This document shows positions 1 through 64,000 of a stretch of 64,000 nt of DNA, one piece after another (the stretch's first letter is position 1; each line of letters opens with the position of its first letter). The stretch is from an uncultured Clostridia bacterium (lineage in GTDB: Bacteria; Bacillota; Clostridia; UBA1381), in NCBI GenBank assembly GCA_947624485.1, contig CANQKM010000009.1, forward strand, positions 1 through 64,000. Direction: 5' to 3'. The notes under the pieces were generated by a model. The model did no database searches, was not told where the DNA came from, and saw nothing but the letters and a program-made list of their open reading frames with translations. Both the position numbers and the translations under genes were made by a program.

Positions 1-236
1 TCCAAAAGCATAAAAATCTCTCCCATCCGAATAATTAGTTATGAAATGTAATGGATAATTTCTAGTTATCCTTTATTCTCGACCTTTACTTTATTATAAC
101 ACTAAATCTAATCACAGTCAACACATTTACCAAAATTTCGTAATAATCTTATATAAATATGTATATATCGACAACTTCACCCTCATGTTATATAATTTTA
201 TTCGTATCAAAAATTCAGAGATAGGAGTTATTAAAA
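1..236. other. AT-rich intergenic start of window
   Basis: No convincing coding sequence is visible. The stretch is very AT-rich and ends in a ribosome-binding site (ataggagt) before the recombinase start. A promoter is likely but no single -35/-10 pair stands out. Confidence 0.5.
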
Positions 237-1151
237 ATGTTAAATTTACATCAAGAAATGTCCGCATATCTTAACTATTGTGAAACCCAAAAAGCCTTAA
301 GCGCACACACTTTGAAGGCATATCGCATTGATATGACGCAATTTCTGTCATACAAATCAAATATGAGCATATCAAAGGCTGATTTGCCAGATTACATACA
401 ATACTTGCACAAAACATTTAAGCCGAAAACTGTTCGTCGCAAAATTGCCTCTCTAAAGGCGTTTGTGCATCACCTTTATTACCAAGACATTATTGATAAA
501 AATCCGTTTGACAAAATAGATATATCATTCAAGGAACCACTGCTACTGCCGCGAATCATTCCTGAGCAGCTTATACGCAAAATCCTCGCTGCCTTATACG
601 AAAATATTAAAGCTGCTGCGACCGAATGCAAGCGATCCGCCGCTATACGTAATGCCGCAGTTATTGAGCTGCTGTTCGCTACGGGAGCAAGGATTTCCGA
701 AATTTGCTCACTCAAGGCAAAGGATATTGACCTTGATTCTCAAACGGTCAGAATATTCGGTAAAGGCTCGAAGGAGCGTATTATACAAATAGAAAACGAT
801 GATGTTCTTGCTATTTTACACCGCTACAAGACGCTGTTTTCCGAATATATCCTGCCGGACGGATATTTCTTTCTGAATAATCGAAGACAGCGTTTTTCCG
901 AGCAGTCGGTAAGAATAGTAATCAAGCATTTGGAGAATCAAATCAATTCAGATATGCATATTACACCGCACATGTTCCGGCATTCCGTGGCAACGATGCT
1001 TTTAGAAGAAGATGTTGATATACGATATATACAGAAGATTTTAGGGCATAGTTCTATCACAACTACTCAGATTTACACACACGTCACCTCGGCAAAGCAG
1101 CGTGAGATTATACGTACAAAGCATCCACGGAATAAGATGAATATAAATTAA
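237..1151 (+). CDS. Tyrosine recombinase, XerC/XerD-like
   Basis: A 304-aa site-specific recombinase. Residues about 5-85 form the SAM-like core-binding domain and about 110-295 the catalytic domain. The catalytic set is visible: Arg in ATGARISEI, Lys in GKGSKER, the HMFRH box, the LGHSS histidine and the Tyr of QIYTH. An ataggagtt ribosome-binding site precedes the ATG. Size and motif spacing fit chromosomal XerC/D-like enzymes as well as integrases of small elements. It stands alone: no excisionase lies beside it and no att repeat is visible, so the role (dimer resolution or element mobility) is open. The family assignment is firm. Confidence 0.93.
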   Translation: MLNLHQEMSAYLNYCETQKALSAHTLKAYRIDMTQFLSYKSNMSISKADLPDYIQYLHKTFKPKTVRRKIASLKAFVHHLYYQDIIDKNPFDKIDISFKEPLLLPRIIPEQLIRKILAALYENIKAAATECKRSAAIRNAAVIELLFATGARISEICSLKAKDIDLDSQTVRIFGKGSKERIIQIENDDVLAILHRYKTLFSEYILPDGYFFLNNRRQRFSEQSVRIVIKHLENQINSDMHITPHMFRHSVATMLLEEDVDIRYIQKILGHSSITTTQIYTHVTSAKQREIIRTKHPRNKMNIN

Positions 1152-1244
1152 ACATATCATAGTAAAGGTTTTTGAATAAATCTTTATGGATATTCAGGCG
1201 GCGTATTTAGCGATTAATTTTTCGTAACATTCAAGGACAAAAAT

Positions 1245-1281
1245 AAAGGCATACCGCTTCATTTTGAGCGATATGCCTTTT
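1245..1281. terminator. Bidirectional intrinsic terminator
   Basis: Inverted repeat AAAGGCATAcCGCT / AGCGaTATGCCTTT with A/T runs on both sides. It can stop transcription of the minus-strand gene remnant and of the recombinase from the other side. Confidence 0.7.
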
Positions 1282-1286
1282 ATTGC

Positions 1287-1573
1287 TTATAAATTAAATT
1301 CTTCCGCGTGTTCGATAATTGACTGCATAAAGTCAGACCATACAAACACCTTTGCCGTTACGCCGTTTTCCTGTTTATTCACAGAAACACTTGTGCTGCC
1401 CGTCATTTCAAGCGGTATGCGGTCAAGTGCGATTAGCGCGCCGTTCGCATCATAAACCGCCGCATAGACAAAGCAGTTTTCATACGCTGTTTCCAGCGTA
1501 ACGGTGAACGTGTACGCGTCGGCGGTTTCCGCTTTTGTGATTTCCGCGGTCGTTACAATGAATGGCGTTTCTT
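1287..1573 (-). pseudogene. 3' remnant of a secreted-protein gene
   Basis: Directly downstream of the zinc-ribbon gene, a minus-strand frame stays open for about 95 codons to a TAA at 1287-1289 but has no start or ribosome-binding site. It is shifted relative to the upstream stop at 1574. Its translation (TFTVTLETAYENCFVYAAVYD, then a KVFVWSDFMQSI ending) resembles the C-terminal beta-sandwich that ends many secreted Clostridia proteins, where a 'K-A-F-L-W' motif precedes the C-terminus. A terminator follows at once. I infer that this is the surviving tail of a deleted gene. The resemblance to that secreted-protein ending is from memory. Confidence 0.55.
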
Positions 1574-3139
1574 TTATTGCTTCGTATATGTGCCTACAAA
1601 ATCGTATGCCTGGTCAAAGATGTCGGGATCTTTGGTTAATTCCGCATTAATACCATTTTGCGTTGGTGTGATTTTATAATTTCGCCCCTGAGTTCCCGCT
1701 GCGTTAATGTACAGCAAATTACCATTTTGCATGACGTATGTAACGTTAAGATTAACTTCCACCGCTTTATGTATTGTGCTTGTACGATAAAAGTAATAAA
1801 CAGATGACAGAAGCGAGCCTCCTAATTCCAGTCCACATTCAAGTCCATTAGAATTAGGTTTTGCATATGTTTCTTGGAGGTTTCTGATTGTATCGATTAA
1901 AGTATTGATTTTATCTGCGATTTGCGCACCATCCTCAAATTCGGTTATATATTCGAGAAAATTCTTATAATCAATCACTTCATCATAACTCATCTCTACA
2001 GTTCCGCTCAAGAATATTTTCAGTGAATTGTAGCAAAGATATTCTTTCAGTTTTTCATAGTCGGGATACTTTTCAAAGAGCGATGCTACACTGTCATAAT
2101 AATTATACGCTTCCACGTAATTCCCACCGTCTACCAGACCTACGAATTTATCATACATGGTTTTTATCGAATTTTCCTTTAACGTATCAGCATCTTTGTA
2201 CCCGTGTATTTCACCTATCAAATAAAAAGCCGATTGAAAATCTTCGACCGATATATACTCCTTTGCTCTTGAATACTTGCTCTCTGCTATCTGCATTTCG
2301 GAATCCTTAAATTCGCCGAGAGCTTCCAATTTTGCATATGCCTCATCATAATTTCCTACAGCCAGCATATCCATAGCGGCATTGTATTCCTTAAGATTTG
2401 CATGATACGGAAGTATGATATTGTTAACAACCACGAATACTGCTATAATCAAAACAGCGGCTAACGCGGCAATAACTGCAATTTTTTTTCTTTTAGCGTT
2501 CGCTTCACGCTCGTATACGGCTCTCGCTGAGCTTTTCTCTTTTAGCACTTCCGTATCAATTGAAAATATACTGACATCATTCTGACATTTGCAACATTTC
2601 TCTTCACTCACGCGATTCACCGCCCCACACGAGCATAACCACAAATCTCTATCTCTGACGGGAACATATTTGCAACTTTCGCCATATTCAAGCTTATACT
2701 GCTTGATAAGTTCCGGATTGCCAAGCGATGATTCGATACTTCCCTGAATCCTCAATGGTGTCCATTCTCCGCCGGCGCTTGTCCAAGTTGTATTATTTGT
2801 GAAAATAACTTCGTCTACACGGACATAAAACGAACGTATTGCATTGTTTTCCAGTTTAATCGGCTTTCTGTCTCCGAAATAGTCGTTTCGGGAAGCCGAC
2901 AAATCAAGATACTGATATTTGATGTCTTCACCGCAGATTTTTTCTGTTATATCCATCGGAATGATACTGATCGTGAGTGCTTTGATCTGAATATTCGAAA
3001 TATTCAGGAATTTCAACTGTGCCAGCACCGAATTTGACATATTATCTTTTAATAACACACCCGCGGCAATCACAACAGGTGCGCCCTCGCTATATAAATT
3101 ACTCTGCAACGAAAACAATTTCGTATATCTTTCAGTCAT
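1574..3139 (-). CDS. Membrane protein with zinc ribbon and TPR-like repeats
   Basis: A 521-aa protein of unknown function. Residues 1-155 form a beta-rich N-terminal domain. A zinc ribbon follows near 168-185 (CSCG...CCKC, two cysteine pairs), then one hydrophobic helix at about 220-241. Beyond the membrane, residues 250-400 carry alpha-helical repeats of the 'YDEAYAKLEALGEFKDSE' type (Sel1/TPR-like), and a small beta domain ends the protein. The start has a strong AAGGAGG site. A 78-aa two-helix membrane protein lies 12 bp upstream and is probably co-transcribed. This resembles single-pass envelope sensor or scaffold proteins in which a cytoplasmic zinc ribbon is joined to extracellular repeats. 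No enzymatic motif is visible. Confidence 0.8.
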   Translation of the reverse strand: MTERYTKLFSLQSNLYSEGAPVVIAAGVLLKDNMSNSVLAQLKFLNISNIQIKALTISIIPMDITEKICGEDIKYQYLDLSASRNDYFGDRKPIKLENNAIRSFYVRVDEVIFTNNTTWTSAGGEWTPLRIQGSIESSLGNPELIKQYKLEYGESCKYVPVRDRDLWLCSCGAVNRVSEEKCCKCQNDVSIFSIDTEVLKEKSSARAVYEREANAKRKKIAVIAALAAVLIIAVFVVVNNIILPYHANLKEYNAAMDMLAVGNYDEAYAKLEALGEFKDSEMQIAESKYSRAKEYISVEDFQSAFYLIGEIHGYKDADTLKENSIKTMYDKFVGLVDGGNYVEAYNYYDSVASLFEKYPDYEKLKEYLCYNSLKIFLSGTVEMSYDEVIDYKNFLEYITEFEDGAQIADKINTLIDTIRNLQETYAKPNSNGLECGLELGGSLLSSVYYFYRTSTIHKAVEVNLNVTYVMQNGNLLYINAAGTQGRNYKITPTQNGINAELTKDPDIFDQAYDFVGTYTKQ

Positions 3140-3151
3140 ACATTTTCCTCC

Positions 3152-3388
3152 TTACAGCGTAGGCAACTCGTCATATACGCCGCTCTGCAATCGCGCGCCT
3201 CTATCGGGTAAAGCGGTAACAAGCAGACAGCCGACAATTCCGAACACAAAAGTTATCCATAAATACTTTTTGTTATAATACCCCTTTTCCTTAGCAGCCT
3301 CATAAAACTGCGCTGCGATAAAATACCAAATAACACCCCAGATCAGTAAGCTTGAAATAATTAAAAAAACTAATAATTCGATTTCCAT
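3152..3388 (-). CDS. Small two-helix membrane protein
   Basis: A 78-aa protein starting MEIELLVFLI. An upstream in-frame start exists, but the AGAGGAG site sits at the right distance from this ATG only. Hydrophobic helices lie at about 4-27 and 44-62, with a charged loop between (EAAKEKGYYNKKYLW) and a polar tail. It precedes the zinc-ribbon membrane protein by 12 bp, so the two are probably an operon. Function unknown. Confidence 0.75.
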   Translation of the reverse strand: MEIELLVFLIISSLLIWGVIWYFIAAQFYEAAKEKGYYNKKYLWITFVFGIVGCLLVTALPDRGARLQSGVYDELPTL

Positions 3389-3540
3389 AGTTTTCGCTCC
3401 TCTCTTTATTTGATTTGCCGCATTTATGGCACACGGCAAGCCGTCTCTTGTGAACAAGTTGGTTTTATGTTTAATAAACGTTACCTGGCTCGTTCATTGA
3501 TTTGGTGGTATTACAGAACAATATCCGTTCTCTAATATTT

Positions 3541-3651
3541 TTATTCCTTGAAACAAAACGGACATTTACTTGTCTTTGGCGTTATTCTATTGGGATACTC
3601 TAATGCTTCTTGCAGTGTATCGCAAAACAAAGCGTTATCTTGTTTCATCAT
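3541..3651 (-). CDS. Possible 36-aa CxxC microprotein
   Basis: A short minus-strand frame starting with paired ATG codons and ending in a CPFC motif (KTSKCPFCFKE). AAGGT sits just upstream. It falls in the otherwise empty gap between the membrane-protein operon and the XRE gene, and the base composition is AT-rich like its surroundings. It could be a microprotein with half a zinc knuckle, a remnant of a longer gene, or chance. Confidence 0.35.
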   Translation of the reverse strand: MMKQDNALFCDTLQEALEYPNRITPKTSKCPFCFKE

Positions 3652-3774
3652 ATTTACCTTACATCTGGGGTTGATATTTAATGTGTTGTGAATATTTTTT
3701 GTTCTAATATTCACTAAATATCTTTTTTGTATTCCATTATAGATCCCTCCAAAATCTCATTATACATTAATTAT

Positions 3775-3850
3775 AATCTCGTTTTACGAGATTGTCAACA
3801 AAATTTTAATGTTTTACAAGATTATTTGATAGTTTATCACGTTTTACATT
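3775..3850. promoter_or_regulatory. Operator-like repeats upstream of XRE gene
   Basis: The motif GTTTTACgAGATT occurs at 3781 and 3811, and a partial GTTTTACATT at 3841, exactly 30 bp apart (about three helical turns). The first copy lies in a perfect 7-bp palindrome, AATCTCG-TTTTA-CGAGATT (3775-3793). The array ends just before the XRE start, which fits autoregulation by that protein. Confidence 0.6.
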
Positions 3851-3873
3851 ACAATATAAGAGAGGTGATTTAT

Positions 3874-4191
3874 ATGAGTTTCGGAGAAAGATTAAGAAGT
3901 CTGCGCGAGGACAATGACGAGAAGCAAAAAGATATAGCAAAATTGCTGTTTGTGTCCGCAAATATGATCAGTGCATATGAATTGGGCAAGCATTTTCCGA
4001 AAAACGAAAAATCATTGATTACCCTTGCGGAGCATTTCAACGTAAGTCTTGATTATTTGCTCGGCTATTCCGATATTCCAAAACACGGCGATATAAAAAT
4101 TATTGATGTTACAGGATTGAATAACGATGATATAAACGCTGTCATAACGATTGTGAACAGCTTGAGAAAGAATAAACAAAAAACCGCTTGA
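3874..4191 (+). CDS. XRE-family transcriptional regulator
   Basis: A 105-aa protein. The helix-turn-helix is at residues about 6-62 (ERLRSLREDNDEKQKDIAKL, then SANMISAYELGKHFP) with the usual SLDYLLGYSD ending, followed by a short C-terminal helix that may dimerise. The start was placed at the ATG after agaggtgatt; an upstream extension would run through the operator repeats. Three phased repeats directly upstream suggest autorepression. A terminator shared with the convergent tRNA operon follows. The regulated targets are unknown. Confidence 0.88.
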   Translation: MSFGERLRSLREDNDEKQKDIAKLLFVSANMISAYELGKHFPKNEKSLITLAEHFNVSLDYLLGYSDIPKHGDIKIIDVTGLNNDDINAVITIVNSLRKNKQKTA

Positions 4192-4214
4192 ACACTATAT
4201 TCAAGCGGTTTTTA
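4178..4214. terminator. Bidirectional terminator, XRE gene / tRNA operon
   Basis: ACCGCTTGA / TCAAGCGGT stem flanked by A and T runs. It overlaps the XRE stop codon and lies just past the tRNA-Lys 3' end. Confidence 0.85.
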
Positions 4215-4216
4215 TT

Positions 4217-4292
4217 TGGTGAGCCATCGGAGATTCGAACCCCGGACAACTTGATTAAAAGTCAAGTGCTCTGCCGACTGAGCTAATGGCCC
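4217..4292 (-). tRNA. tRNA-Lys(UUU)
   Basis: A 76-nt cloverleaf with 5' GGGCCAT pairing with ATGGCTC, anticodon loop CTTTTAA and encoded CCA. It is the last gene of the five-tRNA operon. Confidence 0.95.
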
Positions 4293-4306
4293 GCATAAAG
4301 AAAAAA

Positions 4307-4382
4307 TGGCAGGGATAGCAGGACTCGAACCTACGCATGCCGGAATCAAAATCCGGTGCCTTACCGACTTGGCTATATCCCC
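4307..4382 (-). tRNA. tRNA-Gln(UUG)
   Basis: Acceptor GGGGATA / TATCCCT, anticodon stem CCGGA / TCCGG with loop TTTTGAT, discriminator G and encoded CCA. Confidence 0.94.
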
Positions 4383-4408
4383 ATACTATCTCTACATTTA
4401 ATAAAAAA

Positions 4409-4486
4409 TGGGGTGGGTAGTGGGACTCGAACCCACGACATTCAGTGCCACAAACTGACGCTCTAACCAACTGAACTACACCCACC
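4409..4486 (-). tRNA. tRNA-His(GUG)
   Basis: Anticodon loop TTGTGGC. An extra 5' G at position -1 faces discriminator C, the tRNA-His hallmark. CCA is encoded. Confidence 0.95.
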
Positions 4487-4496
4487 ATATTTTTTA

Positions 4497-4573
4497 TGGC
4501 GTGTCTGAAGGGACTCGAACCCCCGACCCATTGCTTAGAAGGCAATTGCTCTATCCAGCTGAGCTACAGACAC
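4497..4573 (-). tRNA. tRNA-Arg(UCU)
   Basis: Acceptor GTGTCTG / CAGACAC, anticodon loop CTTCTAA, encoded CCA. Confidence 0.95.
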
Positions 4574-4576
4574 ATA

Positions 4577-4650
4577 TGGAGCGGGTGATGGGAATCGAAC
4601 CCACACGACCAGCTTGGAAGGCTGGGATTCTACCATTGAACTACACCCGC
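4577..4650 (-). tRNA. tRNA-Gly(UCC)
   Basis: Acceptor GCGGGTG / CACCCGC, anticodon loop CTTCCAA, encoded CCA. It is the first gene of the operon, directly after the promoter. Confidence 0.95.
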
Positions 4651-4679
4651 ATACGCCGTCGTCACAACCGACTTGCAAT

Positions 4680-4708
4680 ATTATATCAGACCGATATTGG
4701 TTTGTCAA
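4680..4708 (-). promoter_or_regulatory. tRNA-operon promoter
   Basis: Perfect -35 TTGACA and -10 TATAAT with a 17-bp spacer on the minus strand, 30 bp before tRNA-Gly. Confidence 0.85.
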
Positions 4709-4718
4709 TACTTTTTCC

Positions 4719-4755
4719 CAAAAAAAAGAGCAAGGGACAGATAATCTATCCCTTG
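4719..4755 (-). terminator. Terminator of the aminotransferase gene
   Basis: CAAGGGATAG / CTGTCCCTTG hairpin overlapping the stop codon, followed on the minus strand by a run of T. Confidence 0.8.
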
Positions 4756-5867
4756 ATTTCACGGCAGATTTTGTATATTCTGTCCGTAAGCGAGCGAACA
4801 TCGCCCATATTATTGTAAATCCCGAAGGAAGCGCGCACTGCTCCCGTTTTTTGTGTGCCGAGGCTGTGGTGCGCCAGGGGCGCGCAATGGTAGCCGCTGC
4901 GGACGGCGAATTTATCGCCGATAAGGTCGAACACATCGTCGCTGTCCAGACCGTCAATGTTGAAAGCGACGGTCGCGGTGCCGCTGCCGTCGCCGTATAC
5001 GCTGACGCCCTCCATGTTCATGAGGTTTTCGCGCAGCGTCCGCGCGAGACGTCCCTCGTACGCGGCAATATAACTCACATCGTGCTTTAAGATATACTTA
5101 ATACCAGCGCCGAGCGCGGCGATAGCGGGCGCGTTCATCGTGCCGCTGTGGAACTTGTCTGGCATAATATCGGGCTGAATAAGGCTTTCCGACACGCTGC
5201 CCGTACCGCCTGTCACGAGCGGACGCAGCAAATCGGGATTTTTCACATATAAGCCGCCCGTGCCGAGCGGCCCCATAAGCCCCTTATGCCCCGAAAACGC
5301 GATAAAATCGGCGTTCATCGCCTCAGCGTCAACCGGCAGACACCCCGCCGTCTGCGCCGCGTCCACGAGGAACGGTATACCGTGCTTCTGCGCGATTTTA
5401 CCGATACGCTCCACCGGCTCGAGCGTGCCGCACACGTTCGACGCGTGCGTGCATACTATAAGGCGTGTGTCGCTTCTTATCGCGGCTTCAACGTCGTCGG
5501 CGTTTACATGGCCGTATTTATCGGAACGCACAACGGAGAAATTGCCGAGCAAATGCGCGGGACGCAGGACGCTGTTGTGTTCCATCGACGTCACGACGAT
5601 ATTTCCGCCGTCCGTGACCGTGCCGAGAATGGCTGTGTTCAGCGCGTGGGTGGCGTTTTGCGTGAAAATGATGTTCTGCGGCTTTGAAATATTAAAAAGA
5701 CGGGCAGCAAGATCCTGCGTGTCCACGATAGCGCGCACAGCCGCCGCGCTTTTTTTGTGACCGCCTCTGCCCGCGTTGCCGCTTGAAAATATTGTGTTTT
5801 TCAGCAGGGAAGCGTATACGGCGAGCGGCTTTCGGGCCGTCGTCGCCGCGTTGTCAAGGTACGGCAT
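4746..5867 (-). CDS. Class V aminotransferase, cysteine desulfurase-like
   Basis: A 373-aa PLP enzyme of the NifS/CsdB (SufS) fold. It starts with the MPYLDNAATT signature. Visible elements are TQNATHALN, the histidine in SMEHNS, VDAAQTAG and the PLP lysine in SGHKGLMGPLG near residue 199. The RSGYHCAPLAH loop near 333-343 carries the Cys that would take sulfur or selenium. The gene overlaps the 3' end of a DUF3343 gene by 14 bp. In Clostridia that pairing is associated with selenium/sulfur delivery proteins, so selenocysteine lyase or desulfurase activity is likely. Substrate choice cannot be read from the sequence. Confidence 0.88.
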   Translation of the reverse strand: MPYLDNAATTARKPLAVYASLLKNTIFSSGNAGRGGHKKSAAAVRAIVDTQDLAARLFNISKPQNIIFTQNATHALNTAILGTVTDGGNIVVTSMEHNSVLRPAHLLGNFSVVRSDKYGHVNADDVEAAIRSDTRLIVCTHASNVCGTLEPVERIGKIAQKHGIPFLVDAAQTAGCLPVDAEAMNADFIAFSGHKGLMGPLGTGGLYVKNPDLLRPLVTGGTGSVSESLIQPDIMPDKFHSGTMNAPAIAALGAGIKYILKHDVSYIAAYEGRLARTLRENLMNMEGVSVYGDGSGTATVAFNIDGLDSDDVFDLIGDKFAVRSGYHCAPLAHHSLGTQKTGAVRASFGIYNNMGDVRSLTDRIYKICREIKG

Positions 5868-6108
5868 GGTAAACGCTCACCCCGTTCTCCTTTTTAACAG
5901 TGTATATTTTTTTATATGAAACACCGGCGTCACGGAAAATCCGATTGATTACACCGAGCGCGCGGTCGTCAACTCTCACCGAATATGAGCAGCCGCCGCG
6001 TCTTATGGGCGGCGGTGTTTTTACAACGTAAGCCGGAAAAGCGATTGTCCGTTCTATCACCTTTCTTAGTCTTTCAGCGGTTGTCGCGCTGCCGACTACA
6101 ATATACAT
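5854..6108 (-). CDS. DUF3343 protein, putative Se/S carrier
   Basis: An 84-aa protein with the DUF3343 layout: an N-terminal VVGSATTAERLRKVI helix, KTPPPIRRGGCSYSVRV containing the single conserved Cys, then a C-terminal VSYKKIYTVKKENG strand. The ATG at 6108 has a GGAG site; a longer start lacks one. It overlaps the downstream desulfurase-like gene, so translation is probably coupled. Comparative work has proposed DUF3343 proteins as selenium-metabolism partners of YedF/SelD and class V aminotransferases. The function here is inferred from family and pairing. Confidence 0.85.
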   Translation of the reverse strand: MYIVVGSATTAERLRKVIERTIAFPAYVVKTPPPIRRGGCSYSVRVDDRALGVINRIFRDAGVSYKKIYTVKKENGVSVYHAVP

Positions 6109-6182
6109 ATTCTCAACTCCTCTCATCATCTTTCGGTATTACTATAATATTCCGAAAGGGGCGGATTAGTGAAAATCATGTA

Positions 6183-6211
6183 TTGACTTTTGGCGCGGCG
6201 TGTGGTATTAT
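6183..6211 (+). promoter_or_regulatory. tRNA-Leu promoter
   Basis: -35 TTGACT, 17-bp spacer, -10 TATTAT, 11 bp before the tRNA. Confidence 0.75.
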
Positions 6212-6222
6212 AATTGTTGCTT

Positions 6223-6309
6223 GCCGATGTGGTGGAACTGGCAGACGCGCGGGACTCAAAATCCCGTGAGAGCAATCTCGTGTGGGTTCGACCCCCACCA
6301 TCGGCACCA
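6223..6309 (+). tRNA. tRNA-Leu(CAA), integration target
   Basis: An 87-nt class II tRNA with acceptor GCCGATG / CATCGGC, anticodon loop CTCAAAA, a variable arm and encoded CCA. Its 3' 57 nt plus one following base are repeated at 9618-9675, so the gene is the attachment site of the element that follows. The gene itself stays intact. Confidence 0.95.
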
Positions 6310-6310
6310 C
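6253..6310 (+). repeat. attL: 58-bp direct repeat (tRNA-Leu 3' part)
   Basis: Identical over 58 bp to 9618-9675, spanning the anticodon loop to one base past CCA. The bases just outside differ on both sides. Confidence 0.92.
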
Positions 6311-6691
6311 TCAAACGCCCGAAAAACTTACCTTTCACGGGCAGGGTTTAAGGGCTTGAGGGTATAGAAGTCCCTTGCACGAGGCAGGGACAGTCCGTTA
6401 GATTCACTCACGGTCATGGGAATCGGGAATCGGACACAGGGGAACGCTGCGCCCGGAGTTGGCGCTCCGGGTGTGGTACGCCCCACACGCAGCAGTCCGG
6501 CTGCACGTTAATGCAGCCCGTACTCCAACCCAGAAGATTTTTAAGAGTTCATCTGTATTGCTCTTGACGGGCGCGCGCGTGCGTTCCCATGCACGTTTTA
6601 CGCGTCCGGAGCGATTTTATAGCATCGGCCCACTCCGACCTACCCTTTATTTTCCGGTAAAAAAGGGTGCACGAAAAAAAGGTAAAAATTG
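6311..6691. other. Structured region at left end of element, no gene seen
   Basis: About 380 bp with many short inverted repeats, including CCCGGAGttggCGCTCCGGG, a GGCTGCA / TGCAGCC hairpin and ACCCGGAG-like palindromes. Frames present have no start or ribosome-binding site. It may hold a structured RNA or integrase-binding sites. Confidence 0.35.
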
Positions 6692-6719
6692 TTGACTTTT
6701 TCACCGGAACTGATATAAT
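6692..6719 (+). promoter_or_regulatory. Promoter of the element's XRE gene
   Basis: -35 TTGACT, 16-bp spacer, -10 TATAAT. An imperfect inverted repeat (ACAAAATAG...CTATTGT, about 6754-6780) between promoter and gene is a candidate operator. Confidence 0.65.
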
Positions 6720-6804
6720 AATACCAGCGACGGTCTTATAACAGCTCCTTTTAACAAAATAGCACACAATTTCTATTGTTGTCAAGAGAAAGGAGCGATT
6801 TTTT

Positions 6805-7122
6805 ATGTTACAAATTTCTAACAAAGAGCAACGCAAGCGTGAAGCTAAACGCTGCAGCTTCGGAAATTACCTCAGAAGTATCAGGATAAGCACGAGCTTG
6901 TCCAGTAAAGATTTGGCGGAATTAGCGGGGTTTTCGCGCCCTACAATTTCGCAGTATGAGACGGCAAAAATCATACCGTCTATCAAGAACCTCGACAAGA
7001 TCTGCGCAGCTCTGCGCGATATAAGCGTAGAGCCATACAAGATTGATATTCTGCGCAGGAAGCACGAGGACAGCCTCAACGCGTCGTCGGGAAAAGTCGT
7101 CGGAAGCGTCCTGAGGGATTGA
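6805..7122 (+). CDS. XRE-family regulator of the element
   Basis: A 105-aa protein with a helix-turn-helix at about residues 18-75 (GNYLRSIRISTSLSSKDLAE, then SRPTISQYETAKIIPS) and a basic C-terminal tail. AAAGGAG precedes the ATG. It faces the integrase gene tail-to-tail and is probably the immunity/excision repressor of the tRNA-Leu element. Confidence 0.85.
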   Translation: MLQISNKEQRKREAKRCSFGNYLRSIRISTSLSSKDLAELAGFSRPTISQYETAKIIPSIKNLDKICAALRDISVEPYKIDILRRKHEDSLNASSGKVVGSVLRD

Positions 7123-7170
7123 CATTTTATGTAAATCATGGTAAAATATTCCATGTGGTATTCCTGAGGT

Positions 7171-8115
7171 TTAACGCTGCGTAAAAGGCCCGACGTCGGC
7201 AAATCCACCACCAGTAAAAATCCTACTTACAAACGCTCCGGAAGGAGCGTTTTTTCTTTGCAGAATATCAGCGGCGCGGCGGAAATCGTCGCGGTCTACA
7301 GTGTCGTAGATCTGCAGCGTGATATACACGTCGGCGTGTCCGAGCCACGCGCTCACGACGCGCGCCGGAACACCGGCGCGAAGAGCGCGGTGTGCGAACG
7401 TGTGGCGTAGTTTATGCAGTCCGCAAGGCTCAATCCCTATATTCCCCAGAAACCGCCGCCACGCGTCCAAAACGGTACGATAAACGCATGGTAAGCCTAA
7501 GCTGTTGGTAAACACTCTATCGCACGTACGGCGGCGGTAACGGCGGCGTAAAATTGCTGAGAGGTCACCGTAAATCGGCAGCGTTCGGCGTCCACTGTCC
7601 GTTTTTACGGGCTGCAGAGTGCCGCGGTAGTCGGTATTTCGGATGTGAATTTCGCCGCCGACTAAGTTTACATCACGCCAGCGTAACGCTATCAATTCAC
7701 CAACGCGCGCGCCTGTATACAATAACGCCAGGAATAAATCCGAATAAATCGAATTTTGTGCACACTGTACGATTTTTTCGTACTCTGCGGCGGAAAACGG
7801 CTCGACGGTACCAGCTGATCTGCGCGGAAGTTCGAGCTCCTCGAGCATAGCAAGCGAGCTCACAAGACCGAGAGAACGCGCTTTTCTGAGAGCCTGACGC
7901 ACAAGAGTAAGCATATGCTTTATCGTGGACGTACTGAGACCTTCAGCGGCCATATCTGAAATCATACGCTGAATATCTATCGACGTCAAATCAGACAGAT
8001 CCACATCACAGCGCACATAACACAGATTCACACAGTACGAATCGTACGTTGACGGCTTCACCATAACGCGCTTGTAATCGTGCAGCCACACTTTCACCCA
8101 TTCACTCAAATTCAT
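7171..8115 (-). CDS. Tyrosine integrase of the tRNA-Leu element
   Basis: A 314-aa phage-type integrase. The SAM-like DNA-binding domain covers residues 1-95 and the catalytic domain about 105-290. Visible residues are Arg in TGARVGELIAL, Lys in VKTDSGRR, the HKLRHTFAH box, LGHADV and Tyr in LQIYDTV. The ATG at 8115 follows GAGGTGATT; a longer frame lacks a site. The last ~20 residues are encoded across the terminator hairpin of the opposing XRE gene, so the extreme C-terminus is an unusual Gly-rich tail. It lies inside 58-bp att repeats, so it is presumably the enzyme that made them. Confidence 0.92.
   Translation of the reverse strand: MNLSEWVKVWLHDYKRVMVKPSTYDSYCVNLCYVRCDVDLSDLTSIDIQRMISDMAAEGLSTSTIKHMLTLVRQALRKARSLGLVSSLAMLEELELPRRSAGTVEPFSAAEYEKIVQCAQNSIYSDLFLALLYTGARVGELIALRWRDVNLVGGEIHIRNTDYRGTLQPVKTDSGRRTLPIYGDLSAILRRRYRRRTCDRVFTNSLGLPCVYRTVLDAWRRFLGNIGIEPCGLHKLRHTFAHRALRAGVPARVVSAWLGHADVYITLQIYDTVDRDDFRRAADILQRKNAPSGAFVSRIFTGGGFADVGPFTQR
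7232..7255 (+). terminator. Terminator of the element's XRE gene
   Basis: AACGCTCC-ggaa-GGAGCGTT hairpin followed by T6, lying inside the 3' end of the opposing integrase gene. Confidence 0.8.
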
Positions 8116-9032
8116 AATAATCACCTCAACAGCATTATAACACAGACCTCCGCGCACGCGCGCCCGCCTGACGGCGGCGGCCGGCTACGCCGTCCTGCGT
8201 CCGCTTCGCGTCCGCGCGCGCTTCTCGCCGCGCAAGCGCGCCGCCTACGGCGGTGGCGGCTGACGCCGCCGCGTCCGCTACGCGTCCGCCGCGCGCTGCG
8301 CTGTCGTGTATCACGCCGGTAGCGGCAGACCGCCGTCCAAGGTCGCTTCGCTTATGGCACCGAAAGCATATTCCCCACGCTTCGGGGCTATTTCGCTTTC
8401 GTCGAGCATCAGCGAAGGTAGAAACCGCAAGCGGTTTCTCTGAACTAATCTTACCCTAGAGGACGGTTATCTGCCCCGCCTTGATGTGTAGCTGGTCCTC
8501 GCCGTTCGCGCCCGCCGCCCTTTGCTCTCGGGGGTAGTGCTTTTTCTGCTCGGGCGTTTAGCCGCGCCGCCTTGATGTGTTTGTGTGCGTCGCCGCGGGG
8601 TTCTTTGTGCTGCGCCGTTGCTCGCCCTGGCGCGGGGGCGCTCTGGGGTGTGCTGTGGGGTCTTGCCGCCGCTGGGGTTCGCTTCCGTCTCCGCAGTCGC
8701 CCCCCACTGGCTCCGCCTGTTTTTCGCGGCGCGGCGCGGGCGCTCTCTGCTCTGGCGCGTGCCCCACCGCCCACCCTACCGTTAGCCCCGAGTACTATGT
8801 TTCCCTTCCTTCGGGCGTTCCCGCGTCGCTTGGCAAAATTTTAATGCTGCTCGCGCTCATGGGCGGCGCGTCCACGCACCCCGCACCACGTCAAATTCCC
8901 CTAAAAGGCGGTTTGCGCACGCTCCGCCGCAGTTATTTTGCCTGCGCTTTGTCGGGATCCCTGCGCCCTCGCCGGTCGGGAAACATTCCACTGTTGCGAC
9001 AGGTAACAAGAGGAAATAAAAACAGCCGGTGT
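8116..9032. other. GC-rich, hairpin-dense noncoding block
   Basis: About 900 bp, strikingly richer in G+C than the rest of the window and full of short palindromes (GCCGCCtacGGCGG, GTCCGCttcgcGTCCGCG, AGAAACCGCaagCGGTTTCT at about 8419-8438). The string GCCTTGATGTGT occurs at about 8477 and 8570. Open frames exist on both strands only because GC-rich DNA lacks stops; their products are low-complexity Arg/Ala/Pro strings without ribosome-binding sites. I see no real gene. It could be a noncoding RNA, an origin-like region or foreign DNA. Confidence 0.5.
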
Positions 9033-9308
9033 TCAAGCATTATCGAAGCCGTCTAAAAAAGCCGCCTCCTGAGCCGTTTCCGGAGCTTCGTCCGACGTCG
9101 ATTCCGGCGTCGCTTTCGGCGGAGTGTCCGGAATGTCGTCGATGATTATGACGGTACCGCTGTCATAATCGGGATCGTTTCCTGGCGCGTCAATACCGTA
9201 ATGCCGCGCGAGAGCTTTTGCGGCCTGAATTGTGGCGTTGTCGACCTCTTCACCGCGGATAACGCGCGTGTAGAGCTCCAAAACCTCTTCTTTGCTCGCT
9301 ATACTCAT
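9033..9308 (-). CDS. Small acidic protein, terminase-small-subunit-like start
   Basis: A 91-aa protein starting MSIASKEEVLELYTRVIRGE. An N-terminal helical segment of about 40 residues (EEVLELYTRVIRGEE...AAKALARHYGID) resembles the start of some phage terminase small subunits. It is followed by an acidic, Pro/Thr-rich disordered tail. An AAGGAGG site fits the ATG at 9308. The stop of the upstream 58-aa gene lies one base before it, so the two are coupled. A packaging-related function would fit a phage satellite but rests on weak resemblance. Confidence 0.6.
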   Translation of the reverse strand: MSIASKEEVLELYTRVIRGEEVDNATIQAAKALARHYGIDAPGNDPDYDSGTVIIIDDIPDTPPKATPESTSDEAPETAQEAAFLDGFDNA

Positions 9309-9309
9309 A

Positions 9310-9486
9310 TCAATCACCTCCTTTCAGGTCTGAATGTGTGTTGTAAATCAAATTATCATAAAGCAGCTGCAGAGCGTCGATCGCACCGCCGCGGTAAATT
9401 TCGGACGCTAAATACTGTTCGCGCCAAAAATTCATCTGTGATGTGATGATTTTCTGTAAATCCGATTTTAAAATAACCTCTTTCAT
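9310..9486 (-). CDS. 58-aa element protein
   Basis: A short gene starting MKEVILKSDLQKIITSQMNF and ending LIYNTHSDLKGGD. GGGGGTGAGG precedes its ATG, and its stop is one base before the next ATG. The product is mixed helical and charged with no known motif. Position and coupling indicate a real gene of the tRNA-Leu element. Confidence 0.6.
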   Translation of the reverse strand: MKEVILKSDLQKIITSQMNFWREQYLASEIYRGGAIDALQLLYDNLIYNTHSDLKGGD

Positions 9487-9617
9487 TCGTCCTCACCCCC
9501 TCGCGTGGATAACTTTTTATATATTCCCCTTTTGGGGGATAACTCGCGTTTTTTTTGCGTCTCGTCGCTGCCGCTGGGCCCCTTTCTTGGATAATAAATT
9601 CATACAGACACACAGGA

Positions 9618-9675
9618 GACTCAAAATCCCGTGAGAGCAATCTCGTGTGGGTTCGACCCCCACCATCGGCACCAC
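9618..9675 (+). repeat. attR: 58-bp direct repeat
   Basis: Perfect copy of 6253-6310. Only the 3' part of a tRNA-Leu is present, so this is not a functional tRNA gene. Confidence 0.92.
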
Positions 9676-9683
9676 GTATAAAA

Positions 9684-9709
9684 GCCGCTGAATTGTCAGC
9701 GGCTTTTTG
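9684..9709 (+). terminator. Original tRNA-Leu terminator
   Basis: GCCGCTGA-attg-TCAGCGGC stem plus T5, directly past the right att repeat, where the tRNA-Leu terminator would sit before integration. Confidence 0.8.
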
Positions 9710-9739
9710 AATATACAAATATATCGCTAAACCGCGTCC

Positions 9740-9768
9740 TTGAAATTTCCGCCGCTTCGGTGTATAAT
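9740..9768 (+). promoter_or_regulatory. Promoter of first stalk paralogue
   Basis: -35 TTGAAA, 17-bp spacer, -10 TATAAT, followed by aaGGGGGaa before the ATG. Confidence 0.75.
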
Positions 9769-9789
9769 ACCCAAGAAGGGGGAATTTCC

Positions 9790-10530
9790 ATGAAAAAATT
9801 TACTTTGGGCTTTATCATAGGCGGCATTATCTGCTCCGCCATAACGGGTTTTGCGGTTGAGTACGCCGTAACGGCTAACCCGTTCCCAATCAAGGTTGAC
9901 GGTGCTGCCAAATCAATAGAGGGTTATAACATAAATGACAGCACATACTTTAAGCTCCGCGACGTTGCTGACGCGGTAGGCGGCTTCACTGTCGGCTTTA
10001 CAAATAATACAATCACAATCAGCACGCAAGCCGAACCACCCGAACCGACAAATACCGACGGAGCTATCACAATTTATGAAGGTCAGCCGCGCGATAACCG
10101 CCTCGCAAGAGAAGGCGACATATTCGTCAAAGCGGACGGCACGCAGATAGTGTTAAAGAAAGATGAAGTAACGGGCGTGTTGGGGTACGGTCAAGGCGTT
10201 GCGCCGGATGTAGGGTTAATGGATGAAGCAGGACAGGGTGATGCTAAAACATACGGACCATTAGAGGCTAATGGTAGGTTAATAACAGGCAAATATGGAC
10301 TTAATTCAGTGGGTAAAAATGTTAGTGATTCACAGTATCAAGTAAATATTTTTACCGGCGAAGGTCATTGGGCAAGTGAATGGTCTGTAATAGGTCAATA
10401 CACAAGACCTAAAGAGGCAGGAACAGAAATAGGAGAAATATCTGCAGATAAGAATTATTTTTGGGATAGTATGGGTTGGGTATTAGTTGCCGAACATCCT
10501 GAATATGCAGATATATTCAAAGTAAATTAA
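9790..10530 (+). CDS. Secreted stalk-domain protein, paralogue 1
   Basis: A 246-aa exported protein. The N-terminal signal or anchor (MKKFTLGFIIGGIICSAITG) leads to a copper-amine-oxidase N-terminal/stalk domain at about 28-82 (NPFPIKVDG, YNINDSTYFKLRD, GFTNNTITIST). Residues 95-150 (ITIYEGQPRDNRLAREGDIF) are shared almost identically with the paralogue at 10968. The last ~95 residues differ and are written in more AT-rich codons than the first half. Such stalk domains usually present a variable outer domain at the cell surface. The outer domain here is unknown. A promoter and GGGGG site fix the start. Confidence 0.8.
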   Translation: MKKFTLGFIIGGIICSAITGFAVEYAVTANPFPIKVDGAAKSIEGYNINDSTYFKLRDVADAVGGFTVGFTNNTITISTQAEPPEPTNTDGAITIYEGQPRDNRLAREGDIFVKADGTQIVLKKDEVTGVLGYGQGVAPDVGLMDEAGQGDAKTYGPLEANGRLITGKYGLNSVGKNVSDSQYQVNIFTGEGHWASEWSVIGQYTRPKEAGTEIGEISADKNYFWDSMGWVLVAEHPEYADIFKVN

Positions 10531-10536
10531 AAGCAC

Positions 10537-10566
10537 AGGCTGACCGCCTGACGGTTCGTCCTGATT
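10537..10566 (+). repeat. Degenerate copy of the antitoxin RNA start
   Basis: GGCTGACCGC...CGGTTCGTCC-G-ATT matches the 5' part of the antitoxin RNA at 10671-10703 with substitutions and a short deletion. No promoter or toxin frame accompanies it. It looks like the relic of a second toxin-antitoxin copy. Confidence 0.4.
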
Positions 10567-10627
10567 AGTGCAAAACATTACCGCGTTTTCACTCATCCTT
10601 ACGCAAAAATAAAATACATTTTTGCTA

Positions 10628-10655
10628 TTGACAAATATTATTTTTATGTTAAAAT
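10628..10655 (+). promoter_or_regulatory. Antitoxin RNA promoter
   Basis: -35 TTGACA, 16-bp spacer, -10 TAAAAT. Confidence 0.75.
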
Positions 10656-10661
10656 AAAAGA

Positions 10662-10747
10662 AGAAAGAGGGCTTACCGCTTTAAAGGCGGTTCGTCCGGG
10701 ATTTACGTGAATAGCCGCAATCCTTGACCGGGGCGGCTATTTTTTTA
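10662..10747 (+). ncRNA. Type I antitoxin RNA
   Basis: A predicted transcript of about 86 nt between the promoter and an intrinsic terminator (ATAGCCGC...GCGGCTAT plus T7). It is antisense to the 3' end and stop codon of the small hydrophobic peptide gene on the minus strand. Its GGCGGTTCGTC is matched by GACGAACCGCC near 10840, so the toxin mRNA can fold 5' to 3'. This is the usual arrangement of Gram-positive type I systems. Confidence 0.7.
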
Positions 10748-10811
10748 TGTTACGGATAATCTCCAACACGACAATTAAAATTATCAGCTGAATAAGTATT
10801 TCCATGTCCAT
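10737..10811 (-). CDS. Type I toxin, 24-aa holin-like peptide
   Basis: A 24-aa peptide, MDMEILIQLIILIVVLEIIR plus NIKK: one hydrophobic helix with a basic C-terminus, the hallmark of small membrane-acting type I toxins. GGGGGTGA lies 6 bp before the ATG. It is transcribed from a clear promoter at 10879-10907 with a ~60-nt leader, and its 3' end overlaps the antitoxin RNA. It is too short for ordinary gene callers. Toxicity is inferred from family and layout. Confidence 0.72.
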   Translation of the reverse strand: MDMEILIQLIILIVVLEIIRNIKK

Positions 10812-10878
10812 AATATCACCCCCTTTTAATAAGAGAGTGACGAACCGCCCTTAATAAGCCATCTTTCTTCCGTATGCC

Positions 10879-10907
10879 ATTATAGCACATAATGTCGTTT
10901 ACTGCAA
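10879..10907 (-). promoter_or_regulatory. Toxin promoter
   Basis: -35 TTGCAG, 17-bp spacer, -10 TATAAT on the minus strand. Confidence 0.7.
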
Positions 10908-10917
10908 TACCGCCGCC

Positions 10918-10946
10918 TTGATTTTTCCTCCGAAGTGATGTATAAT
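10918..10946 (+). promoter_or_regulatory. Promoter of second stalk paralogue
   Basis: -35 TTGATT, 17-bp spacer, -10 TATAAT. It resembles the promoter of the first paralogue in sequence and position. Confidence 0.7.
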
Positions 10947-10967
10947 ACATCCTAAGGGGGAATTTTT

Positions 10968-11717
10968 ATGAAGAAATTTACTTTGGGCTTTATCATCGGC
11001 GGCATTATCTGCTCCGCCATAACGGGTTTTGCGGTTGAGTACGCCGTAACGGCGAACCCGTTCCCGATCAAGGTTGACGGCATTGAGAAATCCATAGAAG
11101 GCTACAACATAAACGACAGCACCTATTTCAAGCTCCGCGACATAGCCGACGCGGTGGGCGGTTTTACTGTCGGTTTTACAAATAATACAATCACTATCAG
11201 CACCTCGCAAGAGCCGCCCGAACCCGCAAACACCGATGGAGCTATCACAATTTACGAAGGTCAGCCGCGCGATAACCGCCTCGCAAGAGAGGGCGACACG
11301 TTCGTTAAAGCGGACGGCACGCAGATAGTGTTAAAGAAAGATGAAGTGACAGGCGTGTTGGGGTATGGACAGGGCGTTGCGCCGGACATTGGTATAATGG
11401 ATGAGATAGGACAAGGTGATGCTAAATTCACTGTTCCTTTGGAAGCTAATGGTAAACTGGTTACAAATAAATACGGTAATGACTCAACAGGTGCTTGGAC
11501 TGCTGCATCATTCTACAATGTAAATCCTCTGACCGGTGAGGGACATTGGGATAATGAATGGTCTGTAATTTCTCAAAAAACACATCCTCAAGCTCCTGGT
11601 ACAACATTTGGTGAGATTTCAGAAGATAAGAACTTTATATGGGATGACGATGGTTGGGTACCATTAGCCTGTGATAATGGACACAAAATATTAGAGTATA
11701 CTAATACTCATCAGTAA
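10968..11717 (+). CDS. Secreted stalk-domain protein, paralogue 2
   Basis: A 249-aa exported protein and close duplicate of the gene at 9790. Signal/anchor, stalk domain (about 28-82) and the linker to about residue 150 are nearly identical. The C-terminal ~95 residues diverge (KFTVPLEANGKLVTNKYG versus KTYGPLEANGRLITGKYG, then increasingly different) and are AT-rich. Shared short motifs (LTGEGHW, EWSVI, GEIS-DKN) show that the tails are also homologous but fast-evolving. A surface or ligand-contact role for the variable tail is plausible but unproven. Confidence 0.8.
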   Translation: MKKFTLGFIIGGIICSAITGFAVEYAVTANPFPIKVDGIEKSIEGYNINDSTYFKLRDIADAVGGFTVGFTNNTITISTSQEPPEPANTDGAITIYEGQPRDNRLAREGDTFVKADGTQIVLKKDEVTGVLGYGQGVAPDIGIMDEIGQGDAKFTVPLEANGKLVTNKYGNDSTGAWTAASFYNVNPLTGEGHWDNEWSVISQKTHPQAPGTTFGEISEDKNFIWDDDGWVPLACDNGHKILEYTNTHQ

Positions 11718-11752
11718 TAGATAAAATAATAAAAGTTGAATAATTACTTAGT

Positions 11753-11777
11753 ACATCCCCACCACAAGTGGGGATGT
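11753..11777 (+). terminator. Hairpin after stalk paralogue 2
   Basis: ACATCCCCAC-cacaa-GTGGGGATGT stem. The following ATAAAA is weak as a T-tract, so it may act as an mRNA 3' stabiliser rather than a full terminator. Confidence 0.45.
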
Positions 11778-11811
11778 ATAAAACGACTTAAAAAGATACT
11801 TACATACAAAA

Positions 11812-11925
11812 AAGTATTGACAAAAGATATAAAATGTGGTATAATATCTGTAAAAGATGCAAAAAGCTATGACGCAGCGTTAAAAATGCGAGGAGTTTAT
11901 CCGAAAAACTCGTATCGCAGATTAT
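11812..11925 (+). repeat. Promoter-leader repeat, copy 1
   Basis: A ~110-bp segment similar to 16653-16765. It holds an exact TTGACA-17-TATAAT promoter (11817-11845) and a leader with matching blocks ATATCTGTAAAAGAT, GTTAAAA and TTATCCGAA. Both copies precede phage-fibre-like genes. Confidence 0.7.
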
Positions 11926-11985
11926 CTTCCGAAAAATATATGTAATGTATGAAACGGGGAGTCATACATAAGCGAGGAGGATAAT

Positions 11986-12366
11986 ATGGCAACAATTTTA
12001 CTTAAAAGAGGACAGGCAGCCGGCATAAGCGGCTTGACGCTCGCGGAGGGTGAGGCTGCCGTTGCGTACAGCGAGGACAAAAACACGGCGCAGCTTTATG
12101 TCGGAGGCACGGGCGGTAAGCCGATACTCGTTACGGCTGATGTTGCGGGCGCGGTGCAGAACGCGCTCGAACAGGCGAGGGAGTACACGGACACGACCGT
12201 TACGGCGAAGCTTAACGACCTCGTAAACGGCGCTCCGGCGACACTCGACACGCTCAAAGAAATTGCTGACGAGATAAACAAAAATAAGAGCGCGGCAGAC
12301 GCGTTGAATTCCGCAATCGGCAGCAAGCTCGACGCGAACAGCACGATTGACGGCGGAACGTTTTAA
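11986..12366 (+). CDS. Phage tail-fibre-like protein, short
   Basis: A 126-aa protein. The start (MATILLKRGQAAGISGLTLA, GEAAVAYSEDKNTAQLYVGG) is the beta-rich module found at the N-terminus of many phage tail and receptor-binding proteins. After it comes a helical KLNDLVNGAPATLDTLKEIA segment typical of tail-fibre repeats. It has its own GAGGAGG site and is 12 bp upstream of a longer fibre with the same N-terminal module. There is no signal peptide. The pair looks like a prophage-derived fibre operon or a fibre whose modules are split over two genes. Confidence 0.7.
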   Translation: MATILLKRGQAAGISGLTLAEGEAAVAYSEDKNTAQLYVGGTGGKPILVTADVAGAVQNALEQAREYTDTTVTAKLNDLVNGAPATLDTLKEIADEINKNKSAADALNSAIGSKLDANSTIDGGTF

Positions 12367-12378
12367 GGAGGGTTTAAT

Positions 12379-14034
12379 ATGGCGAACAGAATTCAGTTAA
12401 GACGCGGTATTAAATCCAAGCTGCCGGCGCTTACGCTGGGCGAGCCGGCGTACACGACCGATACGAATGAGCTGTTTGTCGGCACGGGCAGCGGCAACGT
12501 CAGTATGGGCGGCAACAAGTGGTACACGGGAACTGCAATGAGCGGCACAACATCCACGGCGGGGTATTACAATTACAGCGGCTGCCCGACGGTGAAAACA
12601 GGCGATATGTATATGAACACATCGAACGGCAACGTGTACGAGTGTACCACGGCAGGCACAGGCACAGGCGCAAAGTGGACGTATAAGTGCTGCATGAAAG
12701 GCGCGACAGGAGCTCAGGGCGCGACAGGCGCTCAAGGACCGAAGGGTGACACGGGACCGACCGGTCCGCAGGGACCTGCGGGTACGACGGCGGCGAAGCT
12801 CACGACGGCGCGGACGATAGACGGCGTTGATTTCGACGGTTCGGCAGCGATTACGCATTACGGCGTATGCTCCACGTCGGGTTCAACCGCCGCGAAAACC
12901 GTAAGCATAACGGGCTTCAAGCTCGTTACGGGCGCGAGGGTGTTCGTTAAGTTTTCGGAAGCGAACACGGCGTCGTCGCCGACGCTCAGTGTCAGCGGTA
13001 CAAGCGCGAAAAGCATACTCTTTAACGGAGTTGACGCCGCGCCGTCCAAGCTCGGTTCGGGAATATATGAATTTATTTATGACGGTTCATATTGGCAAGC
13101 GGTCGGAAGAAGTAATTTGATTTACACGAACGGCTCCAAAACAGCTATTGATAATTCCGGCGGCGTTATAGTCGGAGCAGGTAATTATACTTTTAGTAAG
13201 GGAATGTATTCGTGCATGTGCGGCGGTGAGAACAACCAAATGAACACTTTGGGTGATTCGTGCATATGCGGCGGCTCAGGCAATAATGTCACAGGCATAA
13301 GTGCGTTTGTGGGCGGCGGAAATAATAATAACGTTCTCGGTCATCAGGCAAAATTCGGTCATTATTCCACAGACGGCACCGGAGGTCATGACAGCGCCAC
13401 AATCGGCGACGCGGTTATAGTCGGCAACGGTACGAGTAATTCCAAGTCGAACGCTTTCCGCGTGGCATATTCGGGCGACGTGTACGGCAAAGCGTCGTTC
13501 CACTCAACGGGCGCGGACTACGCGGAGTATTTCGAGTGGCTGGACAAAAATTCCGAAAACGAGGACAGAACGGGACTGTTCGTGACGCTCGACGGCGACA
13601 AAATTCGCGTTGCGAACGCGGACGACGATTACATTCTCGGTATTGTGTCAGCGGCGCCGGGCGTAATCGGCAACGACCACGCCGACACGTGGCAGGGCAT
13701 GTGGATGACGGACGTATTCGGCAGAGTTATGACGCAGACGGTTCATCACGACGCGAAATACGACGGCGACAGACTTGTTCGCGAGGCGTACGATGCGGAA
13801 GAGCCGATCATCAATCCCGACTACAATCCCAATGAGGAATATGTTCCGCGCGAGAAGCGCAGGGAATGGAGCGCGGTCGGAATGATGGGACAGCTTGTCG
13901 TAATCGACGACGGCACTTGCGTTGTGAACGGCTGCTGCACGGTCTCGGACGGCGGAACGGCAACCGCGGGCGACAGCGGCTGCAGAGTAATCGCAAGAAT
14001 TGACGATACACATGTAAAGGTGCTGTTCAGGTAA
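12379..14034 (+). CDS. Fibre protein with collagen-like and Peptidase_G2 domains
   Basis: A 551-aa protein. Residues 1-45 are the tail-fibre N-terminal module (NRIQLRRGIKSKLPALTLGE). A collagen-like Gly-X-Y stretch lies at about 108-135 (GAQGPKGDTGPTGPQGPAG). Residues 250-375 contain YadA/Hia-like Gly-Asn repeats, and 378-551 match the Peptidase_G2 intramolecular-chaperone domain of phage appendage proteins (GADYAEYFEWLDKN, GLFVTLDGDKIRVA, DVFGRVM). That domain promotes trimer folding and then cleaves itself off. There is no signal peptide and no other tail gene nearby. A Cys-rich C-terminus (CVVNGCCTV) is unusual. Confidence 0.8.
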   Translation: MANRIQLRRGIKSKLPALTLGEPAYTTDTNELFVGTGSGNVSMGGNKWYTGTAMSGTTSTAGYYNYSGCPTVKTGDMYMNTSNGNVYECTTAGTGTGAKWTYKCCMKGATGAQGATGAQGPKGDTGPTGPQGPAGTTAAKLTTARTIDGVDFDGSAAITHYGVCSTSGSTAAKTVSITGFKLVTGARVFVKFSEANTASSPTLSVSGTSAKSILFNGVDAAPSKLGSGIYEFIYDGSYWQAVGRSNLIYTNGSKTAIDNSGGVIVGAGNYTFSKGMYSCMCGGENNQMNTLGDSCICGGSGNNVTGISAFVGGGNNNNVLGHQAKFGHYSTDGTGGHDSATIGDAVIVGNGTSNSKSNAFRVAYSGDVYGKASFHSTGADYAEYFEWLDKNSENEDRTGLFVTLDGDKIRVANADDDYILGIVSAAPGVIGNDHADTWQGMWMTDVFGRVMTQTVHHDAKYDGDRLVREAYDAEEPIINPDYNPNEEYVPREKRREWSAVGMMGQLVVIDDGTCVVNGCCTVSDGGTATAGDSGCRVIARIDDTHVKVLFR

Positions 14035-14046
14035 AATACAGGACAT

Positions 14047-14079
14047 AAGAAGCAGGTAAAACTTACCTGCTTCTTTCTT
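14047..14079 (+). terminator. Terminator of the fibre operon
   Basis: AAGAAGCAGGTAA / TTACCTGCTTCTT stem with a T-rich tail, 13 bp after the fibre stop codon. Confidence 0.85.
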
Positions 14080-14255
14080 AATATAAAAAACACGCGATAG
14101 TAGCGTGTTAGGAAAGATGCTAAAGCCGAGCCCTGCCAGTTAAAATAAAGAATACAAATTTTCTATTCTGCGTCCATTACATCCATAGTCCTTATGAATG
14201 CACACGTGGAATGTAACATCGGAGATAAGACAGATGTTGACAAATTCCGCCATTG

Positions 14256-14280
14256 TATAATATACAATATCATACAATGG
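14256..14280 (+). promoter_or_regulatory. Nested palindromes over a -10 box
   Basis: ATTGTAT-aat-ATACAAT lies within a larger CCATTGTAT...ATACAATGG repeat (about 14250-14280). The TATAAT at 14256-14261 is inside it and the ATG of the next gene is in its right arm. This is a strong candidate operator. Confidence 0.5.
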
Positions 14281-14564
14281 ATAGGCTTGACCGAATAGAG
14301 AGGAATATCACAAAACGCGACACAGAAAACGAAAGCCAAAAAGAGCGGTCATTATTCACTATTAAGATTTTAGATGCAGTAGACGAAAAGGGAAACATAA
14401 AGATACCAAGCAGCTTTCTGCGGCAACATTTTATAAAAGACATGTTTGTGACCAAGAAAGATGTTTTTATGATGTGTCAGGCTGCAGATAATATCGATCG
14501 TATGCATGTGCAAGGGTTTGTGGAATCGTTAAGAGAAGCCAATTACATTGTTAAGATTACCTAA
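14277..14564 (+). CDS. Small unknown protein with near-leaderless start
   Basis: A 95-aa protein starting MDRLDRIERNITKRDTENES. The charged, helical N-terminus is followed by KILDAVDEKGNIKIPSSFLR and a C-terminal FVESLREANYIVKI. There is no recognisable family. The ATG lies only 16 bp past a TATAAT and has no Shine-Dalgarno site, so translation may be nearly leaderless; the longer TTG-start alternative is less likely. Codons are AT-rich compared with spoIIID next door. A small DNA-binding or remnant phage protein is possible. Confidence 0.45.
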   Translation: MDRLDRIERNITKRDTENESQKERSLFTIKILDAVDEKGNIKIPSSFLRQHFIKDMFVTKKDVFMMCQAADNIDRMHVQGFVESLREANYIVKIT

Positions 14565-14671
14565 TCAAATAAGCAGTTTGCCGGATGATAAAGCCACGGG
14601 CAGCAAATTCACACTGCCATACGGGCGGTTTTTTTATATCAACCAGGTATACGTTTTTGGTTATACAAACC

Positions 14672-14698
14672 GTAGGGGCGGCCAATGGTCGCCCCTAC
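14672..14698. repeat. Palindromic intergenic repeat
   Basis: GTAGGGGCG-gccaatggt-CGCCCCTAC, a perfect 9-bp-arm palindrome in the gap before spoIIID. Confidence 0.6.
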
Positions 14699-14707
14699 GA
14701 CTATATT

Positions 14708-14971
14708 TTACCCCCTCTTTGCCTTTTCACCGCGGTATTTTTCGCGTGTTGCCATACCTCCCCGTATATGGCGTTCTGCCTTATTCTGCTCGAGTACGCG
14801 CTGCGCCTCCTTATACAGCGCGGGATTGATTTTCGCGAGCCGTTCGTGGACGTCCTTATGCACCGTGGATTTGCTTATGTTAAAAACCTTCGCCGCCCTG
14901 CGCACGGTCGCGTTGTTCTCTATGATGTACTGCGCCGTTTCCACCGCGCGCGTTTCAATATAATTCTTCAT
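14708..14971 (-). CDS. spoIIID: Sporulation transcription factor SpoIIID
   Basis: An 87-aa DNA-binding regulator that acts in the mother cell after SigE activation. The sequence is highly characteristic: MKNYIETRAVETAQYII, the helix-turn-helix VRRAAKVFNISKSTVHKDV at about 23-41, INPALYKEAQRVLEQNKAER and the basic HIRGGMATREKYRG tail. Length equals the family norm. GGTGGGAT precedes the ATG. It is monocistronic here and indicates a spore-forming host. Confidence 0.97.
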   Translation of the reverse strand: MKNYIETRAVETAQYIIENNATVRRAAKVFNISKSTVHKDVHERLAKINPALYKEAQRVLEQNKAERHIRGGMATREKYRGEKAKRG

Positions 14972-15165
14972 TATCCCACCGACCTTTCTGTAAAATGTAT
15001 ATGACGCGGCGCGGCGATATATTCGGAGGGGACTTGCATAAATGATACGGGTTTGCGGCGTTTAACGGATATTGCGCTCCGGCAAATAATATTGTCTGTA
15101 CGCTCCGCGCGCGATGTGGTATACTTACAGTACGCGGAAGCATAATATATCGCGGGGTGACACGG

Positions 15166-16332
15166 TTGACTTCATTTCTCATAAAACGGTTCGTGAAAAA
15201 TTACGGCGACGTTTCGGATACGCGCGTGCGCGGCTCGTACGGGCTGCTCGCGGGCATTGCGGGCATTGTCTGCAATGTCCTTCTTTTCGCGTTCAAGCTG
15301 CTCGCCGGTATACTCGCCGGCTCGGTGTCGGTAATAGCCGACGCGGTGAACAACCTTTCCGACGCGTCAACCTGCGTGATGAGCTTTCTCGGCTTCAAGC
15401 TGTCGCAGCGTCCGGCTGACAGCGAACACCCCTACGGTCACGGACGGTACGAGTATATCGCCGGTATCATCGTCGCGGTTATGATCATAGTTATCGGCGT
15501 GGAGCTTCTGCGCGAGGGCGTCGGCAAAATCATACACCCGTCAGCCGTGAGCTTTTCCGCGCTGACGTTCGTGATACTTATCTGCTCGATACTCGTTAAG
15601 CTGTGGATGATGTTTTTTTACAGACGCATAGGCAGAACGATAAATTCCGAAACGCTTATCGCTACGTCAGCCGACAGCCGCAACGACGCGGTAAGCTCGC
15701 TCGCCGTACTTGCGGGCGCGGCTGTTTCAAAGGTGTGGGGCGTAACACTCGACGGCTGGATAGGTGTTGCCGTGTCGGTGTTCGTAATCGTGAGCGGCAT
15801 ACTCGCCGCGAAGGATACGCTTGATCCGGTGCTGGGCAGAGCGCCCGATCCGAAAACGGTCGCGGATATAAAGGAAAGGATAATGCGGTACGAGGGAGTT
15901 ATCGGCACGCACGACCTTATGGTGCATGATTACGGACCGGGCAGGCAGTTCGCGAGCGTGCATGTGGAAATGCCCGCCGACGGAGATCCGCTTGCCATGC
16001 ATGAGATAATAGATAAAATGGAGCGTGACTTCCTGGAAAAGGACGGTTTGCATATGGTGGTGCATTACGATCCGATACCGTCGAAAAATTCGGAAATGGG
16101 CAGCCTGCGCGAGTGGATTTGCGGCGAGATGAAAAAACTCGATGAAAGAATCACCGTCCACGACCTCGGCATGAACGGCAATACCGTGCGGCTCGACTGC
16201 GCCGTGCCGAAGGATATGGCGGAGAGTGACGAGAGCATAGAGGAATATATAAGGAATATCGTTAAAGTGAAATATCCCGACGCGCAGTGCGAAGTTAAAA
16301 TTGACCGGTCGTTCGCGGAAATTGCGAAGTGA
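15166..16332 (+). CDS. Cation diffusion facilitator (CDF) metal exporter
   Basis: A 388-aa membrane antiporter of the MMT1/FieF type for divalent metals. Six helices lie in the first ~215 residues. Metal-site elements are ADAVNNLSDAS on helix 2, HPYGHGRYEYI in the loop and TSADSRNDAVSS on helix 5. The cytoplasmic C-terminal domain (about 220-300, IGTHDLMVHDYGPGRQF) is followed by an extra ~80-residue extension with a second ferredoxin-like repeat. The start is probably TTG at 15166 after GGGGTGA; GTG at 15157 is possible. Metal specificity is not readable. Confidence 0.9.
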   Translation: MTSFLIKRFVKNYGDVSDTRVRGSYGLLAGIAGIVCNVLLFAFKLLAGILAGSVSVIADAVNNLSDASTCVMSFLGFKLSQRPADSEHPYGHGRYEYIAGIIVAVMIIVIGVELLREGVGKIIHPSAVSFSALTFVILICSILVKLWMMFFYRRIGRTINSETLIATSADSRNDAVSSLAVLAGAAVSKVWGVTLDGWIGVAVSVFVIVSGILAAKDTLDPVLGRAPDPKTVADIKERIMRYEGVIGTHDLMVHDYGPGRQFASVHVEMPADGDPLAMHEIIDKMERDFLEKDGLHMVVHYDPIPSKNSEMGSLREWICGEMKKLDERITVHDLGMNGNTVRLDCAVPKDMAESDESIEEYIRNIVKVKYPDAQCEVKIDRSFAEIAK

Positions 16333-16348
16333 CGGGGACAGTAAAGTT

Positions 16349-16380
16349 GGGGACACTAAAATTTTAGTGTCCCTGTTTTT
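16349..16380 (+). terminator. Terminator after the CDF gene
   Basis: A perfect palindrome (GGGACACTAAAA / TTTTAGTGTCCC) followed by T5. Confidence 0.85.
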
Positions 16381-16502
16381 GTGTGCGGAATATGCAGGGG
16401 CGACGCTTTACTACGGCGTTTGTTGCTGCGCAACACGCCTACAACACGCAAAGCGTCGTTCACCTCAAGGGGAAGCCTTGTAGTGAGCGGAACATTTCGT
16501 GA

Positions 16503-16612
16503 GCCTCTCCTTGAGGAGAGGTGGCATCGCGAAGCGATGACGGAGAGGTGGCAATAAATTTGGACAACCACCTCTCAGTCGCCTACGGCGACAGCTCCCC
16601 TCAAGGGGAGCC
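16503..16612 (+). repeat. Palindromic intergenic repeat family, copy 1
   Basis: About 110 bp. It begins GCCTCTCCTTGAGGAGAGG, has a variable core hairpin (ATCGCgaaGCGAT), then GACGGAGAGGTGG, an AT-rich centre, CCACCTCTCAGTCGCC and CTCCCCTCAAGGGGAGCC. It folds into one long hairpin with side hairpins. Related copies are at 36248, 46565 and 55728. Confidence 0.85.
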
Positions 16613-16652
16613 TCACGCATAAGTTGCCGAAAAAGAAACAAAAATTCAGAAA

Positions 16653-16765
16653 AAGTATTGACAAAAGATACAAAGTGTGGTATAATATCTGTAAAAGATA
16701 CGAAAAGTCATGTCACACCGTTAAAAGCGCGCGGAGCTTATCCGAAGAAATACAGTGACGGGAAT
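16653..16765 (+). repeat. Promoter-leader repeat, copy 2
   Basis: Counterpart of 11812-11925, with an exact TTGACA-17-TATAAT promoter at 16658-16686. The leader shares ATATCTGTAAAAGAT, GTTAAAA and TTATCCGAA. Confidence 0.7.
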
Positions 16766-16809
16766 GCGGCGCGGCTTTTGTATCAAAACAGCGGAAAGGG
16801 GTGAACTGT

Positions 16810-17538
16810 TTGGTTCAACTCGACTTCAGCGCCTTCAAGCCCACTACCTTACTCAGCAAGTGGTGGCAGATCGCGGCGCAGCATTTTAAGCTCCTGCAGG
16901 ACGCCCACAACGCGCTTGACGATCGTCTTACGGACGAGAGCGCGGCGCGTGAAGCTGACAAGCGGGAGCTTCTCAGCCGTCAGGGGGAGGAGACGGCGCA
17001 GAGGAAGCAGGCGGACAGCGAGCTCGAAGAAAAGCTCACGTTAAAAATTTCGGACGAGACGCAGCTCCGCGCTGACGCGGACGACGCTCTTACCGAGCAG
17101 ATCCGCGCGGCGAAGGCGGATTTTTTGAACAGGATAAACGCGGAGACGGCGGCGCGCTCGGCCGAGGACACACGGCTCGATGGCGAAATATCACTGCTCA
17201 AGGCCGCGTCCCACACTCACGCGAATTCCGAGGTTTTGGGGGATATTACCGCGGAGGACGTATACAGGTGGAACGAGTCGGCGGACGAAAAGCTCGAAAA
17301 CACGGCGTTTCTGGACTACCTCGACAGCGTGTGCGCGGACATTTCAAGAAAAATCGGCGAGCTTTACACGCTCGGCGGCGTATGCGTGTACGACGGCGGT
17401 CTGTACGGCGAAATGTACGAGGGCGCTTCGCTCGACGGCGGAGACGACAATGATACGGAGCGTACCGTTGTCGATTTCGGCGGCTTCGACGACACGGCGC
17501 CGAATACGGTTACAATCGACGGCGGAGTGTACGCCTGA
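16810..17538 (+). CDS. Coiled-coil phage-fibre-like protein
   Basis: A 242-aa protein. Residues about 30-135 are a continuous coiled coil rich in Glu, Ala, Arg and Asp (SAAREADKRELLSRQGEET, RINAETAARSAEDTRLDGE), the style of phage tail fibres and neck whiskers. The HTHANSEVLGDITAEDVYRW motif that follows recurs in tail proteins. The C-terminal third is Gly/Asp-rich. The likely start is TTG at 16810 with GGAAAGGGG upstream; GTG at 16801 is the alternative. It is driven by the second copy of the promoter-leader repeat found before the 11986 fibre pair, suggesting shared regulation. Confidence 0.65.
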   Translation: MVQLDFSAFKPTTLLSKWWQIAAQHFKLLQDAHNALDDRLTDESAAREADKRELLSRQGEETAQRKQADSELEEKLTLKISDETQLRADADDALTEQIRAAKADFLNRINAETAARSAEDTRLDGEISLLKAASHTHANSEVLGDITAEDVYRWNESADEKLENTAFLDYLDSVCADISRKIGELYTLGGVCVYDGGLYGEMYEGASLDGGDDNDTERTVVDFGGFDDTAPNTVTIDGGVYA

Positions 17539-17555
17539 CGGCTCAATAACGAAAG

Positions 17556-17592
17556 CGCGAAGGGATACCCATAATATCCCTTTGCGTTTTTT
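17556..17592 (+). terminator. Terminator after the coiled-coil gene
   Basis: CGCGAAGGGATA / TATCCCTTTGCG stem plus T7. Confidence 0.85.
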
Positions 17593-17603
17593 TGCCGTCA
17601 CGC

Positions 17604-17632
17604 TTGATTTTTCCGCTCAAACGTGGTAATAT
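17604..17632 (+). promoter_or_regulatory. Promoter of the DUF1858/HMA operon
   Basis: -35 TTGATT, 17-bp spacer, -10 TAATAT. Confidence 0.6.
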
Positions 17633-17667
17633 ATAATGCGGAAATAATCAGAACGGAGGAATGAGTT

Positions 17668-17877
17668 ATGGAGATAACAAAGGATACAACAATGGGCGAA
17701 ATGCTCGATTATGACGGCGGAATAGCGTATATACTGATGCAGTCGGGTATGCACTGCGTGGGCTGCCCATCGTCGATAGGCGAGACGCTCGAGGAGGCGT
17801 GCGTTGTCCACGGTCTGGACTGCAACGCCGTACTCGCGCAGATCACGGAGTATCTCGCGTCAAAAAAGGAGGCGTAA
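17668..17877 (+). CDS. DUF1858 domain protein
   Basis: A 69-aa protein consisting of one DUF1858 domain: MEITKDTTMGEMLDYDGGIA, then MQSGMHCVGCPSS with the conserved Cys pair (CVGC), then SIGETLEEACVVHGLD. The same domain occurs at the N-terminus of ScdA-type iron-sulfur repair proteins and hybrid-cluster-associated proteins. An HMA-domain gene begins 3 bp downstream, so this is a two-gene operon. A thiol, Fe-S or metal role is plausible. Confidence 0.88.
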   Translation: MEITKDTTMGEMLDYDGGIAYILMQSGMHCVGCPSSIGETLEEACVVHGLDCNAVLAQITEYLASKKEA

Positions 17878-17880
17878 ATC

Positions 17881-18135
17881 ATGGTTAAGACAATCGCAAA
17901 GGTTGAGGGTATGATGTGCGCCCACTGCGAGGCTCACACGAACGAGGCGGTCCGTGCGGCGTTCGACGTTAAGGACGTGACCTCGTCCGCGAAAAAGGGC
18001 GAGACGGTTATCGTTTCCGAAAACGAGATCGACGGCGCGAAGCTTACCGACGTTATTGCCGAGGCGGGCTACAAGGTTACGGGCGTTACGTCCGAGCCGT
18101 ACAAGAAAGGTCTTTTCGGCAAATTCGGAAAATAA
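17881..18135 (+). CDS. Heavy-metal-associated (HMA) domain protein, CopZ-like
   Basis: An 84-aa ferredoxin-like metal-binding protein. The metal motif is GMMCAHCEAHTNEAV near residues 10-24 (MxCxxC). The family fold follows, with a C-terminal GLFGKFGK extension. Proteins of this kind carry Cu(I) or Zn to exporters. It is translated with DUF1858, and no P-type ATPase is close by. Metal identity is inferred from family only. Confidence 0.88.
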   Translation: MVKTIAKVEGMMCAHCEAHTNEAVRAAFDVKDVTSSAKKGETVIVSENEIDGAKLTDVIAEAGYKVTGVTSEPYKKGLFGKFGK

Positions 18136-18342
18136 TCGCGGTGAAAATATGCATAAATTGGACGTATCTGACGATACGTTCTTTTTTTGTGCAAAAAATT
18201 TGAAATATCGGTCATATTTTTGTATTTGCCGGAATATATTTAATGTAAAGGTAAAATTTTACCGTCAAATGAAAAAGAGTTCGGCTGCAGCGAACGTCAA
18301 AACAAAATCCACAAAAGTAAAAAAAAGAAGGAAGTGACTGTT

Positions 18343-20688
18343 ATGAGTGAAAATGAAAACAACATTTATCAGGACGATTTTGATCTGCCCGAAAGCACCG
18401 CGGACGAGCCTGAAAAACAGCCGTACGAATATGATGCGGGCATGTCCGACAGCGGGAGCAATAAGCCTCCGAAGGGCGGCGGCGAACCGACGGGCGGCGG
18501 CAAATCGAAGGGCGGCAGCGAACCGACGGGTGACAGTGAACCGACGGGTGAGGAAAAAAAACCACCCGCCTTAATCGATCAGATATATCATGCAATAAAC
18601 GAGGTAATAGGCGGAACAAACAAGGATCAAATGTTCTGCATGATGTCTCCGGGTACAACGCTAAATCCTTCGGATTACCAATACGACACCAAAGGCGAAA
18701 AGCCGTTGACGGTTGCGGCAAACGAATCGAGGCTCGTAAACAAGCTTTTCGATCCGTGCCACGTCACGGGCAGCGACAACGGACGCTCGCTCCCGACGCA
18801 GTTTTTATCTGCTCTGAATGTGCTTACCCCGAGGCTCAACCCTAAGCTTGCGAATGCGAAAAACATCCTGCGCTCAATGCTTATGATGAAAATAAAGTAT
18901 GAGTTTGAGGACGGTCCCGTAGAGGCGACATTCCAAAAGATATTCTACCGTCTGTATGATGAATGGGTGGAGGAAAAGCGCAAATGGGCGCAGGTGCAGA
19001 GCAACAAAAAAGCCGAAATAAGAGCCAAACATACAGGCAATACGGATGAAGACAAGAAGAAGATAGAGGAGGAGTATCTGGAGTGGTATCAGATTGAGGC
19101 GGAGCCTTATCTGCTCGCGGTCGAGGCGAAGCTCGGCAAGGTACTCGGCTTGTTTTCCATAGACGATATGCAGATCATAGAGGGGGTATTAAACAGCAGC
19201 GTAGGTTCGGAGCTTTACGAGGCGAAAACATCCGTCTTAAACGCGAAGAGATACAATCCCGACGGCGGCGTTACATACCCCGTCACGCTTACGCCGTCCG
19301 ACTGGCCCAAGCTTCTTGACAGTAATTTTGCCGCCGTTGATTTGCTTGATACGCCCGACGCGCTCATGCAGAAGTACAGAACGCTCTCGGCGCGCCGTCT
19401 GTCGCTTGCGAGCCAAATTGAGAGGTTTAAGGAGCTTGACATAAGCGAAAATCTTCCGAAGGACTTAACTGGCTTTAATACGGCAAAAGAAAAATACGAT
19501 CAGCATTTCAACGGCTTGATAGAATCATACGGCAAAGGTACAGTAGCTCTGGCAAAAACAATAATCGGCTTCTTTAAAAGTGAAGAAGGGAGTCTTGATT
19601 TTGTATACAAGATGCTGTGTGACAAAGCAAACAGCGAGAACAGTAAGTCCGAAAGCATTGATTTAAACAAGTTAAAAGCCCTTATGCAAGCATCATCTGA
19701 GGCACAGAAGGATTTTGTAAATGCGGCGAAGGCGCTTGCCGATAAGGGAAAGGATATAATCGCCGATAAAGCGATGAAATTTTCGGATGTTCTTATCCCT
19801 CTTGTCAAGGAGCTTGACGACGTCAACAGACAAATCGAGGATATTCAGACGAGGGTACAGCGTTCTGTTTTGATGAGAAGCGAATCGACGGATCTTACGG
19901 CTCGGGCAGCCGAAAACGAATTTATGGAGGTCATTATAAGCACAAACGCATCCTCCACAGTGTCAAACAGTTCATTGTCATCGAGCGCGTCAGAGTCAAA
20001 CCGCGGCGTTTCGTTCCTGCTCGGCGGTTACAGCGATTCCGCATCAAATGCTATGTCCGACGTTTCCGCTTTCAGCGAATCCAAAGACACCAAAATAGAT
20101 ATAGGATTTCACGTGACAAAGGTGGACATTTCGCGCGCATGGTTTAATCCGGGAGTGTTCAAGCTGAGCAATGATATGTTTAACATTGCGGGAAAGCGTA
20201 TTTCGTATAATCCCAAGGAACATGATGACGAGATGACCGAGAGTGCAATACTGGACGAAATGAACAAGTGTATCTTCCCGTGCTTCCCCGCCGCATTTGT
20301 AATCGCGAAGGACGTTACGATACAGTTGACCAACGAGAAATTGAGCACCGGTACGGTACGCAATGTCATACAGGAGCAGATCGCAAAGGGCGGCGGCGTG
20401 TTCTGCTTCAGCGGAAGTTCGGCTTCGTCGTCCTCGTCGGAGACAAGCTCCGCAAAGGTACAACAAACAAGCGAAGGTATTACGATAAAATTCCCCGGAC
20501 CGCAGATCTTGGGATATTACCTTGAAAAAACGCCTCCCGATGAGAGCCGTTACCTCACTTCGGGAAAATCGGAGGGTGATATTTCAAAGGACGATATGTC
20601 AGTCGAGGAGTTTATTGAGTCATGCAAGCAGATGATGGAAACACTGCAGCAATCACGAGAGAACTTGAAGGGAGGAACAGTATTATGA
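18343..20688 (+). CDS. Large unknown protein coupled to an endolysin-like amidase
   Basis: A 781-aa cytosolic-looking protein without signal or membrane helices. Residues 1-75 are acidic, then Gly/Lys/Thr/Pro-repetitive (GGGEPTGGGKSKGGSEPTG). Residues 80-540 are mostly helical with coiled-coil segments. A Ser-rich stretch (STVSNSSLSSSASESN, about 535-555) separates a C-terminal beta-rich part with another Ser run (SGSSASSSSSETSS). GAAGGAAGTGA fits the ATG at 18343. Its stop overlaps the ATG of an amidase that also lacks a signal peptide. I recognise no family. A structural or effector protein of a phage-like particle, released by the lysin, is one inference. Confidence 0.75.
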   Translation: MSENENNIYQDDFDLPESTADEPEKQPYEYDAGMSDSGSNKPPKGGGEPTGGGKSKGGSEPTGDSEPTGEEKKPPALIDQIYHAINEVIGGTNKDQMFCMMSPGTTLNPSDYQYDTKGEKPLTVAANESRLVNKLFDPCHVTGSDNGRSLPTQFLSALNVLTPRLNPKLANAKNILRSMLMMKIKYEFEDGPVEATFQKIFYRLYDEWVEEKRKWAQVQSNKKAEIRAKHTGNTDEDKKKIEEEYLEWYQIEAEPYLLAVEAKLGKVLGLFSIDDMQIIEGVLNSSVGSELYEAKTSVLNAKRYNPDGGVTYPVTLTPSDWPKLLDSNFAAVDLLDTPDALMQKYRTLSARRLSLASQIERFKELDISENLPKDLTGFNTAKEKYDQHFNGLIESYGKGTVALAKTIIGFFKSEEGSLDFVYKMLCDKANSENSKSESIDLNKLKALMQASSEAQKDFVNAAKALADKGKDIIADKAMKFSDVLIPLVKELDDVNRQIEDIQTRVQRSVLMRSESTDLTARAAENEFMEVIISTNASSTVSNSSLSSSASESNRGVSFLLGGYSDSASNAMSDVSAFSESKDTKIDIGFHVTKVDISRAWFNPGVFKLSNDMFNIAGKRISYNPKEHDDEMTESAILDEMNKCIFPCFPAAFVIAKDVTIQLTNEKLSTGTVRNVIQEQIAKGGGVFCFSGSSASSSSSETSSAKVQQTSEGITIKFPGPQILGYYLEKTPPDESRYLTSGKSEGDISKDDMSVEEFIESCKQMMETLQQSRENLKGGTVL

Positions 20689-21443
20689 AGATAGGAGTTA
20701 ACTGCGGTCATACGGTCAGCGGTCAGCCCGGGTGCGGCGCGGTCGGACTGATAGATGAGTCGGTTGAGACACGTGCTGTCGGCAAGCGCCTTATAGAAAT
20801 TTTGAAAAAAGCAGGTCACACCGTCGCAGACTGCACGAACGATCACGCGAAAAGCACGAGTGAAAACCTTGCTGAGATAGTGCGTATGGCAAACGCACAG
20901 CCGCTCGATTTGTTCGTGTCGATACACTTTAATTCGGGCGGCGGCAAAGGCAGCGAGGTGTATACATACGGGTGTCAGCACCACGCGGAAGCGGTCGCGG
21001 CATGTGAGAAGCTCCACGCGCTCGGATTTGTAAATCGCGGCGTAAAGGACGGATCGGATCTGTACGTTATACACAGAACGGCAGCAAAGTCAATGCTTGT
21101 CGAGGTGTGTTTCGTCGATACGGCGTCGGACGTGGATTTGTACCACAAGCTCGGCGCGCAGCGCGTTGCCGAAGCAATCGCCGAAGCAATTACGGGCGGA
21201 CACAGTGAAGGAGGCGGCGAGATGACGCAGACGCAGTACGAGGAGCTTAAAAAGGAGATAAACGGACTGAAGCCTATGATTTACGATTATATGGACGACA
21301 ATATGCCGTCATGGGCAAAGCCGACGGTGCAAAAGCTCCTGGATAAGGGGATCTTCGCCGGCGGGAGCGACGGCAGGCTCGGTCTGACGGATGAAATGCT
21401 CCGCATATTTGTCATAAACGACAGGGCGGGACTGTACGGCTGA
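20685..21443 (+). CDS. N-acetylmuramoyl-L-alanine amidase, endolysin-type
   Basis: A 252-aa cell-wall hydrolase. The Amidase_3 domain spans about 1-175, with zinc ligands His in NCGHT, Glu in LIDESVE and His in SIHFNSG, and the catalytic Glu in MLVEVCFVD. The C-terminal ~60 residues (PSWAKPTVQKLLDKGIFAGG) form a helical SLH-like repeat common in clostridial phage endolysins. There is no signal peptide, as in lysins needing a holin or cell death for release. The ATG overlaps the upstream stop (ATGA), so it is translated with the 781-aa protein. No holin is visible nearby. Confidence 0.9.
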   Translation: MKIGVNCGHTVSGQPGCGAVGLIDESVETRAVGKRLIEILKKAGHTVADCTNDHAKSTSENLAEIVRMANAQPLDLFVSIHFNSGGGKGSEVYTYGCQHHAEAVAACEKLHALGFVNRGVKDGSDLYVIHRTAAKSMLVEVCFVDTASDVDLYHKLGAQRVAEAIAEAITGGHSEGGGEMTQTQYEELKKEINGLKPMIYDYMDDNMPSWAKPTVQKLLDKGIFAGGSDGRLGLTDEMLRIFVINDRAGLYG

Positions 21444-21455
21444 TAAGCAAGCATG

Positions 21456-21495
21456 AAAAAAGTCACCTTAAACATTCGTTTAAGGTGACTTTTTT
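21456..21495. terminator. Bidirectional terminator after the amidase
   Basis: AAAAAAGTCACCTTAAAC / GTTTAAGGTGACTTTTTT, a near-perfect 18-bp stem with A and T runs. Confidence 0.9.
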
Positions 21496-21539
21496 GGTAC
21501 GCGATCAGGGGCTCGAACCCTGGACACCCTGATTAAGAG
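21495..21539 (-). repeat. Distal att repeat (partial tRNA-Lys)
   Basis: 45 bp identical to 22931-22975, the 3' end of tRNA-Lys(CTT). The 5' half of a tRNA is absent, so it is not a gene. Confidence 0.88.
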
Positions 21540-21593
21540 GGCGCGAGATTGCTTTTTGTCCAAATTTGTCTGGTGTTATGTAGGTTTATGCTT

Positions 21594-22328
21594 TTATTTT
21601 TTCAGCACTCTTGCCTCGGCTAAACAAGGTCCATGACTACCACTACTATTACTTTCAAGCGCAGCGCTTATTTTAAGCACGTTTACATCGGAAATGTCAA
21701 CCTTGACATCGGTTGACTTTAATCCTTCTGAAATAATTGGAGAGGTATAGAGTAATTCGCCGTCGCCGTAAACCTTAATAGATGCGATACCGCCAACAAT
21801 ATCATCATAATATGCCGCTATAATTCCTTCAAGGCTTTTATATTGACCATTCAGCAAATACGAAACATCGGCATAACGTTCTCCATTTTCATCTCCACTG
21901 TATTCATCAATATAAAAATACAATCCCCTGTCATAGTTTACACCGTCCTTCATTTTATACGAGGAGAATGGGCTGACCTTGTTATCATTATCGGATAAAT
22001 TTGTGTCAAAAACACTCATCTGGTCGAGCCAATCATAGTCGCGCTCACCTATTATAACACTGCTTGTTTCCCCGTCCCAATCAACTTCTTTACCGAAAGC
22101 GTCGGCAACGGCTCGTACCGGAAGGTAAGTCGTACCGTTTGAAACAAACGGTTCAACCGTATCACCATTCGGGTCTTTCGGGTCTAATAATAATCCGTCT
22201 ATATAAATTTTGACGTTATTATATGCCGCTTCAATCATTTCCGAACCCGTTTTCGCGTAGGCCATACCACTTACCGCAAATATTGCCGTTGTCACTCCAA
22301 CAATAAATCCCTTTACTTCTTTTTTCAT
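21594..22328 (-). CDS. Secreted stalk-domain protein with NPCBM-like C-terminus
   Basis: A 244-aa exported protein. Signal peptide at about 1-25 (MKKEVKGFIVGVTTAIFAVS, then GMAYA). A copper-amine-oxidase N-terminal/stalk domain lies at about 38-95 (VKIYIDGLLLDP, GTTYLPVRAVADAFGKEVDW). A C-terminal beta-sandwich at about 100-240 resembles NPCBM carbohydrate-binding modules (LNGQYKSLEGIIA, SIKVYGDGELLYTSPII). It lies within the tRNA-Lys insert, divergent from an XRE gene. A surface glycan-binding role is inferred. Confidence 0.8.
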   Translation of the reverse strand: MKKEVKGFIVGVTTAIFAVSGMAYAKTGSEMIEAAYNNVKIYIDGLLLDPKDPNGDTVEPFVSNGTTYLPVRAVADAFGKEVDWDGETSSVIIGERDYDWLDQMSVFDTNLSDNDNKVSPFSSYKMKDGVNYDRGLYFYIDEYSGDENGERYADVSYLLNGQYKSLEGIIAAYYDDIVGGIASIKVYGDGELLYTSPIISEGLKSTDVKVDISDVNVLKISAALESNSSGSHGPCLAEARVLKK

Positions 22329-22398
22329 TTTTAGTCCTCCTTAATAATATATTTTTCTTGAAATAGGTAATATATCTATTCTAATTATACTATATATT

Positions 22399-22428
22399 TT
22401 TAGTAAAATCAACCTAAATATTACTAAA
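22399..22428. promoter_or_regulatory. Inverted-repeat operator candidate
   Basis: TTTAGTAA / TTACTAAA with a 14-bp spacer, in the 200-bp AT-rich divergent gap between the stalk gene and the XRE gene. Likely control region for both. Confidence 0.5.
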
Positions 22429-22530
22429 TTGAAGATTTTTTTGCTATTTATTCTATAAAATTCAAGTTATAGGCAATTAAGATTTATACTATAATAATGT
22501 AATAAAAGATATAAAAGAGGTTTGAACTTT

Positions 22531-22881
22531 ATGGATAATAATAAACAAGAGTTAAATCCTTCAATATTTAAAATCGGTCAGCGAATACAAAAATATCGTT
22601 TACAGCATAATTTTACGCAGGAGCAGTTAGCCGAAGCGATAAATGTATCTCAAAAGCATTTGTCGAGAATTGAAAACGGCTATCACAATCCGCGTTTTGA
22701 CATGGTAATCCAAATAGCAAACGCGCTTAATGTTCCCATTGATGTTTTCGCCCGCGATATGCCGGATGATGATGTTGATGTTTTTATTGCAAGTATTCGT
22801 TCCGATGTTGAGAGCATGAACAGCAGCCAGTTGAATTTTTTGAAAAAAATAATTGGTTTGATATTGGAAACAGATATATAA
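22531..22881 (+). CDS. XRE-family regulator of the tRNA-Lys insert
   Basis: A 116-aa protein with an N-terminal extension of ~13 residues, then the helix-turn-helix at about 14-70 (GQRIQKYRLQHNFTQEQLAE, SQKHLSRIENGYHNPRFDMV) and an acidic helical C-terminus. The ATG at 22531 follows AAGAGG; a TTG 9 bp earlier is less likely. It is divergent from the stalk gene, with an inverted repeat between them. Confidence 0.88.
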   Translation: MDNNKQELNPSIFKIGQRIQKYRLQHNFTQEQLAEAINVSQKHLSRIENGYHNPRFDMVIQIANALNVPIDVFARDMPDDDVDVFIASIRSDVESMNSSQLNFLKKIIGLILETDI

Positions 22882-22890
22882 ACAGATAGC

Positions 22891-22930
22891 AAAAACACCG
22901 CTTAAACGTAATGTTTGAGCGGTGTTTTTA
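22891..22930. terminator. Bidirectional terminator, XRE gene / tRNA-Lys
   Basis: AAAAACACCGCTTAAAC / GTTTGAGCGGTGTTTTT stem between convergent genes. Confidence 0.88.
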
Positions 22931-22975
22931 TGGTACGCGATCAGGGGCTCGAACCCTGGACACCCTGATTAAGAG
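22931..22975 (-). repeat. Proximal att repeat within tRNA-Lys
   Basis: 45-bp partner of 21495-21539; the bases immediately outside differ on both sides. Confidence 0.88.
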
Positions 22976-23006
22976 TCAGGTGCTCTACCAACTGAGCTAA
23001 TCACGC
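22931..23006 (-). tRNA. tRNA-Lys(CUU), att target
   Basis: A 76-nt cloverleaf with acceptor GCGTGAT / ATCGCGT, anticodon stem CCTGA / TCAGG with loop CTCTTAA, and encoded CCA. Its 3' 45 nt recur at 21495-21539. Confidence 0.95.
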
Positions 23007-23107
23007 ATATACCGTATTTCATCGGCAACGAATAGTATAATAACATACGAAAATGATTTTGTCAACAGTTTTTTTGAAAAAAATCAAAAAACTTAGCGCG
23101 GCGGGAA

Positions 23108-23136
23108 TTGACAAAAACCGCGCTGTTTGATATATT
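23108..23136 (+). promoter_or_regulatory. Promoter of the DUF218 gene
   Basis: -35 TTGACA, 17-bp spacer, -10 TATATT. Confidence 0.75.
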
Positions 23137-23167
23137 AGAGAGTAGCATAAACTGTGAGGTGATTGAC

Positions 23168-23890
23168 ATGAGAATTATACTGTTCATCATAGGTCTTGCC
23201 CTGTCGCTGGACGGTCTTTACTGCGGATATATCGGTTCTATGGAGGTCGGAGAGGGAGTTGTCACGGCGTTCGGCATCGCGTTTCTCCTGTGGGCGTCCT
23301 TTTACGACGCGTTTCGCGCGAAAAAGTTCCTTAAATTTTTGAAGGGATTGTTTGTTACGGTGCTGTCAATATGCGTGCTGTACTCGTGTTTTGTATGCGT
23401 TATGGGAAGGCTCGACAGTGATAAGAGTAATGAGGAGTATGTGATCGTACTCGGCTCGCCGTTAAAAGACAACGAGCCTACCGATATACTCAAAAGCCGT
23501 CTCGATACCGCCGTGCGTTATCTGAACGGTCATCCGGGAGTGACGGCGATCGTTTCGGGTTCGCGGAGCGGTACCGGCTCGATGTCGGAGGCGCGGGCAA
23601 TGAATAATTATCTTGTATCAAACGGCATAGACGACAGCCGTATCATGGTCGACGAGAGCGCGTTCAATACACACGAGAGCTTTATAAACGCGAAGAGTAT
23701 AGTGAACGACGAAAGGACGGCGTTTATAACGAGCGAATTTCATGTTCTGCGCTCACTGCAGATGGCGAACCTGTGCGGCATAAAAAACGCCGCTCACATA
23801 GGCTCTCCGACGCCGTGGCAGCAGCTTCCGGCGTGCTGCGCAAGGGAAATTCTGGCGGAGATAGCCTCCGTGCGCTACTATTTTAACTGA
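23168..23890 (+). CDS. YdcF/SanA-like DUF218 membrane protein
   Basis: A 240-aa protein. Three hydrophobic helices occupy residues about 2-80 and an ElyC/SanA/YdcF (DUF218) domain about 92-240. The domain shows YVIVLGSPLKDNEPTD, LDTAVRYLNGHPG, IVSGSRSGTG, MSEARAMNNYLVSNGID, ESAFNTHESFINAK and TSEFHVLRS. The ATG at 23168 has GAGGTGA in front. Relatives affect envelope integrity in Gram-negatives; the reaction is not established here. It stands alone behind its own promoter. Confidence 0.88.
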   Translation: MRIILFIIGLALSLDGLYCGYIGSMEVGEGVVTAFGIAFLLWASFYDAFRAKKFLKFLKGLFVTVLSICVLYSCFVCVMGRLDSDKSNEEYVIVLGSPLKDNEPTDILKSRLDTAVRYLNGHPGVTAIVSGSRSGTGSMSEARAMNNYLVSNGIDDSRIMVDESAFNTHESFINAKSIVNDERTAFITSEFHVLRSLQMANLCGIKNAAHIGSPTPWQQLPACCAREILAEIASVRYYFN

Positions 23891-23931
23891 TGTATACCCG
23901 CCTTAAAGTATACAAAATGGATATATCTATA

Positions 23932-23960
23932 TTGAAACGGTAAAAGATTTATGCTATAAT
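23932..23960 (+). promoter_or_regulatory. Promoter of the R-M operon
   Basis: -35 TTGAAA, 17-bp spacer, -10 TATAAT. Confidence 0.75.
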
Positions 23961-24007
23961 ATAATTATTGTTATTGTACCTACGGGTAGAAATAGGAGAT
24001 ATATGTT

Positions 24008-24664
24008 ATGAAAGAAATATTGACGATAAATGAACTCATTAAATCAGCATGCCGTTTTTGTGAGATTGAGAGCCATAAAAACCACATTGACCTTATAGGG
24101 GTTACCGATGGTAAAAATGTAGGAACCTATGTTGAACACAAATTTGAGCAGTTTCTTCAATCACAGTATATTGTTGAAATTGGCAATAGCGCAAAAGGGA
24201 TTGATTTACCCGGTGCGGATATTCAGACAGATATTAAAGTTACCTCTATTACACAGCCGCAATCGAGTTGTCCTTTCAAAAATGCGAGGCAAAAAATTTT
24301 TGGATTGGGGTATAATCTATTGGTATTTGTTTATGAAAAACATGATACAAACAATACTTGCACTTTGCATTTTACTCATTGTGCGTTTATTGCCGAGCAA
24401 AGAACGTCTGATTTTACCATCACAAAACGTTTACGTGAAATGGTACATGATGGAGCAAACAAGGAAGACATTATCGGATTTCTGCAAGATAGAAATGTTC
24501 CCGGTGATGAAATTGTTTATAATGATCTTGCATATGAAATCCTTAATCATCTACCGGAACAGGGATATTTGACCATTAGTAACGCGTTGCAATGGCGGTT
24601 GCAGTATTCACGGGTTATTGAATTAAATAACAGTGTTTCGGGAGTTGTCAATTATGAATGGTAA
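24008..24664 (+). CDS. Type II restriction endonuclease
   Basis: A 218-aa protein with a plausible PD-(D/E)xK core: an EHKFEQFL helix, then GIDLPGADIQTDIKV, where the Asp and Asp-Ile-Lys fit the metal-binding motif, near residues 65-80. It begins MKEILTINELIKSACRFCEI. Its 3' end overlaps the start of an N6-adenine methyltransferase by 11 bp, which makes this a restriction-modification pair. Codons are AT-rich compared with flanking genes, a sign of transfer. The recognition sequence cannot be deduced. Confidence 0.8.
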   Translation: MKEILTINELIKSACRFCEIESHKNHIDLIGVTDGKNVGTYVEHKFEQFLQSQYIVEIGNSAKGIDLPGADIQTDIKVTSITQPQSSCPFKNARQKIFGLGYNLLVFVYEKHDTNNTCTLHFTHCAFIAEQRTSDFTITKRLREMVHDGANKEDIIGFLQDRNVPGDEIVYNDLAYEILNHLPEQGYLTISNALQWRLQYSRVIELNNSVSGVVNYEW

Positions 24665-26165
24665 ACGTGAATACGGCGATTATCAAACCCCTATTGGTTT
24701 TGCAGAAAAGGTTTGTGTTTATCTGAAAGAATATCGCCATATCAGACCGTCTGCAATAATAGAGCCAACCTGTGGCAGTGGCAGTTTTCTTAAAAGCAGT
24801 TTAATATTTAATGCAAACGAATATTACGGAATTGAGATAGACCCGGACTATTGTGAGATTTGTAGAAATACGGTTAATGACAAAAAGGTAAAGATTATCA
24901 ATGCGGATTTCTTTACTTTTTCATCAAAGTCTTTAGTAAAGGACACAAGACAAATTCTTGTTATTGGTAATCCCCCATGGGTGACAAATAGCACATTATC
25001 TGTTATTGGTTCTGATAATATACCTATAAAGGAAAATTTTAAGGGATTAAAAGGGCTTGACGCTATAACAGGCGCAAGTAATTTTGATATTTGCGAATAT
25101 ATTATTTTGCAGCTCATAAACGAATACAGCAACACGAACACCGTTATATCTATGCTTTGTAAAACATCAGTTGCACGAAATGTTTTCAAGGAATTAAAAA
25201 GAAAAAATATTAACTTTTCCTCTTGCGATATCTTGGAATTTGATTCTGTGAAGGTGTTTGGCATAAACGCAAAGACGTGTGTGCTTTTAATTCAACTTTC
25301 AGAAAAAAACAGTTCATCAGATATTTGCAGTATATATGACTTTGAAAATCCGACAACGGTTAAATCACAGTTTGGCTATATAAACGGTAAGTTTTACAGT
25401 AATTTTGACATTGATGAAGAAAATTTTGATGGTAGGTGCTGCTTTGAATGGCGGCAAGGAGTAAAACACGACTGTTCAAAAATAATGGAATTAACAATGC
25501 GAAACGGGATACTCCAAAACGGACAAAAAGAAACGGTTCATATTGAAGATGATGTTGTTTTTCCACTAATTAAAAGCAGTATGTTCAAATCTCCTATCAT
25601 TCACAGTTTTTCTAAATATGTGATTGTAACTCAAAAGAAAGCTCGTGAAGAAACAAAACACCTTAAGCATGATGCACCCAAAACGTGGGAGTATCTTACT
25701 GACAATGTTGAACTTTTTGAAAAAAGAAAAAGTTCAATTTACAAGGGTGCGCCTAAATTCTCTATGTTCGGTGTGGGCGATTACTCATATTCCAAGTATA
25801 AAGTAGGAGTTAGTGGATTTTATAAACACCCTTTATTTTCTGTTTTATATTCAGATGACGGCAAACCTGTTATGACGGATGATACAAGTTATTTTATCGG
25901 TTTCAATGAATATGATATGGCTTATGTGGCTATGCTTTTGCTTAATTCGGAAAAAGTTCAAGACTTTCTTACAAGTATAGCCTTTTTAGATGCAAAGAGA
26001 CCATATACAAAAAAAGTTCTTGAACGTATAGATTTTGATAAAATAGTAGGTTCTTTAACTTTAAAGGATTTGTTGAAAACTGAAAAAGAATTAAATTTAT
26101 CATGCTATGTAACATTGTATATGTATGAGACTTTTAGGTTATTTATCAATATGAATATGGAATAA
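24654..26165 (+). CDS. Type II N6-adenine DNA methyltransferase
   Basis: A 503-aa TaqI/Eco57I-like enzyme. The SAM-binding motif is IIEPTCGSGSFLKSS near residues 35-50, GIEIDP is motif II, NADFF is motif III and the catalytic GNPPWVTN lies near 105-112. The second half is the target-recognition region. The ATG overlaps the nuclease end; GGGAG lies 9 bp upstream. AT-rich like its partner. It protects the host site against the upstream nuclease. Confidence 0.92.
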   Translation: MNGKREYGDYQTPIGFAEKVCVYLKEYRHIRPSAIIEPTCGSGSFLKSSLIFNANEYYGIEIDPDYCEICRNTVNDKKVKIINADFFTFSSKSLVKDTRQILVIGNPPWVTNSTLSVIGSDNIPIKENFKGLKGLDAITGASNFDICEYIILQLINEYSNTNTVISMLCKTSVARNVFKELKRKNINFSSCDILEFDSVKVFGINAKTCVLLIQLSEKNSSSDICSIYDFENPTTVKSQFGYINGKFYSNFDIDEENFDGRCCFEWRQGVKHDCSKIMELTMRNGILQNGQKETVHIEDDVVFPLIKSSMFKSPIIHSFSKYVIVTQKKAREETKHLKHDAPKTWEYLTDNVELFEKRKSSIYKGAPKFSMFGVGDYSYSKYKVGVSGFYKHPLFSVLYSDDGKPVMTDDTSYFIGFNEYDMAYVAMLLLNSEKVQDFLTSIAFLDAKRPYTKKVLERIDFDKIVGSLTLKDLLKTEKELNLSCYVTLYMYETFRLFINMNME

Positions 26166-26295
26166 ATACAATTTTTATAATTTATAAACACAGCAACAAG
26201 CATATGATATGCTTGTCATTAGTGTATAATAGACGCTTTATGACTTGTCTCACACCATCATGTGCGCGGGTATTTTCGCTTTTTTAAGACCGGAT

Positions 26296-26324
26296 TTGAC
26301 AACGGCGCAAAAGTTTAGTATAAT
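26296..26324 (+). promoter_or_regulatory. Promoter of the stalk/GDPD operon
   Basis: -35 TTGACA, 17-bp spacer, -10 TATAAT. Confidence 0.8.
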
Positions 26325-26366
26325 AACAGTTAAATCCACAAACAGTAAACAAGCGAGGTTTTAAAT

Positions 26367-27332
26367 ATGAAAAAGATAATTTCGGCAATACTTACCGCCG
26401 CGCTCATAACGTGCGCGGTGCAGATTCCGTCGTTTGCGGCGGAAAGCTGGCGTGAAGCGTTCGTGACGCGTATAATGAAGGTCATGTCGTCCGATCCGAC
26501 GTACAACAACGTCGCGCTCACGGATCTTGACAGCAACGGCATACCGGAGGCGTTTGTTCTCCGCGACGGCGCTGACGGCGGCATAAGCGCGGGATTTACA
26601 ATGAACGGAAATTCCATTTCGTCAATAGAGCTTCCCGGCAATATAATAGGAACGTGTCTTGCGGATATTACGGTTTACAACGACAACGGACGGCTCATTT
26701 TCGTGGGACGCGAGGTGCCGCGGTATTCGTCCGTCATAAATTACTACAAGCTGATGTTTGACGGTAAGGCGCTGACGGCGCAGAAAATACTTAAATCCTA
26801 CGTCAATATGTACCCGACCGTTCCGTACAGCGACATATACGGCAGGGATTTCCTGACGAACGGCTACCCGAACAGAACAAAGATAAAGAGCTTTGTGGAC
26901 GGATACGACAGCATAAACACGCTCACGGCGACTAACTCGAACGCGAAATTTATCGTTGACGGCGAGAGCGTTGAGATTTCGGGATATACGGTAAACGACT
27001 CGAATTATTACAAAATCCGCGATATAGCCATGATTTTGAGAACAACGGCGTCGCGGTTCGATGTGGCGTGGGATTCGAGCCTCGGAGGAATAACAATTTC
27101 CCGCGGAGTTAAATACACCATTGTCGGCGGTGAACTGAGCGGAGAAAGGGAAACGGCTTTGAACGTCAATCAGAGCAGCGCGCCCGTTTACGTGGACGGA
27201 GAGGCGAGAGATATGCTTTCCTATAACATAAACGGCAGCACCTACTTCAGGATACGCGATATAAGCGATATGGTCGGATTTACGGTCGATTGGGACGGAG
27301 AACAGCAAGCCGTTATAATAAGAACCGAGTAA
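26367..27332 (+). CDS. Secreted protein with two stalk domains
   Basis: A 321-aa exported protein with a signal peptide ending SFAAE. Residues 30-180 form an unknown domain beginning WREAFVTRIMKVMSSDPTYN with LTDLDSNGIPEAFV, an EF-hand-like acidic loop as in dockerin- or integrin-like secreted proteins. Two stalk-domain halves follow at about 195-250 (KFIVDGESVEISGYTVNDSN) and 272-320 (PVYVDGEARDMLSYNINGST). A GDPD gene starts one base after its stop, so the two are co-transcribed. Function unknown; surface location likely. Confidence 0.8.
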   Translation: MKKIISAILTAALITCAVQIPSFAAESWREAFVTRIMKVMSSDPTYNNVALTDLDSNGIPEAFVLRDGADGGISAGFTMNGNSISSIELPGNIIGTCLADITVYNDNGRLIFVGREVPRYSSVINYYKLMFDGKALTAQKILKSYVNMYPTVPYSDIYGRDFLTNGYPNRTKIKSFVDGYDSINTLTATNSNAKFIVDGESVEISGYTVNDSNYYKIRDIAMILRTTASRFDVAWDSSLGGITISRGVKYTIVGGELSGERETALNVNQSSAPVYVDGEARDMLSYNINGSTYFRIRDISDMVGFTVDWDGEQQAVIIRTE

Positions 27333-27333
27333 G

Positions 27334-28227
27334 ATGTATAATATTAGGAAAAAGCTGTGGATACTGGCGATAATCCTGTTTTCGTCGGCTGCGATAGTAG
27401 CGTGGATATTCCCGTCGGAGGGTGAGTACACGCCCGTCCCCATGCCGAGCGGCATGAGCGCCAACGCGCAGAGTGAAAATGTGCCGGTACTCGGCGGCGT
27501 GGGTGAACGGTTCGCGGCGCACCGAGGGTACTCCGGCTACGCGCCCGAAAACAGTATCGCGGCGTTTGAATTTGCCGGCAAGATGGGTTTTTGGGGTATA
27601 GAAACCGATATTTCCGAAACGAGCGACGGCGCGTTTGTGTGCATACATGACGACACGCTCGACCGCACCACCGACGGCGAGGGTAAGGTTACAGATTTCA
27701 CGCTCGAAAAGCTCGGTGAGTACAGCATAGATACGGGAAATTATTTAAAACGCACCGAAAACCTCAAGATACCGACGTTTGAGGAATATCTCGATATATG
27801 CGGCGAATACGGCTGCACGGCTGTAATCGAGATAAAGACGATAAAAAATTACGACGCGTTTCTGTCAATAATTTACGAGCGCGGTATGGATAACAGCAGC
27901 GTGATAATCGGCGCGGTAAATGATCTGAAGGAAATTCGGTCGCGCGACAGCAAGATCCCCGTTCTCAACATAGGCTATTATCCGGAGCCGTACGAGGACA
28001 ATATAAAGGCAATGGAGGAGATCGAGGGCGAAAAGGGTGTTCTCTACAACTATCCGCAGGTTGACAAGAAAGCGGTGCAGGAAACTCACGACAAGGGTAT
28101 GTACTGTGCGGTGTGGGCGGTTGACGAGGAGGACGTCGCCGAGGATTATCTCGGTTACGGCGTTGATTTTATCGTCACAAACGAAATCCCCGCAAGACTG
28201 GAACATATGATAAATAAAAATGAATAA
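27334..28227 (+). CDS. Glycerophosphodiester phosphodiesterase, membrane-anchored
   Basis: A 297-aa enzyme that hydrolyses glycerophosphodiesters to glycerol-3-phosphate and an alcohol. An N-terminal helix (LWILAIILFSSAAIVAW) anchors it outside the membrane. The GDPD domain spans about 55-295: FAAHRGYSGYAPENS (catalytic His-Arg), GIETDIS (metal Glu/Asp), CIHDDTLDRTTDG, VIEIKT and WAVDEE. It directly follows a secreted stalk protein. Lipid or teichoic-acid-type substrates are likely. Confidence 0.93.
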   Translation: MYNIRKKLWILAIILFSSAAIVAWIFPSEGEYTPVPMPSGMSANAQSENVPVLGGVGERFAAHRGYSGYAPENSIAAFEFAGKMGFWGIETDISETSDGAFVCIHDDTLDRTTDGEGKVTDFTLEKLGEYSIDTGNYLKRTENLKIPTFEEYLDICGEYGCTAVIEIKTIKNYDAFLSIIYERGMDNSSVIIGAVNDLKEIRSRDSKIPVLNIGYYPEPYEDNIKAMEEIEGEKGVLYNYPQVDKKAVQETHDKGMYCAVWAVDEEDVAEDYLGYGVDFIVTNEIPARLEHMINKNE

Positions 28228-28250
28228 GGGACTGCATTGCAGTCCCTTTT
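28226..28250 (+). terminator. Terminator of the GDPD operon
   Basis: AGGGACTGC-att-GCAGTCCCT stem then TTTT, between convergent genes. Confidence 0.8.
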
Positions 28251-28253
28251 GTG

Positions 28254-28892
28254 TTATCGGTTTTTCATTGCCGCGCGGTTTTGCGCTTCGGCTTTTGAGT
28301 ACTCGCAGCCGCAGTAATTCTGGCGGTAGAGTGAGTAAACTGCCGACAGCTCGCAGGAGCGTTTGTAGCCTCCGCGCTTCTTAAAATCGCTGAAAAGGTA
28401 GCTTACGCCGTACTTTTCCGCAAGCTCCGCGCCTATCTCGTTGAGTTTTTTCGCGTTTTTCAGCGGGCTTATCGAGAGCGTGGTCGTGAAGTAGTCGAAG
28501 CCGCCCTTTTTCGCCTTACGCGCCGCTTCCTCAAGGCGCAGACGGTAGCACCTAAAGCACCGCTCGCCGCCCTCCGGCACGTCCTCAAGTCCCTTGCTTA
28601 TCTCGTGGAACTTATCCGTGTCGTAGCCGCCGACGATAAGCTTCACCTCATGTCCGAACGGCATTTCGCGTATGAGCCGTTCCTGCTCGCCGACGCGCCT
28701 GTCATATTCCTCGCGCGTGTCAAGGTTGGGATTGTAGTAAAAAACCGTTATATTAAAGTAACGCGACAAATACTCTAAAACATAGCTCGAACACGGCGCG
28801 CAGCAGCTGTGCAGGAGCAGCGACGGCACTCGTCCGCTATTTGCTATGGTATCGAGCGTGCGGTCGAGCGTTATCTGATAATTCTGATTCAT
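28254..28892 (-). CDS. queH: Epoxyqueuosine reductase QueH
   Basis: A 212-aa enzyme for the last step of queuosine synthesis (epoxyqueuosine to queuosine in tRNA), non-orthologous to QueG. Cys motifs are LLHSCCAPCSSYVLEYL near residues 27-43 and GGERCFRCYRLRLEEAA near 115, ligands for an Fe-S cluster and a second metal. TTLSISPLKNAKKLNEIG and NYCGCEYS are also typical. Length fits the family. Monocistronic, divergent from murT. Confidence 0.93.
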   Translation of the reverse strand: MNQNYQITLDRTLDTIANSGRVPSLLLHSCCAPCSSYVLEYLSRYFNITVFYYNPNLDTREEYDRRVGEQERLIREMPFGHEVKLIVGGYDTDKFHEISKGLEDVPEGGERCFRCYRLRLEEAARKAKKGGFDYFTTTLSISPLKNAKKLNEIGAELAEKYGVSYLFSDFKKRGGYKRSCELSAVYSLYRQNYCGCEYSKAEAQNRAAMKNR

Positions 28893-28944
28893 TATAATTC
28901 ACCCGATACATTCTACCATATATCCGTAAAAAAGTAAACCGATA

Positions 28945-28973
28945 TTGCAAAATCGGCGGAAATGTGGTACAAT
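28945..28973 (+). promoter_or_regulatory. murT promoter
   Basis: -35 TTGCAA, 17-bp spacer, -10 TACAAT. Confidence 0.7.
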
Positions 28974-29021
28974 ACTGTAGTATTATTATATCGTATACTG
29001 ATTTGAAAGGAAATTGTTGTT

Positions 29022-30347
29022 ATGCGGAAACTTCTCGCGGTATGGTTCGGCAAGGCGCTGACCGTGCTGGGTAAAATAATCGGTAAAAAATCATCGTCCT
29101 CGCCGGGACATTACGCGCTCAAAATCTGCCCGAGCCTTGTGGCGGAGCTTGGGAAGTGCGTAAAAAAGGGCATCGTTGTGACGTGCGGCACGAACGGCAA
29201 GACGACCACGAACAACCTCATGGCTACTGCTCTCGAGGCGAAGGGGTACAAGGTTATATGCAACCGTCTCGGCGCGAATATGCTCTCGGGCGTTGCGACG
29301 ACGCTTATACAGGAGATGAACATATTCGGCAAGGTCACCGCCGACTACGCGTGTCTTGAGATCGACGAGGCGTACACGCCGATAGTGTTCGACTATATAA
29401 AGCCGGACGTAATGGTTATAACGAACCTGTTCCGCGACCAGCTTGACCGTTACGGCGAGATAGACATAACGTCGGAAATAATCAGCCGCGCAATAAAGAA
29501 AACGCCGAATGTGCAGCTTGTGCTGTGCGGCGACGATCCCTTGTGCGTGCAGTTCGGTCAGGGCAGACACAGCGACGCGCTCTACTACGGCATATCCGAA
29601 AAGGTGCTGCCGCAGCTTGACGACACGAAGGAGGGACGCTTTTGTCCCGCGTGCGGCGCGGAGCAGAAGTACAACTACTACCATTACAGCCAGCTTGGTG
29701 ACTTCTACTGCCCGAAATGCGGCTTTAAGCGTCCGAAGATAGATTTTGAGGTTAAGAACGTGTCGCTCGGCACGCCGATGAAATTTACGATTAACGGTCA
29801 GCCGATGAAGATAAATTACAAAGGTTTCTACAATATATATAACCTCGTCGCGGTGTACGGCGCTTTGAGCGCGCTCGGCGAGAGTACGGACGATTTTGAA
29901 AGGCTGCTCGAAGCGTACAAGCCGCAGATAGGACGTATGCAGGAGTACAAATTCAACAAGCCCGTGATACTCAGCCTTTCAAAAAATCCCGCGGGCTTTA
30001 ACCAGGCGATAGCGACGGTCAACACCGACAAGCGCAAAAAGGACGTAATAATAGCGATCAACGACAAGGCGAACGACGGGCGCGACGTGTCGTGGCTGTG
30101 GGATGTGGATTTTGACAAGATAGCTGACGAAAATATGCTGACGCTCACCACGACCGGCATACGCGTGTACGACATAAGTCTGCGCTTCAAATACGCGGAC
30201 GTGAAGGTCGATATGATAACGCACAGCATGGCTGACGCGGTGACCGCCGCGCTGAAGACCGACAGCGAGGTCGTGTACGTGCTTGTGAACTACACCGCGC
30301 TCTATTCCACAGAGGCGGTGCTTAAAAAGCTGGGAGGTAAGGCGTGA
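29022..30347 (+). CDS. murT: Lipid II isoglutaminyl synthase subunit MurT
   Basis: A 441-aa Mur-ligase-type ATPase that activates the D-Glu carboxylate of lipid II for amidation. The ATP loop is VVTCGTNGKTTTNNLMA near residues 51-67. A four-Cys zinc ribbon (CPACG...CPKCG) is inserted near 205-230, and the C-terminal DUF1727 domain is present. GAAAGGAAA precedes the ATG. Its stop overlaps the next ATG by one base (TGATG), coupling it to gatD. The product helps form amidated peptidoglycan. Confidence 0.95.
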   Translation: MRKLLAVWFGKALTVLGKIIGKKSSSSPGHYALKICPSLVAELGKCVKKGIVVTCGTNGKTTTNNLMATALEAKGYKVICNRLGANMLSGVATTLIQEMNIFGKVTADYACLEIDEAYTPIVFDYIKPDVMVITNLFRDQLDRYGEIDITSEIISRAIKKTPNVQLVLCGDDPLCVQFGQGRHSDALYYGISEKVLPQLDDTKEGRFCPACGAEQKYNYYHYSQLGDFYCPKCGFKRPKIDFEVKNVSLGTPMKFTINGQPMKINYKGFYNIYNLVAVYGALSALGESTDDFERLLEAYKPQIGRMQEYKFNKPVILSLSKNPAGFNQAIATVNTDKRKKDVIIAINDKANDGRDVSWLWDVDFDKIADENMLTLTTTGIRVYDISLRFKYADVKVDMITHSMADAVTAALKTDSEVVYVLVNYTALYSTEAVLKKLGGKA

Positions 30348-31072
30348 TGAAGATTAAGATTTTACACCTGTACCCCGACCTTCTGAACCTGTACGGCGAC
30401 AAGGGAAATATAGAATGTATGAGAAAGCGCCTTATGTGGCGCGGCATTGACGCGGAGGTAAAGTCGTACACCGTGGACGACACGGGCTTTGACCTGTCGG
30501 ACGTGGATATACTGTTCCTCGGCGGCGGCAGCGACAGGGAGCAGAAAATAGTATGCAACAAGCTCCTTGAGCATAAGGACGAGATAAAACGCTACGTCGA
30601 GGACGGCGGTACGCTCGTCGCGGTATGCGGCGGCTATCAGCTGCTCGGCAAATATTACAAGCTTGCCGACGAAACGATAGAGGGACTCGGCATACTCAAC
30701 ATAAAGACGGAGCAGGGCAAAAAGCGGCTCATAAGCAATATAATATTAAAGCCCGATTTTATCGAGGGTGAGATCGTGGGCTTCGAGAACCACGGCGGCA
30801 GAACCGACATCGGCATACACAAGCCGCTCGGCAAGGTCGTGTACGGCTACGGCAACGACGGCAAAAGCGGCGCGGAGGGCGTTGTTTACAAAAACGTTGT
30901 CGCGACGTATCTGCACGGTCCGCTGCTTCCGAAAAATCCGAAGCTGTGCGACTATATCCTGACGAACGCCGTAAAAAGACGCTATCCCGATTTCAAGGGA
31001 CTCGCGCCGCTCGACGACGGGCTTGAAAACACGGCGAACGACTACATCGTAAAGCGGTTCAAAAATAAGTGA
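30347..31072 (+). CDS. gatD: Lipid II isoglutaminyl synthase amidotransferase GatD
   Basis: A 241-aa class I glutamine amidotransferase (CobB/CobQ-like) supplying ammonia to MurT. The nucleophile is the Cys in VAVCGGYQLLG near residue 93 and the catalytic His is in YLHGPLLPKNP. ILHLYPDLLNLYGDKGN is a GatD signature. Start ATG at 30347 after GGGAGGT; GTG three bases earlier is less likely. Membrane-proximal cytosolic complex with MurT. Confidence 0.95.
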   Translation: MKIKILHLYPDLLNLYGDKGNIECMRKRLMWRGIDAEVKSYTVDDTGFDLSDVDILFLGGGSDREQKIVCNKLLEHKDEIKRYVEDGGTLVAVCGGYQLLGKYYKLADETIEGLGILNIKTEQGKKRLISNIILKPDFIEGEIVGFENHGGRTDIGIHKPLGKVVYGYGNDGKSGAEGVVYKNVVATYLHGPLLPKNPKLCDYILTNAVKRRYPDFKGLAPLDDGLENTANDYIVKRFKNK

Positions 31073-31100
31073 CGAGCCGCATCAAAGGGAATGATTCAGT

Positions 31101-33032
31101 GTGGAAATAAAGCTGCGTGAAACGGCAAAAAAGCTTTTCACGCCCTTCAAAAACGCGTTAAAAAGCGTCGGAGGGTTTTTTTCGCGTACGGCGCGCGGCG
31201 CGCGGGATTTTATGTGCCGAAGCAGGCGTTTTGCGCGGTTCGCGTATGTGACGTTTCCGCATTGGCGCAGAAAAGCGGCTGAATTTATAAAAAACAACCG
31301 TTTTGTAAAATTTATCGCGCGTAAAAAGGCGAAAATCATAGTACCCGCGCTTGTGGGCGCGTCGTGCCTTGCCGTAATGCTGTGCGCGTCGGTTATTTAC
31401 ACCGTGAATTCCGACTATTATCCCGAGGGAAATTTCGACGTGAATTACGGCATGAGGATATTTACATATTCGACGTTTGACAAAAGCGACATAAAGCGCG
31501 GCTCGATAAGGTTAAGCTGGGACGACGGCGTTGTGAACCTTACGGGCGGCGAAACGCTGTTGAAGATAAAGGCGGACGTAAGCCCGATAAACATGAGCGA
31601 CACGCAGGTCGAATGGTCGGTGTCGGACGGGGAGTACGCCGAGATCGACGGCGAAGGCACGATAACGGCTAAGGCTCCGGGACGGGTGCGTATATTCGCG
31701 AATCTCGTAAATTACGGCGTGACGGCGGAGGCGAAGCTTCTGATAAGACAGCCCGTCACGGGTATAATTCTCCCGACAAGCACAATGACGCTCTGCAAGG
31801 GCGGCAGCGCGCAGTATATAAGCGCGCGTGTGTTCCCCGAAAACGCGTCGGACAAGAGCGTCACATGGAGTTCAAAAAATCCGAAGGTGGCAACAGTGGA
31901 TCAGAACGGCACGGTAAAGCCCGTGGACACGGGTATGACGCAGATCACGGCAGCGACCGCCGACGGTAATTTTAAGGCTAACTGCTTTGTCACGGTCGTA
32001 AATCCGTCCGTGGACGTGAGCGGTATTAAATTGCAGAACGCCGGCGATATGCGCCTTACCGTCGGCGACAGCGTAAACGCGGTCGTTACCGTTTCGCCGT
32101 CGAACGCGCGTAACAAAACGCTCAAATGGTCGAGCGACGACGAGAGCGTCGCCGTGGTGAGCGGTACGGGACGTATACGCGCGGTGTCGGAGGGTATAGC
32201 ATATATCACGGTGAGCAGTGTAAACGGCGTGAGCGAGAGCTTCCCCGTGGAGGTGAGCGCCGCGCCCGAACAGGAGAGAACCGATATTGCCGCGCCGACG
32301 GGCGGCGTTACGTACACGCCGTATCCGCTTACGTTCCCGCAGGCGGTAAGCATACAGATGGCGCAGAATCCGCCGCTCAAGGTTTGGATGCGCGGCGGTA
32401 TGATAAACGCGTCCGAGGCTGACGCGTCCGAATATATGGATCCCAACAACTACTGCGACGGTGTATACAAGTACCAGTTTATGGATCTGTCCGTGCCGTG
32501 CGGCGTGAGCGAGGAGCAGTTAAACGCGTACCTTGCCGATAAGGGAATCTTAAGCGGCCACGCGCCGGCGTTTATAGAGGCGGCGAACACGTACGGATTG
32601 AACGAGATTTATCTTGTCGTGCATTCGTGTCTTGAAACGGGCAACGGCACGTCCGCTCTGTCGCGCGGTCAGGACGTGGACGGCGTGACGGTGTTTAACG
32701 TGTTTGGCATAGGCGCGTACGACAACAGCGCGCTGTCGTCGGGCGCGGCGAGGGCGTACCGCGAAAACTGGACGAGTGTTGACGCGGCTATAACGGGCGG
32801 CGCGAAGTATATAAGCGAAAGCTACGTTCACAGCCCGACGCCGCAGAATACGCTTTACAAGATGCTTTGGAATCCGTCAAGCCCGACGGAGCATCAGTAC
32901 GCGACGGACGTCGGCTGGGCGGTCAAGCAGGCGGCGGCGATAGGAGAGATGATGGCTGAAATGGGAATTGACGCTCCGGCGTACGACATACCCGTTTACA
33001 GCGGAATGATACCGCCGACGATAACGGATTAA
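31101..33032 (+). CDS. Membrane-anchored Big_2 / glucosaminidase wall hydrolase
   Basis: A 643-aa protein. A basic cytoplasmic segment of ~75 residues leads to a membrane helix at about 79-98 (VPALVGASCLAVMLCASVIY). Outside are Ig-like Big_2 domains: about 130-215, 218-300 and 302-385 (VKLQ/GIILPTSTMTLCKGGSAQY type). The C-terminal ~200 residues are a GH73-type glucosaminidase (FIEAANTYGLNEIYLVVHSC, LETGNGTSALS, VFNVFGIGAYDN) with a probable catalytic Glu in LETGNG. GTG start after AAGGGA. It follows murT-gatD, so this is a cell-wall gene block. Confidence 0.88.
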   Translation: MEIKLRETAKKLFTPFKNALKSVGGFFSRTARGARDFMCRSRRFARFAYVTFPHWRRKAAEFIKNNRFVKFIARKKAKIIVPALVGASCLAVMLCASVIYTVNSDYYPEGNFDVNYGMRIFTYSTFDKSDIKRGSIRLSWDDGVVNLTGGETLLKIKADVSPINMSDTQVEWSVSDGEYAEIDGEGTITAKAPGRVRIFANLVNYGVTAEAKLLIRQPVTGIILPTSTMTLCKGGSAQYISARVFPENASDKSVTWSSKNPKVATVDQNGTVKPVDTGMTQITAATADGNFKANCFVTVVNPSVDVSGIKLQNAGDMRLTVGDSVNAVVTVSPSNARNKTLKWSSDDESVAVVSGTGRIRAVSEGIAYITVSSVNGVSESFPVEVSAAPEQERTDIAAPTGGVTYTPYPLTFPQAVSIQMAQNPPLKVWMRGGMINASEADASEYMDPNNYCDGVYKYQFMDLSVPCGVSEEQLNAYLADKGILSGHAPAFIEAANTYGLNEIYLVVHSCLETGNGTSALSRGQDVDGVTVFNVFGIGAYDNSALSSGAARAYRENWTSVDAAITGGAKYISESYVHSPTPQNTLYKMLWNPSSPTEHQYATDVGWAVKQAAAIGEMMAEMGIDAPAYDIPVYSGMIPPTITD

Positions 33033-33064
33033 AATCAAACACAAAGGCAAAGAGGGTGGAAAGA

Positions 33065-34555
33065 GTGAAGGATATTTCGATAAAAAAGGCGGCGTTCATA
33101 AACGCGGCGGCAAGCTACTCGTGCGTGATACTGCAGCTTGTGGCGAACAGCTGGCTCGCGTGGCTGCCCGGTCTTACAACGTCGGACTTCGGCATAATAG
33201 CGGAGGTAACCTTTTTCACGACCTTTTTTACCGTTGTGTCGAACATGGGCATAGGTCCGGCTATAATTCAGGACAAGACGATAACAAGGGACGAGATAAG
33301 CGACATATTTTCCTTTAACTTTTACGTCGCGATAGCCGTTTCCGCGCTGTTTTTCCTGCTCGGCGGACCGATAGCGGCGTTCCTCAATAACCCCGTATAC
33401 ATCGGGATATGCCGTATGCTGTCAATATCGCTGTTTTTCCACACGATGAACATTATCCCTCATTCAATGCTTCTAAAGGAAAAAAAGTTCGTGATGATAG
33501 GACTCAGAATGATAGTCGTTACGGTCGCGAGCTACGGCGTTGCGATAGCGATGGTTTACATGGGATTTACGTATCAGGCGCTCGTGTGGCAGGCGATACT
33601 GTTCGCGTTCGTGTCGTTCGTGTGGAATTATGCCACGACGAGAATACGCCTGAAGCTCACGTTTAAGATAAGCTCGATAAAAAAGATATTCTCGTTTTCA
33701 GTGTTCCAGATGGGTTACAGCATAATAAATTACCTGTCAAGGAGCATCGACAACGTTATAATAGGAAAGTTTATCGGCGAGGAGGGCTTGGGTATCTACG
33801 ACAAGGCGTACAAGCTCACGCTCTATCCACAGAACAACCTCACGAACGTAATAACTCCGACGCTCCACCCGATACTGTCGGAGCATCAGGACGACAAGAA
33901 ATACATATACGAAAAATATATGAACGTCGTAAAGGTGCTGTCGCTGCTCGGAATGTTCATAGGCTTTTATTTCTGTTTCGCGTCGAGGGAGATAATCACG
34001 ATTATGTTCAGCGACAAATTCGCGCTGTCCGTGCCGTGTCTGACGTGGCTTTCGCTCTCGATATGGGCGCAGGTCATAACGGCGAGCGCGCAGGCGATTT
34101 TCCAGAGCGCGGGCAACACGAAATATATGTTCGTGTCGGGACTGTTCACGCTCATCATGACGGTCGGAGCGATCACTGCCGGCGCGCTTATGGGCGGCAT
34201 AGTCAAGATCTCGTTTTTCCTGATGATCGCGTTTAACGTAAACTTTTTCGTGACGTACTACATACTCGTAAAATACACCTTGGGCATGAGCTATCTTGAC
34301 TTTTTGAAGCGGTTCAAGCCCGACGTTATAATAGCCGCGATGGTGGCGGCGGCGGGACTTTTGTCCTGCCTGATACCGGTTGACCGGATACTCGTAAGCA
34401 TGGGACTTACATACGCGGCGACCTCGCTCCTTAGCCTTGTAGCGGGCGCGTTCGTGAAGGGCTGTATCATGGGTGCGGCGTACATCGCGGGACTTATAAT
34501 TTTCAAGCAGCACAAGGTTCTCATAGATATTTTGAAGAGTAAGCGGAAGAAGTAA
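33065..34555 (+). CDS. Wzx-like polysaccharide flippase
   Basis: A 496-aa membrane protein with about 14 helices of the PST/Wzx family (MOP superfamily). Signature stretches are SDFGIIAEVTFFTTFFTVVS, GIGPAIIQDKTITRDEIS, DNVIIGKFIGEEGLGIYDKA and the C-terminal polysaccharide-synthesis half. It would move undecaprenyl-linked saccharides across the membrane. GTG at 33065 fits the GGGTGG site; GTG at 33056 is an alternative. No glycosyltransferases are adjacent, so the cargo is unclear. Confidence 0.88.
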   Translation: MKDISIKKAAFINAAASYSCVILQLVANSWLAWLPGLTTSDFGIIAEVTFFTTFFTVVSNMGIGPAIIQDKTITRDEISDIFSFNFYVAIAVSALFFLLGGPIAAFLNNPVYIGICRMLSISLFFHTMNIIPHSMLLKEKKFVMIGLRMIVVTVASYGVAIAMVYMGFTYQALVWQAILFAFVSFVWNYATTRIRLKLTFKISSIKKIFSFSVFQMGYSIINYLSRSIDNVIIGKFIGEEGLGIYDKAYKLTLYPQNNLTNVITPTLHPILSEHQDDKKYIYEKYMNVVKVLSLLGMFIGFYFCFASREIITIMFSDKFALSVPCLTWLSLSIWAQVITASAQAIFQSAGNTKYMFVSGLFTLIMTVGAITAGALMGGIVKISFFLMIAFNVNFFVTYYILVKYTLGMSYLDFLKRFKPDVIIAAMVAAAGLLSCLIPVDRILVSMGLTYAATSLLSLVAGAFVKGCIMGAAYIAGLIIFKQHKVLIDILKSKRKK

Positions 34556-34572
34556 CGATACTATTATCACAG

Positions 34573-34600
34573 CCCCCGTAATAGAATAATTACGGGGGTG
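34573..34600 (+). promoter_or_regulatory. Hairpin enclosing the ylmC ribosome-binding site
   Basis: A perfect 10-bp stem CCCCCGTAAT / ATTACGGGGG with a 6-nt loop. The 3' arm contains GGGGGTG, the ribosome-binding site of the gene starting at 34606. The hairpin would block initiation unless opened. Confidence 0.65.
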
Positions 34601-34605
34601 ATTTT

Positions 34606-34863
34606 ATGTTCCGCAGTTATAATTTGCGCCAGAAGGAAATAATAAACGTGAAAACAGCCGAAAGGCTCGGATATATGTGCGATGTGGAGATAGACGAGCA
34701 CAGCGGAAATATAGAGGCTATGGTGGTGCGGCGGCGAGGCGCGTTCTGGCAGAGGCTGTTCGGCGGCGGTGAGCTCGTTATTCCGTGGAGTGCGGTGGAG
34801 GTCGTCGGGGACGATATAATACTTGTCAGGTTTTTTGCGCAGGAACATGAAAAATTGACTTGA
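34606..34863 (+). CDS. YlmC/YmxH family sporulation protein
   Basis: An 85-aa PRC-barrel protein: MFRSYNLRQKEIINVKTAER, LGYMCDVEIDEHSGNIEAMV, ELVIPWSAVEVVGDDIILV. Length and sequence fit YlmC/YmxH, conserved in spore formers though of unclear biochemical role. Its ribosome-binding site is inside a strong hairpin. The nrdR promoter overlaps its 3' end. Confidence 0.92.
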   Translation: MFRSYNLRQKEIINVKTAERLGYMCDVEIDEHSGNIEAMVVRRRGAFWQRLFGGGELVIPWSAVEVVGDDIILVRFFAQEHEKLT

Positions 34864-34883
34864 AAAAACGGGAAATTTATAGT
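34855..34883 (+). promoter_or_regulatory. nrdR promoter
   Basis: -35 TTGACT, 17-bp spacer, -10 TATAGT, overlapping the end of the YlmC gene. Confidence 0.65.
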
Positions 34884-34929
34884 ATACTTGTTATGTAAAC
34901 AAAATATAGAAAAATTTGGGGGTAAACAA

Positions 34930-35385
34930 ATGAAGTGTCCATACTGCGGCTTTACCGAAAGCAAGGTAATCGATTCACGACCGACGGATGAATTTACGTC
35001 TATAAGACGCAGACGCGAATGTCTGAAATGCCAGAAGCGCTTTACCACGTACGAGAAGCTTGAAGCCATATCGCTCGTTGTTGTAAAGAAAGACCAGTCG
35101 CGCCAGCCGTACGACCGCGGCAAGGTATTGAAGGGTATCATAACGGCTTGCGAGAAGCGCCCGATTTCGCTCGCGCAGATGGAGCAGATCGCGGATGATA
35201 TTGAGAGCGAGCTTTATCAGTCAATGTCGCGCGAGTTTGACAGCACGCTCATAGGCGAGAAGGTAATGGAAAAGCTCAAGGCGCTCGACGAGGTCGCGTA
35301 CGTTCGTTTCGCGTCCGTTTACAAGAGCTTTGACAACGTTGACACATTTATGAAGGAGCTTCAGGAGCTTAAAAATGACAGATAA
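34930..35385 (+). CDS. nrdR: Transcriptional repressor NrdR
   Basis: A 151-aa repressor of ribonucleotide reductase genes that senses (d)ATP. The N-terminal zinc ribbon [20 protein letters not shown]...[12 protein letters not shown] is followed by an ATP-cone ([20 protein letters not shown]). ATG at 34930 after GGGGGT. It overlaps the next gene by 11 bp. Family length is normal. Confidence 0.96.
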
Positions 35386-36226
35386 AATCGACCTGCATAC
35401 ACATTCAACCGCTTCGGACGGCACTCTTGCGCCGTCCGAGCTTGCGCATTACGCGAAAAAAGAAGGCCTGCGTGCCGTTGCTATAACCGACCACGATACG
35501 GCAGACGGCGCGGCGGAGTTCATGGCTGAATGTGAAAAAATCGGTCTTGAAGGCGTGCCGGGCGTGGAGATAAGCGCGCAGCACGACAAGACGATGCACA
35601 TAGTAGGGTTGTATATAGATCCCGACAATGCGCGGCTCAACGAAAAGCTTAAGGCGCTCCGCGGCGGCAGGGAGGAGAGGAACCGTAAAATGCTCGCCTT
35701 GCTGCGCGAAAACGGCATGGATATAACCGAGGACGACATTATTTCTCAAAAGGACGGCGCGACAATGGCGAACACCGGCAGGGCGCATATTGCCGCGGCG
35801 CTGGTGAAAAAGGGTTACGCCGAAACGATAAGCGGCGCGTTTGAGAGGTATATAAAGCGCGGCAGAAGCTGCTACGTGAAGCGCTTTACGTATTCGCCCA
35901 AAGAGAGCATAGATATGATACACGATGCGGGCGGTATCGCTGTTCTGGCGCACCCCATATTGATTTCAACTGATTGCGATACGCTTCGTCCCGTGATTGG
36001 GGAACTTAAAGCGGCAGGTCTCGACGGTATGGAGTGCTATTACAATAACTATACGCCCGAATTTCAGGGCGTGTGTTTTGATTTGTGCGCCGAGTTCGGA
36101 CTTGTGCCGTCAGGCGGCAGCGACTTCCACGGCGCGAATAAGCCCGACGTCAGGATAGGCGTTGTCAGTACCGGCTTTGTGCCGTATGATGTGCTGGAGG
36201 GGATTAAAAAGAGGGTTGAGAGATAA
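35375..36226 (+). CDS. PHP-domain phosphoesterase, TrpH/RNase AM-like
   Basis: A 283-aa PHP metal enzyme. Motifs are [53 protein letters not shown] and [11 protein letters not shown]. Relatives hydrolyse 3',5'-nucleoside bisphosphates or trim RNA 5' ends. Start overlaps nrdR. Exact substrate is inferred from family. Confidence 0.92.
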
Positions 36227-36247
36227 TAGAAGGAGCGGCGTCCGCAA

Positions 36248-36360
36248 GGCTCCCCTTGAGGGGAGCTGTCGCCAGAGGCGACTGAGAGGTGGTTTTAAAA
36301 ACTATTTTTTGCCACCTCTCCGTCATTGCTGCGCAATGCCACCTCCCCTCAAGGGGAGGC
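36248..36360 (-). repeat. Palindromic intergenic repeat family, copy 2
   Basis: Reverse-oriented member: starts GGCTCCCCTTGAGGGGAGC, TGTCGCCagaGGCGAC, TGAGAGGTGG, an AT centre, CCACCTCTCCGTCATTGC and CCTCCCCTCAAGGGGAGGC. Confidence 0.85.
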
Positions 36361-36366
36361 ATACAT

Positions 36367-36390
36367 GGCGGGCGGCTATCAGCCGCCCGC
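36367..36390. repeat. GC-rich hairpin before mnmE
   Basis: GCGGGCGGCT-atc-AGCCGCCCGC stem, 10 bp. It sits between the repeat and the mnmE ribosome-binding site and has no T-tract, so it is not a classical terminator. Confidence 0.5.
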
Positions 36391-36407
36391 ACAAAGGAGA
36401 TGATTAC

Positions 36408-37772
36408 ATGGACGACACGATAGCGGCGATATCCACGCCGGAGGGTGCGGGCGGCATAGCGGTTGTGCGCGTCAGCGGCGCGGACGCGGTGCGTATCGCG
36501 GACAAGGTGTTTTCCGCAAATATTATTGACGCACCGTCGCACACGGTACATTACGGACACGTTAAAAACGAGCGCGGCGAGACGGTCGACGAGGTGCTTT
36601 TAACGGTAATGCGCGCGCCGAAAACGTTTACGCGCGAGGACGTTGTCGAGATAAGCACCCACGGCGGTTTTTCCGCGCCGAGAGCCGTTCTTGACGCGCT
36701 TATACGCGTGGGCGCGCGTCACGCCGAGCCGGGCGAGTTCACGAAACGCGCTTTCCTAAACGGCAGAATCGACCTGTCGCAGGCGGAGGCGGTAATAGAC
36801 GTTATAAATTCCTCGAACGACCTTGCGCGGCGTACGGCTGTTTCGCAGCTTGAAGGCGCGCTGTCGTCCGAGATCAAGGCGGTGAGGGACAAGCTCGTGC
36901 ATCTTGCGGCAAAAATGCAGGTACTCATAGACTACCCCGACGAGGATCTGGAGGACGTGACGACGGACGATATACGCGCCGCCGCGCTCGAGTGCGCCGC
37001 GGAGACGGACAGGCTGCTCTCGACAGCCGACAGCGGCAAAATACTCCGAAGCGGCATACGCACAGCCATTGTCGGCAAGCCGAATGTCGGAAAGTCGTCG
37101 CTGCTTAACAAGCTCGCGCGAGAGGAACGCGCGATCGTCACCGATATAGCCGGCACGACGCGCGACGTAATAGAGGAATATATAAGTCTTGACGGTATAC
37201 CTATCATACTTATAGACACAGCCGGCATACGCAGGACGGACGACACCGTTGAGCGCATCGGCGTTGAGAAGTCATTAAAGTCGATAGACACGGCTGATTT
37301 CGTTATCGTGCTGATAGACGGCAGCAGCTTTTTTGACAACGGGGATATCGAGGTGCTGCGCGCGACGAAAAACAAAAAGCGTATCGTGCTGATAAACAAG
37401 ACAGACCTCGGTCAGAGCAAGTACATCGAAGCCGTTAAAAGCCGTGCGGCGGACAGTCCCGTGCTTGAAATAAGCGCGAAAACCGGTCTCGGTCTGGACA
37501 AGCTCGCGGCGGAGATCAAAAACGTGTACCGCCTCGGTGAAATAGCGCTGTCCGGCGGCGCGGTCATAACGAATATGCGCCACAAAACGGCGCTCATAAA
37601 GGCGGCGGACGCGCTCAAAAACGCAGCCGCGGCGATAGATAACGGTATGCCCGCCGACATCGCGTCGATCGACATAAACGACGCGATATACGCGCTCGGC
37701 GAGATAACGGGCGAAACGGTGTCGGACGATATTGTGAACGCGATATTCCATGAGTTCTGTGTCGGCAAATAA
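36408..37772 (+). CDS. mnmE: tRNA modification GTPase MnmE
   Basis: A 454-aa enzyme that, with MnmG, makes cmnm5U at tRNA wobble positions. The N-terminal folate-binding domain (MDDTIAAISTPEGAGGIAVV) precedes a helical domain containing the G domain at about 215-375: GKPNVGKSSLLNKL, DIAGTTRDVIEE, DTAGIR and NKTDL. The C-terminus FCVGK is the family signature. AAAGGAGAT fits the ATG. The usual partner mnmG is not in the window. Confidence 0.97.
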   Translation: MDDTIAAISTPEGAGGIAVVRVSGADAVRIADKVFSANIIDAPSHTVHYGHVKNERGETVDEVLLTVMRAPKTFTREDVVEISTHGGFSAPRAVLDALIRVGARHAEPGEFTKRAFLNGRIDLSQAEAVIDVINSSNDLARRTAVSQLEGALSSEIKAVRDKLVHLAAKMQVLIDYPDEDLEDVTTDDIRAAALECAAETDRLLSTADSGKILRSGIRTAIVGKPNVGKSSLLNKLAREERAIVTDIAGTTRDVIEEYISLDGIPIILIDTAGIRRTDDTVERIGVEKSLKSIDTADFVIVLIDGSSFFDNGDIEVLRATKNKKRIVLINKTDLGQSKYIEAVKSRAADSPVLEISAKTGLGLDKLAAEIKNVYRLGEIALSGGAVITNMRHKTALIKAADALKNAAAAIDNGMPADIASIDINDAIYALGEITGETVSDDIVNAIFHEFCVGK

Positions 37773-37820
37773 CCGCGAATCGAATAAATATTCACTTATA
37801 ATGAAAATTTAATTTATCTA

Positions 37821-37849
37821 TTGCTATTTTCGGAAAACTCTGGTATTAT
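37821..37849 (+). promoter_or_regulatory. Promoter of the amino-acid ABC operon
   Basis: -35 TTGCTA, 17-bp spacer, -10 TATTAT. Confidence 0.65.
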
Positions 37850-37883
37850 ATAAGGTAAGAAAAACGGGGGAGATGATTGTGGT

Positions 37884-38639
37884 ATGGTTATTGGAACTGC
37901 GCAGATCGGGACTTTGGTAACGGGATGGATAAACGACTGTATAGCGGGCTTTCCGGCATTCTGGGCGTCGTTTTCGTCAAAAGTCGCGGCGACGTTTGTG
38001 AAGGGCAGCAGATGGGAATGGTTTTTGAGCGGTCTCGGCTACACGCTTTTGATTTCGCTCCTGTCGGTTATACTCGGCTGTATAATCGGCGTTGTCATGG
38101 CTATTATGCGTATATCGAAAAGCCGCCTGCTTCGGGCAATTTCCGGCACGTACATAGACGTAATACGCGGCACGCCGACGATGGTACAGCTTCTTATTAT
38201 AAACTACATAATATTCGCGTCGGTAAACATTGACCGCTGGATAGTCGGCTCGATAGCGTTCGGCATTAACAGCGGCGCGTACATAGCGGAAATAGTGAGG
38301 GGCGGTATACTGTCGATCAACGCAGGTCAGACCGAGGCGGGACGCTCGCTCGGCATGACGTCGGGACAGACGCTCTGGCACATAGTCCTGCCGCAGGCGA
38401 TAAAGAATATACTTCCCGCGCTCGGCAACGAGTTTGTCGTTCTCATTAAGGAAACGGCTGTCGTCGGTATGATCTCAAATATCGACCTCGTCGGCGCGGC
38501 GCGAAGGGTACAGGGCAGAACGTACGACTATCTTGTGCCGCTTTTGGCAATCGCCGTCATATATTATGTGGTAATAAAAGTCATAAGCCAGCTGCTCGCG
38601 CAGATCGAAAAGGCTATGAGAAAGGCGGACAAACGATGA
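37884..38639 (+). CDS. Polar amino-acid ABC transporter permease
   Basis: A 251-aa HisM/GlnP-type permease. Four to five helices, with the EAA-type loop [20 protein letters not shown] at about 153-172 that docks the ATPase. FINYII and [14 protein letters not shown] are typical. GGGGGAG precedes the start. The stop overlaps the ATPase ATG. First gene of a permease-ATPase-binding protein operon. Confidence 0.93.
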
Positions 38640-39358
38640 TAAAGGTAACGGGACTTAAAAAGCACTTCGGTGATTTGGAGGTATTAAAGGGTATAGACCA
38701 GCATATAAAGCAGGGTGAGAAGGTAGTTGTGATCGGACCGTCGGGCAGCGGTAAATCGACGTTTCTGCGCTGCCTTAACCTGCTCGAAATACCGACCGAG
38801 GGCGAAATACTTATCGAAGGCGAAAGCATAACGGCGCGCAATACGAATGTAAACGCGATACGCGAGAAAATGGGTATGGTGTTCCAGCAGTTCAACCTGT
38901 TCCCGCACCTCACCGTTCTCGGCAATATCACGCTCGCGCCGATAAAAGTAAAGAAAATGCCGAAAGCCGAAGCGGAAAAACTCGCGATGGAGCTTTTGGA
39001 AACGGTCGGACTTGCCGACAAGGCAAACTCCTACCCGGCGCAGCTTTCGGGCGGTCAGCAGCAGAGAATAGCCATAGCGCGCGCTCTCGCGATGAAGCCG
39101 GACATAATGCTGTTCGACGAACCCACGTCCGCGCTCGATCCCGAAATGGTCGGCGAGGTGCTTGCGGTAATGAAAAAGCTCGCGGACGACGGCATGACGA
39201 TGGTCGTCGTAACGCACGAAATGGGCTTCGCGCGCGAGGTCGGCTCACGCGTACTGTTCATGGACGGCGGCTACATAGTCGAGGAAGGCACGCCCGACGA
39301 GGTATTCTCAAACCCGCAGAACGAGCGTACAAAGGAATTTTTGAGCAAGGTACTGTAA
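38636..39358 (+). CDS. Polar amino-acid ABC transporter ATPase, GlnQ-like
   Basis: A 240-aa ATPase with Walker [10 protein letters not shown], signature LSGGQQQR, Walker [17 protein letters not shown] and the switch histidine in [16 protein letters not shown] overlap with the permease. It is the only amino-acid ATPase in the window and may also serve the ATPase-less system at 58617-60264. Confidence 0.95.
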
Positions 39359-39410
39359 AACGAATTCAATCGCGCAGGCGATGGAAATAAAAAAGAAAAG
39401 AGGAAAAACC

Positions 39411-40241
39411 ATGAAAACAAACTTCAAAAAAATCACGGCAATCTTAGCCGCGGCTGTTTTATCGACGGCGGCTCTCGCGTCATGCGGCGGCTCCGACGCT
39501 CCCGCACCCGTGACCGAAACCGCACCTCCTGCGGCAGCGAACGGCGACGAACTCATAATGGGTACGAACGCGGCGTTCCAACCGTTTGAGTACGTTACGG
39601 AGAACGGACTTGTTGACATTTACGACGGTATCGACGTTGCAATCGCGAAGAAAATCGCGGACGAAAACGGCATGACGCTTAAGATCGAGGACATGGAGTT
39701 CGACGGTCTTGTAGCGGCGGTAAGCACAGGCAAGATCGATATGGCTGTAGCCGGCATGACCGTTACGGAGGAGAGACAGCAGAACGTTGACTTCTCCGAC
39801 ACATACTACACTGCGTCGCAGGTAATGGTAGTACCGGCGGATAACGAGGACATAAAGACAGCCGAGGACTTGAAGAACGGTAAGCTCGTCGGCGTTGTAC
39901 TCGGCTACACGGGCGACAACATCGTAACCGACACGATCGGCGTAAGCGAGGAAAACATCACACGCGCGAACAGAGGTATCGACATCGTTCAGGACGTAAA
40001 GAACGGCAAACTCGACGCGGTCGTAATCGACTCCGCGACGGGTAAGGCTCTCGCGGAAGCGAACGGCTTAAAGGTAGTTGAGGATCCCGCGGCGTTTGAG
40101 AGCGAGGAGTACGCAATAGCCGTACAGAAGGGCAACACCGAGCTTCTTGACAAAATCAACAAGGTTCTTGCCGAAATGAAGGCAAGCGGCGAAATCGAAG
40201 AGCTTGCTGTTAAATATAACAGTGAGGTCGGCGCGGAATAA
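39411..40241 (+). CDS. Amino-acid ABC substrate-binding lipoprotein
   Basis: A 276-aa SBP family 3 protein. The signal ends in lipobox LASCGG with a Pro/Ala linker. The binding domain shows GTNAAFQPFEYVTENG, IDVAIAKKIADENG, GMTVTEERQQNVDFS and GVVLGYTGDN. Start ATG at 39411. Polar amino-acid uptake; ligand not deducible. Confidence 0.93.
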   Translation: MKTNFKKITAILAAAVLSTAALASCGGSDAPAPVTETAPPAAANGDELIMGTNAAFQPFEYVTENGLVDIYDGIDVAIAKKIADENGMTLKIEDMEFDGLVAAVSTGKIDMAVAGMTVTEERQQNVDFSDTYYTASQVMVVPADNEDIKTAEDLKNGKLVGVVLGYTGDNIVTDTIGVSEENITRANRGIDIVQDVKNGKLDAVVIDSATGKALAEANGLKVVEDPAAFESEEYAIAVQKGNTELLDKINKVLAEMKASGEIEELAVKYNSEVGAE

Positions 40242-40254
40242 TACATAACAATCG

Positions 40255-40281
40255 AAAAGGCTGCTTACGGCAGCCTTTTTT
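40255..40281 (+). terminator. Terminator of the amino-acid ABC operon
   Basis: AAGGCTGC-ttac-GGCAGCCTT stem then T6. Confidence 0.88.
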
Positions 40282-40297
40282 ACAAGGAGGACAAGCG

Positions 40298-40996
40298 ATG
40301 CGGCTTGACAAATATATTGCCGCGTGCCGCGCGTGTACGCGCCGTGAGGCGAAGGAGCTGTTAAAAACCGGCACCGTTACAGTTAACGGCACGGTCTGCC
40401 CCTACGGAAACGAAAAAATCAACGAGTCGGACGATATAAGACAGAATGGCGTGCCGCTCATATACCGCGAACACCTCTACCTCATGCTGAACAAGCCGGC
40501 TGGTTACGTGAGCGCGGTACGCGACCGCCGGTATCCGCCCGTCACCGACCTTATACCGCCGGAGTTTGCACACATGAAAGCGTACCCTGCCGGACGGCTC
40601 GACCGCAACACCGAGGGGCTTCTGCTCCTGACGAACGACGGCGAATTTGCCCACCGCCTCACATCGCCGAACAAAAACGTCTACAAGCGCTATTTCGCGC
40701 GGCTTGACGCTCCGATGCAGGAGGAGGACAAGGAGACGTTCGCTTCGGGGATCGAGCTTAAAGATTTCCGCGCCAAACCGGCGCGGCTCGAAATAACCGA
40801 CGATCCCTGCGAGGTATACGTTGAGATAGCGGAGGGCAAGTACCACCAGGTACGCCGCATGTGCGCGAAGGTGGGGAAGAACGTCCTCTACCTGCGCCGC
40901 GTCGCGATAGGCGGACTTAAGCTCGACGAAAATCTTGAAGTCGGCGGTATGCGCGAGCTTACGGACGAGGAATTAAAAAAAGTGTTCTCAGGCTGA
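40298..40996 (+). CDS. rsuA: 16S rRNA pseudouridine synthase RsuA
   Basis: A 232-aa enzyme. The N-terminal S4 RNA-binding domain (MRLDKYIAACRACTRREAKE) precedes the catalytic domain with YPAGRLDRNTEGLLLLTNDG (catalytic Asp) and YHQVRRMCAKVG. This fits RsuA (16S U516) better than RluB/RluF, though the family boundary is soft. CAAGGAGG precedes the ATG. Confidence 0.9.
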   Translation: MRLDKYIAACRACTRREAKELLKTGTVTVNGTVCPYGNEKINESDDIRQNGVPLIYREHLYLMLNKPAGYVSAVRDRRYPPVTDLIPPEFAHMKAYPAGRLDRNTEGLLLLTNDGEFAHRLTSPNKNVYKRYFARLDAPMQEEDKETFASGIELKDFRAKPARLEITDDPCEVYVEIAEGKYHQVRRMCAKVGKNVLYLRRVAIGGLKLDENLEVGGMRELTDEELKKVFSG

Positions 40997-41010
40997 GAAC
41001 ACTTTTTTCG
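40976..41010. terminator. Bidirectional terminator, rsuA / stalk gene
   Basis: AAAAAAGTGTTCTCA / TGAGAACACTTTTTT, overlapping the rsuA stop. Confidence 0.88.
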
Positions 41011-41018
41011 TTATGCAA

Positions 41019-42029
41019 TTATTTACCCGCGTTTACCGTAACGGGCGTGGTGTCGACATACAGTTCCTCACCCTTGTATGTCTTTTCGGGAGTGTTTTCC
41101 GGATCGAGCGTCGCCGCGAACAGTGTCGCGTCGTAGCCGATCTCCGTATTATAGCTGTTTAACAGAGAGAATACGCCTTCCTTGCCGTTTAACGACTTGA
41201 ACGTGATCTTCATAACCTTGCCGTCCGTTTTTGCCGCAGTTTCCTCGTCTATGGTAACATAAACGGCTTTCATGATATTTTCGTCCATGTCGGCGTTGTC
41301 AGCGCTCGCCGAACTCTGAATTTCCGTATCGCCGTTCATCAGCGACGCCGAAACGTATTCAAAGTTTTCCTTATTATATTCCACAGCCGCCGTTACCGCG
41401 GAAACATATGTGTTCGCGGGGAGGTTTGCCAGATTTATGTACAAGTCGACAGTCTCACCCTCCGCAGCGGCATCCTTGTCCGCGCTGAGAGAGTACGCGG
41501 GTTTTCCGTCCGCCGCCTCGTTTACCGGCGCGTCCTCGGATGTTATCCGAACCGCGTAAGCATCCTCATCCCACTGAACGTCCGCGTCTATCGCCTCGCT
41601 TATCGCGCGCAGCGGAATCATCGTTCTGTCGTTTATGATCTGCGGAGCAACATCAAGCGTTACAACCGTTTCGGGAGCCTGGAAGTCCTGACCGGCCATC
41701 AGCGTTGCCATAAAGCCGCTCATATCATAAACCTTCATATCCGCGTCGTCGATTATAAGGCGCACCCATGTGTTGTTGTCCGCACTTTCGATCTGAACCT
41801 GCTGCTTTTCCTCGTCCCAAGACACCTTCGCTTTCATTGCCTCAAATACGCCTCTCGCAGGAACGAGCGTTCTGCCGTCAACAACGACAGCCTTTTGATC
41901 CGCGAAGAATATCTTTGTGCCGTTGATGAACACGTCGGGGGTGTTGCTCTCGCGGTTTGCTGCGAAAACGGGGCTTACCGCCGCGCACATCATGGCTGCC
42001 GCCGCAATGACGCTTATTGCTTTCTTCAT
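41019..42029 (-). CDS. Secreted stalk-domain and cohesin-like protein
   Basis: A 336-aa exported protein. Signal peptide ends PVFAAN. Two stalk-domain units at about 30-80 (DVFINGTKIFFADQKAVVVD, RTLVPARGVFEAMKAKVSWD) and 118-170 (TMIPLRAISEAIDADVQWDE). Residues about 178-315 form a beta-sandwich like a cohesin (YSLSADKDAAAEGETVDLYI, AVEYNKENFEYVSASL). It could serve as a cell-surface receptor for a partner protein, but no dockerin partner is visible in the window. Confidence 0.82.
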   Translation of the reverse strand: MKKAISVIAAAAMMCAAVSPVFAANRESNTPDVFINGTKIFFADQKAVVVDGRTLVPARGVFEAMKAKVSWDEEKQQVQIESADNNTWVRLIIDDADMKVYDMSGFMATLMAGQDFQAPETVVTLDVAPQIINDRTMIPLRAISEAIDADVQWDEDAYAVRITSEDAPVNEAADGKPAYSLSADKDAAAEGETVDLYINLANLPANTYVSAVTAAVEYNKENFEYVSASLMNGDTEIQSSASADNADMDENIMKAVYVTIDEETAAKTDGKVMKITFKSLNGKEGVFSLLNSYNTEIGYDATLFAATLDPENTPEKTYKGEELYVDTTPVTVNAGK

Positions 42030-42217
42030 ATAAATTCATCCTTTCCTATTTGAATTCATCTCCCATTGTAACACAAAAAATTAAAATATACAACATAAAA
42101 TTTGTTTTTGACAAAAATTTCGCATAAAATGAGGTAAAACCGTTCCCGAAAATACAGCAAATGCTATTGACAAAACGAAAATCCCAATTTAACCACCCAC
42201 AAAATCCTCGGTTACTA

Positions 42218-42246
42218 TTGAAAAAAGCGATTTTTTGTTATATAAT
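42218..42246 (+). promoter_or_regulatory. ilvA promoter
   Basis: -35 TTGAAA, 17-bp spacer, -10 TATAAT. Confidence 0.75.
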
Positions 42247-42281
42247 AATAAATTAGGATAAAAACGAAAGGAATGTACATA

Positions 42282-43490
42282 ATGGATTTAGAACTCAAAG
42301 AAATCGAAAAAGCGGCGGCAAGGCTCGCGCCGACGATACACAGAACGTCGATAGAGCAGTCGCAGACGTTCTCGCGCATGACGGGAGCGGACGTATACTT
42401 AAAATACGAAAACCAGCAGAAAACAGGCTCGTTCAAGATAAGAGGAGCTTCAAATAAAATAGCGGCGCTCGTTGAAAGAGGCGAGATAAAGTCGGCTGTC
42501 GCGTCGTCGGCGGGCAACCACGCGCAGGGCGTGGCGTACGCGTCGCACGTGCACTCGATACCCGCGACGATCGTAATGCCGAAGTCAACGCCGATTGCCA
42601 AGGTCAGCGCGACCGAGGGCTACGGCGCGAAGGTGGTTCTGTACGGCGACTGCTACGACGACGCTTACAACAAAGCCGTTGAAATTGCCGAAAAAGAGGG
42701 CGCGACGTTCCTCCACCCGTTTGACGATTTGGAGGTAATGGCAGGTCAGGGCACGATCGGCATAGAGATACTCGAGGATTTGCCGACGGTTGACATAGTG
42801 CTTGTGCCTGCGGGCGGCGGCGGACTTTTAGCCGGTGTCGCGGCGTGCATCAAGCAGATAAATCCGCGCGTGCAGATAATCGGTGTGCAGGCGGAGGGCG
42901 CTCCGGCAATATGCAAATCGTTTAAGCAAAAGAAAAAGGTCGTCACCGACACCGCCGCGACGATCGCCGACGGCATAGCGGTAAAAGCCCCGGGCGACAA
43001 GACGATGGAGATAATAAACAGGTACGCCGACGACGTTGTGACGGTGAGCGACGCGGAAATTTCCGAGGCTATACTGCTGCTTTTGGAAAGAACAAAGCAA
43101 ATGGTTGAACCCGCCGGCGCGACGACGCTCGCTGCCGTGCTGAACAACAAGATAGACGTTAAGGGTAAAAAGGTCGTGTGCGTGCTGTCGGGCGGCAACA
43201 TAGACGTTAGCTTCGTGAACAGAATTATCGAGCTTGGTCTTATGTCGCGCGAGAGGAAGCTGAAATTCGCGGCGACACTGCTCGATATACCCGGCAGTCT
43301 CGGACACCTTTCCGACATTCTTGCGAAGGAAAACGCGAATATCGTAATGGTGCAGTACGACAGGTTAAGTCCCGACCTCGACCCGAACGAGGTTATAATA
43401 CACATCGCGTGTGACGTAGGCGGACGCGAGCATGGAGAAAGAGTAGTAAAAACGCTTGAAAAGAACGGCTACAAGGTAACGAGAGAGTAA
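42282..43490 (+). CDS. ilvA: Threonine ammonia-lyase
   Basis: A 402-aa PLP enzyme converting threonine to 2-oxobutanoate. The PLP lysine is in GSFKIRGASNKI near residue 54, SSAGNHAQGVAYAS follows, and the glycine-rich phosphate loop is PAGGGGLLAGV. The C-terminal ~75 residues form one ACT-type domain (LLDIPGSLGHLSDILAKENA), as in the shorter TdcB/IlvA forms. ATG at 42282 has AAAGGA at the right distance. Biosynthetic or catabolic role is not decided by sequence. Confidence 0.92.
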   Translation: MDLELKEIEKAAARLAPTIHRTSIEQSQTFSRMTGADVYLKYENQQKTGSFKIRGASNKIAALVERGEIKSAVASSAGNHAQGVAYASHVHSIPATIVMPKSTPIAKVSATEGYGAKVVLYGDCYDDAYNKAVEIAEKEGATFLHPFDDLEVMAGQGTIGIEILEDLPTVDIVLVPAGGGGLLAGVAACIKQINPRVQIIGVQAEGAPAICKSFKQKKKVVTDTAATIADGIAVKAPGDKTMEIINRYADDVVTVSDAEISEAILLLLERTKQMVEPAGATTLAAVLNNKIDVKGKKVVCVLSGGNIDVSFVNRIIELGLMSRERKLKFAATLLDIPGSLGHLSDILAKENANIVMVQYDRLSPDLDPNEVIIHIACDVGGREHGERVVKTLEKNGYKVTRE

Positions 43491-43513
43491 TAAATTTTTC
43501 AGGGGTGAAAGCC

Positions 43514-44704
43514 ATGATAAAAAAATCTCTTATAACGCTCATGTACGAAGCCGCGTCGATACAGCGGTGGAACGACCATATCCGCCCGTGGACGGGCTTT
43601 ACCGAGCTTGACAAGCAGGCGCACAAGATGTTTTACGCCTACGTTCTCGCGAGGTGCGAGGGTGAGGGAGTGGACATGATACGCCTTATCGAGGGCGGTA
43701 TATTCGAGTTTTTCCACAGAATTGTAATGACCGACATAAAGCCGCCGATATACCACAAGCTTGTTGAGGAAAAGGGTTATCAGATAGACCGCTGGGTACT
43801 GTCGCAGCTTGAGGACGGTATGCGTGAGATAGGCGGCGGTTTTTTTGAGCGTATGGAGAGGTATTACTCCGATAAGGATTACTCCGCGCTCGAAAAGAAA
43901 ATCCTTAAGGCGGCGCACTACCACGCGAGCAACTGGGAATTTAAGATAATCTACCCGATGAACGGCGAAACGTTCGGTATAGAGCAGGTCAAAAACGAAA
44001 TGGCGCAGGGGCTTGCGGCGTGCGACACTTTCGCGGGTTTCCGGTACTTCGCGGGCAGCGAGTATCTGCAGCAGTTTTTGTCGCTTATCGGCAAGCTGCG
44101 CTACCAGCAGCGGTGGGCGAAAGCCGAGAGGATGCCGCAGACGTTCGTAATGGGACACATGCTCGTTGTGGCGATACTGTCGTACTTTGTGACGCTGGAG
44201 CTTAACAATCCCTGCCCGAAACGGCTCCAAAACAACTTTTTTACCGGACTTTTCCACGACCTGCCCGAGGTTCTGACGCGCGATATTGTGTCGCCCGTTA
44301 AAAACAGCGTTAAAGGGTTGGACAGTCTTATAAGCGAAATCGAGGACGAGCAGATGCGTAAGATCATATATCCGCTGCTGCCGCCCGAATGGCACAGGGA
44401 TATAGAGTACTACACCGAAAACGAGTTTGACTCAAAGGTGATAAACGACGGTGATTTGGAAATCACGACGACGGATATTATAAACGAAAAATACAACGAG
44501 GATAAATTTAACCCGATGGACGGTCAGCTTGTGCGCTGCTGCGACCACCTGTCGGCGTACATCGAGGCGTATATGTCGCTAAGCTACGGTATACGCTCCG
44601 AACAGATGGTGTCGGGTTACAACCATCTTCGTGAAAAATATAAGGATAAGGTTACGGGCGGACTGGATATAGGACAGCTTTTCCGCTATTTTGAACTGAA
44701 ATGA
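43514..44704 (+). CDS. HD-domain hydrolase
   Basis: A 396-aa protein. An HD metal-binding core appears at about 210-262: TFVMGHMLVVAILSYF (His), then GLFHDLPEVLTRDIV (His-Asp). A further Asp-rich segment with CDHLSAYIEAYMS follows near 340. The N-terminal ~200 residues repeat a similar helical layout (DKQAHKMFYAYVLAR, KAAHYHASNWEFK), suggesting a duplicated HD fold. Similar to YfbR/HD nucleotide phosphohydrolases. Its stop overlaps recX. Substrate unknown. Confidence 0.85.
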   Translation: MIKKSLITLMYEAASIQRWNDHIRPWTGFTELDKQAHKMFYAYVLARCEGEGVDMIRLIEGGIFEFFHRIVMTDIKPPIYHKLVEEKGYQIDRWVLSQLEDGMREIGGGFFERMERYYSDKDYSALEKKILKAAHYHASNWEFKIIYPMNGETFGIEQVKNEMAQGLAACDTFAGFRYFAGSEYLQQFLSLIGKLRYQQRWAKAERMPQTFVMGHMLVVAILSYFVTLELNNPCPKRLQNNFFTGLFHDLPEVLTRDIVSPVKNSVKGLDSLISEIEDEQMRKIIYPLLPPEWHRDIEYYTENEFDSKVINDGDLEITTTDIINEKYNEDKFNPMDGQLVRCCDHLSAYIEAYMSLSYGIRSEQMVSGYNHLREKYKDKVTGGLDIGQLFRYFELK

Positions 44705-45189
44705 GAAAAGGAAGATACGAGAAAAAGGAGCTTACCTATGAGGAAGCGAAGGATAAGGCGTTAAGGCTTTTGGAGTACCGCGCGCACAGCGAGAAGGAGC
44801 TTGCGGATAAGCTCAAAATCGCGGGAGCGCGTGAAGAGGATATTGAAACGGTAATGAGCTTCTGCCGCGAGTACGGCTTTGTAAACGACAGGCAGTACGC
44901 GCTCACGAAGGCGCGCGACCTAAAAAATCTCAAAAAGTACGGCTTGCGCAGGATAAGGCAGGAGCTGTACTCGAAGGGCATAGACGCGGAATATATAGAA
45001 GAAGCGGTGGGAGAGCTTGACGATGACGAGGCGGAAACGCTGCTGCCGCTCGTGGAGAAAAAGTTAAGAGGTGATTTTGACAGGAAGAACGCGGACAAAT
45101 GTATCAGATACTTTTTGTACCGCGGTTACAGCTTCGGGGACATAAAAGATTGTATTGACATTTTAAAATCCGAATATGCGGATGAATAG
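44701..45189 (+). CDS. recX: Regulatory protein RecX
   Basis: A 162-aa modulator of RecA. Three-helix repeats are visible: ALRLLEYRAHSEKELADKL, FCREYGFVNDRQYALTKARD, YGLRRIRQELYSKGIDAEYI. ATGA overlap with the HD gene. recA is not in the window. Confidence 0.93.
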   Translation: MRKGRYEKKELTYEEAKDKALRLLEYRAHSEKELADKLKIAGAREEDIETVMSFCREYGFVNDRQYALTKARDLKNLKKYGLRRIRQELYSKGIDAEYIEEAVGELDDDEAETLLPLVEKKLRGDFDRKNADKCIRYFLYRGYSFGDIKDCIDILKSEYADE

Positions 45190-45207
45190 ATTGGGGAAGT
45201 GTTATAT

Positions 45208-46554
45208 ATGATGAAATACAATAAACGCATGATAAAATCATCGCTCAACATGGCTGTACCGGCGATGATTGAGTCTTTTTTTATCGCGTTTGCCGGACTT
45301 GTGGACTCGCTTATGGTAAGCTCGCTGGGCGCGAACGCCGTCGCGGCGGTAGGACTGACGGCGCAGCCGAAATTTATGGGACTGTCTGTGTTTATCGCGC
45401 TGAACGTGTCGATTTCCGCGCTCGTGGCGCGGCGTTTCGGCGAGAACGACAAAAAGAGCGCGAACTCGGTATTGTACACGTCGCTTGCGGTAATCGTGTT
45501 TTTGTCGGTTATTCTCGGCGTGGGACTGTGCATTTTCGCGCCGGCGATAATGACCTTCTGCGGCTCTACGCCCGAAACGCATGACAGCGCGGTGCTTTAC
45601 TACCGCATAATAATGGGCGGCATGATATTCAACTGCGTGCAGATGGGTATCAACAGCGCGCAGCGCGGCGTCGGCAACACGCGCATAACGATGCGCACAA
45701 ATATAACCTCGAACACGATAAACATAATCTTTAACTATTTCCTGATAAACGGACACTGCGGCTTCCCCGCGCTCGGCATAATGGGCGCGGCGCTCGCGAC
45801 GGTACTCGGCACGGTCGTGTCGTGTATAATGAGTATCATTTCCATAATGAAACCGTCGGGATTTGTGTCGATACCGTACATAATAAAGGAAAAAATCCGC
45901 CCGACGATGAGGGCGTTCAAAAATATCGTGCATGTCGGCTACAGCGTGTTCTTCGAGCAGATACTTATGCGTATAGGCTTTATGGCTACGGCTATAATGG
46001 CGGCAAAGCAGGGTAACGCGGCTATGGCGGCGCATCAGGTCGGCATGAATATAATGGGACTGTCGTTCTCGTTCGGCGACGGCTTGCAGGCGGCAGCCGT
46101 GGCGCTTATCGGACGAAGTCTCGGCGAAAAGAAGCCCGACAAGGCGAAGGAATACGGCAGCGTGTGCCAGATGATAGGCGGTATAATTTCGGTGGTGCTT
46201 GCCGTGCTGTACTTCTTCGGCGCGCGGCTACTGATGAGCATGTTCTTTAAGGAGGAGGAAATCATCTCGATAGGTATCGGTATTATGTATATCATAATCG
46301 TGACGGTGCTGTTCCAGATACGGCAGGTAATCTATATGGGCTGCCTGCGCGGCGCGGGCGATACGCTTTACACCGCCGTCGCAAGCACGATAAGCGTGAC
46401 GATTATACGTACGTTTGTCGGACTGTTCTGCGGCTACACGCTCGGCTGGGGCATAAACGGCATATGGCTCGGCGTTCTCGGCGACCAGGTTGCAAGATAC
46501 ATATTCGCTACGATTCGATTTAAAAAGGGTAAGTGGACGGAAATTAAGATATAG
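45208..46554 (+). CDS. MATE-family efflux transporter
   Basis: A 448-aa membrane protein with 12 helices of the MATE (NorM/DinF-like) family: SSLNMAVPAMIESFFIAFAG, LVDSLMVSSLGANAVAAVG, and the second half starting AFKNIVHVGYSVFFEQILM. GGGGAAG fits the ATG at 45208; an upstream GTG is possible. Cation-coupled drug or metabolite export; substrate unknown. Confidence 0.93.
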   Translation: MMKYNKRMIKSSLNMAVPAMIESFFIAFAGLVDSLMVSSLGANAVAAVGLTAQPKFMGLSVFIALNVSISALVARRFGENDKKSANSVLYTSLAVIVFLSVILGVGLCIFAPAIMTFCGSTPETHDSAVLYYRIIMGGMIFNCVQMGINSAQRGVGNTRITMRTNITSNTINIIFNYFLINGHCGFPALGIMGAALATVLGTVVSCIMSIISIMKPSGFVSIPYIIKEKIRPTMRAFKNIVHVGYSVFFEQILMRIGFMATAIMAAKQGNAAMAAHQVGMNIMGLSFSFGDGLQAAAVALIGRSLGEKKPDKAKEYGSVCQMIGGIISVVLAVLYFFGARLLMSMFFKEEEIISIGIGIMYIIIVTVLFQIRQVIYMGCLRGAGDTLYTAVASTISVTIIRTFVGLFCGYTLGWGINGIWLGVLGDQVARYIFATIRFKKGKWTEIKI

Positions 46555-46564
46555 CGGCGCGTAA

Positions 46565-46675
46565 GCCTCCCCTTGAGGGGAGGTGGCATTTGCGCAGCAA
46601 ATGACGGAGAGGTGGCAGAAATATCAAAAACCACCTCTCAGTCGCCTTCGGCGACAGCTCCCCTCAAGGGGAGCC
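46565..46675 (+). repeat. Palindromic intergenic repeat family, copy 3
   Basis: GCCTCCCCTTGAGGGGAGG, core hairpin TTTGCgcaGCAAA, GACGGAGAGGTGG, AT centre, CCACCTCTCAGTCGCC, CTCCCCTCAAGGGGAGCC. Confidence 0.87.
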
Positions 46676-46694
46676 TAACGAAGCCGTCCGCATA

Positions 46695-47315
46695 TCACAA
46701 AATCTTCAACAAATCCGTTACAGCGTCGATCGTCATGTCGGGGTTTTCGGCGTGACCGAGACCGTACGCGGCAAAAATCATCGGCACGTCTGCCTTTCTG
46801 CACGCGTCGAGGTCGCCCTGCGTGTCGCCGACGTAAACGGGTTTTTTTAATTTATTCTTTTCAATCAGCATACGCATGGTAACGTCCTTCTGCGCGCCGG
46901 TATCGCCGTAGCAGAGCCAATCGGTAAAATATTTTTCTATCCCGGTCGCTTCAAACAAGCACTCGATATATCCCTTCTGCGCGTTCGTCACTATAAAAAG
47001 CGGATACCGCTCTGCAAGACGGCGGAGCGTTTCCTCCGTACCGTCGTAGAGCGCGGGCGGGTGCGACGCGAGGTAACGATGCTCGTACGTGTAAAATACG
47101 GGTATAAGCTCGTTCATTCTCTCCTCGCTCATATCGGGAAAAACAGCCGCGAAAATCTCGTTCATCGGCTTGCCAAACAGCTTTCCGAGATTCTCGTAGT
47201 CTAGCGTAATATCGTAATCCGTACAGTCGCGCAGCGCCATGTTCCAGCTTTCGGCAACGCCTTTACGCGAATCCCAGAGCGTGCCGTCTATATCAAAAAT
47301 AATTCCGTCGTACAT
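46695..47315 (-). CDS. HAD-family phosphatase, PGP-like
   Basis: A 206-aa HAD hydrolase. Motif I is IIFDIDGTLWDSR, with nucleophile Asp and second Asp. A helical cap follows, then motif II FIVTNAQK, motif III Lys in GAQKDVTM and motif IV VYVGDTQGDLDACRKADVP. ATG at 47315 after GGAGGG. Substrate not readable; phosphoglycolate-like phosphatase is the nearest guess. Confidence 0.9.
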   Translation of the reverse strand: MYDGIIFDIDGTLWDSRKGVAESWNMALRDCTDYDITLDYENLGKLFGKPMNEIFAAVFPDMSEERMNELIPVFYTYEHRYLASHPPALYDGTEETLRRLAERYPLFIVTNAQKGYIECLFEATGIEKYFTDWLCYGDTGAQKDVTMRMLIEKNKLKKPVYVGDTQGDLDACRKADVPMIFAAYGLGHAENPDMTIDAVTDLLKIL

Positions 47316-47433
47316 ATTATCCCTCCGACAGCAGTATATCACATATTTGCGCGTAAAGCAATCACACATTTTTTCGCGTTACATATTCTATACCAAGGGA
47401 TTTAACCCGAATTTACAGAAAGGAATGATTGTA

Positions 47434-48333
47434 ATGGCAGATTGCAGAAACGCAAGTGCAAACGAAACATGCAGCGGCAGAGAGTACCCCGGTACGAACT
47501 TCAGCGACGCTGTATGTATACATACAGATAAAGTTTACGATTCGTGCCGTGATAAGGATTGTCTTGAAAATATCCGAGTGTATTTAACCAACTGCGGTCA
47601 GGAAATCGTTGACAAGGCTATAAGCGTTAAGGTGACAAAGGCGGAGGTAATATGGGTGTTCACGGACGTTGAGCCTGTGCCGTTCGACAGGGGCTTTTAC
47701 TCGGTAGACCTTCAGTATTACTTCAAGGTAACGCTCCAGGTTTACACGGGACTGGGCAACCCGACGGAGGTTGAAGGTCTCGCGACATTCGAGAAGAAGG
47801 TTATTCTTTTCGGCAGCGAGGGCAACGCCAAAATATTCGAGTCGAAGTACAAGGAGGACGCGTTCGACGCGCAGCTTTGGAAGAAGACGAATATGCCCCA
47901 TGCTGTAGTCGAGGTAGTAGAGCCTATCGCGCTCGGCGCGAAGGTTCTCGACGCGAGAGACAAAAACTCTTGCTGCTGCTGCGACGACGACTTTGATATA
48001 GCGTCCGTACCGTCGGCTGTGTGCAACGTCTTTAACGACAGCATACTCCCCGGCAACGAGACGAAAAACGTCTATGTATCGCTCGGCGTGTTCTCGATAA
48101 TTAAGCTCGAAAGACATGTTCAGCTTCTTATCCCGTCGTACGACTTCTGTATTCCGACAAAGGAATGCGTATCGGCGACCGACGACAACCCGTGCGACCT
48201 GTTCGACCGTATCGACTTCCCGGTTGATGAGTTCTTCCCGCCCGAAAGATGCGAGTTTCTCAGTGACGGCGACGAAGATCCGTCCGTGTCGGGCGGCAGT
48301 CAGAATTGTGACTGCGGCTGCGGCTGTAAGTAA
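47434..48333 (+). CDS. Cys-rich protein, spore-coat candidate
   Basis: A 299-aa protein without a signal peptide. It opens with MADCRNASANETCSGREYPG and DKVYDSCRDKDCLENIRVYL. The middle is beta-rich and tryptophan-poor, with a run of five Cys (SCCCCCDDDFD, about residue 181), and the tail ends CDCGCGCK. AAAGGA precedes the ATG. Cytosolic Cys-rich proteins with this opening occur in spore-forming Clostridia, so a spore-coat role is a reasonable inference but no named family is certain. It is divergent from the HAD gene. Confidence 0.75.
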   Translation: MADCRNASANETCSGREYPGTNFSDAVCIHTDKVYDSCRDKDCLENIRVYLTNCGQEIVDKAISVKVTKAEVIWVFTDVEPVPFDRGFYSVDLQYYFKVTLQVYTGLGNPTEVEGLATFEKKVILFGSEGNAKIFESKYKEDAFDAQLWKKTNMPHAVVEVVEPIALGAKVLDARDKNSCCCCDDDFDIASVPSAVCNVFNDSILPGNETKNVYVSLGVFSIIKLERHVQLLIPSYDFCIPTKECVSATDDNPCDLFDRIDFPVDEFFPPERCEFLSDGDEDPSVSGGSQNCDCGCGCK

Positions 48334-48342
48334 AACCGACAC

Positions 48343-48379
48343 AAAAAACGCCTTCCGCATTGCGCGGACGGCGTTTTTT
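48343..48379. terminator. Bidirectional terminator, Cys-rich gene / apbE
   Basis: AAAAAACGCC...GGCGTTTTTT outer stem with an inner TCCGC / GCGGA stem. Confidence 0.85.
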
Positions 48380-48381
48380 CA

Positions 48382-49374
48382 TTATTCGTTTATTACATTA
48401 TATTCATATTCACTTTCAAAGCTGTCTTTAAGTCCATTCGTAATGTATACCTCGCCGCTATCGGTCACAAGCACAGCCTCAAAGCCGCCGCGCTCCCCGT
48501 AATACTTTTCCGCGCCGTCAAGTCCCATGACGAACAGCGCGGTTGACAGCGCGTCCGCGCGCGCTCCGTCCTCCGACACGACCGTTACGGACGAAAGACC
48601 GCTTTCCGCGCTTACGCCGGTTTTCGGATCGATTATGTGGTGGTACGTTTTGCCGCCGCTCTCGAAATACCGCTGGTACCCGCCCGACGTCACGACCGCC
48701 TTATCCGTGACCGGCAAAACGCCGATATAACCCTCGCCCGACGGGTTTTGCACCGCGACGCGCCACGCTTCGCCGTCAGGTCTTTCGCCGAGGCAATGCA
48801 CGTTGCCGCCGAGTGATACAATCCCCGACGTGACGCCGCGCTCCTTAAAAATATCGATAATGCGTCCCGACAGATAGCCTTTAGCTATGCCGCCGAGGTC
48901 GAGCTTCATGCCGTTTTCAACGCTCACGAGTGTTCCGCTCACGCTGACGCGGCGGTAATCCACGTATTTGAGTGCGTCCTTGATTTCACCGTCGGACGGC
49001 ACGCGGTAATCCTTCGTGAAAAATCCCCACAAATCCATGACGGGCGCAATCGTTATGTCAAACGCGCCGTCCGTGGACGACGATACATCGAGTGCCGCCC
49101 GGATAAGCTCCGCCGTTTCGGGCAAAACGTCAGCCGACGCACCGCCGTTTATCCTGCCGATGTCGCTGTCGGCGTTCCCGCGCGAAAAGAGCGTTTCGAG
49201 CCGCTTTATTTCGTTTTCGGCTTCGTCAACCGCCGATTGCGCGTCCGCGCCGTACGCCTTTATATCCATAACGGTGTCCATCGCGAACAGCGTTTTTTCG
49301 GCTTCCTTTGCGCCGCCGCACGATGCGAGAAGCGCCGCGCACACGGCAGCCGCAAGCAAATTTTTTATCCTCAC
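48382..49374 (-). CDS. apbE: FAD:protein FMN transferase ApbE
   Basis: A 330-aa lipoprotein (lipobox LLASCGG). It covalently attaches FMN to Thr/Ser of exported flavoproteins (RnfG/NqrC type). Motifs are FAMDTVMDIKAYG, GGIAKGYLSGRIIDIF, SLGGNVHCLGERPDG and the metal-binding ALSTALFVMGLD. GTG start after GGAGG. No Rnf or Nqr genes are adjacent, so the target protein is elsewhere. Confidence 0.94.
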   Translation of the reverse strand: MRIKNLLAAAVCAALLASCGGAKEAEKTLFAMDTVMDIKAYGADAQSAVDEAENEIKRLETLFSRGNADSDIGRINGGASADVLPETAELIRAALDVSSSTDGAFDITIAPVMDLWGFFTKDYRVPSDGEIKDALKYVDYRRVSVSGTLVSVENGMKLDLGGIAKGYLSGRIIDIFKERGVTSGIVSLGGNVHCLGERPDGEAWRVAVQNPSGEGYIGVLPVTDKAVVTSGGYQRYFESGGKTYHHIIDPKTGVSAESGLSSVTVVSEDGARADALSTALFVMGLDGAEKYYGERGGFEAVLVTDSGEVYITNGLKDSFESEYEYNVINE

Positions 49375-49499
49375 TCCGTTATCCTCCGTACATCCTCTTT
49401 ATTTAATTTTACCACCCGCACCGAAAATGTCAAGATAAATCATTACGCACAATATTGTCAATATTTTACGCAAAAATCGCAAGGAATATTTGATTTTTT

Positions 49500-49517
49500 T
49501 GTGCTACAATAAGCACA
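49500..49517 (+). promoter_or_regulatory. Operator-like palindrome before the GH115 gene
   Basis: TGTGCT-acaata-AGCACA; a TACAAT -10-like box lies inside. Candidate binding site for a sugar-responsive repressor of the operon. Confidence 0.4.
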
Positions 49518-49541
49518 TAATAAGCATTAAAGGGGATAAAT

Positions 49542-51542
49542 ATGGATTTTGTTATAAACGCGGGAACGCGTATAGAGTATGACGGCGCTGACAGCGCGGT
49601 GATCAACGCCGTAAATATGCTGTCGCGCGATATAAAAAAGAAATTTATCGAACCGACGCAAGGCAATATCATAAAACTTGTGCGTGACGCGTCGCTCGGC
49701 GAGGAGGAGTTTACCGTTACAGCCGGCGAAACGATGACAGTCGCCGCGTCGGACAGTCTCGGCTTCGTGTACGGACTGCTTTACATAAGCGAAAAATTCC
49801 TCGGTATACTGCCATTTTGGTTCTGGATGGATCAAAAAATCGAAAAGACGGACGGAATAACGGTAAAAGCGGGTGAGTACAAGTCTGTAAAGCCCGCCGT
49901 AAAGTACCGCGGATGGTTCATAAATGACGAGGTTCTCATAATGAAGTGGGCGGTTGACGGCGACAGCGAGGAGCCGTGGCGTATGGCATTTGAGGCGCTT
50001 CTGCGCTGCGGCGGCAACATGGTAATACCCGGTACTGACAAAAACTCGCGCCTGCACCGCCGCCTTGCCGCCGATATGGGACTGTGGATAACGCATCACC
50101 ACGCCGAACCGCTCGGCGCGGAAATGTTCGCGCGCGCGTACCCCGACCCTAAGCCCAACTACCTCGACTACCCCGACCTTTTCCAAAAGCTGTGGGAGGA
50201 CGCGGTAACCGAGCAGAAGGACGGCAGGACGATATGGTGTCTCGGCTTCCGCGGACAGGGCGACGCGCCGTTCTGGAGCCACGACACGAGCGGTAAATTC
50301 GACACCGACGAGAAGCGCGGCAAAATGATAAGCGATATAATAGAGCTTCAGCGGCGGATAGTGCTTAAACACGTCAAAAACCCCGTTTTCTGCACAAACC
50401 TCTACGGCGAGGTTATGGAGCTGTACGACAAGGGCTGCATAACACTGCCGGAGGACGTTATAAAAATAAGCGCGGACAACGGCTTCGGCAAAATGGTGAC
50501 GCGCCGCCGCGACAATCACACCGCGCGCGTGTCGTCCATGCCGAAGGAGCGGCAGAAAAGCGGCGGAATATATTACCACGTTTCGTTTTACGACCTGCAG
50601 GCGGCGAACCACATCACGATGTTCCCGAACAGCGTTGATTTCGTGGACAGGGAGCTTAGCGAGGTTGCGGAAAAGAACATGACCGACTACTGGCTCGTAA
50701 ACTGCTCGAATGTGCGCCCCCACGCGTATTTTCTCGACGCGGTGCGCAAAAAGTGGATGGGGGAGAGCGTGAGCGGCGAAACGCAAAGTGCGCAGTTCGC
50801 AGCCGATTACTACGGCGGAAACGCGGACGTCGCGGCGGTTTACCGAGATTATCACACAGCTATGATCAAATTCGGCAAACATGAGGACGAGCATGCGGGC
50901 GAGCAGTTTTACAACGATCCGATGCGCGTGGCGGTAAACGCTGTGTTCAAGGGTAAAAGCGACGTGCCGGGACTTAACTGGATTTCCGGCGAGGGTACGA
51001 TACGGGAGCAGGTAAAGAAGTATACCGATTTTGCCGCCGATAATTTGGATAACATTGCCGCGTTCTACGAGCGCTGCAAAAGCGTGAGCGAAAGGCTCAC
51101 GGGTGATGCAAAACGGCTTTTCGATTCGACGATTTTAATGCAGACCGCGATCCACCGCTATTGCACCGAGGGATTAAAGACATTCGGCGAGGGGTACGAG
51201 TACTACGCGGACGGCGACTACAAAAACGCGTTTATGACGTTCGGACGGTGCGCCGAGCTTTACAAAACGGCTAACCGCGTAATGCGCGGAAGCGAGTACG
51301 GCGTGTGGAAGGGCTTTTACTTTAACGACTGCTTCGCCGACATAAAGCACACGGCGTACATGGCTGAAAAAATAATGGGTTTGGCGCGCGAGATGGGCGA
51401 CAGCGCAAGCCACGTGCAGTGGTACCGCGATGCGGTGTACGCGGATGAGGACAGAAAAATAATGACGCTGCTCGTAAACGACAACCACATGACCGATTGG
51501 GAGCTTTACGAGGCGTTTAAGAGAAAGGAAAATGTAAAATGA
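49542..51542 (+). CDS. Glycoside hydrolase family 115 alpha-glucuronidase
   Basis: A 666-aa enzyme without a signal peptide. GH115 signatures: GFVYGLLYISEKFLGILPFW, VKPAVKYRGWFINDE, GTDKNSRLHRRLAADMGLWI, THHHAEPLGAEMFAR, GFRGQGDAPFW and ISADNGFGKMVTRR. GH115 removes (4-O-methyl)glucuronate from xylan side chains. Cytosolic placement implies imported oligosaccharides. Its stop overlaps a fructuronate-reductase gene, linking release of glucuronate to its use. AAAGGGGAT site at the ATG. Confidence 0.9.
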   Translation: MDFVINAGTRIEYDGADSAVINAVNMLSRDIKKKFIEPTQGNIIKLVRDASLGEEEFTVTAGETMTVAASDSLGFVYGLLYISEKFLGILPFWFWMDQKIEKTDGITVKAGEYKSVKPAVKYRGWFINDEVLIMKWAVDGDSEEPWRMAFEALLRCGGNMVIPGTDKNSRLHRRLAADMGLWITHHHAEPLGAEMFARAYPDPKPNYLDYPDLFQKLWEDAVTEQKDGRTIWCLGFRGQGDAPFWSHDTSGKFDTDEKRGKMISDIIELQRRIVLKHVKNPVFCTNLYGEVMELYDKGCITLPEDVIKISADNGFGKMVTRRRDNHTARVSSMPKERQKSGGIYYHVSFYDLQAANHITMFPNSVDFVDRELSEVAEKNMTDYWLVNCSNVRPHAYFLDAVRKKWMGESVSGETQSAQFAADYYGGNADVAAVYRDYHTAMIKFGKHEDEHAGEQFYNDPMRVAVNAVFKGKSDVPGLNWISGEGTIREQVKKYTDFAADNLDNIAAFYERCKSVSERLTGDAKRLFDSTILMQTAIHRYCTEGLKTFGEGYEYYADGDYKNAFMTFGRCAELYKTANRVMRGSEYGVWKGFYFNDCFADIKHTAYMAEKIMGLAREMGDSASHVQWYRDAVYADEDRKIMTLLVNDNHMTDWELYEAFKRKENVK

Positions 51543-53122
51543 AGCTGAATCTGAACGGAATCGCAGACCGCGCGGACTGGGAAAAGGCGGGTATCGCGCT
51601 GCCGCAGTTCGACATAACCGCCGTGCGCAGGCAGACAAAAAATTTCCCCGAATGGGTACATTTCGGCGCGGGAAATATTTTCCGCGGCTTTATCGGCTCG
51701 ATCGCGCAGCGGCTTCTCAATGCGGGCGAGATGAACACGGGCATAATCGCCGCCGAGAGCTTTGACTTTGACATTATCGACAAAATCTACGAGCCTTACG
51801 ACAATCTTACGCTTAACGTCCTCATGGGCAAAAGCTCCGACCTGCACGCCGAGGTGCTTGCGGGCATAGCCGAGGGCGTGAAGGCAGACGATTTCGGGCG
51901 GTTAAAGGAAATAGCCGAAAATCCGTCGCTTAAAATGATAAGCTTCACGATCACCGAAAAGGGCTACGCCGCGTCCGACGTAAACGGCAAACTGCTCCCC
52001 GTGGTGGAGAGCGATATCGCGAACGGTCCCGTGTCGCCGAAGCACACGATGAGCATAATCGCGGCTATGCTGTACGCGCGGTACAAAAGCTGTGAAACGC
52101 CGGTCGCCGTTGTCAGCATGGACAACTGCTCCCACAACGGCGAAAAGCTGCAGGACGGCGTTATGCGCGTCGTGAAGGGCTGGCTCGACAACGGCAGTGT
52201 GGACAACGACTTTGCCGCGTATATGACGCAGAAGGTGTCGTTCCCGTGGAGCATGATCGACAAGATAACGCCGCGCCCCGACGACAGCGTAAAAACGCGC
52301 CTTGAGGAAATGGGCGCGGAGGATATGCAGCCTGTCGTAACGGATAAGGGAACGTATATCGCGCCGTTTGTGAACGCCGAAATACCCGAATACCTCGTGA
52401 TCGAGGACGATTTCCCGAACGGCAGACCGCCGCTCGAAAAGGCGGGCGTGCATATGACGACGCGCGAAACGGTAAACAAGGCGGAGACGATGAAGGTGAC
52501 GACCTGCCTTAACCCCCTGCACACCGCTCTCGCCGTGTTCGGCTGTCTTTTGGGTTACAAGACGATCTGGGAGGAAATGAAGGACAATGACCTTGTAAAG
52601 CTCGTCCGCGCGGTGAGAGAAGAGGGCATGAAGGTCGTTGTGAATCCGGGCATAATCGATCCCGAGAAATTTGCGGACGAGGTCATAAACGACCGTCTCC
52701 CGAACCCGTATATCCCCGACGCGCCGCAGAGGATAGCGACCGACACGTCGCAGAAAATCCCCGTGCGCTACGGTGAGACGATCAAGGCGTACATGGTTTC
52801 GGACGAGCTTGAAGCGTCCGACCTAAACGCGATACCGCTCGTGATAGCGGGCTGGCTTCGCTACGCGCTCGCGGTTGACGACGAGGGCAATGCGTTTACG
52901 CCGTCGCCCGATCCGTCGCTTGCGGACGTGCAGAAGGCGCTCGGCGGCATACGATTGGGCGAGCCGCAGATAGACGATGAGGCACTGAAGCCGATACTCT
53001 CAAACGCAAACCTGTTCGGCGTTGATTTGTACGACGCGGATCTCGGCGGAAAGGTCGAGAACCTGTTCTCGCAGATGCTCGCCGGTACCGGCGCGGTACG
53101 GCTCGCGCTTAAAAATATATAA
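51539..53122 (+). CDS. uxuB: Fructuronate reductase / mannonate oxidoreductase
   Basis: A 527-aa mannitol-dehydrogenase-family enzyme. The N-terminal FGAGNIFRGFIGSIAQRLLN is the NAD-binding part, VVSMDNCSHNGEKLQDGV and TPRPDDSVKTRLE are typical of UxuB, and KVTTCLNPLHTALAVFG holds the catalytic region. It would reduce D-fructuronate to D-mannonate. Translated with GH115 (ATGA overlap). UxuA and UxaC are not in the window. Confidence 0.9.
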   Translation: MKLNLNGIADRADWEKAGIALPQFDITAVRRQTKNFPEWVHFGAGNIFRGFIGSIAQRLLNAGEMNTGIIAAESFDFDIIDKIYEPYDNLTLNVLMGKSSDLHAEVLAGIAEGVKADDFGRLKEIAENPSLKMISFTITEKGYAASDVNGKLLPVVESDIANGPVSPKHTMSIIAAMLYARYKSCETPVAVVSMDNCSHNGEKLQDGVMRVVKGWLDNGSVDNDFAAYMTQKVSFPWSMIDKITPRPDDSVKTRLEEMGAEDMQPVVTDKGTYIAPFVNAEIPEYLVIEDDFPNGRPPLEKAGVHMTTRETVNKAETMKVTTCLNPLHTALAVFGCLLGYKTIWEEMKDNDLVKLVRAVREEGMKVVVNPGIIDPEKFADEVINDRLPNPYIPDAPQRIATDTSQKIPVRYGETIKAYMVSDELEASDLNAIPLVIAGWLRYALAVDDEGNAFTPSPDPSLADVQKALGGIRLGEPQIDDEALKPILSNANLFGVDLYDADLGGKVENLFSQMLAGTGAVRLALKNI

Positions 53123-53124
53123 AT

Positions 53125-53155
53125 CAAAAACCGACGCTTTTAAGCGTCGGTTTTT
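53125..53155. terminator. Bidirectional terminator, uxuB / AbrB-like gene
   Basis: AAAACCGACGCTT / AAGCGTCGGTTTT hairpin between convergent genes. Confidence 0.88.
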
Positions 53156-53402
53156 ACATATTCGCCGCATTTTTCACAGCGGCGAGGCATTTTTTGCACA
53201 TAAATCTTCCGTTTCCGATTTCCGTCACCTTGTCGCTGCCGCCGCACACAAAGCAAACATTGCCGCTTTTGCGCAGCACAACGGCGTTTCCGTTTTTCAC
53301 CGCTTTAACCTCATCACCGTCACTGAGTCCGAGCATACTGATAAGCTCTTCGCCGAGACCTTCGATTACGTTTTTTCTTACATTAAAAATTTTTTCGGAC
53401 AT
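53154..53402 (-). CDS. AbrB-like protein with zinc ribbon
   Basis: An 82-aa protein. N-terminal ~45 residues (VIEGLGEELISMLGLSDGDE, VKAVKNGNAVVLRKS) have the SpoVT/AbrB swapped-hairpin style. A C-terminal zinc ribbon follows (CFVCGG...CKKC). GGGAGG fits the ATG at 53402; a longer frame would run into the adjacent RNA. Possible transition-state-type regulator. It lies directly downstream of two noncoding RNA units on the same strand. Confidence 0.75.
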   Translation of the reverse strand: MSEKIFNVRKNVIEGLGEELISMLGLSDGDEVKAVKNGNAVVLRKSGNVCFVCGGSDKVTEIGNGRFMCKKCLAAVKNAANM

Positions 53403-53433
53403 GTTTTTTACCTCCCATAGATACAGTTTTAAA

Positions 53434-53609
53434 TAAAAAATGCGCCGCAAAGCGACGCACAAAAAACGCCGCTTATATATATTTAATTGTATTGCGGTAC
53501 AACTCAATAATGGTTACAACGGTACACGATAAAAAACGCTGTCCAAAAAGCGGACGTTTTTTACATGGTAATAACCCGTTGTGACCACTATTAAATTATT
53601 GTACCGCAA
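53434..53609 (-). ncRNA. Structured noncoding RNA B
   Basis: Predicted ~175-nt transcript. Promoter -35 TTTACA (53638-53643), 17-bp spacer, -10 TATAAT (53615-53620). The 5' ATTGCGGTACAA pairs with the 3' TTGTACCGCAAT. AATAGTGGTCACAACGG pairs with CCGTTGTAACCATTATT next, and AAAAAACG...CGTTTTTT plus GTCC/GGAC close the top. The result is one long rod. The end is a TGCGtCGCtttGCGGCGCA hairpin plus T6. It shares its layout and the TGTAAAAAACGT motif with RNA A. Confidence 0.6.
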
Positions 53610-53614
53610 TCCTT

Positions 53615-53643
53615 ATTATATCATATTTACCGCCGGTTGTAAA
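53615..53643 (-). promoter_or_regulatory. Promoter of ncRNA B
   Basis: TTTACA, 17-bp spacer, TATAAT on the minus strand, just after the terminator of ncRNA A. Confidence 0.7.
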
Positions 53644-53651
53644 TACAAAAT

Positions 53652-53799
53652 AAAAAAAATGCGCCGCATCGCGGCGCATAAAAACGCCGCCTTTTGCTGC
53701 AACACAAATCAATACCCGCAAAGCGCGAATTATTAAGGCATACGTTTTTTTACAGTGTATGCGCTTTTGGGCAAAAATATACAGAGATTTGTGTTGCCC
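53652..53799 (-). ncRNA. Structured noncoding RNA A
   Basis: Predicted ~147-nt transcript. Perfect promoter TTGACA-17-TATAAT (53804-53832). The 5' GGCAACACAAATC pairs with the 3' GATTTGTGTTGC, then GCCCAAAAGCGC pairs with GCGCTTTGCGGG, then a GCATAC / GTATGC apex encloses TGTAAAAAAACGT. The tail is a TGCGCCGC-gat-GCGGCGCA terminator plus T8. There is no ribosome-binding site or convincing frame. The closed rod with internal loops resembles 6S-type RNAs in shape, not in recognised sequence. Confidence 0.6.
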
Positions 53800-53803
53800 A
53801 ATT

Positions 53804-53832
53804 ATTATACCATTGAAGCCGTTATTTGTCAA
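53804..53832 (-). promoter_or_regulatory. Promoter of ncRNA A
   Basis: Exact TTGACA and TATAAT with a 17-bp spacer on the minus strand. Confidence 0.8.
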
Positions 53833-53939
53833 TTTATACTATAATAAGTCGCCAAATTTTACATATATAATAATTGAAAAATGTGCGGAGCGGTGGTATA
53901 ATCTAATTATCTACAAGAAATTTCAAGGAGGATAATTCG

Positions 53940-55676
53940 ATGGGTTACAAGGAAACATATAACCGCTGGCTTACGAGCGACGTCGTTGACGACGACACAA
54001 AGGCGGAGCTTCGCGCCATTGCGGACAACGAAAAGGAGATAGAGGAGCGTTTTTACCGCGACCTTGAGTTCGGTACGGCTGGTATGAGAGGCATACTCGG
54101 CGCGGGTACGAACAGACTGAACATCTACAACGTGCGCCAGGCGAGCCAGGGCGTCGCGAAGTATGTTAAGTCGAGAGGCGAGGACGCGGCGAAGGCGGGC
54201 GTGCTTATCGGCTACGACACGCGTAATTTCTCGCGCGTGTTCGCGGAGGAAACGGCTAAGGTTCTGACCGCGGCGGGCGTTAAGGCGTATTTGTTCCCGA
54301 TAGTACATTCCGTGCCGGAGGTTTCGTTCGGCATAAGAGAATTGGGCTGTGCGGCTGGCGTTATGATTACCGCAAGCCACAACCCGAAGGAGTACAACGG
54401 CTACAAGGTTTACGGTCCGGACGGCGGACAGCTTCCGCCCGACGCGGCTGACGTTGTTGTGGCGGCGATAAACAGCTACGACATATTCGACGATGTAAAG
54501 TATATCCCGCTCGACGAGGCGAAGGAAAAGGGACTGCTCGAAATTCCGGGCAGCGAGCTTGACGAGAAATTTCTCGACGTTGTGCAGACGCAGCAGCAGA
54601 ACCCCGAGGCGGTCAAGGCTGTTGCCGACACGTTTAAGCTCATATACACGCCGCTCCACGGCACGGGTTCGCGTCCGGTACAGGCTATCTTAAAGCGCAT
54701 AGGCTTCAAAAACGTGCTTGTCGTTAAGGAGCAGGATACCGAGGACGGCAATTTCTCGACGGTCGTTTCGCCGAACCCCGAAAACAAAGAGGCGTTCGAC
54801 ATCGCTATCGAAATGGCGAAGCAGAACGACGTTGACGTTATCATAGGCACAGATCCCGACTGCGACCGCGTGGGTATCGTTGTCCGCGACGCGGACGGCG
54901 TTTACAGAACGCTCACCGGTAACCAGACGGGCGCGCTGCTCGTTGAGTATATTCTCCGTTCAAAGAAGGAAAAGGGCGTTCTCCCCGCCGACGGCGTTGT
55001 TATAAAGACAATCGTTACGACCGAGCTTGCGGCTGCGATCGCCGAGAGCTACGGCGTGGAGGTTATGAATGTTCTCACCGGCTTTAAGTACATCGGCGAG
55101 AAAATGACCGAGTTTGCCGAGAAGAAGAACCATACGTACCTCATCGGTTTTGAGGAAAGCTACGGCTACCTCGTCGGCACGCACGCGCGCGATAAGGACG
55201 GCGTTGTCGCGACAATGCTTATCGCGGAAATGGCGGCGTACTATAAGACAAAGGGCATGTCGCTTTACGAGGCGCTTATGGACGTGTACAAGAGATACGG
55301 CTATTACGCCGAAAAGACCGTTTCGTTCACGATGCCCGGCAAGGACGGCATGGAGAAAATGGCTGCGCTGCTTAAGGGCCTGCGCGAAAATCCGCCCGTA
55401 AAGGCTGCCGGTATGGATATTGTGCTTTACACCGATTACCAGTCGCAGACGGTCAAGGACACAAAGGGCAATGTTAAGCCGCTTACGGGACTGCCCAAGT
55501 CAAACGTGCTGAAGTACAACCTGTCGGATGATAAGACGTATTTCATCGTTCGTCCGTCGGGTACGGAGCCGAAGATCAAGATTTATCTCGGCACGTTCGC
55601 CGAGAGCTTCGAGGCTGCGACCGCGGAGATAGAGAAGGTTCTCGCAGATTGTAAGGAGCAGTTTGGACTTAATTGA
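53940..55676 (+). CDS. Phosphoglucomutase/phosphomannomutase (PgcA-like)
   Basis: A 578-aa alpha-D-phosphohexomutase interconverting hexose 1- and 6-phosphates. Motifs are FGTAGMRGILGAGTNRLNIY, the catalytic phosphoserine loop TASHNPKEYNGYKVYGPDGG, the magnesium loop GTDPDCDRVGI, sugar-binding GFEESYGYLVG and the phosphate loop RPSGTEPKIKIYLG. AAGGAGG precedes the ATG. The long form matches PgcA of Firmicutes. It is divergent from the ncRNA pair. Confidence 0.95.
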   Translation: MGYKETYNRWLTSDVVDDDTKAELRAIADNEKEIEERFYRDLEFGTAGMRGILGAGTNRLNIYNVRQASQGVAKYVKSRGEDAAKAGVLIGYDTRNFSRVFAEETAKVLTAAGVKAYLFPIVHSVPEVSFGIRELGCAAGVMITASHNPKEYNGYKVYGPDGGQLPPDAADVVVAAINSYDIFDDVKYIPLDEAKEKGLLEIPGSELDEKFLDVVQTQQQNPEAVKAVADTFKLIYTPLHGTGSRPVQAILKRIGFKNVLVVKEQDTEDGNFSTVVSPNPENKEAFDIAIEMAKQNDVDVIIGTDPDCDRVGIVVRDADGVYRTLTGNQTGALLVEYILRSKKEKGVLPADGVVIKTIVTTELAAAIAESYGVEVMNVLTGFKYIGEKMTEFAEKKNHTYLIGFEESYGYLVGTHARDKDGVVATMLIAEMAAYYKTKGMSLYEALMDVYKRYGYYAEKTVSFTMPGKDGMEKMAALLKGLRENPPVKAAGMDIVLYTDYQSQTVKDTKGNVKPLTGLPKSNVLKYNLSDDKTYFIVRPSGTEPKIKIYLGTFAESFEAATAEIEKVLADCKEQFGLN

Positions 55677-55727
55677 TAGCGATATATTATATAAGAAGAA
55701 ATTGCCATATTTGGCGGCAAATCGTTA

Positions 55728-55837
55728 GCCTCTCCTTGAGGAGAGGTGTTATCGCGAAGCGATGACGGAGAGGTGGCAACGAATTTTCAAAACCACCTCT
55801 CAGTCGCCTACGGCGACAGCTCCCCTCAAGGGGAGCC
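55728..55837 (+). repeat. Palindromic intergenic repeat family, copy 4
   Basis: GCCTCTCCTTGAGGAGAGG, core hairpin ATCGCgaaGCGAT, GACGGAGAGGTGG, AT centre, CCACCTCTCAGTCGCC, CTCCCCTCAAGGGGAGCC. Nearly the same as copy 1. Confidence 0.87.
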
Positions 55838-55876
55838 TTTCATGGGGGATTCCTTTTCGATTTTTACAATGAATCC

Positions 55877-55921
55877 CTCCACCGCCTACGGCGGTCCTCC
55901 TCCCTTTGACAAGGGAGGCTA
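55877..55921. repeat. Related partial palindrome
   Basis: ACCGCCtacGGCGGT followed by CCTCCCTTtgacAAGGGAGGC. The module order resembles one half of the 110-bp repeat but the sequence differs. Confidence 0.5.
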
Positions 55922-55971
55922 ACATGGTTCGCCCCTACGGCGAAAATATATCACACAAGGGAGGGATTTCG

Positions 55972-56613
55972 ATGTACACGGTTGATCTGCACAATCACAC
56001 GGTTTTCAGCTATGACGGCTCAAACACGCCGGAGGAAATAATCGAAAACGCGATAAACTGCGGCGTGGACGTTATCGGAATCACCGACCACCAATTCTCG
56101 ATAGGCGAAAACCTACCGGCGTATTACCGTTATATCCGTCATTGTCAGCTTAAATACGCCGACAGGATACGCGTGCTGTGCGGTCTTGAAATAGGAACGC
56201 GTCCCGCGCCGCCCGAAAGTCTGCCGCGCGCGACGGAAATGTTTGACTATGTGCTGTTCGAGAGCCTCGACGATGAGCGCGCGATGGATTTTTACGAGTT
56301 TCTGGAGTGGCGCAGGCTGTTCAAGTGCAAGGTCGGACTGGCGCACGCCGATATATTTAAGCTCGGCGAGCGTTACGGCGCGGATATGTTAAAGGTGATG
56401 CGCAACAACGACATTTTCTGGGAGCTTAACACGTCGGGAAACTACATATATTATTATGATTTCCTCACGAACGAAAAAAAGCAGCGCGCCGTAAAGGAAA
56501 GCGGCATACCCGTATCGGTAGGCTCGGACACCCACGCGGTGAACGAGTACCGTAAAAAACAGGTGCGCCGCGCGAACGAGCTTCTGCAGAAGCTCGGCAT
56601 ACCGCTCCCGTAA
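55972..56613 (+). CDS. PHP-domain metal phosphoesterase
   Basis: A 213-aa PHP protein: MYTVDLHNHTVFSYDGSNTP, GITDHQFSIGENL, VLCGLEIGTRP, KVGLAHADIFKLG and PVSVGSDTHAVNEY supply the metal-binding His/Asp/Glu set. The short length and YcdX-like arrangement fit histidinol-phosphatase-like enzymes, but no his genes are near. GGGAGG precedes the ATG at 55972. Substrate unknown. Confidence 0.9.
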   Translation: MYTVDLHNHTVFSYDGSNTPEEIIENAINCGVDVIGITDHQFSIGENLPAYYRYIRHCQLKYADRIRVLCGLEIGTRPAPPESLPRATEMFDYVLFESLDDERAMDFYEFLEWRRLFKCKVGLAHADIFKLGERYGADMLKVMRNNDIFWELNTSGNYIYYYDFLTNEKKQRAVKESGIPVSVGSDTHAVNEYRKKQVRRANELLQKLGIPLP

Positions 56614-56626
56614 TAAGCTTTATATG

Positions 56627-56658
56627 CTCCGCCGACGTGTTTTGCGGCGGAGTTTTTT
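56627..56658 (+). terminator. Terminator of the PHP gene
   Basis: CTCCGCCG / CGGCGGAG stem plus T6. Confidence 0.88.
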
Positions 56659-56659
56659 C

Positions 56660-57018
56660 ATTGCGTGTCAATATTTTTTAAGAAATTTTTTTGGAAAAAT
56701 ATACCTCAAAAAGCGCATAGGACAGCGAGTTGTATCAATTTCTTCACAACTTCTTAAAAAAATGTAATCAATTTGTAATATCTTTCGTTGATTTCACCAT
56801 AATTTTCTCAATATGTAGATACTTTTCAAAAAAATTGTCAAGATTTTGTGGAAGTCAACTTTTTTATGTAAACAAAAAATGGAATAAAATGTAAAATTGG
56901 TAAACAAAATATCGTAATATTTCACTAAAATTACGCGATTATTTCAGGTAAATTACATTCAAATGACAAAAATAATACGAAAATTTTAAGATTCTTAACA
57001 TTTTTAAGTCAAAAAGGC
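56660..57018. other. AT-rich gap, no gene seen
   Basis: About 360 bp, very AT-rich with many AAAAATT/TTTTT tracts and no plausible gene. It lies directly upstream of the SLH-gene promoter and may act as an A-tract UP element or bent DNA. Confidence 0.5.
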
Positions 57019-57047
57019 TTGACAGCTTTTTTTTAAAGTGTTACAAT
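57019..57047 (+). promoter_or_regulatory. Promoter of the SLH-NlpC/P60 gene
   Basis: -35 TTGACA, 17-bp T-rich spacer, -10 TACAAT, leaving a ~100-nt leader. Confidence 0.75.
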
Positions 57048-57154
57048 ACATTCAGCGTCAAGGAAAAACGCAGAGAAACACATTCACACGGATAACCAAA
57101 CACAATGCGAACGTATAGGAAACATCTTTGGAATTGAGAAGGAGAGATTTTATC

Positions 57155-58477
57155 TTGAATATTACGAAAAAGATTATCTTATCTGTTATATCTATGTCAG
57201 CGGTGCTTGGCACGTCGGCTCTGGCGGCTGATTTAAGCGGCTGGGCGATATCCGATTATCAGCAGGCCAATGAGGCGGGACTTGTATCGTATTCGGTTGT
57301 ATCGAATAATCTTCATGACAGTATAACGCGTGAGGAATTTTGCGAGCTTGCTGTAAATCTGTACGAAAAGCTTACGGGAGAAGATATGGTTGAACCTCCG
57401 GTATCGCCGTTTACCGATACCGATTCCGTAGCGGTATCGCAGGCTTACGCCTACGGTATTGTTTCGGGTACGGGCGACGGAACGTTTACTCCCGACAGAC
57501 TTGTAAGAAGAGAGGAAATGGCAACGATGCTCGTAAGCACGCTTACGGCGAGCGAGGTTTCCTTTAACCTTTCGGACGGATATGAGGACGCGTACGTAAT
57601 CGACGCGTTCGCCGACTCGGACGAGGTCAGCTCTTGGGCTAAGCCTTCGGTCATTACAATGATAAACTACTCATTGATGAACGGGGTTGACGGCGAAAAT
57701 TTCGCACCCCTCGGTTCGACGACAAGAGAACAGGCAATATCGAGTATCAACCGTTTATACAATAAGTTCAGCGACACCGATTACACGCTTGCTCTTCCGG
57801 AAATAACGCTTCCCGAGGACGGAGCCGAAATCGAGGAGGGTGACTTCTCGGTAGCATGGACGCCGATAGACAGCGCGTGGGCGTATCACGTAATCATTAA
57901 GGACGCGGACGCCGACTCGGTACTTCTTTCGGATGTATACGACGAGAACAGCGTTACAATAGAAGGCGCTTCACTCGTGGTTGACAGAGATTATTCGATA
58001 ACGGTAGGCGCGGTGCTTTCGGACGGCAGCGAGGTTTACAGCCTCCCCGTAGACTTCAAATATAAGTCAAAGGCTCCGCTTGCAAATGAAGAGTACATAG
58101 CAGAGAATCCCATTGCGGGCAATTTGATCGATACTGCTGACGACTATCTCGGCGTACCGTACGTATGGGGCGGCACAAGTCCTTCGGGATTTGACTGCTC
58201 GGGCTTGGTGCAGTATGTATGCAGCTTAAACGGTATTTCGATACCGAGAGTGGCTGACGACCAGCTTCACGGACCGGGAACTTATGTGTCAAGAGCTCAG
58301 CTTGAACCAGGCGACCTCGTGTTCTTCGGCAGCGGCGACTACGCTTCACACGTTGGTATGTACGTGGGCGACGGCATGATGATCCACGCTCCCCACACCG
58401 GCGACGTTGTCAGATACACGTCGATCGACTCGTCTTACTATCAGTCAAGATTTTTGGGCGGTAAAAGGGTAATTTGA
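57155..58477 (+). CDS. SLH-domain NlpC/P60 endopeptidase
   Basis: A 440-aa exported cell-wall enzyme. Signal peptide MNITKKIILSVISMSAVLGT ends near ALAAD. SLH repeats follow at about 30-200 (FTDTDSVAVSQAYAYGIVSG, GTFTPDRLVRREEMATML). A Fn3-like linker is at about 220-310. The NlpC/P60 domain occupies the last 120 residues: catalytic Cys in SGFDCSGLVQYV, His in SHVGMYVGDG and the third polar residue in MIHAPHTGD. The TTG start at 57155 has GAAGGAGA upstream. It would anchor to the S-layer/wall and cut stem peptides. Confidence 0.92.
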   Translation: MNITKKIILSVISMSAVLGTSALAADLSGWAISDYQQANEAGLVSYSVVSNNLHDSITREEFCELAVNLYEKLTGEDMVEPPVSPFTDTDSVAVSQAYAYGIVSGTGDGTFTPDRLVRREEMATMLVSTLTASEVSFNLSDGYEDAYVIDAFADSDEVSSWAKPSVITMINYSLMNGVDGENFAPLGSTTREQAISSINRLYNKFSDTDYTLALPEITLPEDGAEIEEGDFSVAWTPIDSAWAYHVIIKDADADSVLLSDVYDENSVTIEGASLVVDRDYSITVGAVLSDGSEVYSLPVDFKYKSKAPLANEEYIAENPIAGNLIDTADDYLGVPYVWGGTSPSGFDCSGLVQYVCSLNGISIPRVADDQLHGPGTYVSRAQLEPGDLVFFGSGDYASHVGMYVGDGMMIHAPHTGDVVRYTSIDSSYYQSRFLGGKRVI

Positions 58478-58485
58478 GGATAATT

Positions 58486-58513
58486 AAAAAAGACGCTTCG
58501 GCGTCTTTTTTTT
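58486..58513 (+). terminator. Terminator of the SLH-NlpC/P60 gene
   Basis: AGACGC-ttcg-GCGTCT tetraloop hairpin plus T8. Confidence 0.9.
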
Positions 58514-58553
58514 GTGCCGCGGACACAAATTTAAAGAAAATTAAAAAAAACAC

Positions 58554-58582
58554 TTTACTAATTTAACAGAATGAAGTATAAT
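58554..58582 (+). promoter_or_regulatory. Promoter of second amino-acid ABC operon
   Basis: -35 TTTACT, 17-bp spacer, -10 TATAAT. Confidence 0.7.
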
Positions 58583-58616
58583 AGTTGAGTAATTTAATAA
58601 AAAGGAGTTAAAACAC

Positions 58617-59456
58617 ATGAACAAAAAGATTTTATCAATAGGACTTGCGGCGCTTTTGAGCGTATCGGCACTTGCGGGCTGCGGAAATCAGAACGCGGAG
58701 CCTGAGAAGGCGGATACGGCGGTTACAGATGATTCGCTCCAAAAGATACAGGAACAGGGCTATTTCACGCTCGGTCTTGACGCGGACTTCGCGCCTATGG
58801 GCTTCAGAGACGATAACAATGAGATTGTCGGCTTCGACATCGACCTTGCGAACGCCGTTGCGGAGAAGATGGGCGTTGAGCTTAAGGTACAGCCGATAAA
58901 CTGGGATTCAAAGAACCTTGAGCTTTCATCGGGTTCGATCGACGTAATCTGGAACGGCTTCTCGATAAGCGACGAGAGACGTACCGAGGTTCTTTTCTCT
59001 AACCCGTACCTTTCGACGAAGCAGTCAATCATTGTAAGAGCGGATTCGGATATAGCGACAAAGGCCGATCTCGCGGGCAAGAAGGTTGCGCTCCAGGGCG
59101 GTTCGACATCGGAAGAGGCTCTTAAGAAGGACGAGGAGACATTCGCTACAATCGGCGAGGACAACCTTGTACGTTTTGACGAAAACTCGCTCGTGCTTAT
59201 GGAGGTACAGGCGGGCAGAGCCGACGCGGCGGTTATCGACGAGGTATTCGTAAGATACTATCTCGAACAGCACGGAATGTCCGACCAGTTCAAGGTTCTC
59301 GACGAGGGCTTTGACGAGGAGGATTACGGCGTAGGCGGCAGACTCGGCGACTACTCGTTCATGGAAGCAATAAACAAGGCTCTCGACGAATGCAAGGCTG
59401 AGGGTATCACCTCCGAAATATCAAAGAAGTGGTTCGGCGAGGACCTTATAAAGTAA
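58617..59456 (+). CDS. Amino-acid ABC substrate-binding lipoprotein, system 2
   Basis: A 279-aa SBP family 3 lipoprotein (lipobox LAGCGN). The binding domain contains GYFTLGLDADFAPMGFRDDN, VGFDIDLANAVAEKMGVE, NGFSISDERRTEVLFSNPYL and KVALQGGSTSEEA. AAGGAG precedes the ATG. Only one base separates it from the permease, so the pair is an operon. It differs clearly from the binding protein at 39411, so the ligand probably differs. Confidence 0.93.
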   Translation: MNKKILSIGLAALLSVSALAGCGNQNAEPEKADTAVTDDSLQKIQEQGYFTLGLDADFAPMGFRDDNNEIVGFDIDLANAVAEKMGVELKVQPINWDSKNLELSSGSIDVIWNGFSISDERRTEVLFSNPYLSTKQSIIVRADSDIATKADLAGKKVALQGGSTSEEALKKDEETFATIGEDNLVRFDENSLVLMEVQAGRADAAVIDEVFVRYYLEQHGMSDQFKVLDEGFDEEDYGVGGRLGDYSFMEAINKALDECKAEGITSEISKKWFGEDLIK

Positions 59457-59457
59457 A

Positions 59458-60264
59458 ATGACCGCGTTTATATCGAATATATCGGGATTTGCGGCATACA
59501 TAGAATCGCTTTTGCCGACGCTGGGCAGGGGCTTCCTTATCACGCTTAAGCTGTTTATATGGACGCTTGCCCTGTCGCTCCCGCTGGGACTTTTGGTGTC
59601 CCTCATAAGAGAGGGAGTATCGGCAAAACCGACCGACAGAGGCTTTGTAAAGGTGATAAAGGCGCCGATAAGGTTCATTATAAGCCTGTACCTTTGGGTG
59701 TTCCGCGGTACGCCGCTGATGCTTCAGCTGTTCTTTTTCTACTTCGGGCTGCCGTTTATACAGCTGCCCGGAGCGGTGGTGCCGGTGCTGCAGTTTCTGC
59801 ATATCACGGTGCGTGAAAGCGCCGCGGCGGCAGGCGCGTTCTGCATAGTACCGGACGCGTTTACGGCGGCGCTCGTCGCGTTTACGCTTAACTACGCGGC
59901 GTACTTTGCCGAGATATTCCGCGGCGGAATAATAGGCGTAAACAAGGGGCAGTACGAGGCGTCGAAGGCTCTCGGACTGGGTGGTATACAGACGATGGTA
60001 TACATCGTCGTGCCGCAGATGATACGGACGGTCATACCGCCTATCGCGAACGAGACGATCGTTCTCGTAAAGGACACCGCGCTCGCGTACTCAATCTCGC
60101 TTGTAGACCTTATGACGGCGGCAAAGCAGAACATGAACAAGACGATGAGGGTTGACGCGCTTATCATAGCGGCGGTCGTGTATCTCGTGATTACGCTTAT
60201 CCTCACGCTGCTGTTTAATATGCTTGAAAAACGGCTTTCGATTTCGGTAGAAAGTATACATTAG
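59458..60264 (+). CDS. Amino-acid ABC permease, system 2
   Basis: A 268-aa permease. GRGFLITLKLFIWTLALSLP begins the conserved region, RGTPLMLQLFFFYFGLPF follows, and EASKALGLGGIQTMVYIVVP is the ATPase-docking loop. A ~30-residue insertion before the docking region contains TVRESAAAAGAFCIVPDAF, longer than in the first system. No ATPase gene follows. The GlnQ-like ATPase at 38636, or one elsewhere, must serve it. Confidence 0.92.
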   Translation: MTAFISNISGFAAYIESLLPTLGRGFLITLKLFIWTLALSLPLGLLVSLIREGVSAKPTDRGFVKVIKAPIRFIISLYLWVFRGTPLMLQLFFFYFGLPFIQLPGAVVPVLQFLHITVRESAAAAGAFCIVPDAFTAALVAFTLNYAAYFAEIFRGGIIGVNKGQYEASKALGLGGIQTMVYIVVPQMIRTVIPPIANETIVLVKDTALAYSISLVDLMTAAKQNMNKTMRVDALIIAAVVYLVITLILTLLFNMLEKRLSISVESIH

Positions 60265-60270
60265 CGACCT

Positions 60271-60309
60271 GTAATGACCTACCCGCGCGGAAGGTCATTA
60301 CGTTTTTTT
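60271..60309 (+). terminator. Terminator of the second ABC operon
   Basis: GTAATGACCT / AGGTCATTAC stem, 11-nt loop, then T7. Confidence 0.88.
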
Positions 60310-60413
60310 GAACATTTATATCGGCTTTTTGTATATATTTTTTGTGCAAATTAGTGTAAAATATTTGTAATATGATAAATCTGCTTAAAGAGCATTGAAA
60401 GGAAGAGTGCGAT

Positions 60414-61214
60414 ATGACAAAAAAACTAATTTCAGTTATTGCGGCGGGAATACTTGCTGTTCAGGCATTTGCCATCCCGATGGTAAGCGCAGAAGACACG
60501 GCTAAGTACATTTCCAATTCCGACTTTACCGATTGCGCTATAGGCGGCGCGACAGGTCAGGGCATCTATGGTCTCGGAATTATTCTTGACGGTTCGCCGT
60601 GGCTTTCAAAGGGCAGCGCGAGCGTTCACTATCAGACCTACAGCCATGACGACGCGAGAAACATAAACTACTGCCATATGTATTCAAACAGTGATAAGAC
60701 GGGCGGTAACGACGGCGCGGGTTCGATGTATATGTATCAGAGAAACCTCACAGCCGTAAACCAGATCGATCCGTACGGTCTCGTTGAATTTGAAGTACGT
60801 TTACATGAGGATTCGCAGAACTTCAACTTCATGATGGGTTGGTTTGAAGATCCTACAAGCGGCGGCTTCAACGCTGACAGAGACGTATGTCTGAGCCTTA
60901 CGATAGGACCTGACGGCATACAGGCAAGCAGCGGTAAGAGCGCGGAGAATCTTGCGACGATTACACCGGAGAAGTGGTACAAGATAAGAGTTACCACAAA
61001 CAACAAGCTTGAGGAATACAGCGCTTCGGTAACCGATATTGAGTCGGGCAAGGTAATCGGCACACTTGAGGAAGCTCCCTACAAGGCTTCAAAGCCGTCG
61101 GATATCAAGGGTATCAAGACGACATGCTGGGGTTACCTCAGAGGCAACACATACAACTACGACCTCACAAACGTAACGATTTCACGTTCGGACGAAAAGT
61201 ATTCGATTAACTGA
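60414..61214 (+). CDS. Secreted beta-sandwich protein
   Basis: A 266-aa exported protein with signal peptide ending PMVSAE. The mature part looks like a jelly-roll/LamG-type lectin fold (DPYGLVEFEVRLHEDSQNFN, NFMMGWFEDPTSGGF, ITPEKWYKIRVTTNNKLEEY, TNVTISRSDE). GAAAGGAAG precedes the ATG. No catalytic motif. A carbohydrate-binding role is inferred from fold only. An AraC regulator is next door. Confidence 0.75.
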   Translation: MTKKLISVIAAGILAVQAFAIPMVSAEDTAKYISNSDFTDCAIGGATGQGIYGLGIILDGSPWLSKGSASVHYQTYSHDDARNINYCHMYSNSDKTGGNDGAGSMYMYQRNLTAVNQIDPYGLVEFEVRLHEDSQNFNFMMGWFEDPTSGGFNADRDVCLSLTIGPDGIQASSGKSAENLATITPEKWYKIRVTTNNKLEEYSASVTDIESGKVIGTLEEAPYKASKPSDIKGIKTTCWGYLRGNTYNYDLTNVTISRSDEKYSIN

Positions 61215-61224
61215 TAACCGTAAC

Positions 61225-61255
61225 AAAAATTACCGCTTCGGCGGTAATTTTTTTG
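61225..61255 (+). terminator. Terminator of the secreted-protein gene
   Basis: AAATTACCGC-ttcg-GCGGTAATTT tetraloop hairpin plus T-run. Confidence 0.9.
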
Positions 61256-61349
61256 TCTGTAAAATACAAGATATTGTGGAAAAATCCGTCATATAATGAA
61301 CTATACCACAAAAATCAAAAATTTATTTATATTTAACAAAATTTAATAC

Positions 61350-61378
61350 TTGAATTTGTTCAAAAAACCGTATATAAT
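61350..61378 (+). promoter_or_regulatory. Promoter of the AraC-type gene
   Basis: -35 TTGAAT, 17-bp spacer, -10 TATAAT. Confidence 0.7.
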
Positions 61379-61422
61379 ATACTATATAGTGTACGAGAGT
61401 GACTATAAAGGAGAGAAAAGCT

Positions 61423-62664
61423 ATGTATAATAAAAATATACATAGTCCTGACAGCGCGACGTCTGGCGCAAGCTTTGCGGAGCTTGTCGCGGCGGAGGAG
61501 GAGCGCGTAAGACCGATGCTGAATGAGCAGCTCATGCGCGAACTGCTTATCGGCGGCGGCGACACAAATGAAATCTTAAATACGTACTGCGCGTTATTCA
61601 ATGCGGACGCGCGGCAGACAGTAAGGCTTGTAATTCTAAAGCCTACCGGCGCAAAGGATTTAGAGGATTTCTTCTTTATTAAAAACACAGCACAGCAGTA
61701 CATAGGAGAAGAAAAACTGATTTTTGCGACTGTAATAAGCGATTTTATAGTGCTTGCTGTACCCGACGGCGGAAAGACGGAGCTTGTGCAGGTTCTTGAA
61801 AAAATCCGCTGCTCGGTAAAGCGGTGCTACGGTTACAGCCTTATGTCGGTGTGCAGCGTCAAAACACAGCTTGACGATTTGCCGGAAACGTTTGAACGCC
61901 TCAGGACTTGTTTGGGATATTCATTTTATGCCGAAAGCGACAGGACTTTGTGCGAAAGCGACATAATCGTAAACAGCGGCGAAATAACCTTCCGCCCCGA
62001 TTACAATGCGGTAGAGCAGGCGGTACGCTCCGGCGACGCCGACAAAACCAAGCTGTGCGTTGACGGCTTTTTCAAAAAGCTCAGAAAAACCGCTCCGCTT
62101 CCCGCGGTTGCGAAGATATACTGTCTGGAGCTTTACGTCAGCATAGCGCGCTGCTGCGGCGACGACAAGATCGACCGCTATATGAAGGGCGTTGTCGAGG
62201 TGCAGGAAGCCAAAACGCTCTCGGAGATACACTCTTACATTTTGGACAAGAGCCTTGAAATTACGCAAAGCAACGTTTCCGAGTCGAAGAAGGTCTACTC
62301 CTCGCTCGTGCGCGACACAATAAACAGCATAAACAGCAACATCGAAAACGAGAACCTCTCGCTCCGCTGGCTTGCAAGCTCGATACTGTTTACAAACGTG
62401 GACTATCTCGGCAAGCTATTCAAAAAGGAGACGGGCAAAAACTTCTCGCACTACGTAATGGAAAAGCGCATGGAAATGGCGAAGGAGCTGCTCCGCGAGG
62501 GTAAGAAGGACAGAATATACGAGATAGCGGAAAACGTGGGTTACGGCAGCAACTCGCAGTATTTCAGCCAGGTATTCAAAAAATACACCGGCGTTTCACC
62601 CTTGGAATACAAGGAATACGCGCGCTCCGTACGCGAGAAAAAGCAAAGTGCAAACAACTCTTAA
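61423..62664 (+). CDS. AraC-family transcriptional regulator
   Basis: A 413-aa regulator. The C-terminal ~100 residues carry two AraC helix-turn-helices: ENENLSLRWLASSILFTNVD, YLGKLFKKETGKNFSHYVME and RIYEIAENVGYGSNSQYFSQ, then VFKKYTGVSPLEYKEY. The N-terminal ~290 residues contain a degenerate GGDEF-like/YesN-type region (EKLIFATVISDFIVLAVPDG, YGYSLMSVCSVKTQLDDLPE) without a receiver domain. AAGGAGA fits the ATG at 61423. It probably controls surface or carbohydrate genes nearby. Confidence 0.9.
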   Translation: MYNKNIHSPDSATSGASFAELVAAEEERVRPMLNEQLMRELLIGGGDTNEILNTYCALFNADARQTVRLVILKPTGAKDLEDFFFIKNTAQQYIGEEKLIFATVISDFIVLAVPDGGKTELVQVLEKIRCSVKRCYGYSLMSVCSVKTQLDDLPETFERLRTCLGYSFYAESDRTLCESDIIVNSGEITFRPDYNAVEQAVRSGDADKTKLCVDGFFKKLRKTAPLPAVAKIYCLELYVSIARCCGDDKIDRYMKGVVEVQEAKTLSEIHSYILDKSLEITQSNVSESKKVYSSLVRDTINSINSNIENENLSLRWLASSILFTNVDYLGKLFKKETGKNFSHYVMEKRMEMAKELLREGKKDRIYEIAENVGYGSNSQYFSQVFKKYTGVSPLEYKEYARSVREKKQSANNS

Positions 62665-62817
62665 AATTGCACAAACATAACTGATTTTTTACTGTTATGG
62701 GACGACACGCTAATATATAATTAAGTTTAGCCCAAACAGGGAAAATTTGTTAATAACATCGGCATGTCCGATTTTATTAAATGATACAATGTAAAAAAAC
62801 TTTATGGAGGTATTCAC

Positions 62818-64000
62818 ATGAGTAATAAGATTAAAAAACTAATCTGCTCACTTCTTGCTGCGGCAATGGTTGTAAGCTCCGCAAGCATGCTCGTGTTCGC
62901 CGACGGCGAGGACACGGCTGCCGGCGAACCGGCTGCAACCACAGAAGGAGCGGAGGCTACGGCTGCTCCCGACGCTACGGCAGAGCCTGAAGCTGAGGCA
63001 ACAGCCGCACCTGAGGCTGAGGCAACGGCTGCTCCCGAGGAGACAGCGGCGCCGGAAGCTACAGCGGCTCCCGCAGCTACGGCTGCACCGACAGGCACAG
63101 CTTATGACGATGACGCATATTATCAGAAGTCGCTTGCTCTCTGCTCATCACTCGGCGTTATTTCGGGTTTTGAGGACGGCAGCGTAAAGCCTGACGAAAA
63201 GGTAACGAGAGCGCAGATGGCTTCGATCGTTCTCCGTATGCTCAACATGAGCACCGGCTCGACGTACAAGGACATCTTCACGGATGTACAGGGCGGCGCG
63301 GGCGGTCACTGGGCAGCGGATCAGATCCAGGCTGCTTATGAGGCAGGCATTGTAAACGGTATGGGCGACGGCACGTTCGCTCCGGACGCGCAGGTTACAT
63401 ACGCGCAGGTTATCGTTATGCTTGTAAACGCTCTTAACTTCAAGAACGAAGCCGAAATGTACGGCGGCTGGCAGCAGGGTTACATAAAGGTAGCCGGCGA
63501 CAAGGATATTCTTAAGAGCGCGTCGAGTACTGCTGACGAACCCGCAGACCGCGGACTTGTTATCAAGATGGTATACAACACGCTCCTCGCCGATTACAAC
63601 AGAGCTTCCTCGTTCGAGAACGGCAGCGTTCAGTATACGGCTGACAAAACTCTCGCGGAGGATAAGTTTGAAGTAATCGAGGCTAAAGGTCTCCTTATCG
63701 GCACTTCAAAGACCTCGATCGGCACCACAGAGCTTGACGAAGGTCAGATTGAAATCAGAAAGAATAAGGAAGACACTTCGGAAGTATACGATACTCTCCT
63801 TACAGACCTCGACGACTGCGTAGCGCGCATGATTACGTTCTACTACAGAGAAAATTCGGGCAGAACACCCGAGGTACTTGCTGTTGCATACGATTCTTCA
63901 AAGTCTGAAACATACAAGATCGACGCGGAAAAGATAGAGGACGTTGAATTCAGCAACAATGTACTTAGCGTTAAGGAAGAGAAGGTAAACAAGAGAAGAG
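62818..64000 (+). CDS. SLH-domain surface protein, 5' part
   Basis: Open to the window end, at least 394 aa. Signal peptide MSNKIKKLICSLLAAAMVVS ends near VFADG. Residues about 25-95 are an Ala/Thr/Glu/Pro repeat (units such as EAEATAAPE) that looks like a flexible wall-crossing linker. SLH repeats follow at about 98-215 (SLGVISGFEDGSVKPDEKVT, GIVNGMGDGTFAPDAQVTYA). The rest is unassigned. ATGGAGG site at the start. Highly expressed-type codon use suggests an abundant S-layer-type protein. The 3' end lies outside the window. Confidence 0.9.
   Translation, partial: MSNKIKKLICSLLAAAMVVSSASMLVFADGEDTAAGEPAATTEGAEATAAPDATAEPEAEATAAPEAEATAAPEETAAPEATAAPAATAAPTGTAYDDDAYYQKSLALCSSLGVISGFEDGSVKPDEKVTRAQMASIVLRMLNMSTGSTYKDIFTDVQGGAGGHWAADQIQAAYEAGIVNGMGDGTFAPDAQVTYAQVIVMLVNALNFKNEAEMYGGWQQGYIKVAGDKDILKSASSTADEPADRGLVIKMVYNTLLADYNRASSFENGSVQYTADKTLAEDKFEVIEAKGLLIGTSKTSIGTTELDEGQIEIRKNKEDTSEVYDTLLTDLDDCVARMITFYYRENSGRTPEVLAVAYDSSKSETYKIDAEKIEDVEFSNNVLSVKEEKVNKRR

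Follow-up and report, generated by a model that had tools for sequence, protein, structure and literature searches.

Attenuators of the trp type are built from strands that pair alternatively as 1:2, 2:3, and 3:4, and the ZTP and fluoride riboswitches combine a pseudoknot with a terminator. Two RNAs of Listeria bear comparison with the RNAs studied here: LhrC is described as an sRNA regulating an adhesin (PMC4132741), and Rli51 is a 5'UTR attenuator also reported to act in trans (PMC11394854). Multicopy hairpin motifs such as MRSC-65-2 have been proposed to be mobile or selfish repeats (PMC11109978).

The window considered here, i.e., the whole stretch of 64,000 nucleotides, contains on the minus strand of 53434-53832 two consecutive units, U1 (~53797-53652) and U2 (~53609-53435), whose features are listed in Table 1. 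We read them as members of a family of transcription-attenuator modules, to which we assign a probability of about 0.64, and the module possibly has a second role in trans.

The preliminary description of this locus had proposed two homologous rod-shaped RNAs with their own promoters and terminators, and most of this holds. The sigma-70 promoters, with a spacing of 17, match the consensus in 12 of 12 (U1) and 11 of 12 (U2) positions, TG preceding both -10 hexamers, and the U1 transcript is expected to start near 53797; promoter-like sites are frequent in the 1.8 kb scanned (eight, vs. 2.2 expected from shuffles). Bodies of about 100-120 nt with complementary ends are recovered as P1 helices spanning 99 nt in U1 and 118 nt in U2, and each unit has the terminator assigned to it, formed by segments B and C. 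The internal motif is present as TGTAAAAAAACGT in U1 and TGTAAAAAACGT in U2, but the U1 copy has one A more than had been claimed. Homology of the units is confirmed by a single covariance model that matches both, with 103.2 bits for U1, which was in the training set, and 69.6 bits for U2, which was not. Compared with 200 dinucleotide shuffles, the folding z-score is -2.47 for U1 (one shuffle equally stable) and -6.76 for U2 (none equally stable). The minimum-energy fold contains the A:B hairpin in U1 and the terminator in U2; in U2, the predicted fold takes up X in a small additional hairpin and so varies from the layout typical of the family. Four things had escaped the earlier reading: a second hairpin, A:B, as competitor of each terminator; X:A pairing; a gene starting 32 nt behind U2; and the existence of a multicopy family.

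Table 1. Features of the two RNA units and the gene that follows them (window coordinates).
Feature	Position	Strand	Basis
U1 -35 hexamer TTGACA	53827..53832	-	promoter scan
U1 -10 hexamer TATAAT, TG before	53804..53809	-	promoter scan
U1 P1 5' strand GCAACACAAATC	53786..53797	-	predicted fold; P1 covariation
U1 apical hairpin P3 with conserved GTAAAAAAACGT	53739..53761	-	predicted fold
U1 segment X UGCCUU, P3 end and start of 3' bulge, complementary to A	53735..53740	-	family-wide covariation
U1 P1 3' strand GATTTGTGTTGC	53699..53710	-	predicted fold
U1 segment A AAGGCGGCG, partner X or B	53685..53693	-	covariation
U1 segment B TGCGCCGC, partner A (antiterminator) or C (terminator)	53671..53678	-	fold, covariation
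U1 segment C GCGGCGCA, terminator 3' arm	53660..53667	-	terminator scan
U1 terminator T-run	53652..53659	-	terminator scan
U2 -35 hexamer TTTACA	53638..53643	-	promoter scan
U2 -10 hexamer TATAAT, TG before	53615..53620	-	promoter scan
U2 P1 5' strand TTGCGGTACAA	53599..53609	-	predicted fold
U2 segment X CCGCUU	53548..53553	-	predicted fold
U2 P1 3' strand TTGTACCGCAA	53492..53502	-	predicted fold
U2 segment A AAGCGGCG	53467..53474	-	segment assignment
U2 segment B TGCGTCGC	53452..53459	-	segment assignment
U2 segment C GCGGCGCA, terminator 3' arm	53441..53448	-	segment assignment
U2 terminator T-run	53435..53440	-	terminator scan
Shine-Dalgarno of AbrB/MazE-like gene, 18 nt behind U2 T-run	53411..53416	-	
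82-aa AbrB/MazE-like protein, two CxxC pairs	53154..53402	-	below-cut-off domain matches

The surroundings of the locus include a divergent promoter-like site TTGAAA-17-TATAAT (53874-53902, plus strand), 42 bp from the U1 -35 hexamer and before a phosphoglucomutase gene (53940-55676), and a strong hairpin terminator-like site (53125-53156) between the convergent mannitol-dehydrogenase-like and AbrB-like genes. A GH115 glycoside hydrolase followed by a mannitol-dehydrogenase-family oxidoreductase (49542-53122) is perhaps a sugar-use operon, and an SLH plus NlpC/P60 protein (57128-58477) is likely a cell-wall hydrolase.

No Rfam 15 family matches the U1/U2 region, as the preliminary description had presumed. 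Only tRNAs reach a gathering score in the window, and a permissive search of the region yields 17 matches up to E 10, all far below cut-offs (e.g., GcvB, MIR8007), so that these and other known Rfam families were rejected as the identity of the RNAs. Applied to 20 further member loci, the permissive search returned a tRNA and two below-cut-off matches. In the part of the literature covered by our searches no description of this RNA was found, and the family is apparently undescribed.

By BLAST, the full stretch of the two units occurs in a single place of its own genome, and DNA search of 61 genomes (own plus 60 relatives) finds near copies in G011 (92% identity) and G005 (91%), together with many further weak matches, mostly to the terminator part and some to the promoter. 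Most of these weakly matching loci hold a full unit with promoter, rod, apical GTAAAAA-type motif, and terminator, and four (L010, L011, L016, L021) share a similar promoter only. The covariance model R1, built from 16 units and encoding only the P1 and terminator pairs, has 16 matches in the own genome at E<=0.1 (15 at E<=1e-3), i.e., 14 strongly diverged copies at E<=0.1 beyond U1 and U2. Since the best 15 candidates per genome were scored among 199 genomes (own plus relatives) and the best seven in the class and phylum searches, with strict filters, the following counts are lower bounds: R1 matches are present in at least 102 of the 199 genomes (E<=1e-3), with up to at least 15 per genome, in at least 90 of 391 genomes and at least 53 of 222 genera of the class (E<=1e-6), and in at least one of 398 genomes of a phylum sample, namely, the window's own (E<=1e-6).

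From 160 matches, 157 units remained without exact duplicates, 156 by segment, and 154 after removal of two weak reverse-strand matches, L118:1621-1773:+ (spurious) and L121:308-437:-; both are still inside the 157- and 156-unit counts on promoters, genes, classes, and energies, and neither is among the 78 leaders considered below. As matches were fetched by best score, the units are not a random sample. In a phage collection, one unit (L049) matches two "Bacteriophage sp." fecal scaffolds marked UNVERIFIED, each holding a full unit by the covariance model, and a plasmid search with one unit (L013) gave no match. A phage origin was not adopted: one narrow pattern searched against viral_contigs retrieved only L159, a tRNA plus terminator without a model match, which is weak evidence.

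Most units have a promoter of their own. At least nine of 12 consensus positions are matched in 133 of 157 units, vs. a mean of 24 in mononucleotide-shuffled upstream regions, and among these 133 the spacing is 17 in 126, TG is present in 129, and the distance from the -10 hexamer to the unit is 4 nt in 112. The predicted 5' end of the RNA lies in P1.

In the minimum-energy folds of the rods, P1 has a median length of 14 bp and P2 one of 13 bp (143 of 154 units). The bulges are less regular: 94 of 154 folds show a 3' loop of 13-18 nt, and 83 of 154 a 5' bulge of 4 nt or more. Unpaired letters are conserved as well, namely, AUA in the 5' part (90-96%) and AAAA in the apical loop (90-100%), and the U-run between A and B is invariant at three columns, plus a fourth where present. 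The claim that stems change in sequence while pairing is kept, and the suggestion to look for covariation among relatives, are borne out across the family: in 89 distinct aligned units, 97.4% of the cells of P1 and the terminator pair, 16 of 19 pairs show double-sided changes, and the covariation score of 0.552 exceeds those of shuffled (0.221) and slid partners (0.103 at most), in an alignment that was fitted to this structure and leans toward it. The lengths of P1 and P2 are negatively related (rho -0.38 in 143 rods), the sign coming at least partly from folds in which P1 and P2 are merged, so that folding back of the rod at the 5' bulge is unsupported.

Behind the rod, segment A is complementary both to X in the rod bulge and to the terminator arm B, which gives three alternative helices, X:A, A:B, and B:C. 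When the duplex energies within each of 156 units were set against those obtained after dealing the segments out among the units, all three covaried (z-scores -17.8, -15.4, and -27.5, respectively), the control pairs X:B, X:C, and A:C giving 0.2, -1.5, and 0.6. A repeat of the test yielded -17.1, -18.4, and -29.9, with controls of 0.4, -2.1, and 0.7. Shuffling within genomes, which removes lineage differences, retained the signal in 101 units from 19 genomes (X:A -10.4, A:B -9.6, B:C -10.7; none of 500 shuffles reached the value; controls X:B 0.8, A:C 2.0, X:C -1.5). In the own genome, X:A averages -10.85 kcal/mol for matched and -7.46 for unmatched segments, and the own A is the best partner for only three of 16 X segments. 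Column-wise covariation of X:A in the alignment is blurred by register shifts between subfamilies. X:A would form a pseudoknot across the rod.

As A:B excludes both X:A and B:C, two alternative 3' structures result, {X:A, B:C} and {A:B}. The A:B and B:C hairpins are nearly isoenergetic: the median energies are -13.65 kcal/mol for A:B and -14.4 kcal/mol for B:C, the median difference between A:B and B:C is -0.9 kcal/mol (quartiles -3.1 to 1.4), and in the window it is -1.1 for U1 and -0.6 kcal/mol for U2. An antiterminator that is mutually exclusive with the terminator, covariation of all three helices, and similar energies of A:B and B:C argue for the logic of an attenuator.

An attenuator is also expected to place its intrinsic terminator before a co-directional gene, and this is observed in approximately half of the units. 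A Shine-Dalgarno sequence and a start codon follow 12-75 nt behind 78 of 157 units, 65 of these at 12-39 nt; in a stricter count, with the two spurious matches removed and enough flank, the numbers are 79 of 151, vs. 12 of 149 at the mirrored upstream position. At such distances another promoter would hardly fit in between, and hence read-through is the likely route of expression of these genes. Their products are diverse and do not indicate a single ligand. Signal-peptide-like starts are found in 32 of the 78 downstream ORFs vs. 47 of 379 other ORFs, by a home-made signal-peptide rule, ORF caller, and gene classes; L017, L031 (apparently wrong frame), and L158 (36 aa) are doubtful among the 78. 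In a Pfam scan of 65 of the 78 proteins, BspA-like LRR (12), copper-amine-oxidase-N (four), CHAP (three), ABC (three), and SLH (one) were found.

The downstream families recur across genomes. A YEEMY-type small family follows 11 units in seven genomes, and 38-64 aa proteins of this kind (xxYEEMYxxLFNxITDxIEEL-like) are seen at L013, L050, L058, L060, L067, L075, L076, and L078; the two tested have no Pfam family above cut-off. Similarly, a Cys-rich DVTGI-type family follows seven units in three genomes, with 61-83 aa proteins (xxIDVTGIxLTPGNxGKDC-like) at L046, L088, L090, L118, L145, and L152, the one tested having no Pfam or NCBIfam match.

In the window, the start codon of the AbrB/MazE-like gene lies 32 nt behind U2, and its expression would come from polymerase passing the U2 terminator. 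Its domain matches are below curated cut-offs, and the CxxC..CxxC pattern is invariant in five relatives. The RNA also precedes the closest relatives in G003, G005, G011, G109, and G143, and a tandem pair of units stands before the gene in the own genome (G000), G003, G005, G011, and G143. AbrB/CxxC relatives are present in 145 of 199 genomes; among 30 loci searched, the RNA was found only at the six of the closest subfamily; L098 has one too, and in G013:C18 a unit is situated behind an AbrB/CxxC-type gene. The AbrB/CxxC protein was therefore set aside as a general partner and taken as one target among others. In G008 (L010 1400-1600 vs. L004 1440-2300, compared by eye), a stretch like the U1 -35 region adjoins one that resembles the promoter behind the AbrB gene of G011, and thus the entire cassette of U1, U2, and gene may be absent from G008. 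A small gene follows (MSDT...), whose G008 form has no Pfam match.

Read together, the helices, their covariation, the promoters, and the orientation relative to genes found in the sequences suggest the following mechanism. RNA polymerase would start at the built-in promoter of a unit, and the transcript would fold into a rod composed of P1 (~14 bp), a 5' bulge in many units, P2 (~13 bp), the 3' bulge with X, and the hairpin P3, with A, B, and C coming behind it. With A held by X, the B:C terminator would form and only an RNA of ~150-180 nt would be released; with A free, A:B would form, the terminator would not, and polymerase would continue into the gene behind, which in the window is the AbrB/MazE-like one. 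A condition acting on the rod, such as a ligand, protein, ion, or other RNA, would set the ratio of the outcomes; termination would thereby be regulated, with one of the two structures presumably the default state. In the window, a single gene would then be preceded by two consecutive modules, both equipped with a promoter.

Several observations speak against a purely cis-acting attenuator. In 32 of 157 units (one, L118:1621-1773:+, spurious), the next ORF of at least 70 aa is convergent, at a distance of 33 to 1281 nt, and 17 of 157 units lie upstream of another unit. Covariation persists in the convergent class for both X:A (z -8.2) and A:B (z -8.7), unneeded for a purely cis role, with matched energies like those of the leaders. 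Other points that weigh against the attenuator reading are the diversity of the downstream genes, the fixed promoter distance, the predicted pseudoknot, the small number of X segments that pair best with their own A, and the doubtful ORFs among the 78. Two aligned convergent pairs, apparently orthologous between species, retain 42 of 43 rod pairs, two by double change and one in a gap (L086/L104), and 35 of 35 (L143/L146), and alignment of the window U2 with a G005 unit shows 44 of 46 kept. From these alignments and the covariation of the convergent class it follows that the switch is kept, at least sometimes, without an adjacent gene, which makes a role in trans possible. Such units either act in trans, or control antisense or more distant transcripts, or are recent arrivals.

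The same facts could be explained by stand-alone multicopy sRNAs acting in trans, LhrC-like, for which the choice between A:B and B:C would be a matter of their own fold and the downstream genes incidental or leaky. Own promoter at a fixed distance, 5' end in P1, terminator, and several copies all fit this explanation, as do the units preceding other units, the switch kept where no co-directional gene follows, and the convergent pairs with conserved rods; but the units are strongly biased to face gene starts that lie 12-75 nt behind them, and this and the enrichment of signal-peptide-like products there speak against it, and other aligned pairs have broken rod pairs (nine of 35 in L129/L135; six of 41, with 15 in gaps, in L008/L105). 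We regard it as unlikely. A broader extension of the attenuator reading, still more doubtful, is a clade-wide regulatory layer. Each genome would have a dozen or more portable cassettes of promoter plus switch that control how far transcription reads into genes for surface and small proteins; the terminated RNAs would in addition act on one another, since an X can also pair with the A of a different copy, and would thus make up an RNA network that needs no protein regulator.

We find it improbable that the units are mobile or selfish MITE-like repeats whose inverted ends fold. There are several copies per genome, in two orientations relative to genes, and some share flanks (L086, L131, L140, L150 in G049; L007, L105, L026 in G001). 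The preliminary description had itself raised transposon ends scattered through the genome, and the copies are indeed scattered, but those of the same genome have diverged with pairing kept, conservation extends past the inverted ends to the promoter and A/B/C, and orientation depends on genes (79/151 vs. 12/149). An unregulated leader with a strong terminator, insulating against promoter noise, would agree with the terminator-like site in both window units, but it does not need X:A and A:B, which covary within genomes about as strongly as B:C, and thus has very little in its favor. A 6S-like RNA binding RNA polymerase by open-promoter mimicry, the likeness drawn originally from the rod shape and terminal stem, is scarcely credible, as RF00013 is absent from the 17 matches of the region at E<=10, the genome has a canonical 6S RNA elsewhere (G000:C2:195409, 68 bits), and the many diverged copies and the association with downstream genes do not suit it.

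The interest of the attenuator module lies in that a family found in at least 90 of 391 class genomes, with three covarying alternative helices, has no Rfam 15 match and precedes surface proteins and small uncharacterized proteins of Clostridia. The signal of this orphan switch can be searched for directly, and one and the same RNA possibly acts both in cis and in trans. A promoter-bearing multicopy attenuator with a pseudoknot-controlled platform was not found in the literature searched, including passages of PMC11109978, PMC8632094, and PMC8040213.

Among the known systems, 6S RNA (RF00013) shares the rod with bulges and the paired 5' and 3' ends, whereas the window RNAs lack a match to its covariance model. 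The ZTP and fluoride riboswitches resemble the family in a structured 5' domain, conserved unpaired letters, a terminator/antiterminator platform, and tandem copies; unlike them, the family has heterogeneous downstream genes and strongly variable stems, is only a candidate ligand binder, and its window units match no riboswitch class in Rfam 15. A promoter at a constant distance of 4 nt is, to our knowledge, not typical of riboswitches. With the trp-type attenuators, the family shares four segments, the same exclusion logic (X:A plus B:C vs. A:B), and an intrinsic terminator followed by a gene; in contrast, its strand 1 is part of a bulge within a long rod and would pair with A in a pseudoknot, it has its own promoter at a fixed distance and many copies per genome, and no leader peptide was noticed in an unsystematic look. 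LhrC similarly has several homologous copies and a connection to surface functions, whereas approximately half of the units studied here directly precede a gene and the units carry a switch (PMC4132741). Rli51, likened by description and not by sequence, is one RNA of one gene, but it is reported to work as an attenuator and in trans as well, and such a double role thus has a precedent (PMC11394854). The attenuator logic itself is known, and what appears to be new, judged by the literature searched, is its combination with an own promoter, many and often tandem copies, and a pseudoknot-controlled platform.
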